Assembly: GCF_947387515.1 (NCBI RefSeq) | Contig: NZ_CANDOB010000001.1 | Coordinates: 930,001-994,000, forward strand | From: Alkalihalobacillus sp. CinArs1 | Lineage (GTDB): Bacteria; Bacillota; Bacilli; Bacillales; Guptibacillaceae | Length of the DNA: 64,000 nt | Direction: 5' to 3' | Shown here: positions 1 to 64,000 of the stretch, in pieces | Position numbering within the stretch: position 1 is the first letter of the stretch | How the letters are laid out: every line of letters begins with the position of its first letter | Translations under genes and position numbers: made by a program | The notes under the pieces: generated by a model | Databases searched by the model: none | What the model was told of the DNA's origin: nothing | The model's input: the letters and a program-made list of their open reading frames with translations, nothing else

Positions 1-1
1 T

Positions 2-223
2 AGAAACTATGTCCTTCCAGAGGATACGCCTGAAGGTCCTTATGGGTCTCCGGTGAATAAAAAGCTTGGTAAAACGACTCCCTGGAAAGAAGGGCAACGC
101 TCATACAGTGCGTTTAACTACGAAAACAAGAACCTTCACCAAGGGCTTCCTCGTCAAGATCCTGCATCACATCCTCCGCACGATGATCCGGATCGTGAAT
201 CTGAAAAACCTTATAAAGCATAA
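2..223 (+). CDS. C-terminal fragment of an unrecognised hydrophilic protein
   Basis: An open frame enters from the left edge and ends at TAA 221-223, giving 73 residues with no start in the window. It is hydrophilic and rich in Pro, Asp, Glu, Lys and His: it opens with RNYVLPEDTPEGPYGSP and ends PHDDPDRESEKPYKA. No membrane segment or catalytic motif is visible. A strong hairpin terminator follows the stop by a few bases, which supports real coding on this strand. I do not recognise the family; the left-hand part would be needed to name it. Confidence 0.6.
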   Translation, partial: RNYVLPEDTPEGPYGSPVNKKLGKTTPWKEGQRSYSAFNYENKNLHQGLPRQDPASHPPHDDPDRESEKPYKA

Positions 224-226
224 TAA

Positions 227-248
227 AACCCTCCACCTCTGGAGGGTT
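227..248. terminator. Bidirectional hairpin terminator
   Basis: CCCTCCA (229-235) pairs with TGGAGGG (240-246) around a 4-base loop. It sits between the ends of two convergent genes, with A-rich sequence on the left (good for the minus strand) and only a short T run on the right. Confidence 0.7.
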
Positions 249-552
249 ATGCTTCTTGATATTGCTTTTTGGTTTTCTCTTTCTTCTGCTTCTTTAATAC
301 AAAATAAGGGCAGCCAAAATTGCAATATTCATATAGATAGTCAAGAACCGTGCTGAACTTTGTATCGAATGTGGCTTTCTGGTTGCGATCTTCAAAAAAT
401 CCCTTCAACCTTAATTGACCATATCCCCAGTCACCAACGATGTAATCATATTTATCGAGGATTTCGCTGTAACGATTTTGAAACGCTTCCTCGTTCCAGC
501 CCTCCCGTTCTTCTTTTACCAACTCATAGGAGTGTTGATTAACTTTTATCAT
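247..552 (-). CDS. yutD: YutD family protein
   Basis: A 101-residue soluble protein matching the YutD-like family (DUF1027) of Firmicutes. Features seen are the N-terminal Y-E-L-V-K-E-E segment, the central YDYIVGDWGYGQLRLKGFF block and the C-terminal CNFGCPYFVLKK block with two conserved cysteines. Its length is typical. The ATG is preceded by GAGGG about 5 bases upstream. In B. subtilis yutD lies beside yutC and lipA, as here, although the gene orientations here alternate. The molecular function of the family is not established. Confidence 0.85.
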   Translation of the reverse strand: MIKVNQHSYELVKEEREGWNEEAFQNRYSEILDKYDYIVGDWGYGQLRLKGFFEDRNQKATFDTKFSTVLDYLYEYCNFGCPYFVLKKQKKEKTKKQYQEA

Positions 553-676
553 GTTACTTCCCTCACTTTGATATGGCTCGTTAAGATAATCATACCTTTT
601 TTATTCCAAATGTCCAAGTATTGCTAGGAAAAAAGATCTTACAATCGGTGATGATAACAGTATGGAGGTGAATCTT

Positions 677-1336
677 TTGAAAAAGCAAACCCTGCTTATC
701 GTTCCGCTTTTGTTTGGCCTAGCTGCTTGCCAAGGGGAGCAGGCAACAGACCCGTTCGACCATGCGGACTTATCACCGGTTAAAACCGACCCTGATGAAT
801 ACGGAATGAACCATGCGAATACACAGGAAAAAGCAAGAAAAGGCTCATTTGGTTATGTGCGTCATTCTAGAAACACAAACAACATGAACTCAGCAAAAAA
901 ACCATCAAATGTTGTTTACCTTGATCGCGATCGTTTGGCTGAGATGATCAGTTCTATGGCGGTCGAGCTGCCTTACGTACATGACACTGCTGTTCTTGTA
1001 ACCGATGAAGAAGTTCTGATCGGGTATAAAACGACAACTAAAAATCGTGACGCTACTGCTGACCAAGTTAAGAAAACAGCTCTTTCCGTAATCCCTAGGT
1101 ATTACCATGTGTACGTTTCTGATATGGAAGGAATCATCCCAGAGATCGAACGCTATCAAAACGGATCGGCTGCAAATGGTCAAATGGACAAGAGCATCGA
1201 TCAGACGATCGCTCAGATGAAAAAAGCGCCACAAGGGAAAAAAGTAAATGATGGAGAGAACGAAAACGGTGAGATGGTCGGTGAATCGAACGACGAATTG
1301 AACGACATGAGTGGAAAAGAAATGAAGAGTGAATAA
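677..1336 (+). CDS. yutC: YhcN/YlaJ-family sporulation lipoprotein (YutC-like)
   Basis: A 219-residue predicted lipoprotein. I place the start at TTG 677: the in-frame ATG at 662 is itself part of the Shine-Dalgarno GGAGGTG (664-670), and the TTG lies 6 bases after it. The N-terminus KKQTLLIVPLLFGLAAC is a lipoprotein signal with lipobox LAAC. The middle (roughly residues 75-165: YLDRDRLAEMISSMA, DTAVLVTDEEVLIGY, PRYYHVYVSDM) is the YhcN/YlaJ domain of spore-associated lipoproteins. The tail is acidic and low-complexity. It lies beside lipA as in B. subtilis. The biochemical role of the family is poorly known. Confidence 0.82.
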   Translation: MKKQTLLIVPLLFGLAACQGEQATDPFDHADLSPVKTDPDEYGMNHANTQEKARKGSFGYVRHSRNTNNMNSAKKPSNVVYLDRDRLAEMISSMAVELPYVHDTAVLVTDEEVLIGYKTTTKNRDATADQVKKTALSVIPRYYHVYVSDMEGIIPEIERYQNGSAANGQMDKSIDQTIAQMKKAPQGKKVNDGENENGEMVGESNDELNDMSGKEMKSE

Positions 1337-1339
1337 AAG

Positions 1340-1366
1340 ATCGGCCCTCATTCAGGGCCGATTTCT
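1340..1366. terminator. Shared terminator of yutC and lipA
   Basis: ATCGGCCCT pairs with AGGGCCGAT around a 5-base loop in the 30-bp gap between convergent genes. It is GC-rich, with a T-rich stretch on the right side. Confidence 0.8.
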
Positions 1367-1369
1367 TAA

Positions 1370-2257
1370 TTATTTTGTAGCTTCTTTTGCAGCATTAACC
1401 TGTTCATCAGCATGGTAAGAAGAACGTACCATCGGACCTGATTCACAGTGTTTGAATCCTTTTTCAAGAGCGATGTCTTTCAATTCCAAGAATTCCTGAG
1501 GGGTCCAGTACTTCATTACTTTCAGGTGCTTCTTTGAAGGTTGTAAGTACTGCCCTAATGTCACGATATCAACGTCATGAGCACGAAGATCATCAAGCGT
1601 TTGAATAATTTCTTCCTTCGTTTCTCCAAGACCTAGCATGATGCTTGATTTCGTTGGAATGTTTGGATTCATTTCTTTCGCACGTTGTAAAAACTCAAGT
1701 GTACGGCGGTATTTTGCTCTAGCACGGACTCTTGGAGTCAGTCTTTCAACCGTTTCAATATTATGGTTCATAATATCAGGTTTTGCATCCATCAATGTTT
1801 TCAGAGCTTCAAATTGACCGCCCATATCGGATGGAAGCACTTCGATTGAACAGAAAGGGTTCTTTCTTCTGATGGCAAGTACGGTTTCTGCGAAAACAGC
1901 AGCCCCACCATCTTTTAAATCATCTCTCGCAACTGCTGTGATAACGACGTGTTTAAGACCCATCATCTGCACGGAATCCGCCACTCGCTCTGGTTCTGCC
2001 CAATCAAGCTCAGTTGGTAATCCTGTCTTAACCGCACAGAAACGGCAAGCTCGCGTACACACATCTCCAAGAATCATAAATGTTGCTGTTTTTCTCTCAG
2101 CCCAGCACTCATGGATGTTAGGACAACGCGCTTCTTCACAGACGGTATGTAAGTTCTTCTCACGCATCATCTTCTTAAGACCCTTGTAGTTTTCATTCGT
2201 ATTTAATTTTATTTTTAGCCATTCCGGTTTCCGTAGATGTTCTTCTTTTTTCGTCAT
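1370..2257 (-). CDS. lipA: Lipoyl synthase (radical SAM)
   Basis: This 295-residue enzyme inserts two sulfurs into protein-bound octanoyl groups to make the lipoyl cofactor of 2-oxoacid dehydrogenases and GcvH. Both Fe-S cluster motifs are visible: the auxiliary-cluster segment [12 protein letters not shown] near residue 40 and the radical SAM motif CTRACRFC near residue 67. The C-terminal [10 protein letters not shown] segment is characteristic. The length is normal for Bacillus LipA. The ATG follows AGGGGGA. The gene is monocistronic and convergent with yutC. One of its substrates, GcvH, is encoded at 58.9 kb, and the SUF system at 23-28 kb would supply its clusters. Confidence 0.97.
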
Positions 2258-2441
2258 AATTGTGTCCCCCTAAAACTGCTTTTCTGTATTAAAGAATAAC
2301 ATACGTATGGTGAATTTTTCTAGGAAAAGTCTGAATCTAATGACGAATGTCCCAGCCTTCTCTTCCATTATTTAGACATAATGATTTACCACTGTAAAAC
2401 CACACTATACATAACGACAACATAATGAAAGGAGAAGAATC

Positions 2442-3431
2442 GTGAGAAAATACAGCTTTCTTATCCTTATACTTTTTTTCCTATTCCCTGCGAATCTCTC
2501 TGCTAATGAGCAAAATGAAGACGAGTTAAGAAAGACACGAATGATGCTGTTTAATAAAATGGAAACTGTTACGCAACTTCCATGGTACGTCTTTGCTGGA
2601 ATAGATCAATACGAAAGAAGCATAAGAAGATCTCGAAATGATATTCCTAGAGAAACCGGGTCGATCGCCATCAACATTTCACCAGAGAAATGGGCTGGAG
2701 CTACTAACCCAAATAAAGATGACTCATCCCCAGAAGCGATCTCTTTCTTTGGAGGGATCGGTTTAGATGGAAATGAAGATGGCAAAGCAACACGAACAGA
2801 TGATGAAGACTTGCTCTTTACGATAGGCTCGTTTCTACAACAGTATGGGACGGATATGGAAGATATTCGTATTGGTTTGTGGGACTACTATCAGCGAGAT
2901 CAAGCCGTTAGAACAATCACAAGCAACAGCTTAGTTTATAAAACGTTCAATACGTTGAAGCTCGAGAAACATGCCTTTCCAGTACCGTTAACTGCGAATT
3001 ACAGCTATCGCAGTACGTGGGGTGATCGTCGAGGCTGGGGAGGACTTCGCATTCATGAAGGAACCGATATCTTTGCTTCGTACGGTGTTCCTGTTAAAGC
3101 AACAAGCTATGGAACAGTTGAAACAAAAGGTTGGAACCGCTATGGAGGTTGGAGAATCGGAATTCGAGACATAAACGGAAATTACCACTACTATGCGCAT
3201 TTGAATGGCTTTGAAAAAGGGATCGACAAAGGAAGTGTCGTACAGCCAGGGGAAATAATCGGTTATGTAGGTAGTTCTGGTTATGGACCAAAAGGCACTG
3301 CTGGTAAGTTCCCTCCTCACCTTCACTATGGCATCTATAAAGATAATGGTAGAACCGAATGGTCCTACGACCCTTATCCATCATTACGGTTGTGGGAAAG
3401 ACAAGAGCGATCATACAAAAAGAAGAACTAA
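2442..3431 (+). CDS. lytH: M23 peptidase, LytH (YunA)-like L-Ala-D-Glu endopeptidase
   Basis: A 329-residue exported peptidase. It starts at GTG 2442, 7 bases after AAAGGAG. Residues 2-20 form a signal/anchor segment (FLILILFFLFPANLSA). The C-terminal third is a LytM/M23 domain with the zinc motifs HEGTD and HLHYG, and the intervening YYAHL. In B. subtilis the homologue, transcribed late in the mother cell, cuts the L-Ala-D-Glu bond to leave single-alanine side chains in spore cortex peptidoglycan. Position right after lipA matches B. subtilis yunA. The assignment to LytH rather than another M23 peptidase rests on length and synteny. Confidence 0.9.
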   Translation: MRKYSFLILILFFLFPANLSANEQNEDELRKTRMMLFNKMETVTQLPWYVFAGIDQYERSIRRSRNDIPRETGSIAINISPEKWAGATNPNKDDSSPEAISFFGGIGLDGNEDGKATRTDDEDLLFTIGSFLQQYGTDMEDIRIGLWDYYQRDQAVRTITSNSLVYKTFNTLKLEKHAFPVPLTANYSYRSTWGDRRGWGGLRIHEGTDIFASYGVPVKATSYGTVETKGWNRYGGWRIGIRDINGNYHYYAHLNGFEKGIDKGSVVQPGEIIGYVGSSGYGPKGTAGKFPPHLHYGIYKDNGRTEWSYDPYPSLRLWERQERSYKKKN

Positions 3432-3457
3432 CGCCACAACGTTAGTTCTTCCTTTTT
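3427..3457 (+). terminator. Terminator of lytH
   Basis: AACTAACG pairs with CGTTAGTT around a 6-base loop, overlapping the lytH stop region. It is followed by CTTCCTTTTTT. Confidence 0.8.
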
Positions 3458-3461
3458 TGAT

Positions 3462-3566
3462 CTATTGGTTTTTTGAGACTCGAACAGCATTTAAGATGCT
3501 TGCTACAAGGCCTCCCCATATAATGACAATCCCAACAATCATCATGAAAATTGCGCTACCACCCAT
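3462..3566 (-). CDS. Small subunit of the NSS transporter (MetS type)
   Basis: A 34-residue gene that is easy to miss. ATG 3564-3566 lies one base after the stop of the neighbouring NSS transporter and is preceded by a perfect AAGGAGGTAAG ribosome site. The product is MGGSAIFMMIVGIVIIWGG followed by a short basic tail: a single membrane helix starting with a Met-Gly-Gly-Ser cap. This is the pattern of the MetS small subunits annotated as methionine/alanine import NSS transporter small subunit, which are required with MetP for methionine and alanine uptake in Corynebacterium. The call is from pattern and position. Confidence 0.88.
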   Translation of the reverse strand: MGGSAIFMMIVGIVIIWGGLVASILNAVRVSKNQ

Positions 3567-3567
3567 A

Positions 3568-5094
3568 TTAACTTACCTCCTTATACTTTTCCTGTTCTAC
3601 TTTAGCGTCCCATTTCTTTACGCTGAATAGGATACCAACAAGAAGAGCAAATCCAGCTACGAACCAGCCACTATATAGGATGAAGCCATCTGTGTATCCT
3701 CCATAGTTTCCTGTTTCAGTTTCAAATTCTTTAAGAAGGTTCGTTTTAAATAGATCGAACATCATGTAGCCGAGCACGATTGGAGTGATGACCCCAAGAC
3801 ATGCTTTCCACCAATAGTTTAGCGGAATGTCAGAAATGCCATTGGCATGATTTTCAAGACCAGGAAGCTGACGCAGGAACCATGCTACTACGACGACTTC
3901 TACAAGTCCTACAAATGCAATACCGAACTGATTGATGAAGTAATCCGCTGCATCTAGGAAGAACAATCCACCTTGTGTCGCGAACAAGATCGAGATGAGT
4001 GATGCGACACCTCCACCGATCAATACAGCTTTCGTACGAGAAATGCCAAACTTTTCAGAGATACCAGCAACGTACGTTTCTGAAATTGAGATTAGTGAAG
4101 ATAATCCAGCAAGTACGAGTGATGCAAAGAAAAGGAATCCAAACATACCATTTAGTGCAGGGAACTCATTGATAATTTGAGGGAATACGACGAACGCTAG
4201 TCCGACTCCACCGCTTACAACTTCATCGACACCTAGACCTTGTTGAGTAGCCATAAATCCTAATGCAGAGAAAACTCCGATACCTGCTAAAAGCTCGAAT
4301 GAAGAGTTACCAAACCCTGTAATAAACGCATTGTTCGTAATATCAGATTTCTTCGGAAGATAGCTTGAATACGTAATCATAATAGCAAAAGCAATCGATA
4401 AACTGAAGAAGATCTGTCCATACGCTGCTACCCAAACACTACCGGACGTAATGGAGTCAAAATTCGGTGTAAAGAATGCACTTAAACCTTCAGCTGCCCC
4501 AGGAAGCGTCACAGCTCTAATTACGATGATTAAGAAAAGCACGATCAACGTAGGGATAAAGATTTTGTTCGCACGTTCGATCCCTTTCTTAACCCCTGCA
4601 AGAAGAACGCCTAGCGTAATAATCCAAACTGCCACAAGCGGAATGAATACTCCTGGCACAAGGCTACCTGTTTCACCAGGATTAACAGTCAGCTGCAGAT
4701 AGTCATTGAATAGGAAGCCTTCTGTGTCTGAACCCCAGCTCAAATTGAATGCAAAATAGCTATAAGAAATTGCCCAACCTATAATGACCGCATAATACGT
4801 AGAAATAACAAACGCAACAATAACGCCCCACCAACCGAGCCATTCGGTCTTTTTATTCATTCTGAAGAACGAAAGCGGAGCTGAACCTCTGAACTTATGG
4901 CCAATCGTAAACTCCAAAATAAGAATCGGAATACCCGCAGTTATTAGTGCAAATAAATATGGTATAAAAAATGCCCCTCCACCGTTGTCATATGCAACGG
5001 CTGGAAACCTCCAAATGTTACCTAGTCCGATTGCAGAACCAACAGCTGCTAAGATAAAGCCAGCTCTCGTTCCCCACTGAGCTCTTTTTTCCAC
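3568..5094 (-). CDS. Sodium-dependent amino-acid transporter, NSS family (MetP/YocR-like)
   Basis: A 508-residue membrane protein with about 12 helices. The N-terminus WGTRAGFILAAVGSAIGLGNIWRFP is the NSS/SNF signature that holds the Na+ sites and substrate backbone contacts in LeuT-fold carriers. The start is GTG 5094, a few bases after TAAGGGGG. The transporter is followed by the 34-aa MetS-like subunit. Partnered NSS carriers of this type import methionine and/or alanine with Na+. It has its own consensus promoter upstream. Substrate is inferred from the small subunit; related YocR/YhdH proteins of B. subtilis have no firmly known substrate. Confidence 0.88.
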   Translation of the reverse strand: MEKRAQWGTRAGFILAAVGSAIGLGNIWRFPAVAYDNGGGAFFIPYLFALITAGIPILILEFTIGHKFRGSAPLSFFRMNKKTEWLGWWGVIVAFVISTYYAVIIGWAISYSYFAFNLSWGSDTEGFLFNDYLQLTVNPGETGSLVPGVFIPLVAVWIITLGVLLAGVKKGIERANKIFIPTLIVLFLIIVIRAVTLPGAAEGLSAFFTPNFDSITSGSVWVAAYGQIFFSLSIAFAIMITYSSYLPKKSDITNNAFITGFGNSSFELLAGIGVFSALGFMATQQGLGVDEVVSGGVGLAFVVFPQIINEFPALNGMFGFLFFASLVLAGLSSLISISETYVAGISEKFGISRTKAVLIGGGVASLISILFATQGGLFFLDAADYFINQFGIAFVGLVEVVVVAWFLRQLPGLENHANGISDIPLNYWWKACLGVITPIVLGYMMFDLFKTNLLKEFETETGNYGGYTDGFILYSGWFVAGFALLVGILFSVKKWDAKVEQEKYKEVS

Positions 5095-5192
5095 TAGTAT
5101 TACCCCCTTAGACGTTGTAACCCTTCTCCTTGTTCTCCTCCTTCCAGAAAAAAGGTTTAGATTTTTAATTAAATTCTGATTATTTTGTTTAT

Positions 5193-5221
5193 AGTATATC
5201 TAGTACTATTGGCCATGTCAA
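5193..5221 (-). promoter_or_regulatory. SigA promoter of the NSS transporter
   Basis: On the minus strand TTGACA (5221-5216), a 17-base spacer and TATACT (5198-5193): one mismatch to the vegetative consensus. Confidence 0.75.
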
Positions 5222-5292
5222 AGCAATCTTTCAGATAATTTGTAAAATCACTTCGAAAATTAGCCAAAAACACCCCTTTTTTGTAGGATGAC

Positions 5293-5325
5293 ATAAAAAA
5301 AACAGGAGGATGGTCCCCCCTGTTC
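5293..5325 (-). terminator. Terminator of the lysine-riboswitch permease gene
   Basis: ACAGG-GG pairs with CC-CCTGT just past the stop at 5328. On the minus strand it is followed by an eight-base T run (5292-5300 region). Confidence 0.75.
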
Positions 5326-5327
5326 GA

Positions 5328-6899
5328 TTATTCGTTAACGGCTTCAACCGTACGATTTTCGTATTTTGTTTTTAGTATATAGACAACAACCGCAAAAACT
5401 ACTGCTGTTGCAAGCAGCCCAGCAATCGAGCTTCCTGTAAACCCAAGTACAAGATAGCCTACGAGCGCAATTCCAGCTACAGTCAGAGCATAAGGAAGCT
5501 GGGTCAACACATGGTCGATATGATGGCTTCCCGCGCCTGTAGAAGAAAGGATCGTTGTATCAGAAATCGGCGAGCAGTGATCTCCAAACACCGCTCCCGC
5601 TAGTACAGCGGCTAGTACAGGTAGCATATAGGTTGGGTCTGTCGCAGCAGCGATTTCTCCAGCGATCGGAAGCATAATACCGAATGTTCCCCATGATGTT
5701 CCAGTAGCAAATGCCATTACGCCTGCTAATAAGAACAAGATTGCTGGAAGAAAACCGATGGCTATATGCTGATCAACTAGACCAGCTAGATATTTACCTG
5801 TTCCAAGTGTTCCGATAATCTCGATCAACGTCCATGCAAAGAGAAGGATGTAAACTGCAGGAAGCATCGATTTGATTCCTTCAACGACACCTTTTCCAAA
5901 CGCTGCTCCTCCCATGTTCTTAAAGAAGAAGAACACAAGAGACGTACCTAAACCGATCAAACCACCATATAATAACGAAGCTGCAACATCCGTATTTTCA
6001 AAAATCGTTAACGGCGTTACGGCAGCATCCGTTCCACTCACTGCCTGAATACCTGTGATGATCATAAAGATGACCGTACCTGCGATCAGCATAATGATTG
6101 GCCAAGCAAGATCTGCTACTTTCCCCTTATCACTTTCAGGTAAGCCAGTTGTCTCCCCTGGTACAGCACCTTTTGAAGGGTCGAGTACTTCTCCTGTTTT
6201 TTGTGCACGGTTTTCATGAACTCTCATCGCCTTAAGGTTAATATCGAAATAGCTTACGAAGAAAACCATTCCAAGTGCGAAGATCGCATATAAATTCATA
6301 GGAATCATTTTTATGAAAGCTTCTAAAGCACCAACACCAACGATGCTATGTGTAGTAAGAATACCACCTATAATTGCAATAATATAAGCTCCCCAGCTAG
6401 AAATAGGGGAAATGATACACATCGGGGCAGCAGTTGAATCGATGATGTAAGAAAGCTTGGCTCTCGAAACTTTGTGCCTGTCTGTAATAGGACGACTAAC
6501 ATTCCCAACCGCTAGAGAATTGAAGTAATCATCGATAAAAATAATAACTCCAAAGACTGCAGTAACGATCTGAGCACCAGTTCGCGTTTTCACTCGTTTC
6601 ATGGCCCACTCACCGAACGCTCGGCTACCACCTGAAATTGAAATAAATGCAGTCATCATGCCTAATAGAAGTAAGAAGAAAATAATATACATGTTCCAGG
6701 TATTTAACCCACCGTCAGAAATAAAAATGCCCTTCACAATCGTATAGATTTCTTTAATAGAACCACCAATACTCCAGTCGTTGATCATCAACGCACCAAG
6801 GATAATTCCCACCCCTAGTGAAGGCAATACCTTCCTGGTTGCCACTACCATCAATAATGCGATGAGCGGCGGAATAATCGAATAAATCGTATTTTCCAT
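5328..6899 (-). CDS. lysW: NhaC-superfamily permease, probable lysine transporter (LysW-like)
   Basis: A 523-residue membrane protein with about 11-12 helices. It contains the NhaC-type blocks GDHCSPISDTTILSSTGAG and FIDDYFNSLAVG, so plain homology would name it a Na+/H+ antiporter. I start it at ATG 6899 because AAAAGGA lies 8 bases upstream; the longer frame would run back into the riboswitch terminator. The decisive evidence is regulatory: a lysine riboswitch with its own terminator sits directly upstream. NhaC-family genes under lysine riboswitches were proposed as lysine transporters (lysW) by comparative genomics. Transport of lysine by this protein is therefore an inference, but a strong one. 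Confidence 0.85.
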   Translation of the reverse strand: MENTIYSIIPPLIALLMVVATRKVLPSLGVGIILGALMINDWSIGGSIKEIYTIVKGIFISDGGLNTWNMYIIFFLLLLGMMTAFISISGGSRAFGEWAMKRVKTRTGAQIVTAVFGVIIFIDDYFNSLAVGNVSRPITDRHKVSRAKLSYIIDSTAAPMCIISPISSWGAYIIAIIGGILTTHSIVGVGALEAFIKMIPMNLYAIFALGMVFFVSYFDINLKAMRVHENRAQKTGEVLDPSKGAVPGETTGLPESDKGKVADLAWPIIMLIAGTVIFMIITGIQAVSGTDAAVTPLTIFENTDVAASLLYGGLIGLGTSLVFFFFKNMGGAAFGKGVVEGIKSMLPAVYILLFAWTLIEIIGTLGTGKYLAGLVDQHIAIGFLPAILFLLAGVMAFATGTSWGTFGIMLPIAGEIAAATDPTYMLPVLAAVLAGAVFGDHCSPISDTTILSSTGAGSHHIDHVLTQLPYALTVAGIALVGYLVLGFTGSSIAGLLATAVVFAVVVYILKTKYENRTVEAVNE

Positions 6900-6948
6900 A
6901 TTCACCATCCTTTTCAAGTTATGGTTCACTACTTTTGGATAAACAAAA

Positions 6949-6989
6949 AAACGGCCAATGAAAGGATATGGTCCTATCATTGCCCGTTT
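6949..6989 (-). terminator. Expression-platform terminator of the lysine riboswitch
   Basis: On the minus strand ACGGGCAATGA pairs with TCATTGGCCGT across a short internal hairpin, followed by seven T. It lies between the aptamer and the permease start. Confidence 0.85.
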
Positions 6990-6999
6990 TGCGGTTACA

Positions 7000-7200
7000 A
7001 TGTCAAGTGTCCATCCCGATCAGTAGTTCTCCATTATAAGTAAGCCTCATAATGACAGTTCGACATTTATTCAATGTCGCCCCAACAAAAATAATGTGAC
7101 GATTATTTCTGCTTCGGCAGATCTCCCTTTCGATGCTGATCATAGATGTCATTCTCCCAACACGTACTTATGAGTATCTGCTCCTCTACCTCATCGTATA
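7000..7200 (-). ncRNA. Lysine riboswitch (L box)
   Basis: Reading the minus strand from 7196, the L-box conserved pieces appear in order: GATGAGGTAGAGG-GC, AAAGGGAGATCTGCCGAAGCA, the ATTGAATAAATGT segment, ACTGTC and GGAGAACTACTGAT. These match the conserved core of the lysC leader of B. subtilis. The aptamer is followed by an intrinsic terminator, the usual OFF-switch arrangement: lysine binding would favour termination and lower expression of the permease. The exact aptamer ends are approximate. Confidence 0.93.
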
Positions 7201-7236
7201 AGATAAGGAACATTATTTAGTTTAATACAATTCGTT

Positions 7237-7265
7237 ATTATAGCTTAGTTCTAAGTGCTATGCAA
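7237..7265 (-). promoter_or_regulatory. SigA promoter of the lysine-riboswitch transcript
   Basis: TTGCAT (7265-7260), a 17-base spacer and a perfect TATAAT (7242-7237), about 40 bases before the aptamer. Confidence 0.75.
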
Positions 7266-7272
7266 ACACAAT

Positions 7273-8043
7273 TTATTCCATTCCTCCAATATCGATAGCC
7301 GGATCAGGCAATCCTGTACCAGATCCATTATTGTAGAAGTTCGGCACATCTCCCTTTATAAACGTTGCAATAACAGGGATATCCGTTGTGACGACATCTG
7401 AATCTGTAGCAAATGGAATAACGATTTTCACATGCACTTCGATATGGACGCGAATATCAACCCAAGTGTTGTTGATCCCTACTTGCTGAATGTTATGTTT
7501 GATATCAGACTTTACTTCTCCAATCGCTGTAAATCTCACAGGAACTTTTGGTCCAAAGTTCGCGAGTAACGTATTGTTAAACGCTTGCCCAATCGGAATG
7601 TTATGGATGATTCCTTTACTTAATGGTACATCTTCATCAACTTGAAGCTCGACCCCATTTTCCTCTGCCCAATAATCGATCGAGTTATCTTCAACGCTCT
7701 TTAAGAACTTTTGCACTTTATCTGTCGATTGAGCAAGTACTTTATTTACAGCGCTTTGGTTAATTTGGACAATATCTACTTGGTTAACCGTTTCTTTTTT
7801 GATCAGCTCTTCTGTGCTATCTGCTTCTTCAACGATTTTTTTGTTGATGGCCTGGTTGATCGCGAGTGTTGCGATTCGGTTCGTTTCTGTTCTAGCTATT
7901 TCGATAAGAGTAGGCTTAATACCTTTTTCAACGATCCATAGTCCTTGAACTGTCATAAAAATAAATAGAATGAACGAGATAACAAACACATATCGAAATG
8001 GAAGCGGACCTTTTCGAATGAACCTTCTTCGAGTTCGGAACAA
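7273..8043 (-). CDS. yunB: Sporulation protein YunB
   Basis: A 256-residue protein with one N-terminal membrane helix (YVFVISFILFIFMTVQGLWIV, about residues 19-40 from the chosen start) and an outside-facing domain. The motif RRRFIRKGPLPFRY ahead of the helix and the segments QAINKKI and GIIHNIPIGQAFNN are typical of YunB, a SigE-dependent protein needed for normal sporulation in B. subtilis. I place the start at TTG 8043, 8 bases after GGGAGGA. The ATG at 8070 has no ribosome site and lies inside a SigE-like -10 box. Function beyond its sporulation role is unknown. Confidence 0.88.
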   Translation of the reverse strand: MFRTRRRFIRKGPLPFRYVFVISFILFIFMTVQGLWIVEKGIKPTLIEIARTETNRIATLAINQAINKKIVEEADSTEELIKKETVNQVDIVQINQSAVNKVLAQSTDKVQKFLKSVEDNSIDYWAEENGVELQVDEDVPLSKGIIHNIPIGQAFNNTLLANFGPKVPVRFTAIGEVKSDIKHNIQQVGINNTWVDIRVHIEVHVKIVIPFATDSDVVTTDIPVIATFIKGDVPNFYNNGSGTGLPDPAIDIGGME

Positions 8044-8068
8044 GCCAATATCCTCCCTTCTCCTCAAC

Positions 8069-8100
8069 ATGTATATGCGAAGAAGGAAAGAAGTATGGAC
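8069..8100 (-). promoter_or_regulatory. Candidate SigE promoter of yunB
   Basis: GTCCATACT (-35 like, 8100-8092), 14 bases, then CATATACAT (-10 like, 8077-8069). This resembles the SigE pattern of a TCATA-type -35 and CATACAnT -10. It fits the known SigE control of yunB in B. subtilis and the TTG start downstream. Confidence 0.5.
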
Positions 8101-8112
8101 ATATTTTCCCTA

Positions 8113-8146
8113 AAGAAAAACCACAGCCCGCAAGCTGTGGTTTTTC
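8113..8146 (-). terminator. Terminator of yunC
   Basis: AAAAACCACAGC pairs with GCTGTGGTTTTT right at the yunC stop. The run of T/A on both sides makes it usable on either strand. Confidence 0.8.
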
Positions 8147-8449
8147 TTATAACATTTTGAGCATCGCATCTCTTCCGATGGTTCCTACTTTGATGCCCCT
8201 TGCCTCTGCTTCAAGCGTTACAGATTCAAGTGGTGCTTCTAGCAGCTGTTCGATAGACCTTACACCAACAGCTCTGCCTGCAATGATTTTGCGATCACTT
8301 AACTTTTCATTAAGTAACGCAATATCCAGCGCTCCACACATGATGTAGCCATTTTCATTTGTAACAGCAAGAAAATTGGTCTTAGGTAGTTTCATGCTAA
8401 TCGCTGTAAATGGATGACCATCGATCATGATAGGTGTAACATTGATCAC
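8147..8449 (-). CDS. yunC: YunC family protein (DUF1805)
   Basis: A 100-residue small cytosolic protein. The conserved core reads NVTPIMIDGHPFTAISMKLPKT at the N-terminus, then NGYIMCGALDIALLNEKL and AGRAVGVRSIEQLL. The start is GTG 8449, after AGGAGGCGGAGG; the longer in-frame ATG (8482) would add 11 residues containing the ribosome site itself. B. subtilis YunC begins the same way. The family fold is known but the biochemical function is not. It sits between yunB and yunD as in B. subtilis. Confidence 0.88.
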   Translation of the reverse strand: MINVTPIMIDGHPFTAISMKLPKTNFLAVTNENGYIMCGALDIALLNEKLSDRKIIAGRAVGVRSIEQLLEAPLESVTLEAEARGIKVGTIGRDAMLKML

Positions 8450-8523
8450 GTATCCTCCGCCTCCTGACTCACAAGTTGTCATTCTATTTATATGAGCGCG
8501 GAGGCATGTTTGACAATCAAAGA

Positions 8524-9912
8524 TTAATATCTGTTCTCAAGTCTAAATGCAAGAAGATCACGAAGCATTTCTGGTAAGTAGTACTTCTTCCTAGCGTGCT
8601 TCATCTGCGGATAAAATTTTCCGAAGGTGAACATATCCGCCGTGGCCACTGAATATTCTTTTTCTGGAGACAGCTGATGACCGTTATGGAGAATTTCTGT
8701 TACGTGATGAAGACCATCATCCATTACGACTGTTTTCACTTCGAGTCCATCAAAAGCCATGATACCCATGACTTCTCCTCTGAAACCTAATCCTTTAAAC
8801 GTTAAATGCACGAGTTCGTCAGACATTGCATATGCGACGATCTCACGTAATTCACTTCCTTTTAGAATAACTTTACATGGATTGACGGGATGTGGACATA
8901 TACGATGAAGGTCTTCTCTCGACACCTTCCCTTCACTTAATCCATCAAGCAGCATACCCGAATTGATCATTCCAATATCAGCATTGCACCATTCTCTAAG
9001 AGCAGCAGAGAGCTCGTCAGGAAGGACAGAGCGCCTGAACCACTCTGCTTCTAGAGGTTGTTCAAGGCGACACACGACCTCGTCTAATAAGTTTTGTGCA
9101 TTCGCTCCTAATCGATCTAGCTGTTCCTTTGTCGCTTGATCTTCTTTATGATCACGCACAGAAATCGCATAAGCTTCTGCCTCAACTAATTTGCACTGTT
9201 CGGTATCATAGTTTAGGACGACTTCTCCTACATAATTTCCATTCTTACCTGCTTGAGTAATCAACGTTCCATTTACATTCATTCCATGCTTAAGAACGTG
9301 ATGGGTATGAGAGCCGATGATCACATCGATTCCTTCAATATCCGTTGCAATCTGCTCGTCGTTCCCAAGTCCCATATGTGACATCAACACGACTACATCA
9401 GCTTTCGAACGTACTTCATCAACCACCTTTTGCAGCATTTCCCATGGTGATTGTATCGACCAGCCGAGGAGACTATAGAATTGTTCATATGGAATCGTTA
9501 TCCCGATTAGTCCGACCTTAACGCCATCTTTCTCATCGATCGCGTACGGAACTGCCCAGGCAGGTCTTGCTCCATCAGAGTGAAACAAGTTCGACACGAT
9601 GACTTGAAAATTGGCATCAGTGTATAGCTCTTCCAATTCTTGCTTTGAAAATGTGATTCCCTCGTTATTTCCGATCGTCGCATAATCATATTTCAGTTCA
9701 TTTAATAAATGTACATTTCCCTTACCTGAGGTCCCCTCGGTAATCGGGTGAACTTTATCCGCGTGATCACCAAGATCTAACAATAAGTAGTGATCATGAT
9801 GATAATCATGAATTCTTTTTCTATCTTTTATATAGCCAGCCACCTTAGGCCAATTTTCAAAGTGACTATGAAGATCGTTCGTATAATATAAATGTACCTT
9901 TTTTGAAGTCAA
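8524..9912 (-). CDS. yunD: YunD metallophosphoesterase/5'-nucleotidase-like protein
   Basis: A 462-residue protein of the UshA/5'-nucleotidase type but without a signal peptide, so probably cytosolic. Two-metal motifs are visible: YYTNDLHSHFENW near residue 10, LLDLGDHADKV, IGNNEG, MSHMGLGND and IGSHTHHVL. The second half carries a 5_nucleotid_C domain. The start is TTG 9912 with AAGGAAGAG upstream. Substrate is likely a nucleotide or nucleotide sugar, but cannot be read from sequence. It is one of a co-directional series yunB-yunC-yunD-yunE-yunF. Confidence 0.88.
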   Translation of the reverse strand: MTSKKVHLYYTNDLHSHFENWPKVAGYIKDRKRIHDYHHDHYLLLDLGDHADKVHPITEGTSGKGNVHLLNELKYDYATIGNNEGITFSKQELEELYTDANFQVIVSNLFHSDGARPAWAVPYAIDEKDGVKVGLIGITIPYEQFYSLLGWSIQSPWEMLQKVVDEVRSKADVVVLMSHMGLGNDEQIATDIEGIDVIIGSHTHHVLKHGMNVNGTLITQAGKNGNYVGEVVLNYDTEQCKLVEAEAYAISVRDHKEDQATKEQLDRLGANAQNLLDEVVCRLEQPLEAEWFRRSVLPDELSAALREWCNADIGMINSGMLLDGLSEGKVSREDLHRICPHPVNPCKVILKGSELREIVAYAMSDELVHLTFKGLGFRGEVMGIMAFDGLEVKTVVMDDGLHHVTEILHNGHQLSPEKEYSVATADMFTFGKFYPQMKHARKKYYLPEMLRDLLAFRLENRY

Positions 9913-9927
9913 GACACTCTTCCTTTC

Positions 9928-10749
9928 TTAACCCGTCATTCCCTGCCAGACCAATCGTATCCCGACGAGAATTAACATCCACCTTAAAATAACGACAATC
10001 GTATTATCTGACAGTTTCTGATTAATGAAAGAGCCACATTTTGCCCCAATCCATGCGCCTGGAACTAATCCAATCAATAAAAATCCTGCGATATTCCCAA
10101 GGGCTAAATGCGTCATCGTACCGATTATACTCGACAGAAATATCATAAACATCGATGTTGCAACTGCAATAGAGGTTGGAAATCCGAATAATAAAATCAT
10201 GGCAGGAACCATCAACGACCCACCGCCGATACCAAAAAGCCCTGATAGAATCCCAACGATAAACGAAACAACTAAGGCAGCTATCACTGAAAACCGATAT
10301 TCACTAGCGTTCCCATCCAAATCAGTAATCGATCGCGAAAAACGTCCATCTAACTTCAATGGTCGCAAACGTCCCCTTACCATTAATAATATGGAAACAA
10401 GCACCATAAATACCCCGAAATATACAGAAAATTGATCGACGGCGATAAATTTGTTTAACCAAGCTCCTGCAATTGCACCAGGACCGCTTCCAAGAAAGAA
10501 CAACCCACCGCTTTTATAATCGACTGTCTTTTTCTTCATATAGGACAATGTTGACGATAATCCAATAGCTACCAATACGACGATCGAGCTACCTACGATA
10601 AGCTGTGGAGATAACTCAGGTAGCCAATTCGTATACTGATCTATGATCAAAAGCCCAGGAACGATGATGATCCCTCCACCAAGACCAACCAAACTTCCAA
10701 TCGTACCTGCAGCTAATCCGATAAAGAATAATAAGACCCAAGTTAACAT
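9928..10749 (-). CDS. yunE: TauE/SafE-family sulfite/anion exporter (YunE)
   Basis: A 273-residue protein with about eight hydrophobic helices and the two family repeats, recognised by GxLVGLGGGIIIVPGLL at residues 18-35 and GLFGIGGGSLMVPAMILLFG near residue 170. TauE/SafE proteins move sulfite, sulfonates or other organic anions. No substrate can be assigned. It starts at ATG 10749 after AAGGAG and follows yunF by 15 bases, so the two are probably co-transcribed. Confidence 0.85.
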   Translation of the reverse strand: MLTWVLLFFIGLAAGTIGSLVGLGGGIIIVPGLLIIDQYTNWLPELSPQLIVGSSIVVLVAIGLSSTLSYMKKKTVDYKSGGLFFLGSGPGAIAGAWLNKFIAVDQFSVYFGVFMVLVSILLMVRGRLRPLKLDGRFSRSITDLDGNASEYRFSVIAALVVSFIVGILSGLFGIGGGSLMVPAMILLFGFPTSIAVATSMFMIFLSSIIGTMTHLALGNIAGFLLIGLVPGAWIGAKCGSFINQKLSDNTIVVILRWMLILVGIRLVWQGMTG

Positions 10750-10764
10750 GAAAAGAACTCCTTA

Positions 10765-11616
10765 TTAGTCGAAAAGATCAAGTTGTCTTGGGTTAAGGTT
10801 CGTATACTCGATATCAAGCATTCGAATCATTTCTTTCGCATTCCCCGACGCATGACCACCAGAATTATTATTGAATAGTATATACACATTCTTACATTCT
10901 TTTCGTAACTGCTCAATTCTTTCTTTCCATTCCTTGAGCTCATTATTGTCATACTCATACAGATAGCGAACTTCTCGCCACTTTTGATTGTTCCCAGGGT
11001 TCCGCCACCCATTAACATTTCTTCCATGAAGTCGTACAAGTACATCATCATTCGAAATCGTCTCCATGACGATTGGGATCGAACCTTCTCCAGCTTGAGG
11101 CTCATCACAGATTGAATGTATGTATCCTTGTTCCTCAAGAAAAGAAAGTGTTTTCTCCCGAAATGCCTCATGATACCAGGATTGATGTCTAAACTCTACC
11201 GCACAAGGGATATCTCCCATTCTTTCTTTACAATCTCGCAAAAGATTCACGTTATCTTTGTTCACATCAAACCATGGTGGAAACTGAAAAAGAACCATCG
11301 CAAGTTTTCCAGAACGTTGTAAAGGCACGATTGACTCCTTGAAAGCCTTGAACATAGCATCTCTCGTCTCAAAAGGAATCTCCCCCCGCTCGTGTCCTGT
11401 CATTCCCTGATAAGCTTTCACAACAAACTGAAACCCCTCAGGCGTCTCACTCGCCCATTTCTCATAATTTCTTATAGGTTGCACTGCATAAAAAGAAGAA
11501 TCAACTTCTACAACCGGAAAATGAGAACTATAAATCGATAGCTTTTCATTACTCTTTACACCCGGAGGATACAAATCATCATGATCCCCCCAACCAGTAA
11601 CACCTATGTATATCAT
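10765..11616 (-). CDS. yunF: DUF72 family protein (YunF)
   Basis: A 283-residue TIM-barrel-like DUF72 protein. Signature parts are IYIGVTGWGDHDDLYPPG at the N-terminus, YSSHFPVVEVDSSFYAVQP, FQFPPWF, VEFRHQSW and the C-terminal VYILFNNNSGGHASGNA. I choose ATG 11616 over the TTG three bases earlier because of its distance from GGGAAGG. The function of DUF72 proteins is not settled. It is divergent from the downstream reductase gene, with a repeat array between them. Confidence 0.85.
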   Translation of the reverse strand: MIYIGVTGWGDHDDLYPPGVKSNEKLSIYSSHFPVVEVDSSFYAVQPIRNYEKWASETPEGFQFVVKAYQGMTGHERGEIPFETRDAMFKAFKESIVPLQRSGKLAMVLFQFPPWFDVNKDNVNLLRDCKERMGDIPCAVEFRHQSWYHEAFREKTLSFLEEQGYIHSICDEPQAGEGSIPIVMETISNDDVLVRLHGRNVNGWRNPGNNQKWREVRYLYEYDNNELKEWKERIEQLRKECKNVYILFNNNSGGHASGNAKEMIRMLDIEYTNLNPRQLDLFD

Positions 11617-11687
11617 CAAATCCTTCCCTTCTATTTCTCTGCCTCTATTTTCTGACTTTAAAGGAGAAATAGCAAGGGAAAAACCCC

Positions 11688-12117
11688 GAAAAGCGGAGGT
11701 GGGCGTTTAGGTCCGACAGGCACTGGAACCATTTCGAATGAACACGCTTTTTGTGTTCAATCGAAATGGTGAAGTGACCCGAGGACCTGCCCCCTGCAGC
11801 TGGATCAGAAAGGCGGAGGCGAGCGTTTAGAAACGGAGATATTGGAACTCTTGAAATAGAACACGCTTTTTGTGTTCTGTTGAAAGAGTGAAATATCGTA
11901 GTTTCTGCGAGTCGCAGCTAGACCAGAAAAGCGGAGGTGGGCGTTTAGACCCGACAAGCGCTGGAATCCTTTCGTTTGAACACGTTCTTTGTGTTCAGGC
12001 GAAAGGGTGAAGCGACTCGAGGGTCTGCCAACCGCAGCTAGATCAGAAAAGCGGAGATGGGCGTTTAGACCCGACAAGCGCTGGAACCCTTTCGTTTGAA
12101 CACACTTTTTGTGTTCA
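11688..12117. repeat. Tandem array of ~120-bp structured repeats (3 full copies plus a truncated one)
   Basis: Copies begin with GAAAAGCGGAGnTGGGCGTTTAG (variants) at 11688, 11808, 11926 and 12046; spacing is 120, 118 and 120 bp. The fourth copy stops after its GAACACnnnTTTTTGTGTTC apical hairpin. Each full copy folds into one long arm: outer stem, an internal stem, the asymmetric loop GGA/GA, and an apical stem closed by GAACAC/GTGTTC. The stems differ between copies by compensating changes (for example GGTCC/GGACC, GAAAC/GTTTC, GACCC/GGGTC). Each full copy ends CTGC...GCAGCTnGAnCA. The array lies in a divergent intergenic region, so it is neither coding nor a 3' UTR of the adjacent genes. 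I recall similar short GC-rich dispersed repeats in other Bacillaceae, but cannot name a family. Confidence 0.92.
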
Positions 12118-12176
12118 CCTTCAACAATTGCATATAAGATATAATCCATTAACACACTTTCATTCCCCCCAATGTA

Positions 12177-12226
12177 TTGTAAATCACAAGAATCTATTAT
12201 ATATTTTAATTGATAATGATAATCAC
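12177..12226 (+). promoter_or_regulatory. Fur-controlled promoter of the reductase gene
   Basis: TTGTAA (12177-12182), a 17-base spacer and TATATT (12200-12205) make a plausible promoter. Directly downstream, TTGATAATGATAATCACT (about 12209-12226) matches the Fur box core of GATAAT hexamers, in a position to block transcription when iron is plentiful. Confidence 0.75.
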
Positions 12227-12255
12227 TACTGTTTACTTTCTGGGGAGGACTGTAA

Positions 12256-13302
12256 ATGTTTAATAGAGATGTATTCGATGTAACGATAATTGGTGGAGGT
12301 CCTGCTGGGCTTTATTCTGCATTTTATGGTGGCTTAAGAGAACTAAAAGTCAAAATTATAGAATTCCAGCCTAAATTAGGCGGCAAGATCCATGTTTATC
12401 CTGAAAAAATGATTTGGGATGTAGGAGGACACAAGCCATTATCTGGTGCAGATCTCATCGAATCCTTAGTTGAGCAGGGATTAACATTCGACCCAGAAGT
12501 AGTTTTAAATACAAAAGTTGAAAGTATCACAAGAGATGAAGAAGGAATTTTCACTTTAAAGAGTGCTGAAGGTGAGGAGCACTACTCAAAAACCGTTATC
12601 GTCGCTGTTGGGAGTGGAATCCTAAAACCACAAAAACTTGAGATTCAAGGCGCAGAAAGGTTTGAAGTTTCTAACTTGAATTATACGATCAAGTCTTTGA
12701 AACATTTTAAAGATAAAACGGTTGTCATTTCAGGCGGTGGTAACGCAGCGATCGATTGGGCGAACGAATTAATACCTGTCGCAAAGAAAATATACCTTAC
12801 ATATAGAAAAGATGCTCTTACTGGCCATGAAGCACAAGTCTCAAAACTTAAAGAAAGCTGTGTAGACTGTATCTTTAACACTTCGATCTCTAAACTGATC
12901 GCTTGCTGTAACCATGAAACGATTGAACAGATCGAATTAACCAACCATGTTACAGGTGAGATTTCCTACCTCCCGATCGATGAAGTGGTTATTAATCATG
13001 GGTATGAAAGGGATTCTTCGTTAATTGGTAATAGTGATTTGAATATTGAACTAGTCGATCAGTTTTTTATTGAAGGAAATTCAACGAGTGAGTCATCTAT
13101 TCCAGGACTCTATGCAGCAGGAGATATCTTAAAACACGATGGAAAATTAAACCTTATTGCCGGTGCATTCCAAGATGCAGCAAATGCTATAAACAAGGCA
13201 AAGCTGCATATTCAGCCGGAAGCACAAGCGGTTGGCATGGTTTCTTCACACAACTCAGTGTTTAAGGAGCGAAATCGTGAGCTGATCAAACGAATGATAT
13301 AA
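12256..13302 (+). CDS. ycgT: Ferredoxin/flavodoxin--NADP+ reductase, TrxR-like type (YumC/YcgT family)
   Basis: A 348-residue two-dinucleotide-domain flavoprotein. The FAD motif IGGGPAGLYSAFYGGLR is at residues 12-28, the NADPH motif ISGGGNAAIDWANEL near residue 155, and the second FAD contact GLYAAGDI near residue 285. It lacks the CxxC redox pair of thioredoxin reductase, which places it with the ferredoxin-NADP reductases of Bacillus. A Fur box lies over its promoter, so I favour the iron-controlled paralogue YcgT over the housekeeping YumC. A plausible role is supplying electrons for iron release or Fe-S work under iron limitation. GGGGAGG precedes the ATG. Confidence 0.85.
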   Translation: MFNRDVFDVTIIGGGPAGLYSAFYGGLRELKVKIIEFQPKLGGKIHVYPEKMIWDVGGHKPLSGADLIESLVEQGLTFDPEVVLNTKVESITRDEEGIFTLKSAEGEEHYSKTVIVAVGSGILKPQKLEIQGAERFEVSNLNYTIKSLKHFKDKTVVISGGGNAAIDWANELIPVAKKIYLTYRKDALTGHEAQVSKLKESCVDCIFNTSISKLIACCNHETIEQIELTNHVTGEISYLPIDEVVINHGYERDSSLIGNSDLNIELVDQFFIEGNSTSESSIPGLYAAGDILKHDGKLNLIAGAFQDAANAINKAKLHIQPEAQAVGMVSSHNSVFKERNRELIKRMI

Positions 13303-13305
13303 GAA

Positions 13306-13336
13306 AAAGGACCGCTCTACATGGCGGTCCTTCTTA
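13306..13336. terminator. Terminator between the reductase and RND genes
   Basis: AGGACCGC pairs with GCGGTCCT (GGACCGC/GCGGTCC core) around 7 bases, with AAAAA on the left and T-rich sequence on the right; usable by both convergent genes. Confidence 0.8.
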
Positions 13337-13340
13337 CTCT

Positions 13341-16300
13341 TTACTTATCAACGACTCCTATTTTTCTATACTTCCCAATAGCTTGATAAAAGACAGGAAC
13401 AAACACGAGAGTTAGCAGGGTAGATGTTGTTAACCCTCCGATTACCGTGATAGCTAATCCTTTTGAAATCAAACCAGAAGCAGAATTAGAAAGGGCTAGT
13501 GGGATTAATGCAAAGATGGTCGCAAGTGCCGTCATTAGAATTGGACGTAATCTTGTTGCTGAAGCTTCAACAATGGACTCGGTTAAGTCCATCCCTTCTC
13601 GTCGATTACTTTCCACACGGTCAAGAAGAACGACAGCATTCGTTACGACAATCCCAATCAACATGAGCATTCCGATCATCGCACTCATCGACAGGGTCTG
13701 ACCACCGATGAGGAGTCCAGCCAATGCTCCGATCGGAACAAAGATAAGAGACGATAGAATAACAATCGGGGTGATGATGCCACCGAATGTGATACTCAGT
13801 ACAAGAAACACTAAGCCGACAGCTGCGGCCATTGCTAAACCAAGATCTGAAAACCCTTCAGTAATCATGTCCATACCACCAGAAAGGTCTACTTCGACAT
13901 CATCTGGGAGAGAAAGATCCTGAATACGTTCTTCAATATCTCTTGAGGTAGCCGCAGTATCATCCCCTTTGATCGTAGCAGAAATCGTATTTGCTGTATC
14001 TCCATCTTGGTGCTCAATAGACGATGGAACGTTAATCTCTTCAATCGTCGCCACTTCACTCAACTCTTTTTCACCTTCAATTGTCTTTACAGAGAACGCT
14101 TCTAATTCTTCTTTAGAAGACAACATATCGTCGAAAACAAGCTCAGTTTCCCAGCTTTGGTCGTTAAGCGTTAGCGTTCCACCATCAACCGTATGCAAAC
14201 GTTCCTGGATAGGTTGTATGAGCTGGTATGGACTAAGCTTTAGTTCCTCTCCTTCTTCGCTGAGACGGATCCGATATTTTGTTTGCGAATCCTCCATCCC
14301 GTTTTGAACATTTTTCAGCCTATCATCTTGCATTAATAACGTTTCAATTTGATTCGATGCTTGATCTAATTGATCCAGATCATCACTGTAGAGGTTTACA
14401 TCTATACTATTTCCAGATGGCGGTCCTTCCTGTTGGATTTCTGTTGCCTTGACAGTTGCTGACTCATACTCATCTTGAGCGATAGTCTGAATTTCCTGTT
14501 CATATTTTGTCATCCACTTATCGATCGGTTCATCTTCATTTAACTGCACGAAAAATCGGGCAACGTTTTCCATTGTGTTTGCACTGGATCCTGGCATTTG
14601 CTGCTGACTCGTAAAGCCAATCGAAACCTGATTGTAATCGATCGCGTCTTCATCACTTAGGACACGTTCAATTTGTTGAGCAAGCTCATTTGTATCTTTT
14701 AATGTCACCTCTTTCGGTAAGGTCACTTCCACTTCAAACGATTCGTTCCCTTCTGTTGGTAGAAATGATACCCCTAGTGCTGGGATAAGCGAGAATGAGC
14801 CAACCAACAAAAAGATTGATAGAGTAAATACAATCCATTTTCGCTTCAAAGCCCCATGTAGGAACCGTTCGTACCAAGAGGACCCTTTAGAATGATTAGG
14901 CTTTTTATCGACTTTCTTAAAGAAGCTCTTTCCAAGTACTGGAATGAGCATCACTGCTACAAGGAGTGAAATGAGAACAGAAAACACAACAGCTAAACTA
15001 AATGGTCGGAAGAACTCTCCTAAGATGCCACTTACAAAAGCAAGAGGCATAAATACAATCACCGTAGCAATCGTAGAAGAGGCGATCGCACCCATCACTT
15101 CTTTTGTTGCACGAAACACGAGTTCCCGCTGCTTCATATCAGGATAGTTCTGCTTCCACCGATATATATTTTCGATAACAACGATTGAGTCATCTACAAT
15201 CCTACCGACCGCAACAGCCATTCCACCCAATGTCATGATATTTAGCGTGTAATCAAACTGATTGAGTAGTGCAATTGTTCCTAGAATGGAAATAGGTAAG
15301 GAAAGAATGGCAATGAAAGTTGCACGGATATTTCGTAAGAACACCAAAATCACGACAACTGTAAACAATGCGCCAAATCCGCCTTCTTTTAATAGTGCCG
15401 AGATTGATTTTTCTACTTCTTTCCCTTGGTCCAACACAGTGTATAGCTCATAACCTTGCTCATCTACACGTTCATTTAAATACGTTTTGACAGATTTAGC
15501 TACATCAGCTGTGTTTGCTTCTTGACCTTTCGTAATTTCGATTAAAATGGAATCCTCTCCATTAAAACGAGATATTTCAGGTCGTTCCGTCGCTTCTTTC
15601 ACCTCAGCTATATCCGACAATACGACACTCTGTTTACCAGACCCAGAGGGCTGAGAAGGCTGTGCCGCTTGCTGACTGGGGGATCCTTGGCCATTACGTT
15701 CCTCGCCGGGAGATTGCTGCTGAATCGCCTGATTTTGGGATAAGGGAATCTCAACCTCTTTTAAGTCTTCAACATCTTGCAAGTCACCCTTAATCTCTAC
15801 AGGAATGGAGTTTCCTTCTTCATTCAATGAACCAGTTGGCAATTTATACTGTGATTGTTGAATGGCATCTTTAATGTTAGATAGCGATAACCCATATTGA
15901 GATGCTTTTTCTTCGTTGACGACTATTTGTAAACTCGTCTCTTGCCCCCCTGTAATTTGAACACCTGATACACCTTCCATATTCTCAATCGTAGGAACGA
16001 TGTTCGATTCGATATCATTTTGTAGCTTTTCTATTTCCGTAGATGAAAGTGCTGCTTGATACACTGGGGTAGAGTTGATCGATATAGCCGTGACATCAGC
16101 TTCCACATCATCAGGCAGCGATACACCGTTCACTACGTTTTCAACATCGGATTGAGCTTCCTCAATGTCCTGACCAAAAGGATACATGATGGTAATCATA
16201 GACATGTTTTCTCTCGTTGTACTAGATATTGAGTCATACCCTTCCATATTAAGCAGTGCATCCTCAAGTGGAGTCGTAACCTTTTCCTCTACTTCCTCTG

Positions 16301-16469
16301 TAGAAGCATTCGGATATGGGGATTGAACAGTTAACACAGGGAAAGATACGTCTGGGAATGTTTCAACTTTAATTTTATCAGCTGCCAGCACTCCGCTGAC
16401 GACAACAAGTAACGTTAAAATAATAATAGCTACTGTATTTTTTAAACTTAGCTTTGTAATCCAACTCAT
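13341..16469 (-). CDS. RND-family exporter (AcrB/SwrC-like)
   Basis: A 1042-residue resistance-nodulation-division permease. The N-terminus SLKNTVAIIILTLLVVVSGVLA is TM1. A large exported loop, six helices containing GGMAVAVGRIVDDSIVVIENI, a second loop and a final six helices follow in the expected order; the acidic residues of that motif belong to the proton relay. It resembles Bacillus SwrC/YerP. An unusual Gln/Ser/Pro/Gly-rich insert (about residues 245-280) sits in the first outside loop. It lies 68 bp after a sensor kinase gene on the same strand, so is probably the target or part of that two-component unit. Substrate unknown; lipopeptides, fatty acids or drugs are possible. Confidence 0.9.
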   Translation of the reverse strand: MSWITKLSLKNTVAIIILTLLVVVSGVLAADKIKVETFPDVSFPVLTVQSPYPNASTEEVEEKVTTPLEDALLNMEGYDSISSTTRENMSMITIMYPFGQDIEEAQSDVENVVNGVSLPDDVEADVTAISINSTPVYQAALSSTEIEKLQNDIESNIVPTIENMEGVSGVQITGGQETSLQIVVNEEKASQYGLSLSNIKDAIQQSQYKLPTGSLNEEGNSIPVEIKGDLQDVEDLKEVEIPLSQNQAIQQQSPGEERNGQGSPSQQAAQPSQPSGSGKQSVVLSDIAEVKEATERPEISRFNGEDSILIEITKGQEANTADVAKSVKTYLNERVDEQGYELYTVLDQGKEVEKSISALLKEGGFGALFTVVVILVFLRNIRATFIAILSLPISILGTIALLNQFDYTLNIMTLGGMAVAVGRIVDDSIVVIENIYRWKQNYPDMKQRELVFRATKEVMGAIASSTIATVIVFMPLAFVSGILGEFFRPFSLAVVFSVLISLLVAVMLIPVLGKSFFKKVDKKPNHSKGSSWYERFLHGALKRKWIVFTLSIFLLVGSFSLIPALGVSFLPTEGNESFEVEVTLPKEVTLKDTNELAQQIERVLSDEDAIDYNQVSIGFTSQQQMPGSSANTMENVARFFVQLNEDEPIDKWMTKYEQEIQTIAQDEYESATVKATEIQQEGPPSGNSIDVNLYSDDLDQLDQASNQIETLLMQDDRLKNVQNGMEDSQTKYRIRLSEEGEELKLSPYQLIQPIQERLHTVDGGTLTLNDQSWETELVFDDMLSSKEELEAFSVKTIEGEKELSEVATIEEINVPSSIEHQDGDTANTISATIKGDDTAATSRDIEERIQDLSLPDDVEVDLSGGMDMITEGFSDLGLAMAAAVGLVFLVLSITFGGIITPIVILSSLIFVPIGALAGLLIGGQTLSMSAMIGMLMLIGIVVTNAVVLLDRVESNRREGMDLTESIVEASATRLRPILMTALATIFALIPLALSNSASGLISKGLAITVIGGLTTSTLLTLVFVPVFYQAIGKYRKIGVVDK

Positions 16470-16537
16470 AGTGGGTTCTCTCCTTTCAAATACCTAGAGT
16501 CAGCATACCCACTTATTATGAACTGAATATGAACAAA

Positions 16538-17896
16538 TTAAGATTTATGAGTTTTTTTTATTTGCGGAAGCGTAACGAGGAACGTCGTGCCGATTCCTAT
16601 GTCACTCTCTATTTCCACAGAACCTTGATGAAGATGAATAATCTTGCGCGCGATCGAGAGCCCTAAGCCGTTACCTCCCTGGTTTCTTGTTCTAGATTTG
16701 TCTACTTTATAAAAGCGTTCAAACACCCTCACTTGCTCTTCTGGTGAAATACCGACACCTTCGTCAGAAATAGAAACTACGATTGCATCCTCCCTTTCTT
16801 GCATTGCTACAGTGATCTTCTTTTCTTCAGGAGTATATCGAATAGCATTCGTAATTAAATTGATCCACACTTGCTTTAGTTGGTCCTCATCAGCTTGGAT
16901 TTTGTAATCGACCGTATCTAGCTGAATCGTTTGATGTTTTTCAGACCATTGGGGCTCTAAGGAAGCAACCACTCTCCGCAACTGTTCATCCAAATAGTAC
17001 GCTGACGATTCGAACGGTGGATGTTCGGAGTCTAGCGTAGCAAGTTTTAATAAGTTCTGACTCAATGAAGATAATCGCATACTCTCATGTTCAATGATCG
17101 ATAAATATTCCTTACCTTCTTTTTCGTCCTTAACAACATCATCCTTTAACGCTCTAGCAAATCCTTGAATAGACGTTAGTGGCGACTGAATCTCGTGAGA
17201 AACATTAGATACAAACTGCTGCCTCATGTCCTCAAGCTCATTTAACCCTTTCACCATGTGGTTAAAATGATGGGTTAATTCTCCAAGCTCATCTTTTCGC
17301 TTACTCTCGATTGATACATTAAAATTTCCCCGTGCTACCTTCTTCGTTAATGTGGTCATCTCTTTTATAGGGCGAATTGTGTATTTTGTTGTGATGATAA
17401 AAATAGCACTGCCCAATAAGAGAATGGAGGAAAATAGCGTTAACATCACTTTTCTAAAATCATTAAAGATAAATTGGAAGTTTGGAGTGATGAATATAGC
17501 GTAGGATTGACCTTCTACCACAAAAGGTATTCCAACGATAGTTCGACGGAGTTGTTCTTGTGTCTTGTACGGCTCCCCATTCAATACCTCACTAATTGCT
17601 TCTTGAGAAAGATTTCGAATCGGTCGACTCTCATAAACTGCCGTGTCTAATTTCTCGCTGAACAATACGATATCAAAGCTAATAGAAGATATCGCATCCA
17701 AGTATGTAGAAATATCGAGATCTGGATTTGATTGATAAATTTCTATAAAATCTCTTCCAACACTTTGCATCCGTTGTTCAACACGATCTGAAATCTGATG
17801 TTCATACAAACGACCTGAAATCAAAAAGGTAACGAAAAGACTAAAAAAGATAGCAATGAGGAAGGTGGCAACGATTTGAACATATAAGCTCTTCAC
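16538..17896 (-). CDS. Sensor histidine kinase
   Basis: A 452-residue membrane kinase. TM1 is at residues 6-27, a roughly 130-residue outside sensor region follows, then TM2 (about 150-170), HAMP (TTKYTIRPIKEMTTLTKKVARG), HisKA with phospho-acceptor VSHEIQSPLTSIQGF, and HATPase_c with NLITNAIRYT, DEGVGI and GGNGLGLSIARKI. The start ATG overlaps the stop of the response regulator by 3 bases, a standard translational coupling. Sensed signal unknown; the adjacent RND exporter suggests an envelope stress or amphipathic compound. Confidence 0.93.
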   Translation of the reverse strand: MKSLYVQIVATFLIAIFFSLFVTFLISGRLYEHQISDRVEQRMQSVGRDFIEIYQSNPDLDISTYLDAISSISFDIVLFSEKLDTAVYESRPIRNLSQEAISEVLNGEPYKTQEQLRRTIVGIPFVVEGQSYAIFITPNFQFIFNDFRKVMLTLFSSILLLGSAIFIITTKYTIRPIKEMTTLTKKVARGNFNVSIESKRKDELGELTHHFNHMVKGLNELEDMRQQFVSNVSHEIQSPLTSIQGFARALKDDVVKDEKEGKEYLSIIEHESMRLSSLSQNLLKLATLDSEHPPFESSAYYLDEQLRRVVASLEPQWSEKHQTIQLDTVDYKIQADEDQLKQVWINLITNAIRYTPEEKKITVAMQEREDAIVVSISDEGVGISPEEQVRVFERFYKVDKSRTRNQGGNGLGLSIARKIIHLHQGSVEIESDIGIGTTFLVTLPQIKKTHKS

Positions 17897-18570
17897 GCTT
17901 CGATCCCCTCTATCCGATACCCTAGTCCTCGAATGGTTTTAATCGATACTGTTGCATCCCTTTGTTTAAGCTTGTCTCTTATCCGTTTCACATGAACATC
18001 GACGGTGCGGTCGTCCCCTTCATAATCGAATCCCCAAATCTTTTCGATCAGCTGCTGTCGGGTGAAAATTCGTTCAGGATAGCTAGCTAACATATATAGT
18101 AGTTCAAATTCTTTCAGTGGCAATTGAACAAGCTCCTCGTTCACCTTCACTTCCTTTTTTTCTGTCTCCATTCTGATATTGCCAACTTGGAGTGATTTAG
18201 AAGCCTGGACCTGATACCTCCGGAGTAAAGCCTTAACACGCATCACTAGCTCTGTTGGTTCAAACGGCTTGACGACGTAGTCGTCTGTCCCCACTTGAAA
18301 GCCTTTTACTTTGTCGTGTGTTTCACCTTTCGCAGTCAGCATCAATACTGGAATTTCGTAGTAGCGTCGAATCTCTTCACATAAGCTATAGCCATCTAAC
18401 CCTGGCATCATGATATCAATGATTGCGAGGTCAATGGACTGAGATGCTAGGATCGACAACGCTTCTTCGCCATCTGCAGCTTGCACTACATGATACCCTT
18501 CATGATTCATATATAGAGATACTAACTGTAGAATATTTGGATCATCATCTGTTATTAAAACGCGAATCAT
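17893..18570 (-). CDS. OmpR/PhoB-family response regulator
   Basis: A 225-residue regulator. The receiver domain spans residues 1-120 with the acidic pair near residues 8-9 (TDDD), the phospho-acceptor in IIDIMMPGLDG and the lysine in VVKPF. The winged-helix DNA-binding domain follows, with the FTRQQLIEKIWGFDYEGDDRTVDVHVKRIRDKL block. It is the first gene of a three-gene run (regulator, kinase, RND pump). AAAAGGAGG precedes the ATG. Confidence 0.95.
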   Translation of the reverse strand: MIRVLITDDDPNILQLVSLYMNHEGYHVVQAADGEEALSILASQSIDLAIIDIMMPGLDGYSLCEEIRRYYEIPVLMLTAKGETHDKVKGFQVGTDDYVVKPFEPTELVMRVKALLRRYQVQASKSLQVGNIRMETEKKEVKVNEELVQLPLKEFELLYMLASYPERIFTRQQLIEKIWGFDYEGDDRTVDVHVKRIRDKLKQRDATVSIKTIRGLGYRIEGIEA

Positions 18571-18909
18571 GAGTTTCCTCCTTTTTAAAAAAAATAAATG
18601 TTACTAGTGTATTATGGCTAAACGAGAACAGTAAATAAAAAATTATTACATAATGTGCAATGAAAAAGATAGTAGGAAAACTAGTCCTCTCTCTATTTTA
18701 GCTCTTGTTTGTATCTTTACACGCCCTTTTAATGAATCCTGCAACAACTATTTCATCAAACCTGTTACAATCGTTTCTTTACTACGAATAAAATGAGATT
18801 CGTCATGGTCTCAAGTATATATCTCAAATAATGAGAGTGGACTATATAAAAATAAGCCACACCTTGATCCAGCTAAGGATTAAGATGTGGCTTTATTTTC
18901 GTAGCCTTA
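18571..18909. other. Intergenic gap with one terminator
   Basis: A 339-bp AT-rich gap between the start of the response regulator gene and the end of the iron permease gene. A long hairpin near 18852-18893 (AAGCCACACCTT pairing with a slightly imperfect AAGATGTGGCTT) is the likely terminator of the iron-uptake operon. The regulator promoter may be TTTACT, 18 bases, TACACT around 18600-18635, which is a weak match. I see no gene or other structure. Confidence 0.6.
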
Positions 18910-19914
18910 CTACTTTTTCGCTAAAAGATACATAAAGTAAGGAGCTCCGATAATGGTAACGATGATTCCAGCTGGAATGCCGCTAGGATCCAAGATCACA
19001 CGCCCAATCGTATCGGCAGTCAGGAGCAAAATACCTCCTAATAATGCAGTGACCGGAACGAACGCTTGGTGGCGTGGTCCAACGAGGGACCTAGAAATAT
19101 GCGGAGCCATCAACCCTACGAATGCGATACCACCGCTTACTGCTACTGAAGCAGATGCTAGCGCAACAGCGATGATAATTAATAGGATCCTCTCTTTACC
19201 AATGTTTACGCCCACACCGATCGATACGTTTTCATGAAGTGTTAACGTGTTCAACACGTTCGCTTTCATAAAAACAATCGGGAAAAGAATCAGGATCCAA
19301 GGTGCTAATGAAAGGACGAAGATCCAATCATCTCCCCAAATACGCCCCGCCATCCAATTGGCCATAAACGCATGGTCTTCCATCTCTAACCGAGTAGATA
19401 GCACCAACGTAGCTCCATACAAAGCAGCAGCTAAACCTACACCGATCAACACTAACCTCGTGGGCTCAACACCTTCACCTTTTATGTATGACATGACATA
19501 GATGATAGCAGCAGTCACCATTCCACCAGCTAACGCAAAAAGAGGAAGGATGTATAGAAAGCTTGTAGACTCTACCGAAAAGAACATGATGTAGACTACG
19601 ATCATTAAGCCTGCTCCGGCATTGATACCTAGGATACCAGGATCAGAGAGTGGGTTCTTCGTAATACTCTGTAATATCGCACCAGAGACGGCAAGTCCCA
19701 TTCCAGCAAGTACCGCAACGAAAATTCTTGGCATTCTAAATTGAAATAGAATTAAATTCTCCCGCTGAGTCCCTTTCCCGATGATCGTACGAAAAAGTTC
19801 GCCAGGAGTTAAAGAAGCATAACCTGTTCCGATGCTTATGATAATCGCGAGGACTAACAACATAGCTGCAGTGATTACAGTAATTCTGAACCGTTTGACC
19901 TGTTGTGCATTCAT
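18910..19914 (-). CDS. Iron-siderophore ABC permease (FecCD family)
   Basis: A 334-residue inner-membrane permease with about ten helices. FecCD signatures are FRMPRIFVAVLAGMGLAVSGAILQ at residues 57-80, NPLSDPGILGINAGAG, GGIAFVGLMAPHISR near residue 260 and the final GAPYFMYLLAKK. It is the second permease of a BtuC-like heterodimer; its start overlaps the end of the preceding permease by 4 bases. It most resembles the YfhA/FeuC group of hydroxamate or catecholate siderophore importers; the precise siderophore cannot be read. Confidence 0.92.
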   Translation of the reverse strand: MNAQQVKRFRITVITAAMLLVLAIIISIGTGYASLTPGELFRTIIGKGTQRENLILFQFRMPRIFVAVLAGMGLAVSGAILQSITKNPLSDPGILGINAGAGLMIVVYIMFFSVESTSFLYILPLFALAGGMVTAAIIYVMSYIKGEGVEPTRLVLIGVGLAAALYGATLVLSTRLEMEDHAFMANWMAGRIWGDDWIFVLSLAPWILILFPIVFMKANVLNTLTLHENVSIGVGVNIGKERILLIIIAVALASASVAVSGGIAFVGLMAPHISRSLVGPRHQAFVPVTALLGGILLLTADTIGRVILDPSGIPAGIIVTIIGAPYFMYLLAKK

Positions 19915-20954
19915 GATAGCTTCCTCCCTCCTTTTCTAGCGAGATAAAGGAAGAAAGGAACGCCGACCATAGCGACAACAGCTCCTACGGGCGTTTCATA
20001 TGGAGCATTCACCGTTCTGGCAAATGTGTCTGCTAGGACTAAAAGTACACTGCCAAAAACAGCTGAACAAGGAATGATCCAACGATAATCTGTTCCTACA
20101 AGAAAGCGTACGATATGTGGCACGAGTAAACCAACAAAAGCAATCGCCCCTGCAAGTGACACAGCCGCTCCTGCCAAGATCAATACTACTGTCATCAAGA
20201 TCGTTTTCGTTAGAAGGGTTCGTTGTCCAAGACTCTTAGCTAAGTCCTCTCCAAAGCTAAGAATCGTTAGTTGCCTCGATAGCATAATAGAAATTAAGAT
20301 TCCTACTAGAGCAACAGGAACAATGATTTTCAACTGTGTCCAATTGGTTCCAGAGACACCACCTGCTGTCCAAAAAGCAAGATCTTGAGAAAGTTTATAA
20401 TAGATCGCAACGCCTTCTCCTAACGAAGAAAGCAGTGCAGACACAGCTGCACCTGCTAACGTAATACGGATTGGAGAAAGCCCCCCCCTAGTCATTGAAC
20501 CTAAACCGAATACTAACAACGCCCCAACTCCCGCTCCAACAAACGATAGCAGCATAACGGTGAAGTATGACGAACCTAGGTTAAATGCAAACACACAAGC
20601 GAGGGCTAAACTTGCACCAGCGTTCAAACCGAGTAAACCAGGATCTGCAAGAGGGTTTCGAGTCATTCCCTGCATGATTGCTCCACTCACAGCAAAGGCA
20701 GCGCCGACAACTGCAGCTCCAAGCTCTCTTGGTAACCGAAGACTTACGATAATGCGATCTGTTTCTCTGCTAGAATCATAATTAAATATAGCTTCCCAAA
20801 CTGTTCGAAAATCAATCTTTGCAGCTCCAACTGAGATAGCAAGACCAATACTTAATAAGAGGAGTAAGCACCCCAAAAGCAAGATGGTCAGGCCTACCTC
20901 AGGTCTCGAATACACTTTTACATCTTTTATAACCTTCGTCTTCGTTTTGAACAT
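19911..20954 (-). CDS. Iron-siderophore ABC permease (FecCD family)
   Basis: A 347-residue permease, partner of the downstream gene. Motifs are LRLPRELGAAVVGAAFAVSGAIMQGMTRNPLADPGLLGLNAGAS and GAIAFVGLLVPHIVRFLVG, and it ends GVPFFLYLARKGGRKLS. A basic, Lys-rich N-terminus of about 25 residues precedes the first helix. It follows the binding-protein gene by 15 bases, so the three are one transcript ordered binding protein, permease, permease. Confidence 0.92.
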   Translation of the reverse strand: MFKTKTKVIKDVKVYSRPEVGLTILLLGCLLLLLSIGLAISVGAAKIDFRTVWEAIFNYDSSRETDRIIVSLRLPRELGAAVVGAAFAVSGAIMQGMTRNPLADPGLLGLNAGASLALACVFAFNLGSSYFTVMLLSFVGAGVGALLVFGLGSMTRGGLSPIRITLAGAAVSALLSSLGEGVAIYYKLSQDLAFWTAGGVSGTNWTQLKIIVPVALVGILISIMLSRQLTILSFGEDLAKSLGQRTLLTKTILMTVVLILAGAAVSLAGAIAFVGLLVPHIVRFLVGTDYRWIIPCSAVFGSVLLVLADTFARTVNAPYETPVGAVVAMVGVPFFLYLARKGGRKLS

Positions 20955-20969
20955 TGAAATTATCCTTTG

Positions 20970-21911
20970 TTATTTCGTTAATTCTTCGACGATAAACTCC
21001 AATTCTTTCTCTAGAGAGATCGGGTCGTTAAAATAGAACGATTCTGAGTCAAACTGAATTGCATTTCCATTTTTTACAGCAGGAAGCTCTTTCCAAACAT
21101 CAGATTCCATAAAGGAGTTGTCTGGATTACCTGCTCCAGTTCCAACAAAGATATAATCTCCAGCATAAGTAGGAATCACTTCTGTAGAGATGGCTTTCCA
21201 ACCTGGACCGAAGACATCTTCTTCTAATTTCTTAGGTGCTTTTAATTCAAGAGCTTGATAGATGACCTCTGTTCCACGTCCCCAGTTTTCACCATAAACG
21301 TACATATCTTTGCCGTATGCTTCCATAACCATGAACGTCTTGTCTTCTCCAATAGCAGCTTTTACTTTTTCACGAGCATCTGCAGCTTTTTCCTTCCACT
21401 CTTCAACCCATGCTTTTGCTTCATCTTCTTTTCCTACGATTTTCCCGATTTCAACATGCTGCTCCATGTAATCATACTTATCGTATGACATCGTTACTGT
21501 AGGAGCGATTTCTTCATATTTCTTTAAGTTTTTATCATCAGAATACGTAATGATTAGATCTGGATTAAGCTCTAACAGTTTTTCATATGAGTCTGCAGTA
21601 ACGACTTCAACGTCATCAAGCTTATCTCCATAGAATTTATTAGATTTTGGATATTCATTTACAGCGATCGGTGTAATGCCTAATTCCAACAAGTTTCCTG
21701 CATATGTAGCCGCTAGCATTGCAACACGCTCTGGTTCTTTAGGAACTTCAACCTCTCCATTTTCACCTTCATAAACCCTTGTATCTTGTTTATCACTATC
21801 GTCTTTTTCCGCAGAACTTTCACCTGATGTGTTCTCAGAACACGCTGCTAATGCAAACACTAAAGCTAATAAAGATAAACTAAGTAAAAGTTGTTTAAAT
21901 CCTTTTTTCAT
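20970..21911 (-). CDS. Siderophore-binding lipoprotein
   Basis: A 313-residue substrate-binding protein of the FepB/TroA-like class. Residues 1-24 form a lipoprotein signal with lipobox ALAAC. The Peripla_BP_2 features are EVPKEPERVAML, ELGITPIAVNEY, LLELNPDLIITYS and the C-terminal EFIVEELTK. It has its own Fur box and is followed by two permeases. It resembles B. subtilis YfiY; the siderophore (hydroxamate, for example schizokinen-like) is a guess. Confidence 0.9.
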   Translation of the reverse strand: MKKGFKQLLLSLSLLALVFALAACSENTSGESSAEKDDSDKQDTRVYEGENGEVEVPKEPERVAMLAATYAGNLLELGITPIAVNEYPKSNKFYGDKLDDVEVVTADSYEKLLELNPDLIITYSDDKNLKKYEEIAPTVTMSYDKYDYMEQHVEIGKIVGKEDEAKAWVEEWKEKAADAREKVKAAIGEDKTFMVMEAYGKDMYVYGENWGRGTEVIYQALELKAPKKLEEDVFGPGWKAISTEVIPTYAGDYIFVGTGAGNPDNSFMESDVWKELPAVKNGNAIQFDSESFYFNDPISLEKELEFIVEELTK

Positions 21912-21933
21912 GTTGTTCTTCCTCCTGAATGTA

Positions 21934-21954
21934 TGATAATAAGAATCATTCTCA
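21934..21954 (-). promoter_or_regulatory. Fur box before the binding-protein gene
   Basis: TGATAATAAGAATCATTCTCA on the plus strand, equivalent to TGAGAATGATTCTTATTATCA on the coding strand; a close Fur-box match about 25 bases before the start codon. Confidence 0.8.
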
Positions 21955-21977
21955 TATGATGGAAATAAAAAAAGCAG

Positions 21978-22790
21978 TTACGCTAAGTTCTCTATGAACT
22001 GCTCAGTTTTTACGAGATCATACGTCAAACATACTGGCTTCCTCGTTCTTGGGTCCATCCCGATTTCAGCATCGATATTGAACACATCGTAAAGGACTTT
22101 AGACGTCATCACTTCTTCAGCTCTTCCCTCTTTTACAATTGAGCCGTCTTTCATAGCCACCATGTGATGAGCAAACCTCGCAGCATGATTTAAATCATGT
22201 ATGACCATTACGATGGTACGCTTTTCATCACGGTTCAGTTGATGTAATAGCTCGAGTACTTCTAATTGGTGAGATAAGTCTAGATAAGTGGTAGGCTCAT
22301 CTAATAATATGATATCGGTTTCTTGCGCGAGTGCCATGGCGATCCAAACACGCTGTCTTTGACCACCAGAAAGAGCATCTACAGGTCGTTCCTTAAATTC
22401 AAGAATACCCGTTACACGAAGTGCCCAGTCGATCACATCATAGTCCTTTTTCGTTAGCTTACCGAATCCTTTTTGATAAGGATACCTGCCATAAGAAACA
22501 AGTTCTCCAACAGTCAGACCAGCAGGTGAATCCGGGGACTGAGGTAAGATCGCCATTTTTTGCGCGATTTTCTTAGTAGATTCTTTACTGATGCTTTTAC
22601 CGTCTAAGTAAACTGTTCCAGCATTCGGATTGAGTATGCGTGATAACGTTTTAAGAACCGTTGATTTACCACACCCATTCGGGCCGATAATCGTCGTGAT
22701 CTTTTTATCTGGAATCTCAATTTTTAAATCTTTAACGATATTTTTTTCACCATAACCAACCTTTAAATCCTCTGCATATAGTCTGGACAT
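21978..22790 (-). CDS. yusV: Siderophore ABC transporter ATPase (YusV/FecE type)
   Basis: A 270-residue ATPase with Walker A GPNGCGKST (residues 36-44), Q-loop PQSPDSPAG, signature LSGGQRQRVWIAMALAQ, Walker B IILLDEPTTYLD and the H-loop VIHDLNHAARF. In B. subtilis YusV is the shared ATPase for several siderophore permeases. Here it precedes the binding-protein gene on the same strand, with its own Fur box upstream and a further Fur box between the two genes. Confidence 0.9.
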   Translation of the reverse strand: MSRLYAEDLKVGYGEKNIVKDLKIEIPDKKITTIIGPNGCGKSTVLKTLSRILNPNAGTVYLDGKSISKESTKKIAQKMAILPQSPDSPAGLTVGELVSYGRYPYQKGFGKLTKKDYDVIDWALRVTGILEFKERPVDALSGGQRQRVWIAMALAQETDIILLDEPTTYLDLSHQLEVLELLHQLNRDEKRTIVMVIHDLNHAARFAHHMVAMKDGSIVKEGRAEEVMTSKVLYDVFNIDAEIGMDPRTRKPVCLTYDLVKTEQFIENLA

Positions 22791-22839
22791 GGTTCCCCTC
22801 CTTAGAAATTCTCAAGTATCACTGAACTCCAACTCACCA

Positions 22840-22858
22840 AATGAAAATGATTATCAAT
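22840..22858 (-). promoter_or_regulatory. Fur box before the ATPase gene
   Basis: AATGAAAATGATTATCAAT on the plus strand (ATTGATAATCATTTTCATT on the coding strand), 50 bases before the start codon; close match to the Fur consensus. Confidence 0.82.
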
Positions 22859-22923
22859 GTCATAACTTATTCTAGTCTATCGTATTTATACTGTCAACCG
22901 AATAATCAGCATTCTTATGCAAT

Positions 22924-22957
22924 AAAAAAAGACCCTGGAGTAACCACCAGGGTCTTT
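22924..22957 (-). terminator. Terminator of the suf operon
   Basis: AAAGACCCTGG pairs with CCAGGGTCTTT, followed on the minus strand by a long T run, just beyond the sufB stop. Confidence 0.88.
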
Positions 22958-22964
22958 ATGAATG

Positions 22965-24362
22965 TTAACCGATCGAACCTTCCATTTCAAACTTGATAAG
23001 GCGGTTCATTTCGACCGCATATTCCATTGGAAGTTCTTTTGTAAATGGCTCGATAAAGCCCATTACGATCATTTCTGTTGCTTCTTCTTCTGAAACCCCA
23101 CGGCTCATTAGATAGAAGAGCTGTTCCTCAGAAACCTTCGATACTTTCGCTTCGTGTTCAAGAGAAATGTTATCGTTAAGGATTTCGTTGTAAGGAATCG
23201 TATCAGAAGTTGACTCATTATCCATGATAAGCGTGTCACACTCAACGTTAGAACGTGCGCCTTCAGCTTTACGGCCGAAGTGTACGATACCACGGTACGT
23301 TACTTTACCACCTTGTTTAGAGATGGATTTAGAAACGATCGTTGAAGAAGTGTTTGGAGCAAGGTGAATCATCTTCGCACCTGCATCCTGATGCTGTCCT
23401 TTACCAGCTAGGGCGATGGAAAGTGTCATTCCACGTGCGCCTTCACCTTTAAGTAGAACGGCAGGATACTTCATCGTAAGTTTTGAGCCTAGGTTACCAT
23501 CGATCCATTCCATCGTTGCATTTTCTTCTGCAACAGCACGTTTAGTAACAAGGTTATATACGTTGTTCGCCCAGTTCTGGATCGTTGTATAACGACAGTA
23601 AGCGTCCTTCTTAACAATGATTTCAACAACCGCACTGTGTAGTGAATTCGTTGTATAAACAGGAGCTGTACAACCTTCAACGTAATGTACAGAAGAACCT
23701 TCATCAGCGATAATAAGCGTACGCTCAAACTGTCCCATATTTTCAGAGTTAATACGGAAGTATGCTTGTAGAGGTGTATCCACTTTTACGCCTTTTGGTA
23801 CGTAAATGAATGATCCACCAGACCAAACAGCAGAGTTAAGAGCTGAGAACTTGTTATCTGTCGGAGGAATCGTTTTACCGAAATGTTCTCTGAACAACTC
23901 TTCGTTTTCTTTAAGAGCTGTATCCGTGTCCTTAAAGACGATTCCCATCTTTTCAAGGTCTTCTTGCATGTTGTGATAAACAACTTCGGATTCGTACTGA
24001 GCAGATACACCAGCGAGGTACTTTTGCTCAGCTTCAGGAATTCCAAGCTTATCAAACGTTGTTTTGATTTCTTCAGGTACTTCATCCCATGATCTTTCAG
24101 ACTTCTCAGAAGGCTTTACGTAGTACGTAATCTCATCAAAGTCTAAATCAGCAAGGTCGCCGCCCCACTGAGGCATAGGCATCTTATAAAATGTTTCAAG
24201 AGATTTCAAACGGAAATCAAGCATCCACTGCGGCTCATCCTTAATTCGAGAAATTTCTTTAACGATTTCAGGAGTCAAGCCACGCTGTGAGCGGAAAATT
24301 GAAACGTCTTTATCACTAAAACCATATTGGTAATCGCCAACTTCAGGCATTTTTTTAGCCAT
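22965..24362 (-). CDS. sufB: Fe-S cluster assembly scaffold SufB
   Basis: A 465-residue scaffold protein of the SufBCD complex, the last gene of sufCDSUB. It carries YVEGCTAP with the conserved cysteine, [26 protein letters not shown], and the SUF beta-helix C-terminus [28 protein letters not shown]. Length is normal for Firmicutes. GGAGGG precedes the ATG. The scaffold receives sulfur from SufS via SufU and hands clusters to client proteins such as LipA, LeuC and IlvD-type enzymes. Confidence 0.97.
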
Positions 24363-24463
24363 AGTATTTCCCTCCTAGACATATTACATGTCAGTGTTTG
24401 GCTTACGTTCTCTTTCCATCATTCTAGTATGAATAAGCATCTATTACAACACCTGGAAAGGGC

Positions 24464-27430
<2,967 letters not shown>

Positions 27431-27448
27431 TGTCATCCTCCTTACTGC

Positions 27449-28234
27449 TTACGCTTCTTGGCCAACTGTTTCGTCTTTGATACCTAGTTCTTCTTTAATC
27501 CAATCGTAACCTTCTGCTTCAAGACGCTGAGCTAGTTCAGCTCCGCCTGACTTCACGATGCGTCCTTGCATCATTACGTGTACTTTATCTGGAGTAATAT
27601 AGTTAAGAAGACGCTGATAGTGAGTGATGATCAAGCAACCGAACTCTTCGTTACGCATTGCATTAACACCTTTTGAGACAACTTTAAGAGCGTCGATATC
27701 TAGACCAGAATCAATCTCATCAAGAACTGCAATCTTTGGTTCTAGCATCATAAGTTGAAGAATTTCGTTACGCTTTTTCTCACCGCCTGAGAATCCTTCG
27801 TTAAGGTAACGCTGAGCAAATTCTTCGCCCATATCAAGCTCAGCCATTTTGCTGTCTAGCTTTTTAATGAATTTCATAAGAGAAATTTCATCGCCTTCTT
27901 CACGACGAGCATTGATTGATGTACGTAGGAAATCAGCGTTTGTAACCCCGCTTACTTCACTTGGATATTGCATAGCAAGGAAGAGGCCCGCTTTCGCACG
28001 CTCATCAACTTCCATTTCAAGCACATCTTCATCATCAAGAAATACTTTACCTTGAGTGATTTCATATTTCGGATGTCCCATGATAGCGGAAGCAAGGGTA
28101 GATTTTCCTGTACCGTTCGGCCCCATTACTGCATGAATTTCGCCACCATTTATTTCAAGGTCTAGTCCCTTGATAATCTCTTTTCCTTCAATGGAAACAT
28201 GAAGATTTTCAATCTTAAGAGTTGATGCTGCCAT
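27449..28234 (-). CDS. sufC: SufC ATPase
   Basis: A 261-residue ABC-type ATPase of the SufBCD complex: Walker A GPNGTGKST, signature FSGGEKKRNEIL, Walker B IAVLDEIDSGLDIDA and H-loop IITHYQRLL. It is the first gene of the suf operon, with a consensus promoter 50 bases upstream. No membrane partner is present, as expected for SufC. Confidence 0.97.
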   Translation of the reverse strand: MAASTLKIENLHVSIEGKEIIKGLDLEINGGEIHAVMGPNGTGKSTLASAIMGHPKYEITQGKVFLDDEDVLEMEVDERAKAGLFLAMQYPSEVSGVTNADFLRTSINARREEGDEISLMKFIKKLDSKMAELDMGEEFAQRYLNEGFSGGEKKRNEILQLMMLEPKIAVLDEIDSGLDIDALKVVSKGVNAMRNEEFGCLIITHYQRLLNYITPDKVHVMMQGRIVKSGGAELAQRLEAEGYDWIKEELGIKDETVGQEA

Positions 28235-28281
28235 TTGTGAATACCTCCAATAACGTTTATACTATTCCTTCTTCCTTCCTT

Positions 28282-28309
28282 ATTGTATTAGCTATAAGGT
28301 TTATGTCAA
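28282..28309 (-). promoter_or_regulatory. SigA promoter of sufCDSUB
   Basis: A perfect TTGACA (28309-28304), a 16-base spacer and TACAAT (28287-28282), upstream of sufC. Confidence 0.82.
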
Positions 28310-28505
28310 GGAATGTGTGCTGAGTCATTCTCAATCTATTTTCATTCTAATTTTATAACAAATCCAAACTATTATCAAGGAACGAGAAATGCGTCCTTAA
28401 CTAGAGTTAACAACATCTATGTGTCCTATTCAGACTACAAATCTCACCCAAGATTAAGCGTATCATTTCCTTATAAGGGAAACAACGGATGTTGTACTCA
28501 TTTCA

Positions 28506-28536
28506 AAATAAAAAACCAGTCAGCGACTGGTTTTTA
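28506..28536 (-). terminator. Terminator after the small 50-aa gene
   Basis: AAAAACCAGTC pairs with GACTGGTTTTT; on the minus strand it ends in six T, beginning about 16 bases past the TGA at 28552. Confidence 0.85.
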
Positions 28537-28551
28537 TAGCGTATTGCTGAT

Positions 28552-28704
28552 TCATTTTTGCAATTTACGGTCGAATTCACTTACCAACATCAGACTTTGG
28601 CGATGATCCATGTCACGATCGCGCTCTACTTGCATTCGTTTGTTAAAATTCCTGCTATATTCTGCGTATCCTACTCCGTGAGACTGGAACATTGCCTTTT
28701 CCAT
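28552..28704 (-). CDS. Small 50-residue protein of unknown function
   Basis: ATG 28702-28704 to TGA 28552-28554 gives a charged 50-residue protein starting MEKAMFQSHGVGYAEYSRNF and ending SEFDRKLQK. A strong intrinsic terminator follows directly on the same strand, which is the main reason to believe it. The ATG has no good ribosome site. The frame stays open upstream to an ATT codon about 7 bases after AAAGGA, giving 12 extra residues (SPLRLNHTPE before the ATG), so a non-standard start is possible. No membrane segment is seen; the product looks helical. I do not recognise the family. It lies between yurZ and the suf operon. Confidence 0.6.
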   Translation of the reverse strand: MEKAMFQSHGVGYAEYSRNFNKRMQVERDRDMDHRQSLMLVSEFDRKLQK

Positions 28705-28950
28705 TTCAGGTGTGTGGTTTAACCGCAAGGGGCTAATAATGAATCAATCCTTTCAGTAATTGGTTATTTATTTACTCACTTAATTTACCACTTTAATACA
28801 GTCGCCTACAAATGCCATATACACCAATTACAAAGGAAATAACCTGCTCTTCTATGTTTTGAATATATTGAAAAGTATAAATCTTATCTTTCCTTCGTTT
28901 AAGAAGCAATTCCAATACCGTGCATATATATAATGGAAGAAACTCGTAGT

Positions 28951-29322
28951 TTAATGCTTCATTTGATTAAGATCTGTAATACATTCCTGAACGAGGGTTA
29001 CAGCTTGACTCATGGAAGCTCCTCCACCAAAGGCTGCTGTTACTCCAACTGTCTCGAGGATTTCCTCTTCGGTGCACCCTTGATCTAAGCACCCTTTCGT
29101 ATGATAAATGATGCAATATTCATCTTGAGAGAAAATCGAGATCCCAAGTGCAATCATCTGCTTTTCCTTCTTACTAACGGCACCCTCTCTAAAACAAGCT
29201 TCTGTAAATGCATTATACTTCTTTGCTATTTGGGGCATTTTCTCAGTAAAGACTCCAAGGCCTTCTTTGTAATCATGCAATGCTGTCTGTGCAAAATTTG
29301 TATTTTGTTGTTCCTGCGTCAC
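28951..29322 (-). CDS. yurZ: Carboxymuconolactone decarboxylase/AhpD-like protein (YurZ)
   Basis: A 123-residue all-helical CMD-family protein with the segment SKKEKQMIALGISIFSQDEYCIIYHTKGCLDQGCTEEEILE. The active-site region is C-I-I-Y-H, lacking the CxxC pair of true AhpD peroxidase reductases. Start is GTG 29322: AAGGAGG lies 9 bases upstream, and the longer frame would translate that site. B. subtilis yurZ also lies next to sufC (yurY). Activity unknown. Confidence 0.85.
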   Translation of the reverse strand: MTQEQQNTNFAQTALHDYKEGLGVFTEKMPQIAKKYNAFTEACFREGAVSKKEKQMIALGISIFSQDEYCIIYHTKGCLDQGCTEEEILETVGVTAAFGGGASMSQAVTLVQECITDLNQMKH

Positions 29323-29354
29323 GTCACATTCCTCCTTCAATTATTCAGAGTTAG

Positions 29355-30437
<1,083 letters not shown>

Positions 30438-30442
30438 CACTA

Positions 30443-30475
30443 AAAAAAGGTTCTCCACAAAGGAGAACCTTTTTT
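30443..30475. terminator. Terminator between ldh and metQ
   Basis: AAAAAAGGTTCTCC pairs with GGAGAACCTTTTTT; it serves both convergent genes. Confidence 0.88.
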
Positions 30476-30478
30476 GCT

Positions 30479-31321
30479 TTATTCATTTACTGGTACGACT
30501 GCTCCATCATATTCTTCTTTAATGAAGGTTTGAATTTCTTCTGAGCGTAGAACCTCAACAAGCGTTTTTACAGCTTCGTTACTTTCATCACCTTTGTTCA
30601 CGGTGATCACGTTCACGTATGGAGAGTCCGAACCTTCAAGTGCTATTGCGTCTTCTTGTGGATTTAATCCAGCATCGATCGCATAGTTCGTGTTGATCAT
30701 AACAGCATCGCCTTCACCTTGCTTATAGATCTGAGGAAGAAGGGAAGCTTCAACGTTTGTTTTAAAGGTAAGGTCTTTTGGATTTTCAGCGATATCTTCG
30801 ACTTGTGCATCTGTTGGATCGATACCTTCTTTAATCTTGATCAAACCTTTCGCTTCTAGCAATTGAAGCATACGACCGTGGTCTGATACAGAGTTACTCA
30901 TGATGATTTCTGCACCTTTAGGAAGTGCATCAAGGTTTTCATATTCCTGTGAATAGACACCGATCGGCTCGATATGAATCCCACCAGCGTTTACGAAATC
31001 ATAGTTATCGTTTTCTTCCATTTGTAGCTCCATATAAGGCACTGTTTGGAAGTAGTTCGCATCTAACTCACCATTAGCGAGAGTTTTGTTCGGAAGAATG
31101 TAATCCTGGAAGCGCTCGATTTCAAGAGTAATTCCTTCTTCCTCAAGAAGCGGCTGTGCTTTTTCGAGAATTTCAGCGTGTGGAACGTTTGATGCACCAA
31201 CAACTAGTTTCGTTTCTTCACTTTCTGATCCTGAGCCTTCACTGTTTCCACCGTTATTTGCTCCACAAGCCGCTAGAGCTGCAAGAGCAACAACTGACAA
31301 AAGTAGTAATAGTTTTTTCAT
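30479..31321 (-). CDS. metQ: Methionine-binding lipoprotein MetQ
   Basis: A 280-residue NlpA-family lipoprotein. The signal ends in lipobox ALAAC. Typical blocks are VGASNVPHAEILEKAQPLL, LANGELDANYFQTVPYM and NTNYAIDAGLNP. It binds methionine (D- and L-forms in B. subtilis) for the MetNP transporter. It is the last gene of metN-metP-metQ under a SAM-I riboswitch. Confidence 0.94.
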   Translation of the reverse strand: MKKLLLLLSVVALAALAACGANNGGNSEGSGSESEETKLVVGASNVPHAEILEKAQPLLEEEGITLEIERFQDYILPNKTLANGELDANYFQTVPYMELQMEENDNYDFVNAGGIHIEPIGVYSQEYENLDALPKGAEIIMSNSVSDHGRMLQLLEAKGLIKIKEGIDPTDAQVEDIAENPKDLTFKTNVEASLLPQIYKQGEGDAVMINTNYAIDAGLNPQEDAIALEGSDSPYVNVITVNKGDESNEAVKTLVEVLRSEEIQTFIKEEYDGAVVPVNE

Positions 31322-31344
31322 GGTTTCTCTCTCCTTTTTTTATC

Positions 31345-32013
31345 TTATCTTTTATCCATAGCTCGCGTTGTAACATCTCCGATAACCTGAAGAACTGCTA
31401 CAATAGCGAGAATTAATACAGTTGCGACAAGCGTCACGTCGGGATTATTTCGTTGGAAACCATCTAGATATGCAAGATCTCCTAATCCTCCAGCCCCAAC
31501 GACACCTGCCATCGCTGTATAGCTCACTAGAGCGATCGCAGTTACTGTTATTCCTGAAATCAATGCTGGCATCGCTTCAGGAAGCAGTACTTTAAAAATA
31601 ATCTGGCCATTCGTAGCCCCCATCGCTTGGGATGCTTCGATCACTCCCCTGTCTACTTCTCTTAGAGCGATTTCGACCATTCGTGCGTAAAATGGGGCAG
31701 CCCCTGCAATAAGTGCTGGCAATGCAGCATTAGCTCCCAGCATCGTACCAACAATATATACAGATAGTGGGATAAGCAAAATAATTAATATGATGAATGG
31801 AATCGAACGGAACAAGTTTACAATCCCTGCAACAAAACCGTTAATATATCGATTTTCCCAGACGTTTCCCTTTGAAGTTAAGAAAAGCAGCAGGCCGAGT
31901 CCAATGCCGAGTATAAACGTTGCGAACACAGAGATCGCGGTCATGTAGATCGTTTGTAATGCCGCTTCCCACATATCTTCCCAACGCACGTTAGGAAATA
32001 GTGAACTAAGCAT
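31345..32013 (-). CDS. metP: Methionine ABC permease MetP
   Basis: A 222-residue permease with five helices and the EAA loop ASQAMGATNGQIIFKVLLPEA. It overlaps the end of metN by 8 bases. It pairs with MetN and MetQ. The symbol metP follows B. subtilis usage (metI in other bacteria). Confidence 0.94.
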   Translation of the reverse strand: MLSSLFPNVRWEDMWEAALQTIYMTAISVFATFILGIGLGLLLFLTSKGNVWENRYINGFVAGIVNLFRSIPFIILIILLIPLSVYIVGTMLGANAALPALIAGAAPFYARMVEIALREVDRGVIEASQAMGATNGQIIFKVLLPEAMPALISGITVTAIALVSYTAMAGVVGAGGLGDLAYLDGFQRNNPDVTLVATVLILAIVAVLQVIGDVTTRAMDKR

Positions 32014-33028
32014 TTGGAATCACCTCCACTTCTACTTTCTGCTCACGTGCATAGCTCAGTGCTTTGTCGATAGCAGATTGTTCACCTTTTAGTAAGACCG
32101 ATAGCTTACCATAAGGACCATCCTGCGTATGGGTGACCTTCCCTTGAATGATGTTCACTTCGATCTGAAACTCTCTGATTAACTTCGTTACGAGAGGTGA
32201 CCCCGTAGCTCCTTTTACAAAAGTAAATTGTACGAGTGTCCCTTCTGCACCTTCAGTAAGATGTGAAATCGATTCTTTCATTTCCTCTGGCTCACTCAGC
32301 TGGTTTACAAAATCACGGGTAATCGGCTGCTTGGGATGATGGAAAATATCAAGTACTGGACCTTCTTCAACAACACTGCCACCTTCCATGACCGCAACAC
32401 GATGACAAATCTTTCTGATCACGTGCATTTCATGAGTGATCAACACGATCGTTAGTCCTAGCTCTTTATTAATTTTCTTTAATAGGTCGAGAATACTATC
32501 TGTGGTCTTCGGATCCAGGGCCGATGTCGCTTCGTCACAGAGTAACACTTTAGGGTTATTAGCAAGTGCCCTCGCAATCCCAACTCGCTGCTTTTGACCA
32601 CCACTTAGTTGAGATGGGTACGCATCTTCTCTCCCGGATAACCCAACGAGGTTGATCAACTCGTCCACTCGAGCTTTTCTTTTCTCTTTCGGCACGCCCG
32701 ATATTTCAAGCGGGAACGCAATATTTTCTTTTACAGTACGTGACCAGAGAATATTAAAATGCTGAAAAATCATTCCAATTTCTTGTCTTGCTAGACGAAG
32801 TTCCTTGTTATTCAACTTAGATAATGCTTTGTCATCTACTGTTACGCTGCCTTCAGTTGGTCGCTCAAGTAGATTTAACATGCGGATAAGTGTACTCTTT
32901 CCAGCGCCACTATATCCGATAACTCCGAAAATTTCGCCTTTTTCAATTGTAAGATCAGTATTCTTCACCGCTTCTACTGGTCCAGAGGCTGCAAAGAACG
33001 TCTTCTTTATACCTTTTAACTCAATCAT
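32006..33028 (-). CDS. metN: Methionine ABC ATPase MetN
   Basis: A 340-residue ATPase: Walker A GYSGAGKST, signature LSGGQKQRVGIARAL, Walker B LLCDEATSALDP and H-loop ITHEMHVI, followed by a C-terminal NIL domain (about residues 260-340) that senses methionine and inhibits the transporter when full. I choose ATG 33028 (MIELKGIKKTF), 7 bases after AAAAGGAAG; the longer frame has no ribosome site. Confidence 0.95.
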   Translation of the reverse strand: MIELKGIKKTFFAASGPVEAVKNTDLTIEKGEIFGVIGYSGAGKSTLIRMLNLLERPTEGSVTVDDKALSKLNNKELRLARQEIGMIFQHFNILWSRTVKENIAFPLEISGVPKEKRKARVDELINLVGLSGREDAYPSQLSGGQKQRVGIARALANNPKVLLCDEATSALDPKTTDSILDLLKKINKELGLTIVLITHEMHVIRKICHRVAVMEGGSVVEEGPVLDIFHHPKQPITRDFVNQLSEPEEMKESISHLTEGAEGTLVQFTFVKGATGSPLVTKLIREFQIEVNIIQGKVTHTQDGPYGKLSVLLKGEQSAIDKALSYAREQKVEVEVIPNA

Positions 33029-33093
33029 TTGCACACTTCCTTTTACCTTACGATGTCCCATCACAATAGGTTGATTTTAAAACCTTTTGAAAT

Positions 33094-33256
33094 AAAAAAT
33101 GCCTTTCCGCTATGAGCAGAAAGGCACTTGAAATCGATGTCTTTCTCTCATTTCTCAAAGCATCTGCTTTGCAGGAATTGGCACCTTCTCAAACACGCTG
33201 TTTGACGGTTGCCGGGCTTCATAGGGCCAGTCCCTCCACCTCTCTGAATAAGAGAT
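33094..33256 (-). ncRNA. SAM-I riboswitch (S box) of metNPQ
   Basis: On the minus strand the S-box core reads CTTATTCAGAGAGGTGGAGGGA-CTGGCCC, GAAGCCCGGCAACC, AAGGTGCCAATTCCTGC and a closing GAGAGAAAG. A terminator (TGCCTTTC.. GAAAGGCATTTTTT, about 33099-33127) follows. SAM binding should cause termination and lower methionine uptake. Confidence 0.95.
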
Positions 33257-33298
33257 ATTTAGTTATTAACACGTTACTCTAGTTAAGTACTAAATCGA

Positions 33299-33327
33299 AT
33301 TCTAGCATGGGACTTTTAGTGTGTCAA
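33299..33327 (-). promoter_or_regulatory. SigA promoter of metNPQ
   Basis: TTGACA (33327-33322), 17 bases and TAGAAT (33304-33299), 45 bases before the riboswitch. Confidence 0.8.
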
Positions 33328-33417
33328 TCGATGAGTAAAAAGTCCGAATTTTTAAATAAAACCAGCTGTCAGAGTTTCAACTACTCCTCTAAAGTCAGCC
33401 CTCTTTTCTGACAGCGT

Positions 33418-33444
33418 AAAAGCGCTGCAATCCATACAGCGCTC
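33418..33444 (-). terminator. Terminator of the ilv-leu operon
   Basis: AGCGCTG pairs with CAGCGCT (33421-33443) with TTTTAC following on the minus strand; the T run is short, so efficiency is uncertain. A second inverted repeat, CTGTCAGA (33365-33372) with TCTGACAG (33407-33414), lies just beyond and may help. Confidence 0.6.
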
Positions 33445-33495
33445 GCGCCAATGATTCAGTTGTATCTCTATACGGAAAAAACATGCTCTCTTATT

Positions 33496-34077
33496 TTACG
33501 CTCTTTGATTTTCATACTGCTCGATTTTATCCTCAAGAGAGAGGGTTCTAGATACTTCGTCCCACCCGTTTAACAACATTTCCTTCCAATAGGGATCGAT
33601 TTCAAACGATACGTGCAGCCCATCATTATCACTAATAGATTGGTTTTCGAGTTGAACAGTGAGTGAATAACCTTCGCTTGCCTTTGTAAATAATTCAGCA
33701 ACGGTTTCTTGAGGAAGAGCGATTGGAAGGATACCGTTTTTCACACAATTGTTGTAAAAGATATCTGCGAAGCTTGGTGCGATGATCACTCTAAATCCGT
33801 AATCTAATAGGGCCCATGGAGCATGTTCTCTCGATGAACCGCAGCCGAAGTTTTTACCCGCTACTAGGATTGAAGCCGACCTGTATTGCTCTTCATTTAA
33901 AGAGAAATCAGACCGTGCGATTCCATCGTCATCGAAACGCCAATGATAGAACAAAAACTGTCCAAACCCCTGTCGCTCGATCCGTTTCAGAAATTGCTTT
34001 GGTATTATTTGATCAGTGTCCACATTCACCTTTTCAAGAGGATAGACGACACCTGTATATTCATTGATAGGTTCCAT
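33496..34077 (-). CDS. leuD: 3-isopropylmalate dehydratase small subunit
   Basis: A 193-residue subunit of isopropylmalate isomerase. The swivel-domain motifs VDTDQIIPKQFLKRIERQGFG and KNFGCGSSREHAPWALLDYGF are complete. It follows leuC by 12 bases and is the last gene of ilvBHC-leuABCD. With LeuC it isomerises 2-isopropylmalate to 3-isopropylmalate in leucine synthesis. Confidence 0.96.
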   Translation of the reverse strand: MEPINEYTGVVYPLEKVNVDTDQIIPKQFLKRIERQGFGQFLFYHWRFDDDGIARSDFSLNEEQYRSASILVAGKNFGCGSSREHAPWALLDYGFRVIIAPSFADIFYNNCVKNGILPIALPQETVAELFTKASEGYSLTVQLENQSISDNDGLHVSFEIDPYWKEMLLNGWDEVSRTLSLEDKIEQYENQRA

Positions 34078-34089
34078 GATTTCACTCCT

Positions 34090-35502
34090 TTACACGACAG
34101 GCTGCTTCATTTTTCTTGCATCTGTAAATTTGCCTTCCAAAGCAGCGGCGGCTGCCATGGCAGGACTGACTAGATGCGTTCTAGAACCATTTCCTTGCCG
34201 TCCCTCAAAGTTCCGGTTTGATGTAGAAGCGCATCGCTCTCCTGGTGGAACGATATCGTCATTCATCGCAAGACACATACTGCATCCTGCTTCTCTCCAC
34301 TCAAAGCCAGCATCAATAAACACTTGATCTAGTCCTTCTGCTTCCGCTGTTTCTTTGACAGATTTAGAACCCGGCACGACTAGCGCTCGAACATTGCGGT
34401 GTACTTTCCTTCCACGAACAATATTTGCTGCGGCTCTAAGATCACTAATCCTTGAATTTGTACAAGATCCGATAAAGACATGTTGGATGTCGATATCCTG
34501 AATTGGCATCCCAGCTGTTAACCCCATATACGTTAAGGCCTGTGCGATTGCTTTTTGATCAGCCGGATCTTCATAGTCCTCTGGAAAAGGCACTCTACCG
34601 TAGACGGATGATCCCATAGAAGGATTCGTACCCCACGTAACCTGAGGTTCTATCTCATCAGCATGGATCTCTAAAACGTCGTCATACGTTGCTCCTTCAT
34701 CAGTAGCAAGGTTTCTCCATTCTGATATCGCTGCTTGGAATTCCTCTCCTTGTGGAACATGCCTTTTTCCCTTTAGGTAGTCAAACGTTACCTCATCAGG
34801 ACTGATTAATCCTGCTTTAGCACCGGCTTCTATCGACATGTTACAGATTGTCATTCGCTCTTCCATCGACATCTTTCTAATCGCTTCACCTGTATATTCA
34901 AGAATAGCCCCTGTTCCTGCATTCACTCCAAACTTCGCTATGATTGCAAGAATGATATCCTTCGCCGTTACACCTGCGCCCGGCTGACCATTCACTCGAA
35001 CTTCAATTGTTTTTGGAGAGGATTGCCAAAGAGTTTGAGTTGAAAGAACATGTTCGACTTCACTCGTTCCGATCCCGAATGCAAGTGCTCCAAAAGCACC
35101 GTGTGTCGAGGTATGACTATCACCGCAAACGATTGTTTTGCCTGGTTGAGTCAACCCTAGTTCTGGGCCAATCACATGGACGATACCTTGGTCTGGATGG
35201 TTAATATCAGCAATTTCGACCCCAAATTCCTTACAATTTTCTTCTAGCTTCTCCATCTGTACCTTTGAAACAGGATCATTAATGATATGCCGCGCAATCG
35301 TTGGAACATTATGATCCATAGTAGCGAAGGTCAGATCAGGACGTCTGACCTTCCGCTGATTCATACGCAAGCCTTCAAAAGCCTGCGGAGATGTTACTTC
35401 GTGCACAAGGTGTAAATCGATATAAAGTAAATCTGGACTGCCTTCTTCTCTATGCACAACGTGCTTTTCCCAGATCTTTTCTATAATTGTTTTTGGCTCC
35501 AC
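34090..35502 (-). CDS. leuC: 3-isopropylmalate dehydratase large subunit
   Basis: A 470-residue aconitase-family subunit carrying a 4Fe-4S cluster; ligands are visible in [13 protein letters not shown] and [11 protein letters not shown] place the start at GTG 35502, 6 bases after AGGAGG, which removes the overlap with leuB seen with a longer frame. Expected Bacillus length. Depends on the SUF system for its cluster. Confidence 0.95.
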
Positions 35503-35519
35503 ACCCATCCTCCTCACTG

Positions 35520-36626
35520 TCACGCATAAGCTTCCATGATACCAGCCGTAGCATTATCTTCTGCTAGTTGAAAGATAACTTGATCGACCATCTTATCAGT
35601 ACTTAGACTTTGCTTTCCAACACCCGCAAGATCAGTTGTGAAATACCCTGCTTCAAGAACTTCCATCACAGCTTTATCGATCGCATCAGATTCTTCCTTC
35701 ATATTGAACGAATGGTTTAACATCATCGATGCAGATAAGATCATCGCTAGTGGATTGGCAAGGTTTTTACCAGCGATATCGGGCGCTGAACCGTGTACTG
35801 GTTCATACAGGCCAAACCCATCTTTTCTTAAGCTTGCAGATGGAAGCATCCCTAAAGACCCAGTGATCATCGAAGCTTCGTCACTCAAGATATCTCCAAA
35901 AAGATTCTCTGTTACGATTACGTCAAAGTGTGCAGGATTCTGAACAATTTTCATCGATGCAGCATCCACAAGCATATGCTCAACTTCCACGTCCGGGTAT
36001 GAGGCTGCTTTTTCATTTACGATTTCACGCCACATCCTGCTCGATTCTAGAACATTCGCTTTGTCGACACTCGTCAGCTTCTTCTTTCGTTTCCTAGCTG
36101 CTTTAAATCCTTGTTCTACGATGCGCTCGATTTCTTCACGCGTATAAGAAAGCGTATCGACTACGCGCTCTCCACCTTCTCTCCGTTCACTCGGTGTACC
36201 AAAGTACAAGCCACCCGTTAATTCTCTTAAAATCAGCATATCGACGCCTTTGATGCGGTCTTCCTTTAACGGTGATGCGTCTAAAAGACTGTCATACGCT
36301 TTGACCGGACGTAGATTTGCGAACAATTCAAGCTCTTTTCTAATTGTTAGAAGGCCTTTTTCAGGACGAAGTCTTCCAGGCAGATCATCCCACTTCGGTC
36401 CGCCTACAGCGCCTAAAAGTACAGCGTCCGATCGCTTACACATATCTAGTGTTTCTTTAGGCAACGGTTCGCCTGTTTCATCGATCGCTACGCCCCCGAT
36501 GACGCCTTTTTGAAATTCGAACACATGGCCGAATCGATCTGCTACGGCATTGAGAACCTTGATCGTTCCCTCCATCACCTCTGTGCCAATTCCGTCTCCT
36601 GGTAATACCGCAACTGTTTTCTTCAT
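35520..36626 (-). CDS. leuB: 3-isopropylmalate dehydrogenase
   Basis: A 368-residue NAD-dependent beta-decarboxylating dehydrogenase. Family motifs are [14 protein letters not shown] at the N-terminus, [21 protein letters not shown] and the metal/substrate segment [25 protein letters not shown]. It makes 2-oxoisocaproate. Order leuA-leuB-leuC-leuD is the normal Bacillus one. Confidence 0.97.
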
Positions 36627-36643
36627 CCTATATAACCTCCTTT

Positions 36644-39212
<2,569 letters not shown>

Positions 39213-39226
39213 CTAATTTTGGTTGA

Positions 39227-39748
39227 TTAATTAAGAATTGAATATTGTTTTAGATCAGTTACAGATCTTTGACTACCTCTTGGGAAAGCTGTGATTCCCG
39301 TACGAACCATCTCTTTAATTCCGTATGGTCGCAAAAGATCGATGATCGCTTCGATCTTATCTGAATCCCCCGTTACTTGAACTGTTAAGTTTTCACGGCT
39401 TACATCGATGATAGAAGCTCTAAATGGTTCGATTATTCCCGATAGTTCGCTTCTGACCTGTGCATTGCTAACGACTTTGATCAGCGCGAGTTCTCTTACA
39501 ACGATGGCTTGATCTGTGATGTCAGACACTTTCAATACATCTACTTGCTTGTTTAACTGTTTGATCAGCTGTTCAATCTTTCCATCGCCTTCAACATTCA
39601 CCACAAACGTCATTTTTGAAATACCTTCCGTTTCGGTATGACCAACTGTGATACTCTCGATGTTGAACTGTCTTTTCGTCATCAACCCAGTGATTCGGTT
39701 TAATACCCCGCTTTGGTTGATGACTGTAGCTGTCACAATTCGCTTCAT
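39227..39748 (-). CDS. ilvH: Acetolactate synthase small (regulatory) subunit
   Basis: A 173-residue protein with an N-terminal ACT domain ([32 protein letters not shown]) and the AHAS C-terminal domain. It confers valine feedback on IlvB. The start overlaps the ilvB stop by 4 bases, giving translational coupling and 1:1 synthesis. Confidence 0.96.
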
Positions 39749-41460
39749 GGTTTCACCCCGATCATTTCATGAAGACCTTTACCAGGCGCTATCATTGGAT
39801 ATACATTCTCAGTACCACTTACCCTGCAGTCGATCAATACAGGATCTCTATGGGCGAAAGCTTCACTGAAGACTGCTTCAGCCTCTTCCTCTGTATGCAC
39901 TTGATAAGCTTTGATTCCATAAGCTTCACCTAGCTTTACGAAATCAGGTTGAACCGGTATAAGAGACTGAGAGTAACGCTGTTCATAGAAAGCTGCCTGC
40001 CATTGTCGTACCATACCTAGCGATTGATTGTTCACGATGACTATTTTTACAGGCAGGTTCAGCTCTTGAAGAACGGAAAGTTCTTGAAGCGTCATTTGAA
40101 ACCCTCCATCTCCAGTGATCGAGACGACGGTTTGGTCTGGAAACGCTAGCTGGGCACCGATCGCAGCCGGAAAACCAAAGCCCATCGTTCCTAATCCCCC
40201 TGAAGTCACCCATTTGTTCGGATCAGCAAAAGAATAATATTGAGCTGCCCACATTTGGTGTTGCCCGACATCTGTCGTGATGATGGCGTCCCCTTTCGTA
40301 TGCTTATGGACGAGCTCGATTACGCGCTGAGGCAAGAATTCTTCTGTGTTCGATTTGTACCAAAGTGGATAGTCTTCGTTCTTCTGGGCAAGTTGTTTGC
40401 GCCACTCCTCCGTCTCAGGGGTTCGTGTTTCTGTATCGAGTAAACTTATAAGCGCCTCCCTCGCGTCTGAAACAATCGGTATTTGGGTAGGAATGTTTTT
40501 CCCGATCTCTGCTGGATCAACATCGATATGAGCAACCGTTGCATGCCTAGCAAAATGATCCAAGTTTCCTGTTAAGCGATCATCGAATCTCGCTCCGATG
40601 CTGATGAGTAGATCGCATTCATAAAGCGCCATGTTGGCTGTATACGTACCATGCATTCCGCCCATCCCAAGAAACAGTGGATGCTTTCCTGGATAGCTTC
40701 CTAAGCCTAAGAGAGTGTTGACTACAGGTATTTCGTGCCTTTCAGAGAATGCACGCAACTCTTTCCCAGCATTCGCGTGAAGAACGCCAGCACCAGCTAA
40801 AATAACCGGTTTCTTCGCTGTTCCTATTGCATCTGCTAGTTTCTTAATTTGTAAGACATTAGGAGAAAAGGTTGGTTGATAGCCTGGCAGATTCACCTTG
40901 CACTCATCACCTGGAACCATTTTCATATTCGAAACATCTTTAGGGATGTCAACGAGGACTGGGCCTGGTCGCCCTGTGGAGGCGATGTGAAAAGCTTCTT
41001 TAATGATTCTAGGAAGGTCTTTTACATCGCGCACCTGAAAATTATGCTTTGTAATCGGAGATGTGATCCCCATAACATCAGCTTCTTGGAAAGCGTCTGT
41101 GCCGATCACATTGCTCGCAACTTGACCTGTAAAAATAACGATTGGCAGCGAATCCATCATGGCGTCAGTAATGCCTGTCACGAGGTTCGTCGCACCAGGA
41201 CCAGATGTAGCAATGACAACACCAGGCTTACCGCTTACTCTCGCGTATCCTTCTGCAGCATGAATCGAACCTTGTTCATGCTTTGATAGGATGTGCTTGA
41301 TCGGTGAACGATAGAGTGCGTCATAAATTGATAAAACCGCACCTCCCGGATAGCCAAACAGCACTTCAACATTTTCTTTCTTCAATGAATCGATCAGAAT
41401 ATCCGCTCCGGTCATCTCCGTTGTAACAGCTTCGGCTTCATTTCTTGCCTTCGCCCGCAT
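39745..41460 (-). CDS. ilvB: Acetolactate synthase large subunit
   Basis: A 571-residue ThDP enzyme. The catalytic Glu region is [17 protein letters not shown]...[14 protein letters not shown], and the ThDP motif [29 protein letters not shown] is complete. The ATG is preceded by GGAGGG. It is the first gene behind the T-box leader. FAD and ThDP dependent. Confidence 0.97.
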
Positions 41461-41529
41461 ACTGTTGATCCCTCCAATGCTTATTAATGAGCTTTTTCAT
41501 CCTGTATGAACTGGTTATTGCTAAAGAAA

Positions 41530-41802
41530 AAAAGCCTTCTCATCCCCACGCCGCTTTATACGGTCCGTAGGGGCGAAAAGACTTTCACGGTACCACCCTA
41601 CATTTGTGACAAACTTCGTCACCTCAGTAACAGCTAATGCTGTTTTTTAATAACAAGTGTTGTAAAACACCTGGCTGATCCTAAGTTGCTCAATTCAGAT
41701 CAACACTCAGAGGGGATGTCGGAGCAGGGAGTAATACCGGCTTCCACCTACACCGGCTCTCTGGTAACCACTCGATCCTGCACCTTTTACCTCGTCATTG
41801 AT
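41530..41802 (-). ncRNA. T-box leader, probably leucine-specific, inside the ilvE-ilvB interval
   Basis: Minus strand: a Stem I region from about 41800 with GAGGTAAAAGGTGCAGGATCGAGTGG, a stretch rich in CTC triplets (near 41702-41733), then the T-box sequence AGGGTGGTACCGTG (about 41584-41598), and a terminator CTTTTCGCCCC...GGGG-TGAGAAGGCTTTTTTT (about 41532-41582). The T-box sequence can form the competing antiterminator. Uncharged tRNA would promote readthrough into ilvBHC-leuABCD. A leucine CUC specifier is suggested by the triplets present and by B. subtilis precedent; I could not fix the specifier loop by eye. Confidence 0.93.
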
Positions 41803-41825
41803 TTTGTGTATTTAATTTTGAATCC

Positions 41826-42731
41826 TTAACCCGCTTGAACGTCTCGCTTAGATGGGTATACGCTTACGCCATCTGTTGTCACAATATTTCTGAAAGCTTT
41901 TAGAAGGTTGTTTGTCGTTTTACCTGGTCGGCCTTCACCGATTACTCTTCCGTCTACCTTAACGACGGCAATCACTTCTGCAGCTGTTCCAGTAAGGAAA
42001 ACTTCATCCGCAACATACACATCGTGTCGAGTGAACGTTTCTTCTCGCATCTCATATCCTTTTTCTCTCGCTAGTTCCATGATGGCATTTCGCGTAATGC
42101 CTTCTAGTGCGCCAACATATCCAGGTGGCGTTTTGATTACGTTCCCTTTGACAATGAATATATTATCTGCAGAACCTTCCGCAACATAGCCTTGATCATT
42201 TAGCATGAGTGCTTCGCTCACACCGGCAAGGTTCGCTTCGATTTTCACCAAAATATTGTTCAAGTAATTTAATGATTTCACTTTAGGACTAAGAACGTCG
42301 GAACGGTTTCTTCGACTTGCTACCGTTACGATCTCAATTCCTGTATCGTAAAGATGTTTAGGGAACAAGGCTAGTGATTCTGCAATAACAATCACTTGAG
42401 GCTCCTTGCATGTGAATGGATCAAGCCCAAGATTTCCCACGCCTCGTGATACAACAATACGAATGTAAGCATCTTGAAGGTCGTTTTTCTTCAATGTCTG
42501 AACGATAATGTCAGTCAGTTCCTCCATCGTATAGTTAATATTTAGCATGATTGAATGAGCTGAGTCGAAAAGTCGCTGAAGATGTTCTTTTAGTCGGAAT
42601 ACATTTCCGTCATACATGCGAATTCCTTCGAACACCCCATCGCCGTATAGAAAGCCATGATCGTATACCGATACTTTGGCATCTTCTTTTTTTACAAATT
42701 CTCCGTTAAGGTAGATCCATTGTTCACTCAC
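41826..42731 (-). CDS. ilvE: Branched-chain amino-acid aminotransferase
   Basis: A 301-residue class IV (fold IV) PLP aminotransferase. Motifs are YLNGEFVKKEDAKVSVYDHGFLYGDGVFEGIRMY at the N-terminus, the PLP-lysine region SPKVKSLNYLNNILVKIEAN, and GYVAEGSADNIFIVKGN and EVFLTGTAAEVIAV. I choose GTG 42731 because AAAGGAG lies 8 bases upstream; the GTG three codons earlier is part of that site. It performs the last step for Val, Leu and Ile. It stands just upstream of the T-box, outside its control. Confidence 0.95.
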   Translation of the reverse strand: MSEQWIYLNGEFVKKEDAKVSVYDHGFLYGDGVFEGIRMYDGNVFRLKEHLQRLFDSAHSIMLNINYTMEELTDIIVQTLKKNDLQDAYIRIVVSRGVGNLGLDPFTCKEPQVIVIAESLALFPKHLYDTGIEIVTVASRRNRSDVLSPKVKSLNYLNNILVKIEANLAGVSEALMLNDQGYVAEGSADNIFIVKGNVIKTPPGYVGALEGITRNAIMELAREKGYEMREETFTRHDVYVADEVFLTGTAAEVIAVVKVDGRVIGEGRPGKTTNNLLKAFRNIVTTDGVSVYPSKRDVQAG

Positions 42732-42858
42732 CTTGTTCACTCCTTTCCTTTTGGTAATAGACGCATTAAAGCGTCAAGTTTAATTTCAAGGACCAAAGCG
42801 AGTCAGGTCCTTGTTCAATGTGTGTGAATTGTTTAAATAATTTGTTTAATTGAGGACA

Positions 42859-43013
42859 ATAATACTCCCGTTTCCACAGAAGGTCAACACCCTTTCTGAA
42901 AGTTTTTAGACTATTTAGATATATCTGTTTATTTGCAACCGCTTACAATCCCATCTAGAGTGAGATTACATGACATCAAGTTTTTTATTGTAAATTTTAT
43001 TAAAGCGCTTACA
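42859..43013 (-). promoter_or_regulatory. ilvE (ilv-leu) promoter with CodY-like box and two cre sites
   Basis: Promoter TTGACC (42887-42882), 17 bases, TATTAT (42864-42859). A CodY-like palindrome CCCTTTCTGAAAGTT (42891-42905) matches 11 of 15 consensus positions and abuts the -35. Upstream, TTGCAACCGCTTACA (42933-42947) fits the CcpA cre consensus fully, centred near -88. A second one, TTAAAGCGCTTACA (43000-43013), has one mismatch. In B. subtilis the ilv-leu operon is activated by CcpA from an upstream cre and repressed by CodY; this region has the same parts. Confidence 0.78.
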
Positions 43014-43024
43014 TGGCAAAATAT

Positions 43025-43051
43025 AAAAAACCCTTCTCAGTATGAGAGGGG
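43025..43051 (-). terminator. Terminator of the hom transcript
   Basis: CCCTCTC pairs with GAGAAGGG (one bulge) and is followed by TTTTTTATATTTT on the minus strand. It lies 375 bases past the hom stop, after the palindromic element. Confidence 0.75.
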
Positions 43052-43069
43052 GTGTAGGGAAACCTAAAT

Positions 43070-43207
43070 ATTCTAGTCCCAATGACGTAGGAGCTTGAAT
43101 ACCTCTTGCTTTCCTGTGGACGAACGCCCGAGACAAAACCGGTCCACTCTGAGTCTCGTACGCCCGTTGGACCACGGGAGTCAAGAGGTATTCCCTCCTA
43201 CTAGAAT
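43070..43207. repeat. 138-bp nested palindromic element
   Basis: The ends ATTCTAGT (43070-43077) and ACTAGAAT (43200-43207) are exact inverted repeats. Inside them GTAGGAG (43087-43093) pairs with CTCCTAC (43195-43201) and GAATACCTCTTG (43097-43108) pairs with CAAGAGGTATTC (43182-43193). The centre holds GTGG...CCAC and GAGAC/GTCTC pairs flanking a duplicated ACGCCCG. The layout is that of a small non-autonomous repeat or a structured RNA. It carries no gene. The rest of 43208-43424 is AT-rich, with a weaker hairpin TTGTGA/TCACAA around 43369-43390. Confidence 0.8.
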
Positions 43208-43424
43208 ACAATCAATCAAAGTTAAACTGTCCGACCTATTAAAAAAAAATCTTTCTTCACGTCATTTCAAGTTAACTTTTTATTTGAATAAAAAAACTTA
43301 GTACAACGCTGATAGAAGAATAAAAATTCTCGACTCCAGTGGAATTAGGGTGACGGGTTCAAAAGAGTGTTGTGACGACAAAGCTCACAATTTCGTTGGT
43401 CTTGAGAGCTCAATACTCTAGTAA

Positions 43425-44627
43425 CTAAACAACCGCTAATCTAGAAGTAGAATGATTTAGGGTCAGACCTTGGAGAGGGTAGAGGCTCGCTTTACTATGT
43501 TCCAGTAATGCTTCTACTTCACTTCTTTTGCCTGTGACATAGTACGCTCCTTTTTCTGAGGTAGGAAGTACTTCGAGTCCCCTTACTTCTGAATCGTCTC
43601 CGATCAACAAGAAGTCCTCTTCAACTGCATTCCCCTTTTCTATTTGGGAATAGTAAACCGGTTCAGTGCTGTTTCGGTCAATGCTTAATAAATCTTCTAC
43701 CATTGCGCTCGCTGTAGGATCTGCTCCTGCACCCGGACCAGTTAACGTTATGTTACCTGCGAGATTACCAGCAACAGATAGAGCATTGTTAACACCTGTC
43801 ACATTGAAAAAAGGATGGGCTTCAGAAACTGCAACTGACTCAACCGTAATAACTGGCTCTTCCTTTTGCAAACGAAGATTTGCGATATGTTTAATTCTAA
43901 GACCAAGTGCCTCAGCTTTCTTAATATCAAAGCTGGTCACTTCCCTAATTCCTTTTCTAGAGATACTTTCCCATTCAGGCTGTTTTCCATAAACAAGATC
44001 AGAGAGAATGAGAATCTTGTAAAATGCATCCCAGCCGTCGACGTCATTCGTAGGGTCAGCCTCCGCATATCCCTTCTCTTGTGCTAATCGGAGTGCTTCT
44101 TCAAAAGACAACCCGCTCACTTGACACTCATTGAGAATGAAATTAGAAGTTCCGTTCAGAATTCCGCTTATCTCTTTGATCTGGTTACTTCTGATTCCCT
44201 CTCGCAACGTGCTAAGAATCGGAATAGATGCTGCAACTGCCGCTTCATACCTAAGTCCTACGTTGTGCTTTTCAGCTAACTTCCTAAGTTCATTACCGGA
44301 AGTAGCAAGTAATTCTTTATTCGCCGTAATAACATGACAGCCTTTTTCTATGAATCTAGACAAATACGTATGAGCAGGTTCAACTCCTATAATCGCTTCG
44401 AATACGACATCAAGCTTTGGGAGATTTAATAACTCGTCAACATCCGTCGTCACCAACACGCGATCGTCTACTTCTCGCTTTATTTCACCGTTTTGAATCA
44501 AAATCGCTTCTATCGACACCTTTTTTCGCAGTAAAGCCTCCAATTGTTCACGCTGTTTTCCAATACTCTCATAAACCCCTTTGCCTACTGTTCCAAAACC
44601 AATTAACGCTACATGTAATGTTTCCAT
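43425..44627 (-). CDS. hom: Homoserine dehydrogenase
   Basis: A 400-residue NAD(P)-dependent enzyme making homoserine from aspartate semialdehyde. The Rossmann motif VALIGFGTVGKGVYE is at the N-terminus; ANKELLA, LNGTSNFIL and GYAEADPTNDVDGWDA are the catalytic-domain signatures. The C-terminus (about residues 325-395) is short for a full ACT domain but has the expected position. I choose ATG 44627; GGGGGTGGAG is just upstream. It is the last gene of the methionine cluster rather than sitting with thrC-thrB as in B. subtilis. Confidence 0.94.
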   Translation of the reverse strand: METLHVALIGFGTVGKGVYESIGKQREQLEALLRKKVSIEAILIQNGEIKREVDDRVLVTTDVDELLNLPKLDVVFEAIIGVEPAHTYLSRFIEKGCHVITANKELLATSGNELRKLAEKHNVGLRYEAAVAASIPILSTLREGIRSNQIKEISGILNGTSNFILNECQVSGLSFEEALRLAQEKGYAEADPTNDVDGWDAFYKILILSDLVYGKQPEWESISRKGIREVTSFDIKKAEALGLRIKHIANLRLQKEEPVITVESVAVSEAHPFFNVTGVNNALSVAGNLAGNITLTGPGAGADPTASAMVEDLLSIDRNSTEPVYYSQIEKGNAVEEDFLLIGDDSEVRGLEVLPTSEKGAYYVTGKRSEVEALLEHSKASLYPLQGLTLNHSTSRLAVV

Positions 44628-44641
44628 CATCTCCACCCCCG

Positions 44642-46291
44642 TTATTGTGCTGACCATTCTTTTAGTACTCTTCTTAATATTTTTCCGCTAATTTTGGTTT
44701 TAGGAAGCTCATCGAGTACTTCTATTTCTCTTGGAGCCGCATGGGCAGCCAAATTTTTTCTTACATGTTGGCGAATCTCATCTAGAAGTTGGTCGTTTTT
44801 TTTATAACCGTATCGCAAAGTGATATAGGCTTTAACGATTTCACCTCGGAGTTTATCGGGTTTACCTACCACGCCTGCTTCAGCAACAGCAGGATGGGTG
44901 ATCAATTGACTCTCAACTTCGAATGGACCGATTCGTTCACCTGAAGAATTGATCATATCGTCATCTCGACCTTGGAAGAATATAAATCCTTCCTCATCTT
45001 TATAAGCTAGGTCACCTGACACATACCAACCTGGATAAGGAAAATAGCTTTCATACTTCTCCTTGTTGTTCCAGATCGTTTTCATTAATCCTGGCCACGG
45101 TGCTTGAATAGCAAGCTGTCCTGTATTTCCGACAGGAACCTCGTTTCCGTTCTCATCTAGGATCCCAACCTTTACACCTGGAAACGGCCGTCCCATCGAA
45201 CCAGGCTTAATCTTCTCACCAGGGAAATTCACGATCAGGTGTCCGCCTGTTTCTGTCATCCACCACGTATCATGAATTCGTTGCCCCCATACCCGGGATG
45301 CCCACTGAATCACTTCTGGGTTCAATGGTTCTCCTACGCTCAAAATGTGTCGTAATGATGTTAAGCGATAGTTTTCTACTATATCTTCTTTTGCCATCAA
45401 CATGCGAAACGCAGTTGGTGCACTATACCAGATTGTGACTTTCAGCTCATCGATTAAGCTATACCAATCCTCAGCTTTAAAGCGGCCTCCGTTAATGACG
45501 ATCGTAGCTTTATTTAACCAGGGAGCAAACAAACCATATACGCTTCCTGTTACCCACCCAGGGTGAGAGGTGCACCAATACACGTCTGTATCTTTTATAT
45601 CAAGTACCCATTTACCTGACTGAAAATGGTGAACCAAGGAACGTTGAGCATGAAGAACGCCCTTTGGCTTTCCTGTTGAACCACTTGTATAGTGAAGTAA
45701 AAAACCATCCTCAGGATCTGCCCACTCTATACGTGGCTCTTCGTCTACCTGAGTTCTTTCCACCTCTTCGGTTGTGAGAATAAGACGAAGAGTAGGTATT
45801 TCATTTGCAGGCACTCTTTTCTGAAGTTCTCGATCGGTAAGGAGCGCTGTACCTCCACAATCGATGATGCGATCCTTCACAGCTTCTTCCATAAATGCTT
45901 CAAACAAAGGAGCTGCGATCGCCCCGATCTTAATCACTGCGAGTATGGCAATATAGCATTCAGGATTTTTAGGTAGGAAAACAAAAACCCTTTCTCCTTT
46001 TTTTACCCCATGCTTTTTTAATACAGCGGCATAATGATCCGTCTTGATTTTCACTTCTTCAAACGTTAACGATCTTTTTTCATCTTCATTAACATAATGC
46101 AATGCAACTTTATTTCCAAATCCATTTTCAACGTGTCGGTCGATGCATTCATAAGCGACGTTCATTTTCCCAGAACGATGGAGGAAATCATCGACGCTTT
46201 CCCACTGAAATGTTGCGTATGCTTCTTCATAACTTTCAAGGTTCGTATACTTCGCTTGAGATGAAATCTGTTTTGGTAGTGTAATGCTCAT
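44642..46291 (-). CDS. Acetyl-CoA synthetase-like AMP-forming acyl-CoA ligase
   Basis: A 549-residue ANL-superfamily ligase. Motifs: P-loop LLHYTSGSTGKPKGVLHAQ, DTWWMTETGGHLI (the Trp in WWMTE is typical of acetyl-CoA synthetase), WYVSGDLAYKDEEGFIFFQGRDDDMINSSGERI and PKTKISGKILRRVLKEW with the C-terminal catalytic lysine. It most resembles the short Bacillus AcsA. Substrate is probably acetate, though propionate or another short acid is possible. Its place between a sulfhydrylase gene set and hom suggests service to methionine synthesis. ATG 46291 overlaps the ssuB remnant by 4 bases. Confidence 0.88.
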   Translation of the reverse strand: MSITLPKQISSQAKYTNLESYEEAYATFQWESVDDFLHRSGKMNVAYECIDRHVENGFGNKVALHYVNEDEKRSLTFEEVKIKTDHYAAVLKKHGVKKGERVFVFLPKNPECYIAILAVIKIGAIAAPLFEAFMEEAVKDRIIDCGGTALLTDRELQKRVPANEIPTLRLILTTEEVERTQVDEEPRIEWADPEDGFLLHYTSGSTGKPKGVLHAQRSLVHHFQSGKWVLDIKDTDVYWCTSHPGWVTGSVYGLFAPWLNKATIVINGGRFKAEDWYSLIDELKVTIWYSAPTAFRMLMAKEDIVENYRLTSLRHILSVGEPLNPEVIQWASRVWGQRIHDTWWMTETGGHLIVNFPGEKIKPGSMGRPFPGVKVGILDENGNEVPVGNTGQLAIQAPWPGLMKTIWNNKEKYESYFPYPGWYVSGDLAYKDEEGFIFFQGRDDDMINSSGERIGPFEVESQLITHPAVAEAGVVGKPDKLRGEIVKAYITLRYGYKKNDQLLDEIRQHVRKNLAAHAAPREIEVLDELPKTKISGKILRRVLKEWSAQ

Positions 46292-47021
46292 ATGCTGGTC
46301 CCTCCACTGACGGTTGCAGGTGTGGTCAATTCCAACCTCTCTAAAATTTGTTCTTTGTATTCTGCGAGTTTTACACTTCCTCGAGATCGAGGTCGTGGTT
46401 CATCTATTATGATTTCTTCTTCTTTCCTTCCAGGCTGACCCTTAAGAATGATGAGTCTGTCACAAAGGTATAGCGCTTCTTCAATGTCATGAGTAACGAC
46501 TCCCATATTTCTAACAATAGATCTTGAAGCTTCATTTTCGTAAATGCGTCGAGTGCGCTAAAAGGCTCATCTAATAACAAATACTGCGGGGATGTTACAA
46601 GCGCCCTTGCAATCGCAACACGCTGCGCCATTCCACCAGAAAGCTGTTTTGGAAAGTCTTTTTCATTGCCTTTTAGGCCAACAAGATCAAGGTACTTCGC
46701 TGCGCTTGAGCGCTTCTCTTCTTTCGTTCCTTTTAAACCAAACGATACGTTGTCTATGACGGATAACCATGGCATAAGCCTCGGCTGCTGAAAAATGAAT
46801 CCTAATTTCTCATCAACATGGTTGCACACCTCTCCATCGATGATGACATCGCCGGTATACGATGTATCTAATCCTGAAACCGCTCGTAGCAATGTACTCT
46901 TCCCACACCCACTCGTTCCAAGTATCCCGATGATTTCGCCACTTTCTGCATGAAACGAAATGTTGCTAATGGCTTTTCGACTCTCAAACTCTTTACTCAC
47001 ATTTCGTATTTGTAAACTCAT
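46288..47021 (-). pseudogene. ssuB: SsuB-like ABC ATPase gene, broken by a small deletion/frameshift
   Basis: The first frame (47021 to about 46503) encodes a good nitrate/sulfonate-type ATPase: Walker A GTSGCGKST, Q-loop FQQPRLMPW, signature LSGGMAQR and Walker B YLLLDEPFSALD. It then leaves the family after LLLEIW at residue 173 and ends with an unrelated tail at 204. The missing C-terminus, VVTHDIEEALYLCDRLIILKG onward, continues in another frame from 46506 to 46288. Only 2 bases separate the Trp codon from the GTC of the H-loop block, where homologues have about 8 codons, so about 22 bases appear deleted. The intact ssuA and ssuC upstream then lack their own ATPase. Family-typical length would be about 250. 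Confidence 0.85.
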
Positions 47022-47033
47022 TTTGACTCCCCC

Positions 47034-47864
47034 TTACCGCTGTTCCATTCGATCCTGCCAATGCAGCGATCTGTTCTCGACTACCTTCAATATCGCATCG
47101 CTCACTTTTCCAAGCAGAGCAAAGAGAACGATGCTTGCAATAATTAGCTCTGGTGAGTATGTGTTCTGCCCAAGAACCAGCAAATATCCTAATCCTTGAC
47201 TTGCACCCATCAATTCAGCTGCAACGACAAACATCCATCCAAGCCCTAGACCACTTCTAAGGCCGATAAGAAATGAAGGTAGTGAAGCAGGGAGAATAAT
47301 TCGTTTTACTAATTGATAACTATTTAATCCATACATTTTTCCTACTTCGATCAATTGACGATCGACGCTCAAAATTCCACTAACAACATTCAGATAGACT
47401 GGAAAAAACACGCCTACTGCAATCAGTGTCACTTTCGATGCCTCTGCGATTCCCATCCATAGGATAAAAAGAGGAACCCAGGCTAGCGATGGAATCGAGC
47501 GAAAGGCCTGGATGATCGGATCAAAAAATTGCTCAGCTTTACGATAAATCCCTACAAAAGATCCGAGTATTAATGCAACCCCCGCTCCTAAGAGAAAACC
47601 TAAGAAAATCCGATAAAGCGTGATGCCAATATGGCCAAAGAGAGAGCCATCAGCTCCTAGATCGACAATCGTGTTAAAGATTACTGTTGGAGCTGGAAGT
47701 AGATAGGAAGGGAGCACCCCTAACCGACTCAGAGCTTCCCAAACAACTAACAATATGAAAGGGAGAATACTTCCTATAAGAATCGGATGTAAATTGAACG
47801 GTTTAGGCGAGGCTTTACCCGTAATCCCCTTTAAGGGGATTGCTTCCGTATGGTTTTTTGCCAT
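47034..47864 (-). CDS. ssuC: ABC permease, SsuC/TauC/NrtB family
   Basis: A 276-residue permease with six helices and the EAA loop GKMYGLNSYQLVKRIILPASLPSFLIGLRSGLGLGWMFVVAAELMG. Start ATG 47864 follows AGAAAGGGG by 8-9 bases; a longer frame would overlap ssuA's stop. A 19-bp perfect palindrome (47823-47841) falls in its first codons. Family members import aliphatic sulfonates, taurine, nitrate or pyrimidine precursors; sulfonate is favoured by its methionine-cluster setting. Confidence 0.85.
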   Translation of the reverse strand: MAKNHTEAIPLKGITGKASPKPFNLHPILIGSILPFILLVVWEALSRLGVLPSYLLPAPTVIFNTIVDLGADGSLFGHIGITLYRIFLGFLLGAGVALILGSFVGIYRKAEQFFDPIIQAFRSIPSLAWVPLFILWMGIAEASKVTLIAVGVFFPVYLNVVSGILSVDRQLIEVGKMYGLNSYQLVKRIILPASLPSFLIGLRSGLGLGWMFVVAAELMGASQGLGYLLVLGQNTYSPELIIASIVLFALLGKVSDAILKVVENRSLHWQDRMEQR

Positions 47865-47880
47865 GGATCTTATCCCCTTT

Positions 47881-48885
47881 CTAGTTCTTGATGACTTCTT
47901 CCGCAAACGATGGATCGATCAATTCATCCGTTAACGTTTCAATATCAGCATCTGGCTCAATAATCTCCCCTTTTTGTAGTACGTTTCCTGCTTCAACAAT
48001 CGCTTTCTTCTGTTCTTCACCAGGAACGGGACTTGAGAAATCATTTCTTTCAAGCTGCTTTTTTGCTACGTCAAGTTGGATATCAGCTTCTTCAGCTAAT
48101 AGCTCAGCTGCCTCTTCCGGATGTTCGATCACCCATTTTCTAGCTTTCTCGTAAACGCTAATCACTCGTTTCACGTGTTCAGGATATTTTTCAGCAAAAT
48201 CTGTCCGTGTGTTCAAGAAACCATACGTATTCAAATCTGCATTTCGATAAAAAAGTTCTGCTCCTGTTTCTAGTTCAAGACGCGCCATATGAGGGTCGAG
48301 TCCTGCCCAAGCATCTACCTGACCAGTGCTTAAGGCAGATGCCCCGTCTCCATGTTGAAGATTCACAAGTTCGATATCATCTTGAGTTAACCCCACTTCA
48401 TTCAAAGAACGAAGTAAGAAGATGTAAGGATCCGTTCCGAGCGTTGCAGCTACCTTTTTACCTTTTAAATCTTCTACACTACGAATACTTGAATCTTTTC
48501 CAGTAACGAGTGCTGTCCATTCTGGCTTTGAATAAATATACACGTTTTTAATCGGTGCGCCTTTTGCTTTTGCCATCAGTGCCGCTGCACCTGCCGTTGA
48601 ACCAAAATCAATACTGTTACTATTTAAGAATTCAAGCGCTTTGTTACTTCCTTGACTCAAGACGTATTCGATGTTGATGTCCTCGTCCTCAAACTCCTCT
48701 TCCAGAAGCCCTTGCTTCTTCACGACAAGACTAGTAGGAGAATAGTAAGCGTAATCCACTCTGATTTCATCAGGCCCTTCCTTTGAAGAAGCGTCTGAAG
48801 AAGAACAGCCTGCACTAATAATCAACGCCGCGATCAGAGCGAGTGCAACGAAACTTCTTACATCAATCCATGGAATTCTCTTCAT
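47881..48885 (-). CDS. ssuA: Substrate-binding lipoprotein, SsuA/TauA family
   Basis: A 334-residue lipoprotein with lipobox ISAGC near residue 27 and NMT1/SsuA-type blocks: VDYAYYSPTSLVVKKQGLLEEEF, NSIDFGSTAGAAALMAKAKGAPIKNVYIY, LKGKKVAATLGTDPYIFLLRSL and VDAWAGLDPHMA. The ligand is unknown; a sulfonate or other sulfur compound is likely because the gene is under a SAM riboswitch with methionine genes. It lies 22 bp after the metY-fusion gene. Confidence 0.85.
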   Translation of the reverse strand: MKRIPWIDVRSFVALALIAALIISAGCSSSDASSKEGPDEIRVDYAYYSPTSLVVKKQGLLEEEFEDEDINIEYVLSQGSNKALEFLNSNSIDFGSTAGAAALMAKAKGAPIKNVYIYSKPEWTALVTGKDSSIRSVEDLKGKKVAATLGTDPYIFLLRSLNEVGLTQDDIELVNLQHGDGASALSTGQVDAWAGLDPHMARLELETGAELFYRNADLNTYGFLNTRTDFAEKYPEHVKRVISVYEKARKWVIEHPEEAAELLAEEADIQLDVAKKQLERNDFSSPVPGEEQKKAIVEAGNVLQKGEIIEPDADIETLTDELIDPSFAEEVIKN

Positions 48886-48906
48886 AATGGTTTCTCCCTC
48901 TCTTTT

Positions 48907-50685
48907 TTAAAGTTCACATGCATATGTTGAAATCGTGCCTCTTAGCCTCTGGGCTTCTTTATATGTGCATCGATTATGAACAACTTGTAAACCAGCGTCT
49001 GCTGCTATTTGTGCAGCTTCTTCAGATACCACCCCTTCTTGCAGCCAGAATATGCGTGGCTTGATCTCCCCTGCTTCTCTTGCGATTTCAACAGCTGCCT
49101 CAGGACTTCTAAACACCTGCACGACATCAATTGAATGTGGGACACTTTTTAAATCGGGATACGCTTTTTCACCTAGGATTGTATCTGCCTTCGGATTCAC
49201 AGGGATTATCTTGTATCCTAGCCTTTGCATCTTCCTTGCTAATCGGTGACTCGGTCGCGATTCGTTCCCACTTAGACCAACGACGGCAAGTGTTTTCTGT
49301 CTTTGCGTTTCAACACCATCGATCACTTCTTTTTCATAAGGACTTTGAAGTGCCCATTGAATTTCACCTTCATCATTGATGACGATACGAGTATCCGTTT
49401 CTAGACCTGCCGCTTTACGAAGCGATTGATCCAAGTCGAAGATTAAATCGTCTGCACCTTCTACACCGACAGATAGGCGAATCAGTTCTTCTTTTACTCC
49501 TGCTTTCTCTAGCTGCTCTCTACTCAACTGTTGATGAGTCGTACTCGCTGGATGAATGATCAAGCTTTTCGCATCTCCCACATTTGCAAGGTGAGACCAA
49601 AGTGAAACATGATCAATGAGCTTACGCCCTGCTTCCTTTCCTCCTTTTATGCCAAAGTTCACAACTGCACCAAAGCCATTCGTTAAAATTTCTTTCGCAT
49701 CATGATAGGAAGGATGACTTGGGAGACCAGGATAGCTCACCCACTCTACTGCAGGGTGATCTTGTAAATAGGTTGCTAGCTTAAGTGCATTCTCATTATG
49801 TTTTTCCGCTCTGAGATGAAGCGTCTCAAGTCCTTGTAAAAGAAGAAAGGCATTGAATGGACTCAAACAAGACCCAAAGTCTCGAAGGAGCTGGACACGT
49901 AATTTTGTACTGAACGCAAGAGTCGCAAAATCAATCGCATAGCGAATACCGTTGTAGCTATCGTCAGGTTCAGTGAACGTTGGAAACTTCGGAGAGTTCC
50001 AATTAAAACGACCTCCGTCGATGACTACTCCTCCAATCGATGTACCGTGGCCACCGATCCACTTCGTCGCAGAATGTACAACGATATCTGCTCCTAAAGT
50101 GAGTGGCTTACATGCGTATGGAGTGGCAAACGTATTATCGACGATCAATGGAATGCCTGCTCCATGTGCGATTGCTGAGACTTTTTCTACATTTAGTACA
50201 GACAAGCTTGGGTTCCCGATGATTTCAGCGAAAACGCCTTTTGTTTTATCAGTTATCGCTTTTCTAAAGTTTTCTGGATCTGTTGGATCGACAAACTTTA
50301 CGTTGATCCCATATCTCGGGAGGGTTACCGCAAATAAGTTATAAGTACCGCCGTATAAGTTAGAAGCCGCTACGATCTCGTCACCCGCACTTGCGATATT
50401 CAGAATAGAAAGTGCGATTGCTGCCTGACCTGATGAAGTTGCAACCGCTGCGACCCCGTCTTCAAGCAGAGCCATTCTTTTCTCAAAAACATCCACCGTG
50501 GGATTTCCAATCCGGGAGTAAATATTTCCTGGTTCATCAAGGGAAAATAATCGCTCGGCATGTTCACTATCATGAAAAACGTACGAGCTCGTTTGATAAA
50601 TCGGTACTGCTCTCGAGCCAGTCGTTGGATCTGGGGATTGACCCCCGTGTAGGGAAAGTGTGTCGAACTGATATTGTTGTGTCAT
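48907..50685 (-). CDS. O-acetylhomoserine sulfhydrylase fused to a CoA-binding domain
   Basis: A 592-residue fusion. Residues 1-430 are a full MetY-type PLP enzyme ([50 protein letters not shown] lysine in [28 protein letters not shown]). After a linker, residues about 450-590 form a YccU-type CoA-binding Rossmann domain: [35 protein letters not shown] and [15 protein letters not shown] start it at ATG 50685, preceded by GGAGG; a longer frame enters the riboswitch terminator. It probably makes homocysteine from O-acetylhomoserine and sulfide. What the CoA-binding part does is unknown. Confidence 0.9.
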
Positions 50686-50719
50686 CGTAATTCCTCCAGT
50701 AATTGTGTTGTAGTAAATA

Positions 50720-50876
50720 TAAAAAAAGCCCACTTCAATAAGAAGAGGGCTTTTGCCTCCTCTTATCTCTCAGAATAGTAGCTATTCTGCAGGAAGTAGC
50801 ACCTTTTTAAGCTTCTTGCTTAAAGGTTGCCGGGCATCATCGGGCCAGTCCCTCTGCCTCTCTGGATAAGAGTGAT
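50720..50876 (-). ncRNA. SAM-I riboswitch between metY and the metY fusion
   Basis: Minus strand: CTCTTATCCAGAGAGGCAGAGGGACTGGCCC, GATGCCCGGCAACC, AAGGTGCTACTTCCTGCAGAATAG and GAGAGATAAGAG, the S-box core closed by an exact P1 (CTCTTATC/GATAAGAG). A terminator AAAGCCC...GGGCTTTTTTT (about 50721-50752) follows. It starts only about 15 bases past the metY stop, so it can act on readthrough from metX-metY as well as on any internal promoter. Confidence 0.95.
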
Positions 50877-50889
50877 TTATTTAGTTTTG

Positions 50890-52188
50890 CTATACACTTG
50901 CTGCTATTCTTGCTTTTGAAATTGCCTGATCCAAATCGTCGATAAGATCATCGATATGTTCGATGCCTACCGACAAGCGGATCAGGTCATCTCGAACACC
51001 CGCAGCGGTTAGTTCTTCTGCACTTAACTGCTGGTGAGTTGTGCTTGCAGGATGAATGATCAAGCTTTTTGCATCCCCAACGTTTGCCACATGTGACCAC
51101 AGGTTTACTGAGTTAATAATTCCTGCTCCGGTTTCGCGGCCGCCTTTTATTCCGAAGACGACTACGGCTCCCGCACCTTTTGGTAAATATTTTGCAGCTA
51201 AGGTCTTTGACGGATGATTTTCTTCTTCAGGATAACTCACCCACTCAACTGCCGGGTTTTCTTTCAAATAGGTAACGATTTTACGCGTGTTTGCAACATG
51301 TTCCTTCATTCTAACGTGAAGTGTCTCAATTCCTAATGCGATTTGGAAAGCGTTAAAAGGACTCAATGAGGCGCCTGTGTCTCGTAATAGTTGAACACGA
51401 GCTTTTATGATGAAAGCTGCTTCAGGCAGGGCCTCTGCATAAACGATGTTGTGATAGGAAGGATCTGGTTCGATAAAGCCTGGGAATTTAGATGAATTCC
51501 AATCGAACTTTCCACTATCGACGATCAAACCTCCCATCGTTGAACCGTTACCACCAAGCCACTTCGTCGCAGAATGAATAACAATATCAGCACCATGCTC
51601 GATCGGTCTACATAAATACGGTGTTGCGAAGGTATTGTCGATGATAAGCGGAATGCCAGCTTCATGAGCGATTTCAGCCACTTTCTCGATATCGAGTACG
51701 TGAAGGCCTGGATTACCAATCGTTTCTGCAAAGATTGCTTTTGTATTAGGAGTAATCGCACTTCTAAACGATTCCGGATCTTTCGGATCAACAAAGTTGG
51801 TTTTTACTCCGTATTTAGGAAGCGTCGTTGAAAAAAGGTTATATGTGCCGCCATATAAAGTAGAAGCAGAAACAATTTCATCACCGCTATTCGCAATATT
51901 TAAAATCGCGTTTGTGATGGCTGCCATACCACTTGCAAGACCGAGGGCTCCAATTCCGCCTTCAAGCTCCGCAACCCGTTCTTCAAGCGTTCCTACCGTC
52001 GGATTACCAATTCTAGAATAAATAAACCCTTCTTCTTTTAAACCAAACAAATCAGCTGCATGTTCAGTGCTGTTAAATTTGTATGCGTTGGATTGATAAA
52101 TCGGTAGTGCTCTCGCTCCTGTAGCTGGATCTGCCTGTAAACCACCATGAATGCCAATCGTTTCTAAGTTATAACGCTTCTCTGCCAT
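50890..52188 (-). CDS. metY: O-acetylhomoserine sulfhydrylase (homocysteine synthase)
   Basis: A 432-residue Cys/Met metabolism PLP enzyme, stand-alone paralogue of the N-terminal part of the neighbouring fusion. The PLP lysine is in IHSATKWLGGNGSTMGG; other blocks are [35 protein letters not shown] and [24 protein letters not shown]. The long 50-residue insertion near WNSSKFPGFIEPDPSYH is typical for MetY rather than cystathionine enzymes. It follows metX with a 3-base gap. Confidence 0.94.
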   Translation of the reverse strand: MAEKRYNLETIGIHGGLQADPATGARALPIYQSNAYKFNSTEHAADLFGLKEEGFIYSRIGNPTVGTLEERVAELEGGIGALGLASGMAAITNAILNIANSGDEIVSASTLYGGTYNLFSTTLPKYGVKTNFVDPKDPESFRSAITPNTKAIFAETIGNPGLHVLDIEKVAEIAHEAGIPLIIDNTFATPYLCRPIEHGADIVIHSATKWLGGNGSTMGGLIVDSGKFDWNSSKFPGFIEPDPSYHNIVYAEALPEAAFIIKARVQLLRDTGASLSPFNAFQIALGIETLHVRMKEHVANTRKIVTYLKENPAVEWVSYPEEENHPSKTLAAKYLPKGAGAVVVFGIKGGRETGAGIINSVNLWSHVANVGDAKSLIIHPASTTHQQLSAEELTAAGVRDDLIRLSVGIEHIDDLIDDLDQAISKARIAASV

Positions 52189-52191
52189 CTC

Positions 52192-53265
52192 TTATCCACT
52201 CCTTTGTATTTTTGACGGTTCTTGTAATTGTTCTTTGATCAATTGCCCCCATCTATCAAATTCAACGAGGAATCCATCATGACCATACTTTGTATCAACG
52301 ATCGTAAAACGCGACTTAAGCGAAAATAAAGCTTCAAGATCTTTAGGAGGATAAATTAAATCACCTTTAAAACTAATTGCTAAAACATTTGCCTTCACTT
52401 CTTCAATCGGTGCGTCCCTTCCCCTGGTAATATCATGGTTATCCATTGCTTTTAATAAGTACAAATAGCTATTGGCATCAAAACGACCAACTAGCTTTTT
52501 ACCCTGGTAATGAAGGTAAGATTCGACGTCGTAAAGAGCCTTTTCATGGTGATCTTCAGGTTTTGCAATGACCCTTCTTCCAAATTTTTTCTGAAACATC
52601 TCATCTGTTCGGTACGAAATCATTCCGATCATACGTGCTGTTGCTAACCCCGATGCGGGAGGATGTGTTTGATCATAATACCCTCCCTTCCATTCAGGGT
52701 CAGTCGTTATGGCATGTCTTGAAATGGCATTATATGCAATTCCGTAAGCACTCAAAGATGGTGTCACAGCTAATGGAACAAGATGCTCCATCGCATCAGG
52801 GTAGAGAATTCCCCACTCAAGCACCTGCATGCCTCCAAGCGACCCACCGATCACGGCATGAAGTCGATCGATACCGAGTGCTTCAAGTGCTCGCTTTTGA
52901 GAATGAACCATATCCCTCACGCTTATGAATGGAAAATCCGCCTGATACGGTCGGTTTGTAAACGGATTACGAGATAATGGTCCCGTCGAACCATTACAAC
53001 CGCCTAATACGTTGAATGTGATTACTTGAAATTCAGAGGTATCTACATACTTACCGTGACCAATCAGACCTTCCCACCAACCATCTTGTTTCCTTCCAAC
53101 CGTATACTGATTGCCCGTTAGTGCATGACAGACTAGAATGACTGGTGCTTCCTTCGGTCCTACTCGTTCATATGCAAGTTCAACCTCGTCAAGTTCTTTT
53201 CCTGATTCGAGAACGAACGAGCCAATGGATATCCGTTGGTCCTCGTATACCGTCTCTCTTCTCAA
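52192..53265 (-). CDS. metX: Homoserine O-acetyltransferase
   Basis: A 357-residue alpha/beta hydrolase. The nucleophile is in AVIGGSLGGMQVLEWG, the acid in FKGDLIYPPKDLEAL and the histidine in YGHDGFLVEFD; LVCHALTGNQYTVGR is the oxyanion region. It transfers acetyl from acetyl-CoA to homoserine. The start appears to be TTG 53265, with GGGAG 9 bases upstream. It is the first gene after its own SAM-I leader. MetX-type enzymes can be acetyl- or succinyl-specific; the adjoining metY favours acetyl. Confidence 0.94.
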   Translation of the reverse strand: MRRETVYEDQRISIGSFVLESGKELDEVELAYERVGPKEAPVILVCHALTGNQYTVGRKQDGWWEGLIGHGKYVDTSEFQVITFNVLGGCNGSTGPLSRNPFTNRPYQADFPFISVRDMVHSQKRALEALGIDRLHAVIGGSLGGMQVLEWGILYPDAMEHLVPLAVTPSLSAYGIAYNAISRHAITTDPEWKGGYYDQTHPPASGLATARMIGMISYRTDEMFQKKFGRRVIAKPEDHHEKALYDVESYLHYQGKKLVGRFDANSYLYLLKAMDNHDITRGRDAPIEEVKANVLAISFKGDLIYPPKDLEALFSLKSRFTIVDTKYGHDGFLVEFDRWGQLIKEQLQEPSKIQRSG

Positions 53266-53298
53266 CTCCGATCACTCCCATCACGCTCATTGAATATA

Positions 53299-53460
53299 AA
53301 AAAGCCTCTCTGAAAGACAGAGAGGCTGGATTATAGAAATCAGCTCCGCTTATCTTCCAGGCATTATACCTGCAGGAATTGGCACCTTTTCAAACCAAAT
53401 GGTTTGACGGTTGCCGGGCTTCATAGGGCCAGTCCCTCCGCCTCTCTAGATAAGAACGAA
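53299..53460 (-). ncRNA. SAM-I riboswitch of metX-metY
   Basis: Minus strand: CTTATCTAGAGAGGCGGAGGGACTGGCCC, GAAGCCCGGCAACC, GGTTTGAAAAGGTGCCAATTCCTGC and GATAAG, then terminator AGCCTCTCT/AGAGAGGCT plus TTTTT (about 53302-53327). A standard OFF switch for SAM excess. Confidence 0.95.
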
Positions 53461-53485
53461 TATTCAATTACTTTGATTGAGTATT

Positions 53486-53530
53486 ATTTTAGCAAGGCAA
53501 TGCATTAGTGTCAAACATTTTCTGAAAGTT
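53486..53530 (-). promoter_or_regulatory. metX promoter with a CodY-like box at the -35
   Basis: TTGACA (53514-53509), 17 bases, TAAAAT (53491-53486). Directly upstream, CATTTTCTGAAAGTT (53516-53530) matches 13 of 15 positions of the CodY consensus AATTTTCnGAAAATT. The position resembles that at the ilvE promoter. Confidence 0.7.
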
Positions 53531-53621
53531 TATACAAATCCACTCTACGCATCAAATATTTTGATTAGAACCAGATTTTTGATAAGGTTACCATAAAACT
53601 ATATGCGAAAGGAGACTTTTT

Positions 53622-54041
53622 GTGAAAGCCCCTACGTTTTCTTTACAAGAGGTCAGAGGTGATCAAACGTATTCATTAACCGACTATGAAGGGAAGCCGG
53701 TTATGCTTACGTTTTGGGCTTCATGGTGTCCTGATTGTATGAAGGACCTACCTATGAAAGAACAATTTTATGAACATGCAGACTTAAACAAACTTGCATT
53801 CTTAACAATAAATGTGACTGGACGTGAAAGAACAGAAGAGGCAGGCAAAGATTTTGCTATCAAGAACGATCTGCCTTTTCCAGTATTAAAAGATAATGGT
53901 AGAGATACGTACGATAAGTATGGGTGCACTGGTGTACCAACGACTGTCCTTTTAGACAGGAACCACGAAGTTGTACAAACATTCGGGGACAGGGCATCTT
54001 TCCTGGATATTGTTAAAGTCCTCCCTTCTATCATGCTTTGA
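53622..54041 (+). CDS. Thioredoxin-like protein of the TlpA/ResA type, cytosolic
   Basis: A 139-residue redoxin with active site FWASWCPDCMKDLP and cis-proline GVPTTVLLD. There is no signal peptide or membrane anchor, unlike ResA or StoA, so it is probably cytosolic. Start is GTG 53622 after AAAGGAG. It is divergent from metX and monocistronic with a strong terminator. Target unknown. Confidence 0.85.
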   Translation: MKAPTFSLQEVRGDQTYSLTDYEGKPVMLTFWASWCPDCMKDLPMKEQFYEHADLNKLAFLTINVTGRERTEEAGKDFAIKNDLPFPVLKDNGRDTYDKYGCTGVPTTVLLDRNHEVVQTFGDRASFLDIVKVLPSIML

Positions 54042-54053
54042 ATGAAGTGATAA

Positions 54054-54094
54054 CTAAAACAAAGCTAGGGAAATTTCCCTAGCTTTGTTAAAAA
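54054..54094 (+). terminator. Terminator of the thioredoxin-like gene
   Basis: An exact inverted repeat AACAAAGCTAGGGAAA/TTTCCCTAGCTTTGTT followed by AAAA on the plus strand; the U-tract is only the TTGTT end of the stem, so efficiency is uncertain. Confidence 0.6.
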
Positions 54095-54160
54095 TAATAT
54101 AAAATAATGGCGTTAATCTAAGTTATTCGTGGCGAACTGTCAATCTCACTATTCACTTAC

Positions 54161-55345
54161 TTAATCATCATTGTCTTCTTTTGAGCGATTGTCTTCACGC
54201 TCGTCTTGTTCATCCTCTTCATCTTCATCTTCATCATCTTTTTCTCTATCTTCTTTATCTTCTCTGACTTCTTTATCGTCTTTTGGTTTATCATTTATTG
54301 AGGATCCACTATTTTTCTCGTTGTTGTCCCCATTTTGTTCAGAGTCTTTATCCACACGACCAGAATCGTTATTTCCGGTTGGTTGAGATGAAGACTTTTC
54401 GTTCTTATTTGATAGTTGACCGATCGGATCTTTTTCTTCTTTTACCACCGCTTCAGAATTTTGGTTACTCTGTCCTTTTTTATTCTCTGAGCTGTCAACC
54501 GCTTTATTTGATTTATCATTAAGCTGAGTAATTTTATTATCTAGATCGTTCCTGTCTTCAACAGGTTCTGTATTACCCTCTGATGCAGTTTCGCGATTTT
54601 CGAGCGAATCTAATTTCTTAATAGATAGGTCGCGGGCATCTTCAAGAGAAATCGTTACTCCACGATCTTGTGCCGCCAGATAAGTTATATACTTTCCAGG
54701 AGACACACCCTTTTCCACTGCCAACTTACGGGTATGATGATCCGCATGTAAAATCGTAGTGATTGCAACAGCCTGTTTTGTAAGGACCTCATTGTTTTTT
54801 AAACCATTAATCGTTTCTTCGAGCTTACTTTTCACCTTCTGATAACGACTGTTTTCTTCAACATTACTCGCTACGATAAGCAGCTTTCCCTGATCAGTTA
54901 AAAAGCCATTCTCTTCGAGCTTAGAAATTAGTACATTTGCAAACTCAGCAAGTGGCATATTTTTTGTATCCTTGTCTAAACTCAGCCCTTCGCCGTCTGA
55001 ATTCCAAGCCTGATACTGTACTACTTCCAGGTCAGAATTAACACCTACTTCGATACTCGGATTGATATCAAAGCTAACATATGCAGCAACTGCATCATTG
55101 TTCGGAACAGGAATCACGCTAGCAACGATAACAAACAACATGATGATCGTTGCCATTCCTGCCATCGTAGGCATAGAGGGGATAAAGAAACCTTTTTTAT
55201 TTTTCTCAGGTTTCTTTGCTAGTTTAATTTCAGAGCCAATTGATAAGTTATGATTTCGTTTAAGAAAAATTGTTGTAAATTCACCTTCGGGTGTCAGGAC
55301 TACGGCTTTTCTGCCTCGTATCTCCATAATAACCCCGTTTTTCAT
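54161..55345 (-). CDS. rsgI: Anti-sigma-I factor RsgI
   Basis: A 394-residue membrane protein. The N-terminal RsgI domain (residues 1-55, MEIRGRKAVVLTPEGEFTTIFLKR) binds SigI inside the cell. One helix (about 58-82, MATIIMLFVIVASVIPV) follows, then the conserved outside segment AYVSFDINPSIEVGVN. The C-terminal 130 residues are low-complexity: Gln/Asn/Lys-rich, then an almost purely acidic/basic Glu-Asp-Lys-Arg tail. No carbohydrate-binding module is seen, unlike clostridial RsgI proteins. It follows sigI by 20 bp. Confidence 0.93.
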   Translation of the reverse strand: MKNGVIMEIRGRKAVVLTPEGEFTTIFLKRNHNLSIGSEIKLAKKPEKNKKGFFIPSMPTMAGMATIIMLFVIVASVIPVPNNDAVAAYVSFDINPSIEVGVNSDLEVVQYQAWNSDGEGLSLDKDTKNMPLAEFANVLISKLEENGFLTDQGKLLIVASNVEENSRYQKVKSKLEETINGLKNNEVLTKQAVAITTILHADHHTRKLAVEKGVSPGKYITYLAAQDRGVTISLEDARDLSIKKLDSLENRETASEGNTEPVEDRNDLDNKITQLNDKSNKAVDSSENKKGQSNQNSEAVVKEEKDPIGQLSNKNEKSSSQPTGNNDSGRVDKDSEQNGDNNEKNSGSSINDKPKDDKEVREDKEDREKDDEDEDEEDEQDEREDNRSKEDNDD

Positions 55346-55365
55346 CCCCTGGCCCCCTCATTCTG

Positions 55366-56121
55366 TTACTGTATATAAGATTTCAGCGCATTAAAACCTC
55401 CTAGATAAATTAATGCAACTGCTATTATATACTTTCGATTACGTTCAATCGTTTTCCGACTGCATGAGACAAGAGACAGCAAATCTTTTATAGGCAGCTG
55501 TTTCTTTTCAAGAAGATAGCTTGAAAGAGTAGAATCCTCTGCAATAAGTTTTGCTATCATTTTCGCATTATCCCTCGCATCGATATGCTTCGGACAATTC
55601 TTACTCAATACCTTAAACGTAATACTGAATCTTTGCAGGAGTTGCTCGTATTCTTCAATTTCGTACATTCTAACTTCTCGCTGCTTGTCCATCTCATATA
55701 CGTCAAGAGCTGCTTTCTGCTCAGCAAAACTATCTTCTAATCTGCCTTCTTCATCCACTTCTTCTGGTTCGAGATAGATATACTTATTTTGACGTGCTTC
55801 TTTACGGATATAATCGATTACCCTACGACGGATAACCATATCTGCGAATGTAAGAAAACGGCTTCCCTGACCTCTTTGATACTGATCCATCGCTTCATTG
55901 AAAGCAGATAATCCGATACTAAATTCGTCCATCATCTGATTAATGTATCGATTGCAGACTTTTGACGTTATTTTCTTAATAAATGGTTGATAATCTTCTA
56001 GTAGCTTATTGCGTAGAAACTCATCGCCGTTTTGGATACGATCGATTTTATCTTCTAATGTAACATTGTCATTTTTACTTTTATATTTTCCTATTCTTGT
56101 GCTGATTGAAATGGTTGTCAT
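55366..56121 (-). CDS. sigI: RNA polymerase sigma factor SigI
   Basis: A 251-residue sigma-70-like factor. The region-2 segment is GDEFLRNKLLEDYQPFIKKITSKVCNRYI through FLTFADMVIRRRVIDYIRKEARQ, and the C-terminal DNA-binding half has LPIKDLLSLVSCSRKTIERNRKYIIAVALIYLGGFNALKSYI. ATG 56121 is preceded by GAGAGGTG. SigI responds to heat and envelope stress in B. subtilis and is held by RsgI. Paired gene order is conserved. Confidence 0.94.
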   Translation of the reverse strand: MTTISISTRIGKYKSKNDNVTLEDKIDRIQNGDEFLRNKLLEDYQPFIKKITSKVCNRYINQMMDEFSIGLSAFNEAMDQYQRGQGSRFLTFADMVIRRRVIDYIRKEARQNKYIYLEPEEVDEEGRLEDSFAEQKAALDVYEMDKQREVRMYEIEEYEQLLQRFSITFKVLSKNCPKHIDARDNAKMIAKLIAEDSTLSSYLLEKKQLPIKDLLSLVSCSRKTIERNRKYIIAVALIYLGGFNALKSYIQ

Positions 56122-56130
56122 GTCATACAC

Positions 56131-56461
56131 CTCTCATCTTGCAGTCAATTTAAATTGATCGCTTATTAGGTTTCTTCTTAGATGTTTGTTATTTGAATAT
56201 TAAAAAGAATGCAAAATAAAATTCGCCCCCATACGACAAAATCGAATGGCGACTCTCTATTCATTTATACCACTCAATCAGCTGCAACGAAAATACAATT
56301 TAATGACAATGTTACTGTTTCTTTACTGTCTGTTATATTAATTTATCATTATTAATATTGCACAATTTTCAACAAATTTCTACACTGCTAGATGCCTGCT
56401 GAGACACGCTTTTTGCTTTGAGAAACTTATGGTGCATTTGGTCAAAATTCATCAAATAAAT
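56131..56461. other. Intergenic gap upstream of sigI
   Basis: A 330-bp AT-rich gap between sigI and yusE. The only structure noted is an imperfect dyad around 56219-56254 (ATTCGCC and GGCGA), which on the plus strand also reads CCCCCAT...CGAA. The promoter of sigI should lie here, but I could not identify it with confidence. Confidence 0.4.
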
Positions 56462-56779
56462 TTAACGCTTCTTGTATTTTAGGAGTAAAGTATTAAGGCG
56501 GACGACTGATTCAAATGCAAAGATCGTTTCTTTCGCTTGTCCATTTTCAAAAATCGTAAGTGCTGGGACACTTTGAATCGTTAGCTTTTCCGCTAAATCA
56601 GGAAAGTAGTTTAAGTTCACTTTATACGTTTGCTCCTTCATTCCATTAGCTGCACTAGCAATGCTCAACATTCTTTCGGCAATTTTGCACGTTGAACAAA
56701 AAGGCGTATAAAAAAAGAGCACCGAAAGTGATTCCTGTTGGGCTCTTTCAATCTCAACCTCTTTGTCTAATTCTATCAT
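56462..56779 (-). CDS. yusE: Thioredoxin-like protein YusE
   Basis: A 105-residue thioredoxin-fold protein with active site FYTPFCSTCKIAERM and cis-proline QSVPALTIFENG. ATG 56779 is 9 bases after AAGGAG; a longer frame would include this site. The CSTC pair is unlike the CGPC of thioredoxin. Same neighbourhood as B. subtilis yusE-yusF. Partner unknown. Confidence 0.88.
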   Translation of the reverse strand: MIELDKEVEIERAQQESLSVLFFYTPFCSTCKIAERMLSIASAANGMKEQTYKVNLNYFPDLAEKLTIQSVPALTIFENGQAKETIFAFESVVRLNTLLLKYKKR

Positions 56780-56805
56780 ATCTATAGACTCCTTCATTTA
56801 TAAAC

Positions 56806-56833
56806 CGAAGAGGGAACTCCTCCCTCTTCGGGA
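56806..56833 (-). terminator. Hairpin between yusF and yusE
   Basis: CCGAAGAGGGA pairs with TCCCTCTTCGG around 5 bases; stable, but there is no long T run on the minus strand. Confidence 0.55.
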
Positions 56834-56849
56834 AATAGCCCTATCGTAT

Positions 56850-57179
56850 TTATACCGTCATCACTTTAAATTTTGCTGCTCGCAAAATACGTTTTAAATA
56901 ATTTAATGGTGTTTCTGCCACCTCACGATGCAACATCGTAATATACAAATGTTCAGCGTGAGGGATTTCCTGCTTCAATTGTTTTCGAAGCTTTTCCCCT
57001 GCATCGTCTGCATCGACGAGCACGTATACATCCTTTTCAACCAGCTCTTCACTTAATTCTTCGAGTCGATCGAAGCTAATCGTACCGTACGTGCAGATAA
57101 TATCCACAGGCTCATCTAAGATTCTAAGAAGCTGATCTCTATCCGTCTTACCTTCTACAATAATCACTTTATCATGCAT
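56850..57179 (-). CDS. yusF: Toprim-domain protein YusF (RNase M5-like family)
   Basis: A 109-residue stand-alone Toprim domain: KVIIVEGKTDRDQLLRIL with the catalytic Glu at the N-terminus, then VYVLVDADDAGEKLRKQLKQEIP carrying the DxD pair. ATG 57179 follows GGAGAG by 9 bases. The fold suggests phosphotransfer or nuclease activity on nucleic acid, but no substrate is known. Confidence 0.87.
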   Translation of the reverse strand: MHDKVIIVEGKTDRDQLLRILDEPVDIICTYGTISFDRLEELSEELVEKDVYVLVDADDAGEKLRKQLKQEIPHAEHLYITMLHREVAETPLNYLKRILRAAKFKVMTV

Positions 57180-57280
57180 GGCGCAACTCTCCATTCAAGC
57201 TGTCGTCTCTACTGCGTTTACTATAGTATATGGATAAGAAGGCATATCGTTTCACTTTCTATAAAGTAATCTTATTGAAT

Positions 57281-57799
57281 CTAATCGTTAGAACGCTCTT
57301 CTTCTAATGACGGAACATTTGTTGAATTTCCGTGTTCTTCTTCTAGATCATCTACAGTTCGTAATCGGTCATCTTCTCTTTCGCTACCTGTAGCAAAAGT
57401 AGCTTCAGTATCTGTTCTATTTCCTTCTTTACGATCTTCAAGTCGATCTTGCGCTTCCTTCGTTCGTATCGCATATGGAATCGCTTCTAGACGTTCTTTT
57501 TCAATTTCTTCTCCAGTATCGACACAAATCCCATAATTTCCTTCACGGATGCGATCAAGGGCAGTATTGATTAATTCTAATCGTTCTCGCGCAGCATCCT
57601 CGATGGTAATCTCTTTTTCCCGTTCATCCAATTCTGTTGCAAGGTCTGCAAAATGATTGTCATATGAAGTTAAGTCCCCCGTTTCTTCAGCCAGTCCATT
57701 ACTCTCATTATGCTCGGCTGCGCCTCTCTCTAATATTTCCTTTTTCTGGATGAGAAGGGTTTTTTTAAATCCCTGTAGTTCTTGATTCGACAAAGTCAT
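57281..57799 (-). CDS. DksA/TraR-like regulatory protein (YteA-type)
   Basis: A 172-residue protein with an N-terminal coiled coil (about residues 5-85) and a TraR-like C-terminal part INTALDRIREGNYGICVDTGEEIEKERLEAIPYAIRTKEAQ. Only one cysteine remains, so the zinc finger is degenerate, as in other Bacillus YteA/YocK proteins. The last 50 residues are acidic and low-complexity. ATG 57799 follows GGAGGG; the TTG upstream is part of this site. A role at RNA polymerase, perhaps in sporulation or the general stress response, is inferred only from the family. Confidence 0.8.
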   Translation of the reverse strand: MTLSNQELQGFKKTLLIQKKEILERGAAEHNESNGLAEETGDLTSYDNHFADLATELDEREKEITIEDAARERLELINTALDRIREGNYGICVDTGEEIEKERLEAIPYAIRTKEAQDRLEDRKEGNRTDTEATFATGSEREDDRLRTVDDLEEEHGNSTNVPSLEEERSND

Positions 57800-57940
57800 A
57801 ATTTTTCCCTCCAAAGGTTCTTTTTCTTTTCCATATTTTATTTTCCCTCACCTTTGAGCACGTTAAACCATCTCAAGAGGTTTTAAGAGAACAGGAAGGT
57901 GGAAACCCATACATAAGACATTGATATAGGAGTGAGTATA

Positions 57941-58447
57941 GTGGCTAAATTATCTTTAGGTCAGAGTGTACCAACATTTTCTCTCGTTGATACTGAGGGA
58001 GGACTTTTTCAACTAGACAAACATTTAGAGGAAGACAATAAGAGATGGCATATGCTCGTGTTCTTTAGAGGCGAATGGTGCCCAGTATGTAACGAGCAAA
58101 TGGAAGAGTTACAAGAAAACATCTCATCTTTTGACGATTTAGATGTACACGTAATCGCAATCGCAAGTGACGAGTTAGATTCACTTCGAAGCATGAAGAA
58201 AAAACATGGTCTTGATTTTCCAGTGCTACAAGATCATGAACGTGCAGCGATCGATTCCTTTGGAGTATTCATGCATACTGAAGAAGATCCTTATGAAGAT
58301 CATGGCGAGCATGGTGAGCCTGCTATTTTTATTATCGATGATGAAGGAAAATTGATGGCGCAATATCTACAATCCAGTCCATTCGGCCGTCCTTCAGCAG
58401 ATGGATTATTAACTACGATAAAATATATTCGAAAAAACAAAGCATAA
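57941..58447 (+). CDS. AhpC/TSA-family peroxiredoxin
   Basis: A 168-residue thiol peroxidase-like protein. The active site is FFRGEWCPVCNEQMEEL, with a second cysteine three residues on (CPVC). A GTG start at 57941 is chosen, 8 bases after TAGGAG. The segment EDHGEHGEPAIFIIDDEG completes the fold. It is a Prx-like-2 or Bcp-like member; specific reductant and peroxide not known. It has no close equivalent in the B. subtilis yus cluster that I recall. Confidence 0.85.
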   Translation: MAKLSLGQSVPTFSLVDTEGGLFQLDKHLEEDNKRWHMLVFFRGEWCPVCNEQMEELQENISSFDDLDVHVIAIASDELDSLRSMKKKHGLDFPVLQDHERAAIDSFGVFMHTEEDPYEDHGEHGEPAIFIIDDEGKLMAQYLQSSPFGRPSADGLLTTIKYIRKNKA

Positions 58448-58478
58448 AAAAGCCGGCCCTTTTGGGCCGGTTTTTTTA
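58446..58478. terminator. Bidirectional terminator
   Basis: AAAAAAGCCGGCCC, loop TTTT, GGGCCGGTTTTTTT, shared by the peroxiredoxin gene and yusG, which converge here. Confidence 0.92.
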
Positions 58479-58724
58479 ACACCATCCGAGGTCACAGTCT
58501 TCGACGTACTTTCCGTTTTTCTCCATTGCTCGCTGATACTGAAAAATCTTATCTTGGTCAAACTCAAAGCCCTCGGCAAACTCATACTGATTGCCTTGAT
58601 TCGTGAAGAGTATACGACCAATTTTTTCCTTGTTCAAATACAAGTTCATCGAACTTTGATCAAGCTTACCATGGACTCTGCTTGTAACGTCGATCTTTTC
58701 CATAGGACGAGACTGATCATTCAT
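58476..58724 (-). CDS. yusG: YusG family protein (DUF2553)
   Basis: An 82-residue soluble protein: KIDVTSRVHGKLDQSSMNLYLNKEKIGRILFTNQGNQYEFAEGFEFDQDKIFQYQRA. The C-terminus ends CDLGWC. I choose ATG 58724, 9 bases after AAAAAGGGG; upstream codons do not look coding. It lies before gcvH as in B. subtilis. Function unknown. Confidence 0.85.
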   Translation of the reverse strand: MNDQSRPMEKIDVTSRVHGKLDQSSMNLYLNKEKIGRILFTNQGNQYEFAEGFEFDQDKIFQYQRAMEKNGKYVEDCDLGWC

Positions 58725-58875
58725 CGTATTCATCCCCTTTTTATAGTGTCTTTCCTTATACCTAACACCAGATTTGCAAGTACAGGCAATCTTTAAATGG
58801 AAACACAAGCATTCAATAGGGTTCGCGATGATGAAAAAACTATTCCCTCGAAAAGCTGGAATTATTTAGTGTTGA

Positions 58876-59262
58876 TTAGTCTTCACTTACCATATCTTCG
58901 TATGCTTGAGCTGTCATAAGCTCATCAAGCTCAGAAGTATTAGATGGCTCAACTACAACCATCCAAGCTTTTTCATATGGAGACTCATTTACAAATTCAG
59001 GACTATCTTCTAGGTCTTCATTAATAGAAATGACTTTTCCTGAAATAGGTGCGTAAAGCTCAGATACCGTTTTTACTGATTCAACGCTGCCAAAAGGTTC
59101 GTCAGCTTCAAGGCTGTCGCCTTCTTCAGGAAGTTCTACGAAAACAATGTCTCCTAGTTCTGACTGTGCAAAATCAGTGATCCCAATGCGGACATTGCCA
59201 TCTTCTTGTACTTGTACCCATTCGTGCTCTTCTGAGTAACGGAAATCTTTTGGTAAATTCAT
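58876..59262 (-). CDS. gcvH: Glycine cleavage system H protein
   Basis: A 128-residue lipoyl carrier protein. The lipoylated lysine is in [19 protein letters not shown] at about residue 63. In Bacillus GcvH also acts as the donor of octanoyl/lipoyl groups to other enzymes. LipA for its modification is encoded at 1.4-2.3 kb. A dyad AATAACTA/TAGTTATT (59319-59342) lies upstream. Confidence 0.96.
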
Positions 59263-59358
59263 TAGTAATTCCTCCCTGAACTATCCCTAAACTAAGGTAA
59301 GTATTTATTATTATTTACAATAACTATCCTATAATAGTTATTATTAATTAATCAACTA

Positions 59359-59718
59359 TTAGTGTCCCCAAGTTTCGTCAAAAACTTCTTCTTTAAACCC
59401 AACCGTTACGTGTTTTCCATCTGTAACAATCGGTCTTTTGATCAACATACCATCTGAGGCTAACAGTTCCAACAATTCGTCTTCAGAGGATGAAGCAATC
59501 TTATCCTTTACTCCAAGCTCGCGATATTTCTTTCCACTCGTGTTAAAGAACTTCTTGATAGGAAGTTCACTGTTTTCCACTAAGACTGCGAGTTCCTCTT
59601 TTGTGGGGGGATTTTCAACGATGTGAACTTCATCTACAGAAATTTCATTACTTTGAAACCATTTCTTTGCTTTCTGGCACGTTCCGCATTTAGGATAAGC
59701 ATAAAAAGTAAGTGACAA
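59359..59718 (-). CDS. yusI: ArsC/Spx-like family protein YusI
   Basis: A 119-residue thioredoxin-fold protein of the ArsC/YffB family. The N-terminal YPKCGTCQKAKKWFQ gives a CxxC pair, and the C-terminal KRPIVTDGKHVTVGFKEE is the family motif. The start is probably TTG 59718, following GAGGAGG. It is neither a proven arsenate reductase nor Spx itself. Location beside gcvH matches B. subtilis. Confidence 0.87.
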   Translation of the reverse strand: MSLTFYAYPKCGTCQKAKKWFQSNEISVDEVHIVENPPTKEELAVLVENSELPIKKFFNTSGKKYRELGVKDKIASSSEDELLELLASDGMLIKRPIVTDGKHVTVGFKEEVFDETWGH

Positions 59719-59870
59719 TCCTTTTCCTCCTCGTAAACCTGTTCAATAGTACAAACTAAGTGTACCATACGAGTTCCCTACAACAAATTATGACGTGCCT
59801 AAAACATCTTTCGTCATATAAGGTGTAAATCCTCTTTTTCGCCTTAAGTTTTATCTTGCCAATTCAGTCA

Positions 59871-59902
59871 AAAAAAATCCCTCTTTTTCAAGAGGGAATC
59901 TA
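59871..59902 (-). terminator. Terminator of fadN-fadA-fadE
   Basis: TCCCTCTTG/CAAGAGGGA-type stem (ATTCCCTCTT with AAGAGGGAT) followed by eight T on the minus strand, about 27 bases past the fadE stop. Confidence 0.88.
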
Positions 59903-59928
59903 AGAGAATAGGGTTTGAAAAATATTAG

Positions 59929-61713
59929 TTAAACAGCATAACGCTGTTGTTCCAAAATGTTAGCAGCAATCTCACGTTTTTTTGCAATAACGTTGATTGG
60001 CGTGTGACGTGTTAGTTTTCTTAAAGCAGAAATCATCATTCTTAACGTATCTCCACTTTCAACAGCAACAAGCGTCTCTTTCGCATGTGCTTCGATTCGA
60101 TTGAACGCTTCTTGACAGAAAACTTCTGTTAATAGAAGTTTTTGCTGCTGTTTGTCACTACTTGTTTGATCGATCGCTTTCTCAGTTCGAAGTACTGCAG
60201 ACTCCATCGAGTAAATTTCACTGATGATGTCAGCAACATTAGACAGCACTTCTTGTTCTTTTTCAAGACTCTTTCCATACTTCTGAACTGCTGTTCCAGC
60301 AACCATCAGCATAATTTTCTTAGCCATGGCAACAAGATGCTTTTCCTGCTCAAGTGGGGCATCCCCAATTTCTTGCGGCATGAGCATCATCAGTTCTTCT
60401 TGAAGGGCAGTAGCTTTCTCCATCAATGGAAGTTCACCTTTCATCGCTTTTCTTATAAGCGTTCCAGGTACAAGAAGGCGGTTAATTTCATTTGTTCCTT
60501 CAAAGATTCGGTTGATGCGTGAATCTCGATACATATTTTCCACTTCATACTCAGACATGAATCCATATCCACCGTGAATCTGAACGGCTTCATCTACGAC
60601 ATAATCTAACGCCTCTGAAGCAAATACTTTATTTAGTGAACATTCGATCGCATATTCAGCAATGGCTTTTGCCACTTTTGCTCCATCTTTCTGTTCTTCA
60701 TCAGATAGGTTTCCTAGTTTGTTCTCAAAAAGACCACCCGTACGGTATGTTGAGCTCTCGCTTGCATAAGTGGATACGGCCATATTTGCAAGTTTTTCTT
60801 GAATAAGAGTAAATTTCGCAATAGGCGTCTTAAACTGCTTACGATCTGTTGCGTATTTTGCAGAAAGCTCAATCGCGCGCTTCATAGCCCCGATCGTTCC
60901 AACCGCTAGCTTATAACGACCTACATTAAGAATATTAAATGCGATAACGTGGCCTTTACCAGCTTCACCGAGCAGGTTTTCTTTTGGTACCGCTACTTCA
61001 TCAAGGATTAATGTTCTCGTTGAGGAACCTTTGATCCCCATTTTCTTTTCCTCTGGACCAGTCGATACACCTTCAAGCTCACTGTCTACAATAAATGCTG
61101 AGAACTGTTCACCATCAATCTTCGCATAGACGATAAAGACGTCAGCGAAAGCTGAGTTTGTAATCCACTGTTTTTCACCATTCAAAATGTAGTGCGTGCC
61201 GTCATCATTTAACTTACCCGTCGTCTTCGCACCGAGTGCATCAGAACCAGAACCTGGTTCTGTCAATGCGTATGCAGCTATTTTAGCTCCTGAAGCTAGA
61301 TCAGGAAGATACTTCTTTTTCTGATCTTCATCACCGAAGAACACGATAGGAAGCGATCCGATCCCTACATGAGCCCCATAGCTTAGTGAAAACGAGCGTG
61401 CTCGTGCGAACTTCTCTGTGATAACAGATGAGCTGATTTTATCAAGGCCTAGTCCACCGTATTCTTCTGGAACATCTGCTCCAAGAAGTCCAATCTCACC
61501 AGCTCTTTCTAACAACTTACGGGAGATATCAAATTGATGGTTTTCGATTTTTTCTAATTCTGGAACGACTTCCTTCACAATAAAATCTTCCGTTGTTTTC
61601 CCCATCATCGTATGCTCTGAAGAAAAATCCTCCGGTGTAAAAATATCTTCTGCAAGATGATCCTCTACTAGAAAGCTTCCGCCTTTGACTGTTTTGTTCA
61701 TTGTATTAGACAT
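59929..61713 (-). CDS. fadE: Acyl-CoA dehydrogenase FadE (YusJ)
   Basis: A 594-residue FAD enzyme for the first step of beta-oxidation. Motifs: YALTEPGSGSDALGAKTTG (flavin contact), GEKQWITNSAFADVFIVYAK, and the C-terminal HGGYGFMSEYEVENMYRDSRINRIFEGTNEINRLLV with the catalytic Glu of EGTNEI. The extra roughly 180-residue C-terminal part is usual for this VLCAD-like group. Third gene of fadN-fadA-fadE; AAAGGAGG precedes the ATG. Confidence 0.95.
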   Translation of the reverse strand: MSNTMNKTVKGGSFLVEDHLAEDIFTPEDFSSEHTMMGKTTEDFIVKEVVPELEKIENHQFDISRKLLERAGEIGLLGADVPEEYGGLGLDKISSSVITEKFARARSFSLSYGAHVGIGSLPIVFFGDEDQKKKYLPDLASGAKIAAYALTEPGSGSDALGAKTTGKLNDDGTHYILNGEKQWITNSAFADVFIVYAKIDGEQFSAFIVDSELEGVSTGPEEKKMGIKGSSTRTLILDEVAVPKENLLGEAGKGHVIAFNILNVGRYKLAVGTIGAMKRAIELSAKYATDRKQFKTPIAKFTLIQEKLANMAVSTYASESSTYRTGGLFENKLGNLSDEEQKDGAKVAKAIAEYAIECSLNKVFASEALDYVVDEAVQIHGGYGFMSEYEVENMYRDSRINRIFEGTNEINRLLVPGTLIRKAMKGELPLMEKATALQEELMMLMPQEIGDAPLEQEKHLVAMAKKIMLMVAGTAVQKYGKSLEKEQEVLSNVADIISEIYSMESAVLRTEKAIDQTSSDKQQQKLLLTEVFCQEAFNRIEAHAKETLVAVESGDTLRMMISALRKLTRHTPINVIAKKREIAANILEQQRYAV

Positions 61714-61743
61714 GCAGGTGTTCCTCCTTTAATTGATCATGTA

Positions 61744-62919
61744 TTATAGTAGTTCAAATACTCCGGCAGCTCCCATTCCGCCACCAATACACATCGTTAC
61801 CACACCAAACTGCTCACCGCGCCTTTTCATTTCATGAACAAGACTTAGTGTGAGCTTTGTACCTGTACAGCCTAGCGGATGCCCAAGCGCTATCGCTCCA
61901 CCATTTACATTTACTTTGTCTTCATCGAGACCTAACTTTCGAATCACTTGAATGGACTGTGAAGCAAATGCCTCATTCAGCTCAAACAATCCGATATCTG
62001 AAAGCTCTAGCCCAGCTAGCTTCAAAGCTTTTGGAATAGCTTCGATTGGACCTACTCCCATAATTTCAGGTGCAACACCCGCTACGGCAAACGAACGAAA
62101 CTTCGCCATCGGTTTTAGCCCTTCACTCTCAGCTTTTTCTCTGTCCATCACAAGAACACTGGCTGCACCATCGCTAGTTTGAGAGGAGTTCCCTGCAGTA
62201 ACGGAGCCTCTTACGTTAAAGACTGGGCGAAGCTTTGCAAGTGCTTCAAGGGAAGTATCCTCACGAACGCCTTCGTCTTGAGAGAATAAAACCTTATTTT
62301 CTTGAAGCTTGTTATTGCCGTCGATCCAGCGTTTCGTTACTTCAACAGGGACGATTTCGTCTCTGAACTTACCTTCCTTAATCGCTTTGGCTGCTCGCTG
62401 ATGGCTTCTCAATGCGAACGCATCTTGTTCTTCTCGACTGATTTCGAACCTTCTAGCAACTTCTTCAGCGGTATGTCCCATGCCCATAATGTACTCTGGC
62501 TTTTCTTCAACAAGAGAAGGGTTTGGTTTGATCACATGCCCCCCCATCGGGATGAGGCTCATCGATTCAACGCCTCCTGCCAAAATAGATGAAGATTGAC
62601 CGAGCATGATACGTTCTGAGGCATATGCAATTGTTTGTAATCCTGAAGAACAATAGCGATTTATCGTAATAGCGGGGACGGTTTCTTTTAGACCCGCTCG
62701 AGCACCGATCATACGTGCCACGTTTAATCCTTGTTCAGCTTCTGGTATCGCACATCCGATAATGACATCATCTATATCCCCATCATAATTACCAGCTCGT
62801 TTTAAGGTTTCAGCAACTGTTATTGCTCCTAAATCATCTGGACGCATTTCTGCAAGTGTTCCACGATTTGCTTTTCCTACAGGTGTCCTTGCACCAGACA
62901 CGATCACTGCTTCTTTCAT
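61744..62919 (-). CDS. fadA: Acetyl-CoA C-acyltransferase (3-ketoacyl-CoA thiolase) FadA (YusK)
   Basis: A 391-residue thiolase. The nucleophilic cysteine is in [15 protein letters not shown], the His in [17 protein letters not shown] and the second cysteine in [16 protein letters not shown]. It performs the last step of beta-oxidation. It follows fadN by 21 bp and is preceded by GGAGGG. Confidence 0.96.
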
Positions 62920-62940
62920 TCGTGCTTCCCTCCTCCAAAA

Positions 62941-64000
62941 CTAGTTACGTAGCGGCTTTCCTTTCATCAACATATGCTGCATTCTAGCTTGCGTTTTCGG
63001 TTCGCCCAATAGGCTTAGGAATGCTTCCCTTTCAATATCGAGAAGATATTGTTCATCGACAAGCGTTCCTTCTTTCACTTTACCGCCTGCGATTACATGT
63101 GCGAGTTTAGAGGCAATCTTTAGGTCGTGTTCAGAAATATAGCCACTCCACTGCATTGTTTTCGCACCCATCAACATTGCAGCATACCCTGCTTCACCTG
63201 ACACTGGTATCTTCTTTGAAACAGGCGGCTGATAGCCTTGTTCAGCTAGAAAGAGAACTTTTTTCTTTGCATCATGGAGAACATGGTCAGCATTTACACT
63301 GATGCCATCCTTATTTCTGATATAACCCAGATCCGTTGCCTCATGAGCTGAAGTTGATACTTTTGCCATCGCAATGGTCTCAAATACATCAGCAGCAACA
63401 TCGATTAAGTTTGGTTTTCCACCAGCCTGCTCAAGTTTTCTGAGATAAAGCTCTTTGTTTCCGCCTCCGCCTGGGATTAATCCAACTCCCACTTCAACTA
63501 AGCCAAGATAAGTCTCAAATGATGCCTGAATCGAAGCAGCAGGCATCACAACCTCTGCACCTCCACCTAATGTCATTTGAAATGGTGCTGCTACAACAGG
63601 TTTCTTGGAATACCGGATTCGACCCATCGATTGTTGGAATTTGCGTGCGATTAATTCAATTTCAAAGAAGTTATCATCCTGCGCTTCCATCAACATCAAC
63701 GCAACATTTGCTCCAACACAGAAGTTCTTGCCCTGGTTTCCAATCACGAGACCTTCAAAGTTCTTCTCGGTCTCATCGATCGCTTCATTGATCATTTGGA
63801 GGATATCCATTCCGATCGCATTGTTTGGAGAATGAAATTCAAGTCCAGCAACACCATCACCAAGATCTAATAAAGTTGCACCAGTGTTTTTCTTAATCAC
63901 ACGGTTTTGTTCTTTTAGTCCCTTGAGGTGGATTACTTTTTCATTTTCATCAACCTTTTTATACTCACCGTTATGATAGAAGAAGGTTTTCCCGCCTTCT
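62941..64000 (-). CDS. fadN: 3-hydroxyacyl-CoA dehydrogenase/enoyl-CoA hydratase FadN (YusL), C-terminal part
   Basis: The frame is open to the right edge (GGKTFFYHNGEYKKVDENEKV in the last 100 bases), so this is the C-terminal 352 residues or so of a larger protein. The crotonase domain is visible: LEFHSPNNAIGMDILQMI, GKNFCVGANVALML and the oxyanion loop LGGGAEVVMPAA, with GLIPGGGGNKE. B. subtilis FadN is about 790 residues with an N-terminal 3-hydroxyacyl-CoA dehydrogenase domain, which would lie beyond the window. GTG 63900 is an internal codon. Confidence 0.93.
   Translation of the reverse strand, partial: EGGKTFFYHNGEYKKVDENEKVIHLKGLKEQNRVIKKNTGATLLDLGDGVAGLEFHSPNNAIGMDILQMINEAIDETEKNFEGLVIGNQGKNFCVGANVALMLMEAQDDNFFEIELIARKFQQSMGRIRYSKKPVVAAPFQMTLGGGAEVVMPAASIQASFETYLGLVEVGVGLIPGGGGNKELYLRKLEQAGGKPNLIDVAADVFETIAMAKVSTSAHEATDLGYIRNKDGISVNADHVLHDAKKKVLFLAEQGYQPPVSKKIPVSGEAGYAAMLMGAKTMQWSGYISEHDLKIASKLAHVIAGGKVKEGTLVDEQYLLDIEREAFLSLLGEPKTQARMQHMLMKGKPLRN

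Follow-up and report, generated by a model that had tools for sequence, protein, structure and literature searches.

Small hairpin repeats such as REP, ERIC, BOX and bcr1 are known from bacterial genomes, and the movement of most of them is unexplained. ERIC elements of the enterobacteria are imperfect palindromes of about 127 bp with many intergenic copies; to our knowledge tandem mixed arrays are not the rule among them, and they belong to an order other than Bacillales. Integron attC sites are imperfect hairpins similar in size to the element reported here, with structure conserved over sequence and a strand-specific asymmetry. The gene-less REP/REPIN elements served by RAYT proteins are palindromic and dispersed, and are believed to be mobilised in the form of a folded single strand. 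REPs are described as 20–40 bp long with a GTAG or CGTC tag, and MITEs are defined by terminal inverted repeats of about 15–30 bp (PMC3733652). Within the Bacillales, accounts of bcr1 give a length of 147–167 bp and many intergenic copies in the B. cereus group (Okstad 2004, as cited in PMC6542083, PMC2267715 and PMC3446304), to which it is said to be confined, and link it to a TTTAT motif (PMC6542083). BOX of Streptococcus pneumoniae is presented as a modular element with a number of tandem units that varies between strains, distinct end modules (boxA and boxC), terminal inverted repeats and target duplications (PMC3049150).

The element analysed here lies in a 64,000-nt stretch of Alkalihalobacillus sp. 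CinArs1 (hereafter, the window), where TRF delimits a repeat with a period of 120 bp and 3.6 copies at exactly 11688–12117. In agreement with the preliminary description, three full copies and one truncated copy of a unit of about 120 bp occupy 11689–12117 on the + strand. Unit 1 (11689–11806, 118 nt, subfamily with GC.CTGGA), unit 2 (11809–11924, 116 nt, ATATTGGA subfamily) and unit 3 (11927–12044, 118 nt, GCGCTGGA subfamily) are followed by a 5' fragment of unit 4 (12047–12117) truncated just beyond the apical stem-loop. Linkers AG, also on the + strand, join unit 1, which ends in GGATC, to unit 2 (11807–11808) and unit 2 to unit 3 (11925–11926), and precede the fragment (12045–12046). The flanking genes are divergent, as had been stated: a DUF72 gene (10765–11619, − strand) on one side and a gene for a Pyr_redox_2 protein (12256–13302, + strand) on the other. 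The nearest relative found for this locus (G003, 83% over the gene) has an array there too, made up, by eye, of other units in a different order.

Each unit is a 117-nt imperfect hairpin with a basal AGC/GCT stem and short unpaired tails. Reading from the AGC/GCT foot, an outer stem and a second stem are separated by a GTTT bulge; beyond an internal loop follow a short stem, the GGA/GA loop and the apical stem. The element is palindromic, dispersed and gene-less like REP/REPIN, but it is 117 nt long with untagged AAAAGC and GGACA ends, and no Y1 gene accompanies it in its own genome. Nor does it have the ends of a MITE: at the foot there are just the AGC/GCT pairs, then an irregular stem, and the filled and empty rRNA sites described below show no flank-to-flank target-site duplication. 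Unlike the surroundings of attC sites, its arrays have no gene cassettes between units, and an integron was rejected, as no IntI scored above the TIGR02249 cut-off in any of 61 genomes (weaker matches, found in 61 of 61 genomes and 14 of 14 controls, are expected of other tyrosine recombinases). It resembles BOX, as described, in its variable number of tandem units and differs from it in that each full unit forms a hairpin complete in itself and that rRNA sites show no duplication. With bcr1 it shares being short, multicopy, intergenic and hairpin-forming, with mobile traits, in the Bacillales; bcr1 is described as confined to the B. cereus group and linked to a TTTAT motif, and the accounts cited above contain no tandem cassette arrays. 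A search of the open-licence literature returned no earlier description of the family, which does not prove that there is none. What is new is that the element spreads across the order, forms mixed tandem arrays and shows a division between hairpin and linker.

The element is dispersed over the order, with tens of copies in many genomes. The preliminary description had suggested a covariance-model search of the host and other Bacillaceae; a model built on 33 own-genome copies yielded 45 matches in the own genome, forming 18 arrays or single copies, and 45 to 60 matches in each of the 14 genomes of the genus. Outside the genus, 17 genomes of the order had 11 to 60 matches and 18 had 1 to 8, so that the element was matched in 49 of 61 genomes, 31 of them with at least 11 matches, all as lower bounds given that at most 60 candidates were scored per genome. 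Scoring more candidates raised the count from 2 to 24 in G031 and to 98 in G010, a closed relative. Under stricter filters, a phylum-wide sample of 149 genomes returned the own genome only (0 of 148 others). A relative of 144–148 bp with a different apical part occupies at least 119 pattern stretches in named Bacillaceae and is present, among the matches listed, in Neobacillus, Siminovitchia, Oceanobacillus, Virgibacillus and Pontibacillus, with no B. cereus group name among the 80 matches listed. The covariance model recognises a copy in all 20 loci tested from those 80, and in at least three of them (L210, L203, L220) forms of 144–152 nt and 119–123 nt adjoin or lie close together. A plasmid or phage element was rejected, as these searches were nearly empty: the window array and two of the 144–148 bp relatives had no plasmid match, the own-genome unit and one such relative had no phage match, and the only matches were a 26% partial one between the own-genome unit and a Leptolyngbya plasmid and a full-length one (75%) between another relative and an Anoxybacillus plasmid. 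The idea of a dispersed palindromic repeat with the traits of mobile DNA is supported by these results.

The fold is strongly conserved. As single-stranded DNA, positions 11930–12049 fold at −28.5 kcal/mol (z −4.8 against 200 shuffles). Pairing holds in 97.6% of cells across the 33 own-genome copies; it falls to 80.4% after shuffling and to 34–46% when one arm is shifted by 1–3 columns. Both sides show change in 23 of 34 pairs, with 221 double-sided cells against 72 in shuffles. The fold-keeping paired changes first noticed in the window therefore proved real and general, since in a set of 70 copies 31 of 34 pairs covary and 95.3% of cells pair, in an alignment that was fitted to the covariance model and hence leans towards it. 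That set comprises 69 distinct copies from 29 loci, one per genome, 13 from the genus and 16 from other genera. The boxes that had been called fixed are so in part: AAAAGC, CG.TTA, TGGA/GAA and GCAGCT are nearly invariant, but the apical GAACAC/GTGTTC is replaced by GAGAC/GTCTC in 5 of the 33 own-genome copies, and the first T of GTTTAG is not fully fixed. Most of the 16 copies from other genera keep the end boxes and the bulged layout, and several have a CATAAGAC/GGCTTATG form instead of the GGA/GA loop. The preliminary description had allowed that the array might have no further copies and no significant covariation, and this clearly fails; a chance local hairpin or a simple tandem duplication as the whole story is ruled out by the 45 dispersed matches and the mostly unlike neighbours.

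In rRNA spacers the element forms a discrete block, which sister sites lack and which is not accompanied by a target duplication. One of five 23S-5S spacers fetched from G010 lacks it and otherwise equals its filled sister, with CCTAAAAATATTGG in the empty spacer and CCTAAAAA-[CG-hairpin-CAT]-TATTGG in the filled one (also written CCTAAAAACG-hairpin-CATTATTGG); the inserted block measures 122 bp. Among seven 23S-5S spacers of G007, three are empty, two are filled with a block of 121 bp ending in TAT before TATTGG, and two carry a short hairpin. Rfam places 23S before and 5S after the site at the tested loci of both genomes. Different G010 operons hold two unlike hairpins at the same point, and G008 has two unlike hairpins in tandem within one rRNA spacer. 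Copies lie behind 23S in other genera as well (L078, L163) and, on our own reading of the sequence, behind a 16S end in G025. Short hairpins of about 36–60 nt were also seen in rRNA spacers of G007, G009 and G008 (L420, L421, L422, L423, L426), at the exact point that the full element occupies in other operons; apical deletion of full units may have produced them.

Within arrays, copies lie head to tail and neighbours are mostly of different subfamilies. Mean identity among 227 units pooled over G010, G009 and G011 is 0.69 for adjacent units, 0.74 for next-but-one units, 0.72 within the same array and 0.68 between arrays, and 9 of 142 adjacent pairs are at least 97% identical. The stem covariation originally reported between neighbouring copies accordingly stands as far as paired changes go, but these neighbours are for the most part members of different subfamilies and not diverged duplicates (0.69 against 0.68). 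Units whose best match belongs to a different array number 56 of 82 in G010, 52 of 72 in G009 and 36 of 53 in G011. Best matches of at least 97% fall within the same array for 18, 11 and 12 units of these genomes, respectively, and in another array for 6, 13 and 8; near-identical units inside one array indicate that in-place duplication occurs too. Same-subfamily units of one array are also more alike throughout than those elsewhere, which again shows duplication in place.

Linkers and outermost ends carry a locus-specific signal that the outer stem lacks. Once the subfamily is accounted for, units of the same array share bases beyond chance in the linker, at position 1 and, at the 3' end, at positions 113, 116 and 117; the signals at positions 18 and 60–61 are smaller (195 of 239 pairs used). 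Silence inside positions 21–97 is partly by construction, since these positions defined the subfamilies; the outer stem lies outside that definition and is a fair test. Within arrays, units of different subfamilies agree in the 3' end box (113, 115–117) at 0.548, against 0.320 when shuffled (0/1000), while the outer stem of 67 haplotypes shows no sharing signal (0.054 against 0.051 shuffled, 420/1000). Since end box and linker are locus-specific and the outer stem is not, these data point to an exchange of the hairpin from one side of its foot to the other. Linker ends also echo the left flank of their own locus (mean shared suffix 1.91 against 1.27, 0/5000). Target duplication was dropped as the source of this echo, as the filled and empty rRNA pairs show none; it may be a residue of older units, and duplication within arrays is compatible with it.

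On balance, we regard the element as probably a non-autonomous, gene-less mobile DNA hairpin that is inserted head to tail next to copies already in place, in arrays that tandem gain and loss then remodel. An enzyme encoded by the host or by the element would recognise the folded strand at the hairpin foot and place further hairpins next to existing ones, always in the same direction, either in the linker or at the AAAAGC edge; the repeated end boxes would then allow tandem gain and loss to alter copy number. A folded-strand mechanism is compatible with a block that lacks duplication, with the uniform orientation of units in an array and with the foot-to-foot exchange. Under this proposal, conservation of the fold would reflect the need of a hairpin to be intact in order to move, and not gene regulation by each copy, and the family carries the warning that paired changes between tandem copies need not imply an RNA function. 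A more specific and rather unlikely version is a gene-less cassette system, in which an undescribed trans-acting recombinase or transposase slots interchangeable single-strand hairpins one way between short locus-specific linkers. Such a system would formally resemble an integron or a CRISPR array but consist of hairpins only, and would, if real, operate with hairpin-foot precision across much of the Bacillales. This abundant, old and order-wide family offers a direct handle on movement: within one genome, rRNA spacers that are otherwise identical occur with and without a copy, and orthologous arrays that differ in units are available by the dozen. The linker/hairpin boundary points to exchange at the hairpin foot. 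Identifying the enzyme, if there is one, would explain a recurrent intergenic DNA component of these genomes.

The most serious rival, less likely as a full account, is that an ancestor had longer mixed arrays from which single units were lost through the repeated end boxes, so that species keep different subsets and insertion is ancient and mostly over. Evidence on this comes from a comparison of 32 G010 arrays with orthologous loci of G009 (32) and G011 (28), found via their flanks; the three genomes are 95.6–97.2% identical at one tested 3.1-kb locus, and flank pieces in the species pairs used are 81 to 100% identical. Flank-to-flank spacing differs by more than 60 bp at 26 of 32 loci in G009 and 22 of 28 in G011, and only 2 of 48 orthologous array pairs with at least two units each have an identical subfamily string. 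Some orthology remains, as orthologous arrays share subfamilies above chance (0.547 against 0.269). As a test of insertion polarity within arrays, first and last full units each agree between species in 0.188 of 48 pairs, against 0.092 and 0.046, respectively, when permuted, with neither end singled out as the one that receives new units. Loss is suggested by single-unit differences that leave only a 5' fragment (L124 in G011, L139 in G009), and the tandem pair of unlike units in the G008 spacer, one or other of which stands alone in G010 operons, fits it as well. Many G010 arrays end, by eye, in a shorter 5' fragment, and a terminal 5' fragment was recognised in 30 of 89 arrays, 29 of these ending between positions 33 and 71. 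At the 32 loci of G009, two have no unit (one with a replaced spacer, one retaining a fragment) and a third is a fragment only; no clean empty site was found there at an ordinary intergenic array. Members of a subfamily at other loci show the same similarity between species as within one (in the largest subfamily 0.923 and 0.924), and only 29 of 227 units have a copy at least 97% identical at another locus of their own genome, so recent copying is limited. The equal similarity within and between species is what makes differential loss a serious rival, and it probably contributes. Against it as the whole explanation, each of the 14 genus genomes has at least 45 matches, so that gain must balance loss at the scale of the genus; those 29 units do have near-identical copies elsewhere; and an earlier phase that placed unlike hairpins between locus-specific linkers would still be needed. 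At the end of one array (L027, ~1500–1640) we also observed the 5' half of a unit followed by the inverted 5' half of another, head to head.

We consider it quite unlikely that the arrays arose without an enzyme, by template switching in which replication is arrested at the foot of the hairpin and the nascent strand moves from one array to another at the short boxes AAAAGC and AGCT that they share, with arm-to-arm templated correction yielding the paired changes. The limits of the locus-specific signal do coincide with the hairpin-foot boxes, and G.T and A.C mismatches come nearer to balance (112 against 73) once the two loop-flanking pairs are set aside, as expected at the DNA level. However, under templated correction one would expect the irregular loops and the GTTT bulge to disappear, and they are kept in the genus and in most copies from other genera; switches within stems would leave mismatched chimeras, whereas 95.5% of cells pair across 229 units.

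A structured RNA, with copies working in transcripts as 3'-UTR or processing elements and persisting for that use, appears very improbable. Placement was assessed with simple ORF calls in 48 arrays (32 from G010 and, from the own genome, 16 of 18). With a same-strand upstream gene, 19 of 24 arrays start no more than 5 nt from its stop codon, as against 1 of 24 with an opposite-strand gene, and the copies right behind 23S ends and, on our own reading, a 16S end would also suit a role in transcripts. Yet orientation is largely independent of the neighbouring genes, with 12 arrays sense to both neighbours, 20 antisense to both, 12 convergent and 4 divergent, and other operons of the same genome have an rRNA spacer without the element. 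G.T mismatches exceed A.C overall (275 against 75), but most of this excess comes from the two loop-flanking pairs, and the bias was dropped as proof of + strand folding. A known RNA family was rejected, no Rfam 15 family being matched at gathering score. The preliminary description had offered an RNA or hairpin-DNA function, or a mobile palindrome; conserved structure and mobile traits are borne out, and a cis RNA role is not favoured, as 20 of 48 arrays are antisense and 12 of 48 sense to both neighbours.

For the mobile hairpin that we prefer, no mobilising gene was found. A search for the suggested TnpA-REP-like (Y1) partner did not support a Y1 transposase as the cognate enzyme, for lack of own-genome adjacency and of clear co-occurrence. 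None of the 45 own-genome units lies within 100 kb of either of the two Y1 genes of that genome (C1:1353754-1354086 in L031 and C1:1278553-1278885 in L032). Of the 49 genomes with the element 46 have Y1, as do 9 of the 12 without it; G027 and G057, with 30 and 17 copies, have no Y1. Y1 frames of about 190–225 aa occur in all 14 genus genomes. The first own-genome Y1 gene (RAYT-like; L031, 1108–1821 and flanks) has palindromic GGGACAGAGGGACAGGTACATTGTCCC and GGGGACAGGTTCCTCGTCCC repeats nearby and, by eye, GGGACAG palindromes of its own beside it, which look like a distinct REP-like family served by a transposase of its own. No such repeat was seen alongside the second (L032, 1291–1863).

Other short repeats adjoin the hairpin arrays in places. 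Spaced runs of very short motifs (such as TTAGCTAATAAA/TTGGACAATAA, CGCTGATA, TTCGCGGAAT), of which the first-named is absent from the window, were seen beside arrays at L007, L011, L132, L145, L153 and L157 and are possibly another type of dispersed repeat. The window also contains four ordinary riboswitches, one lysine and three SAM, all on the − strand, at 7016–7196, 33145–33254, 50760–50872 and 53347–53456.
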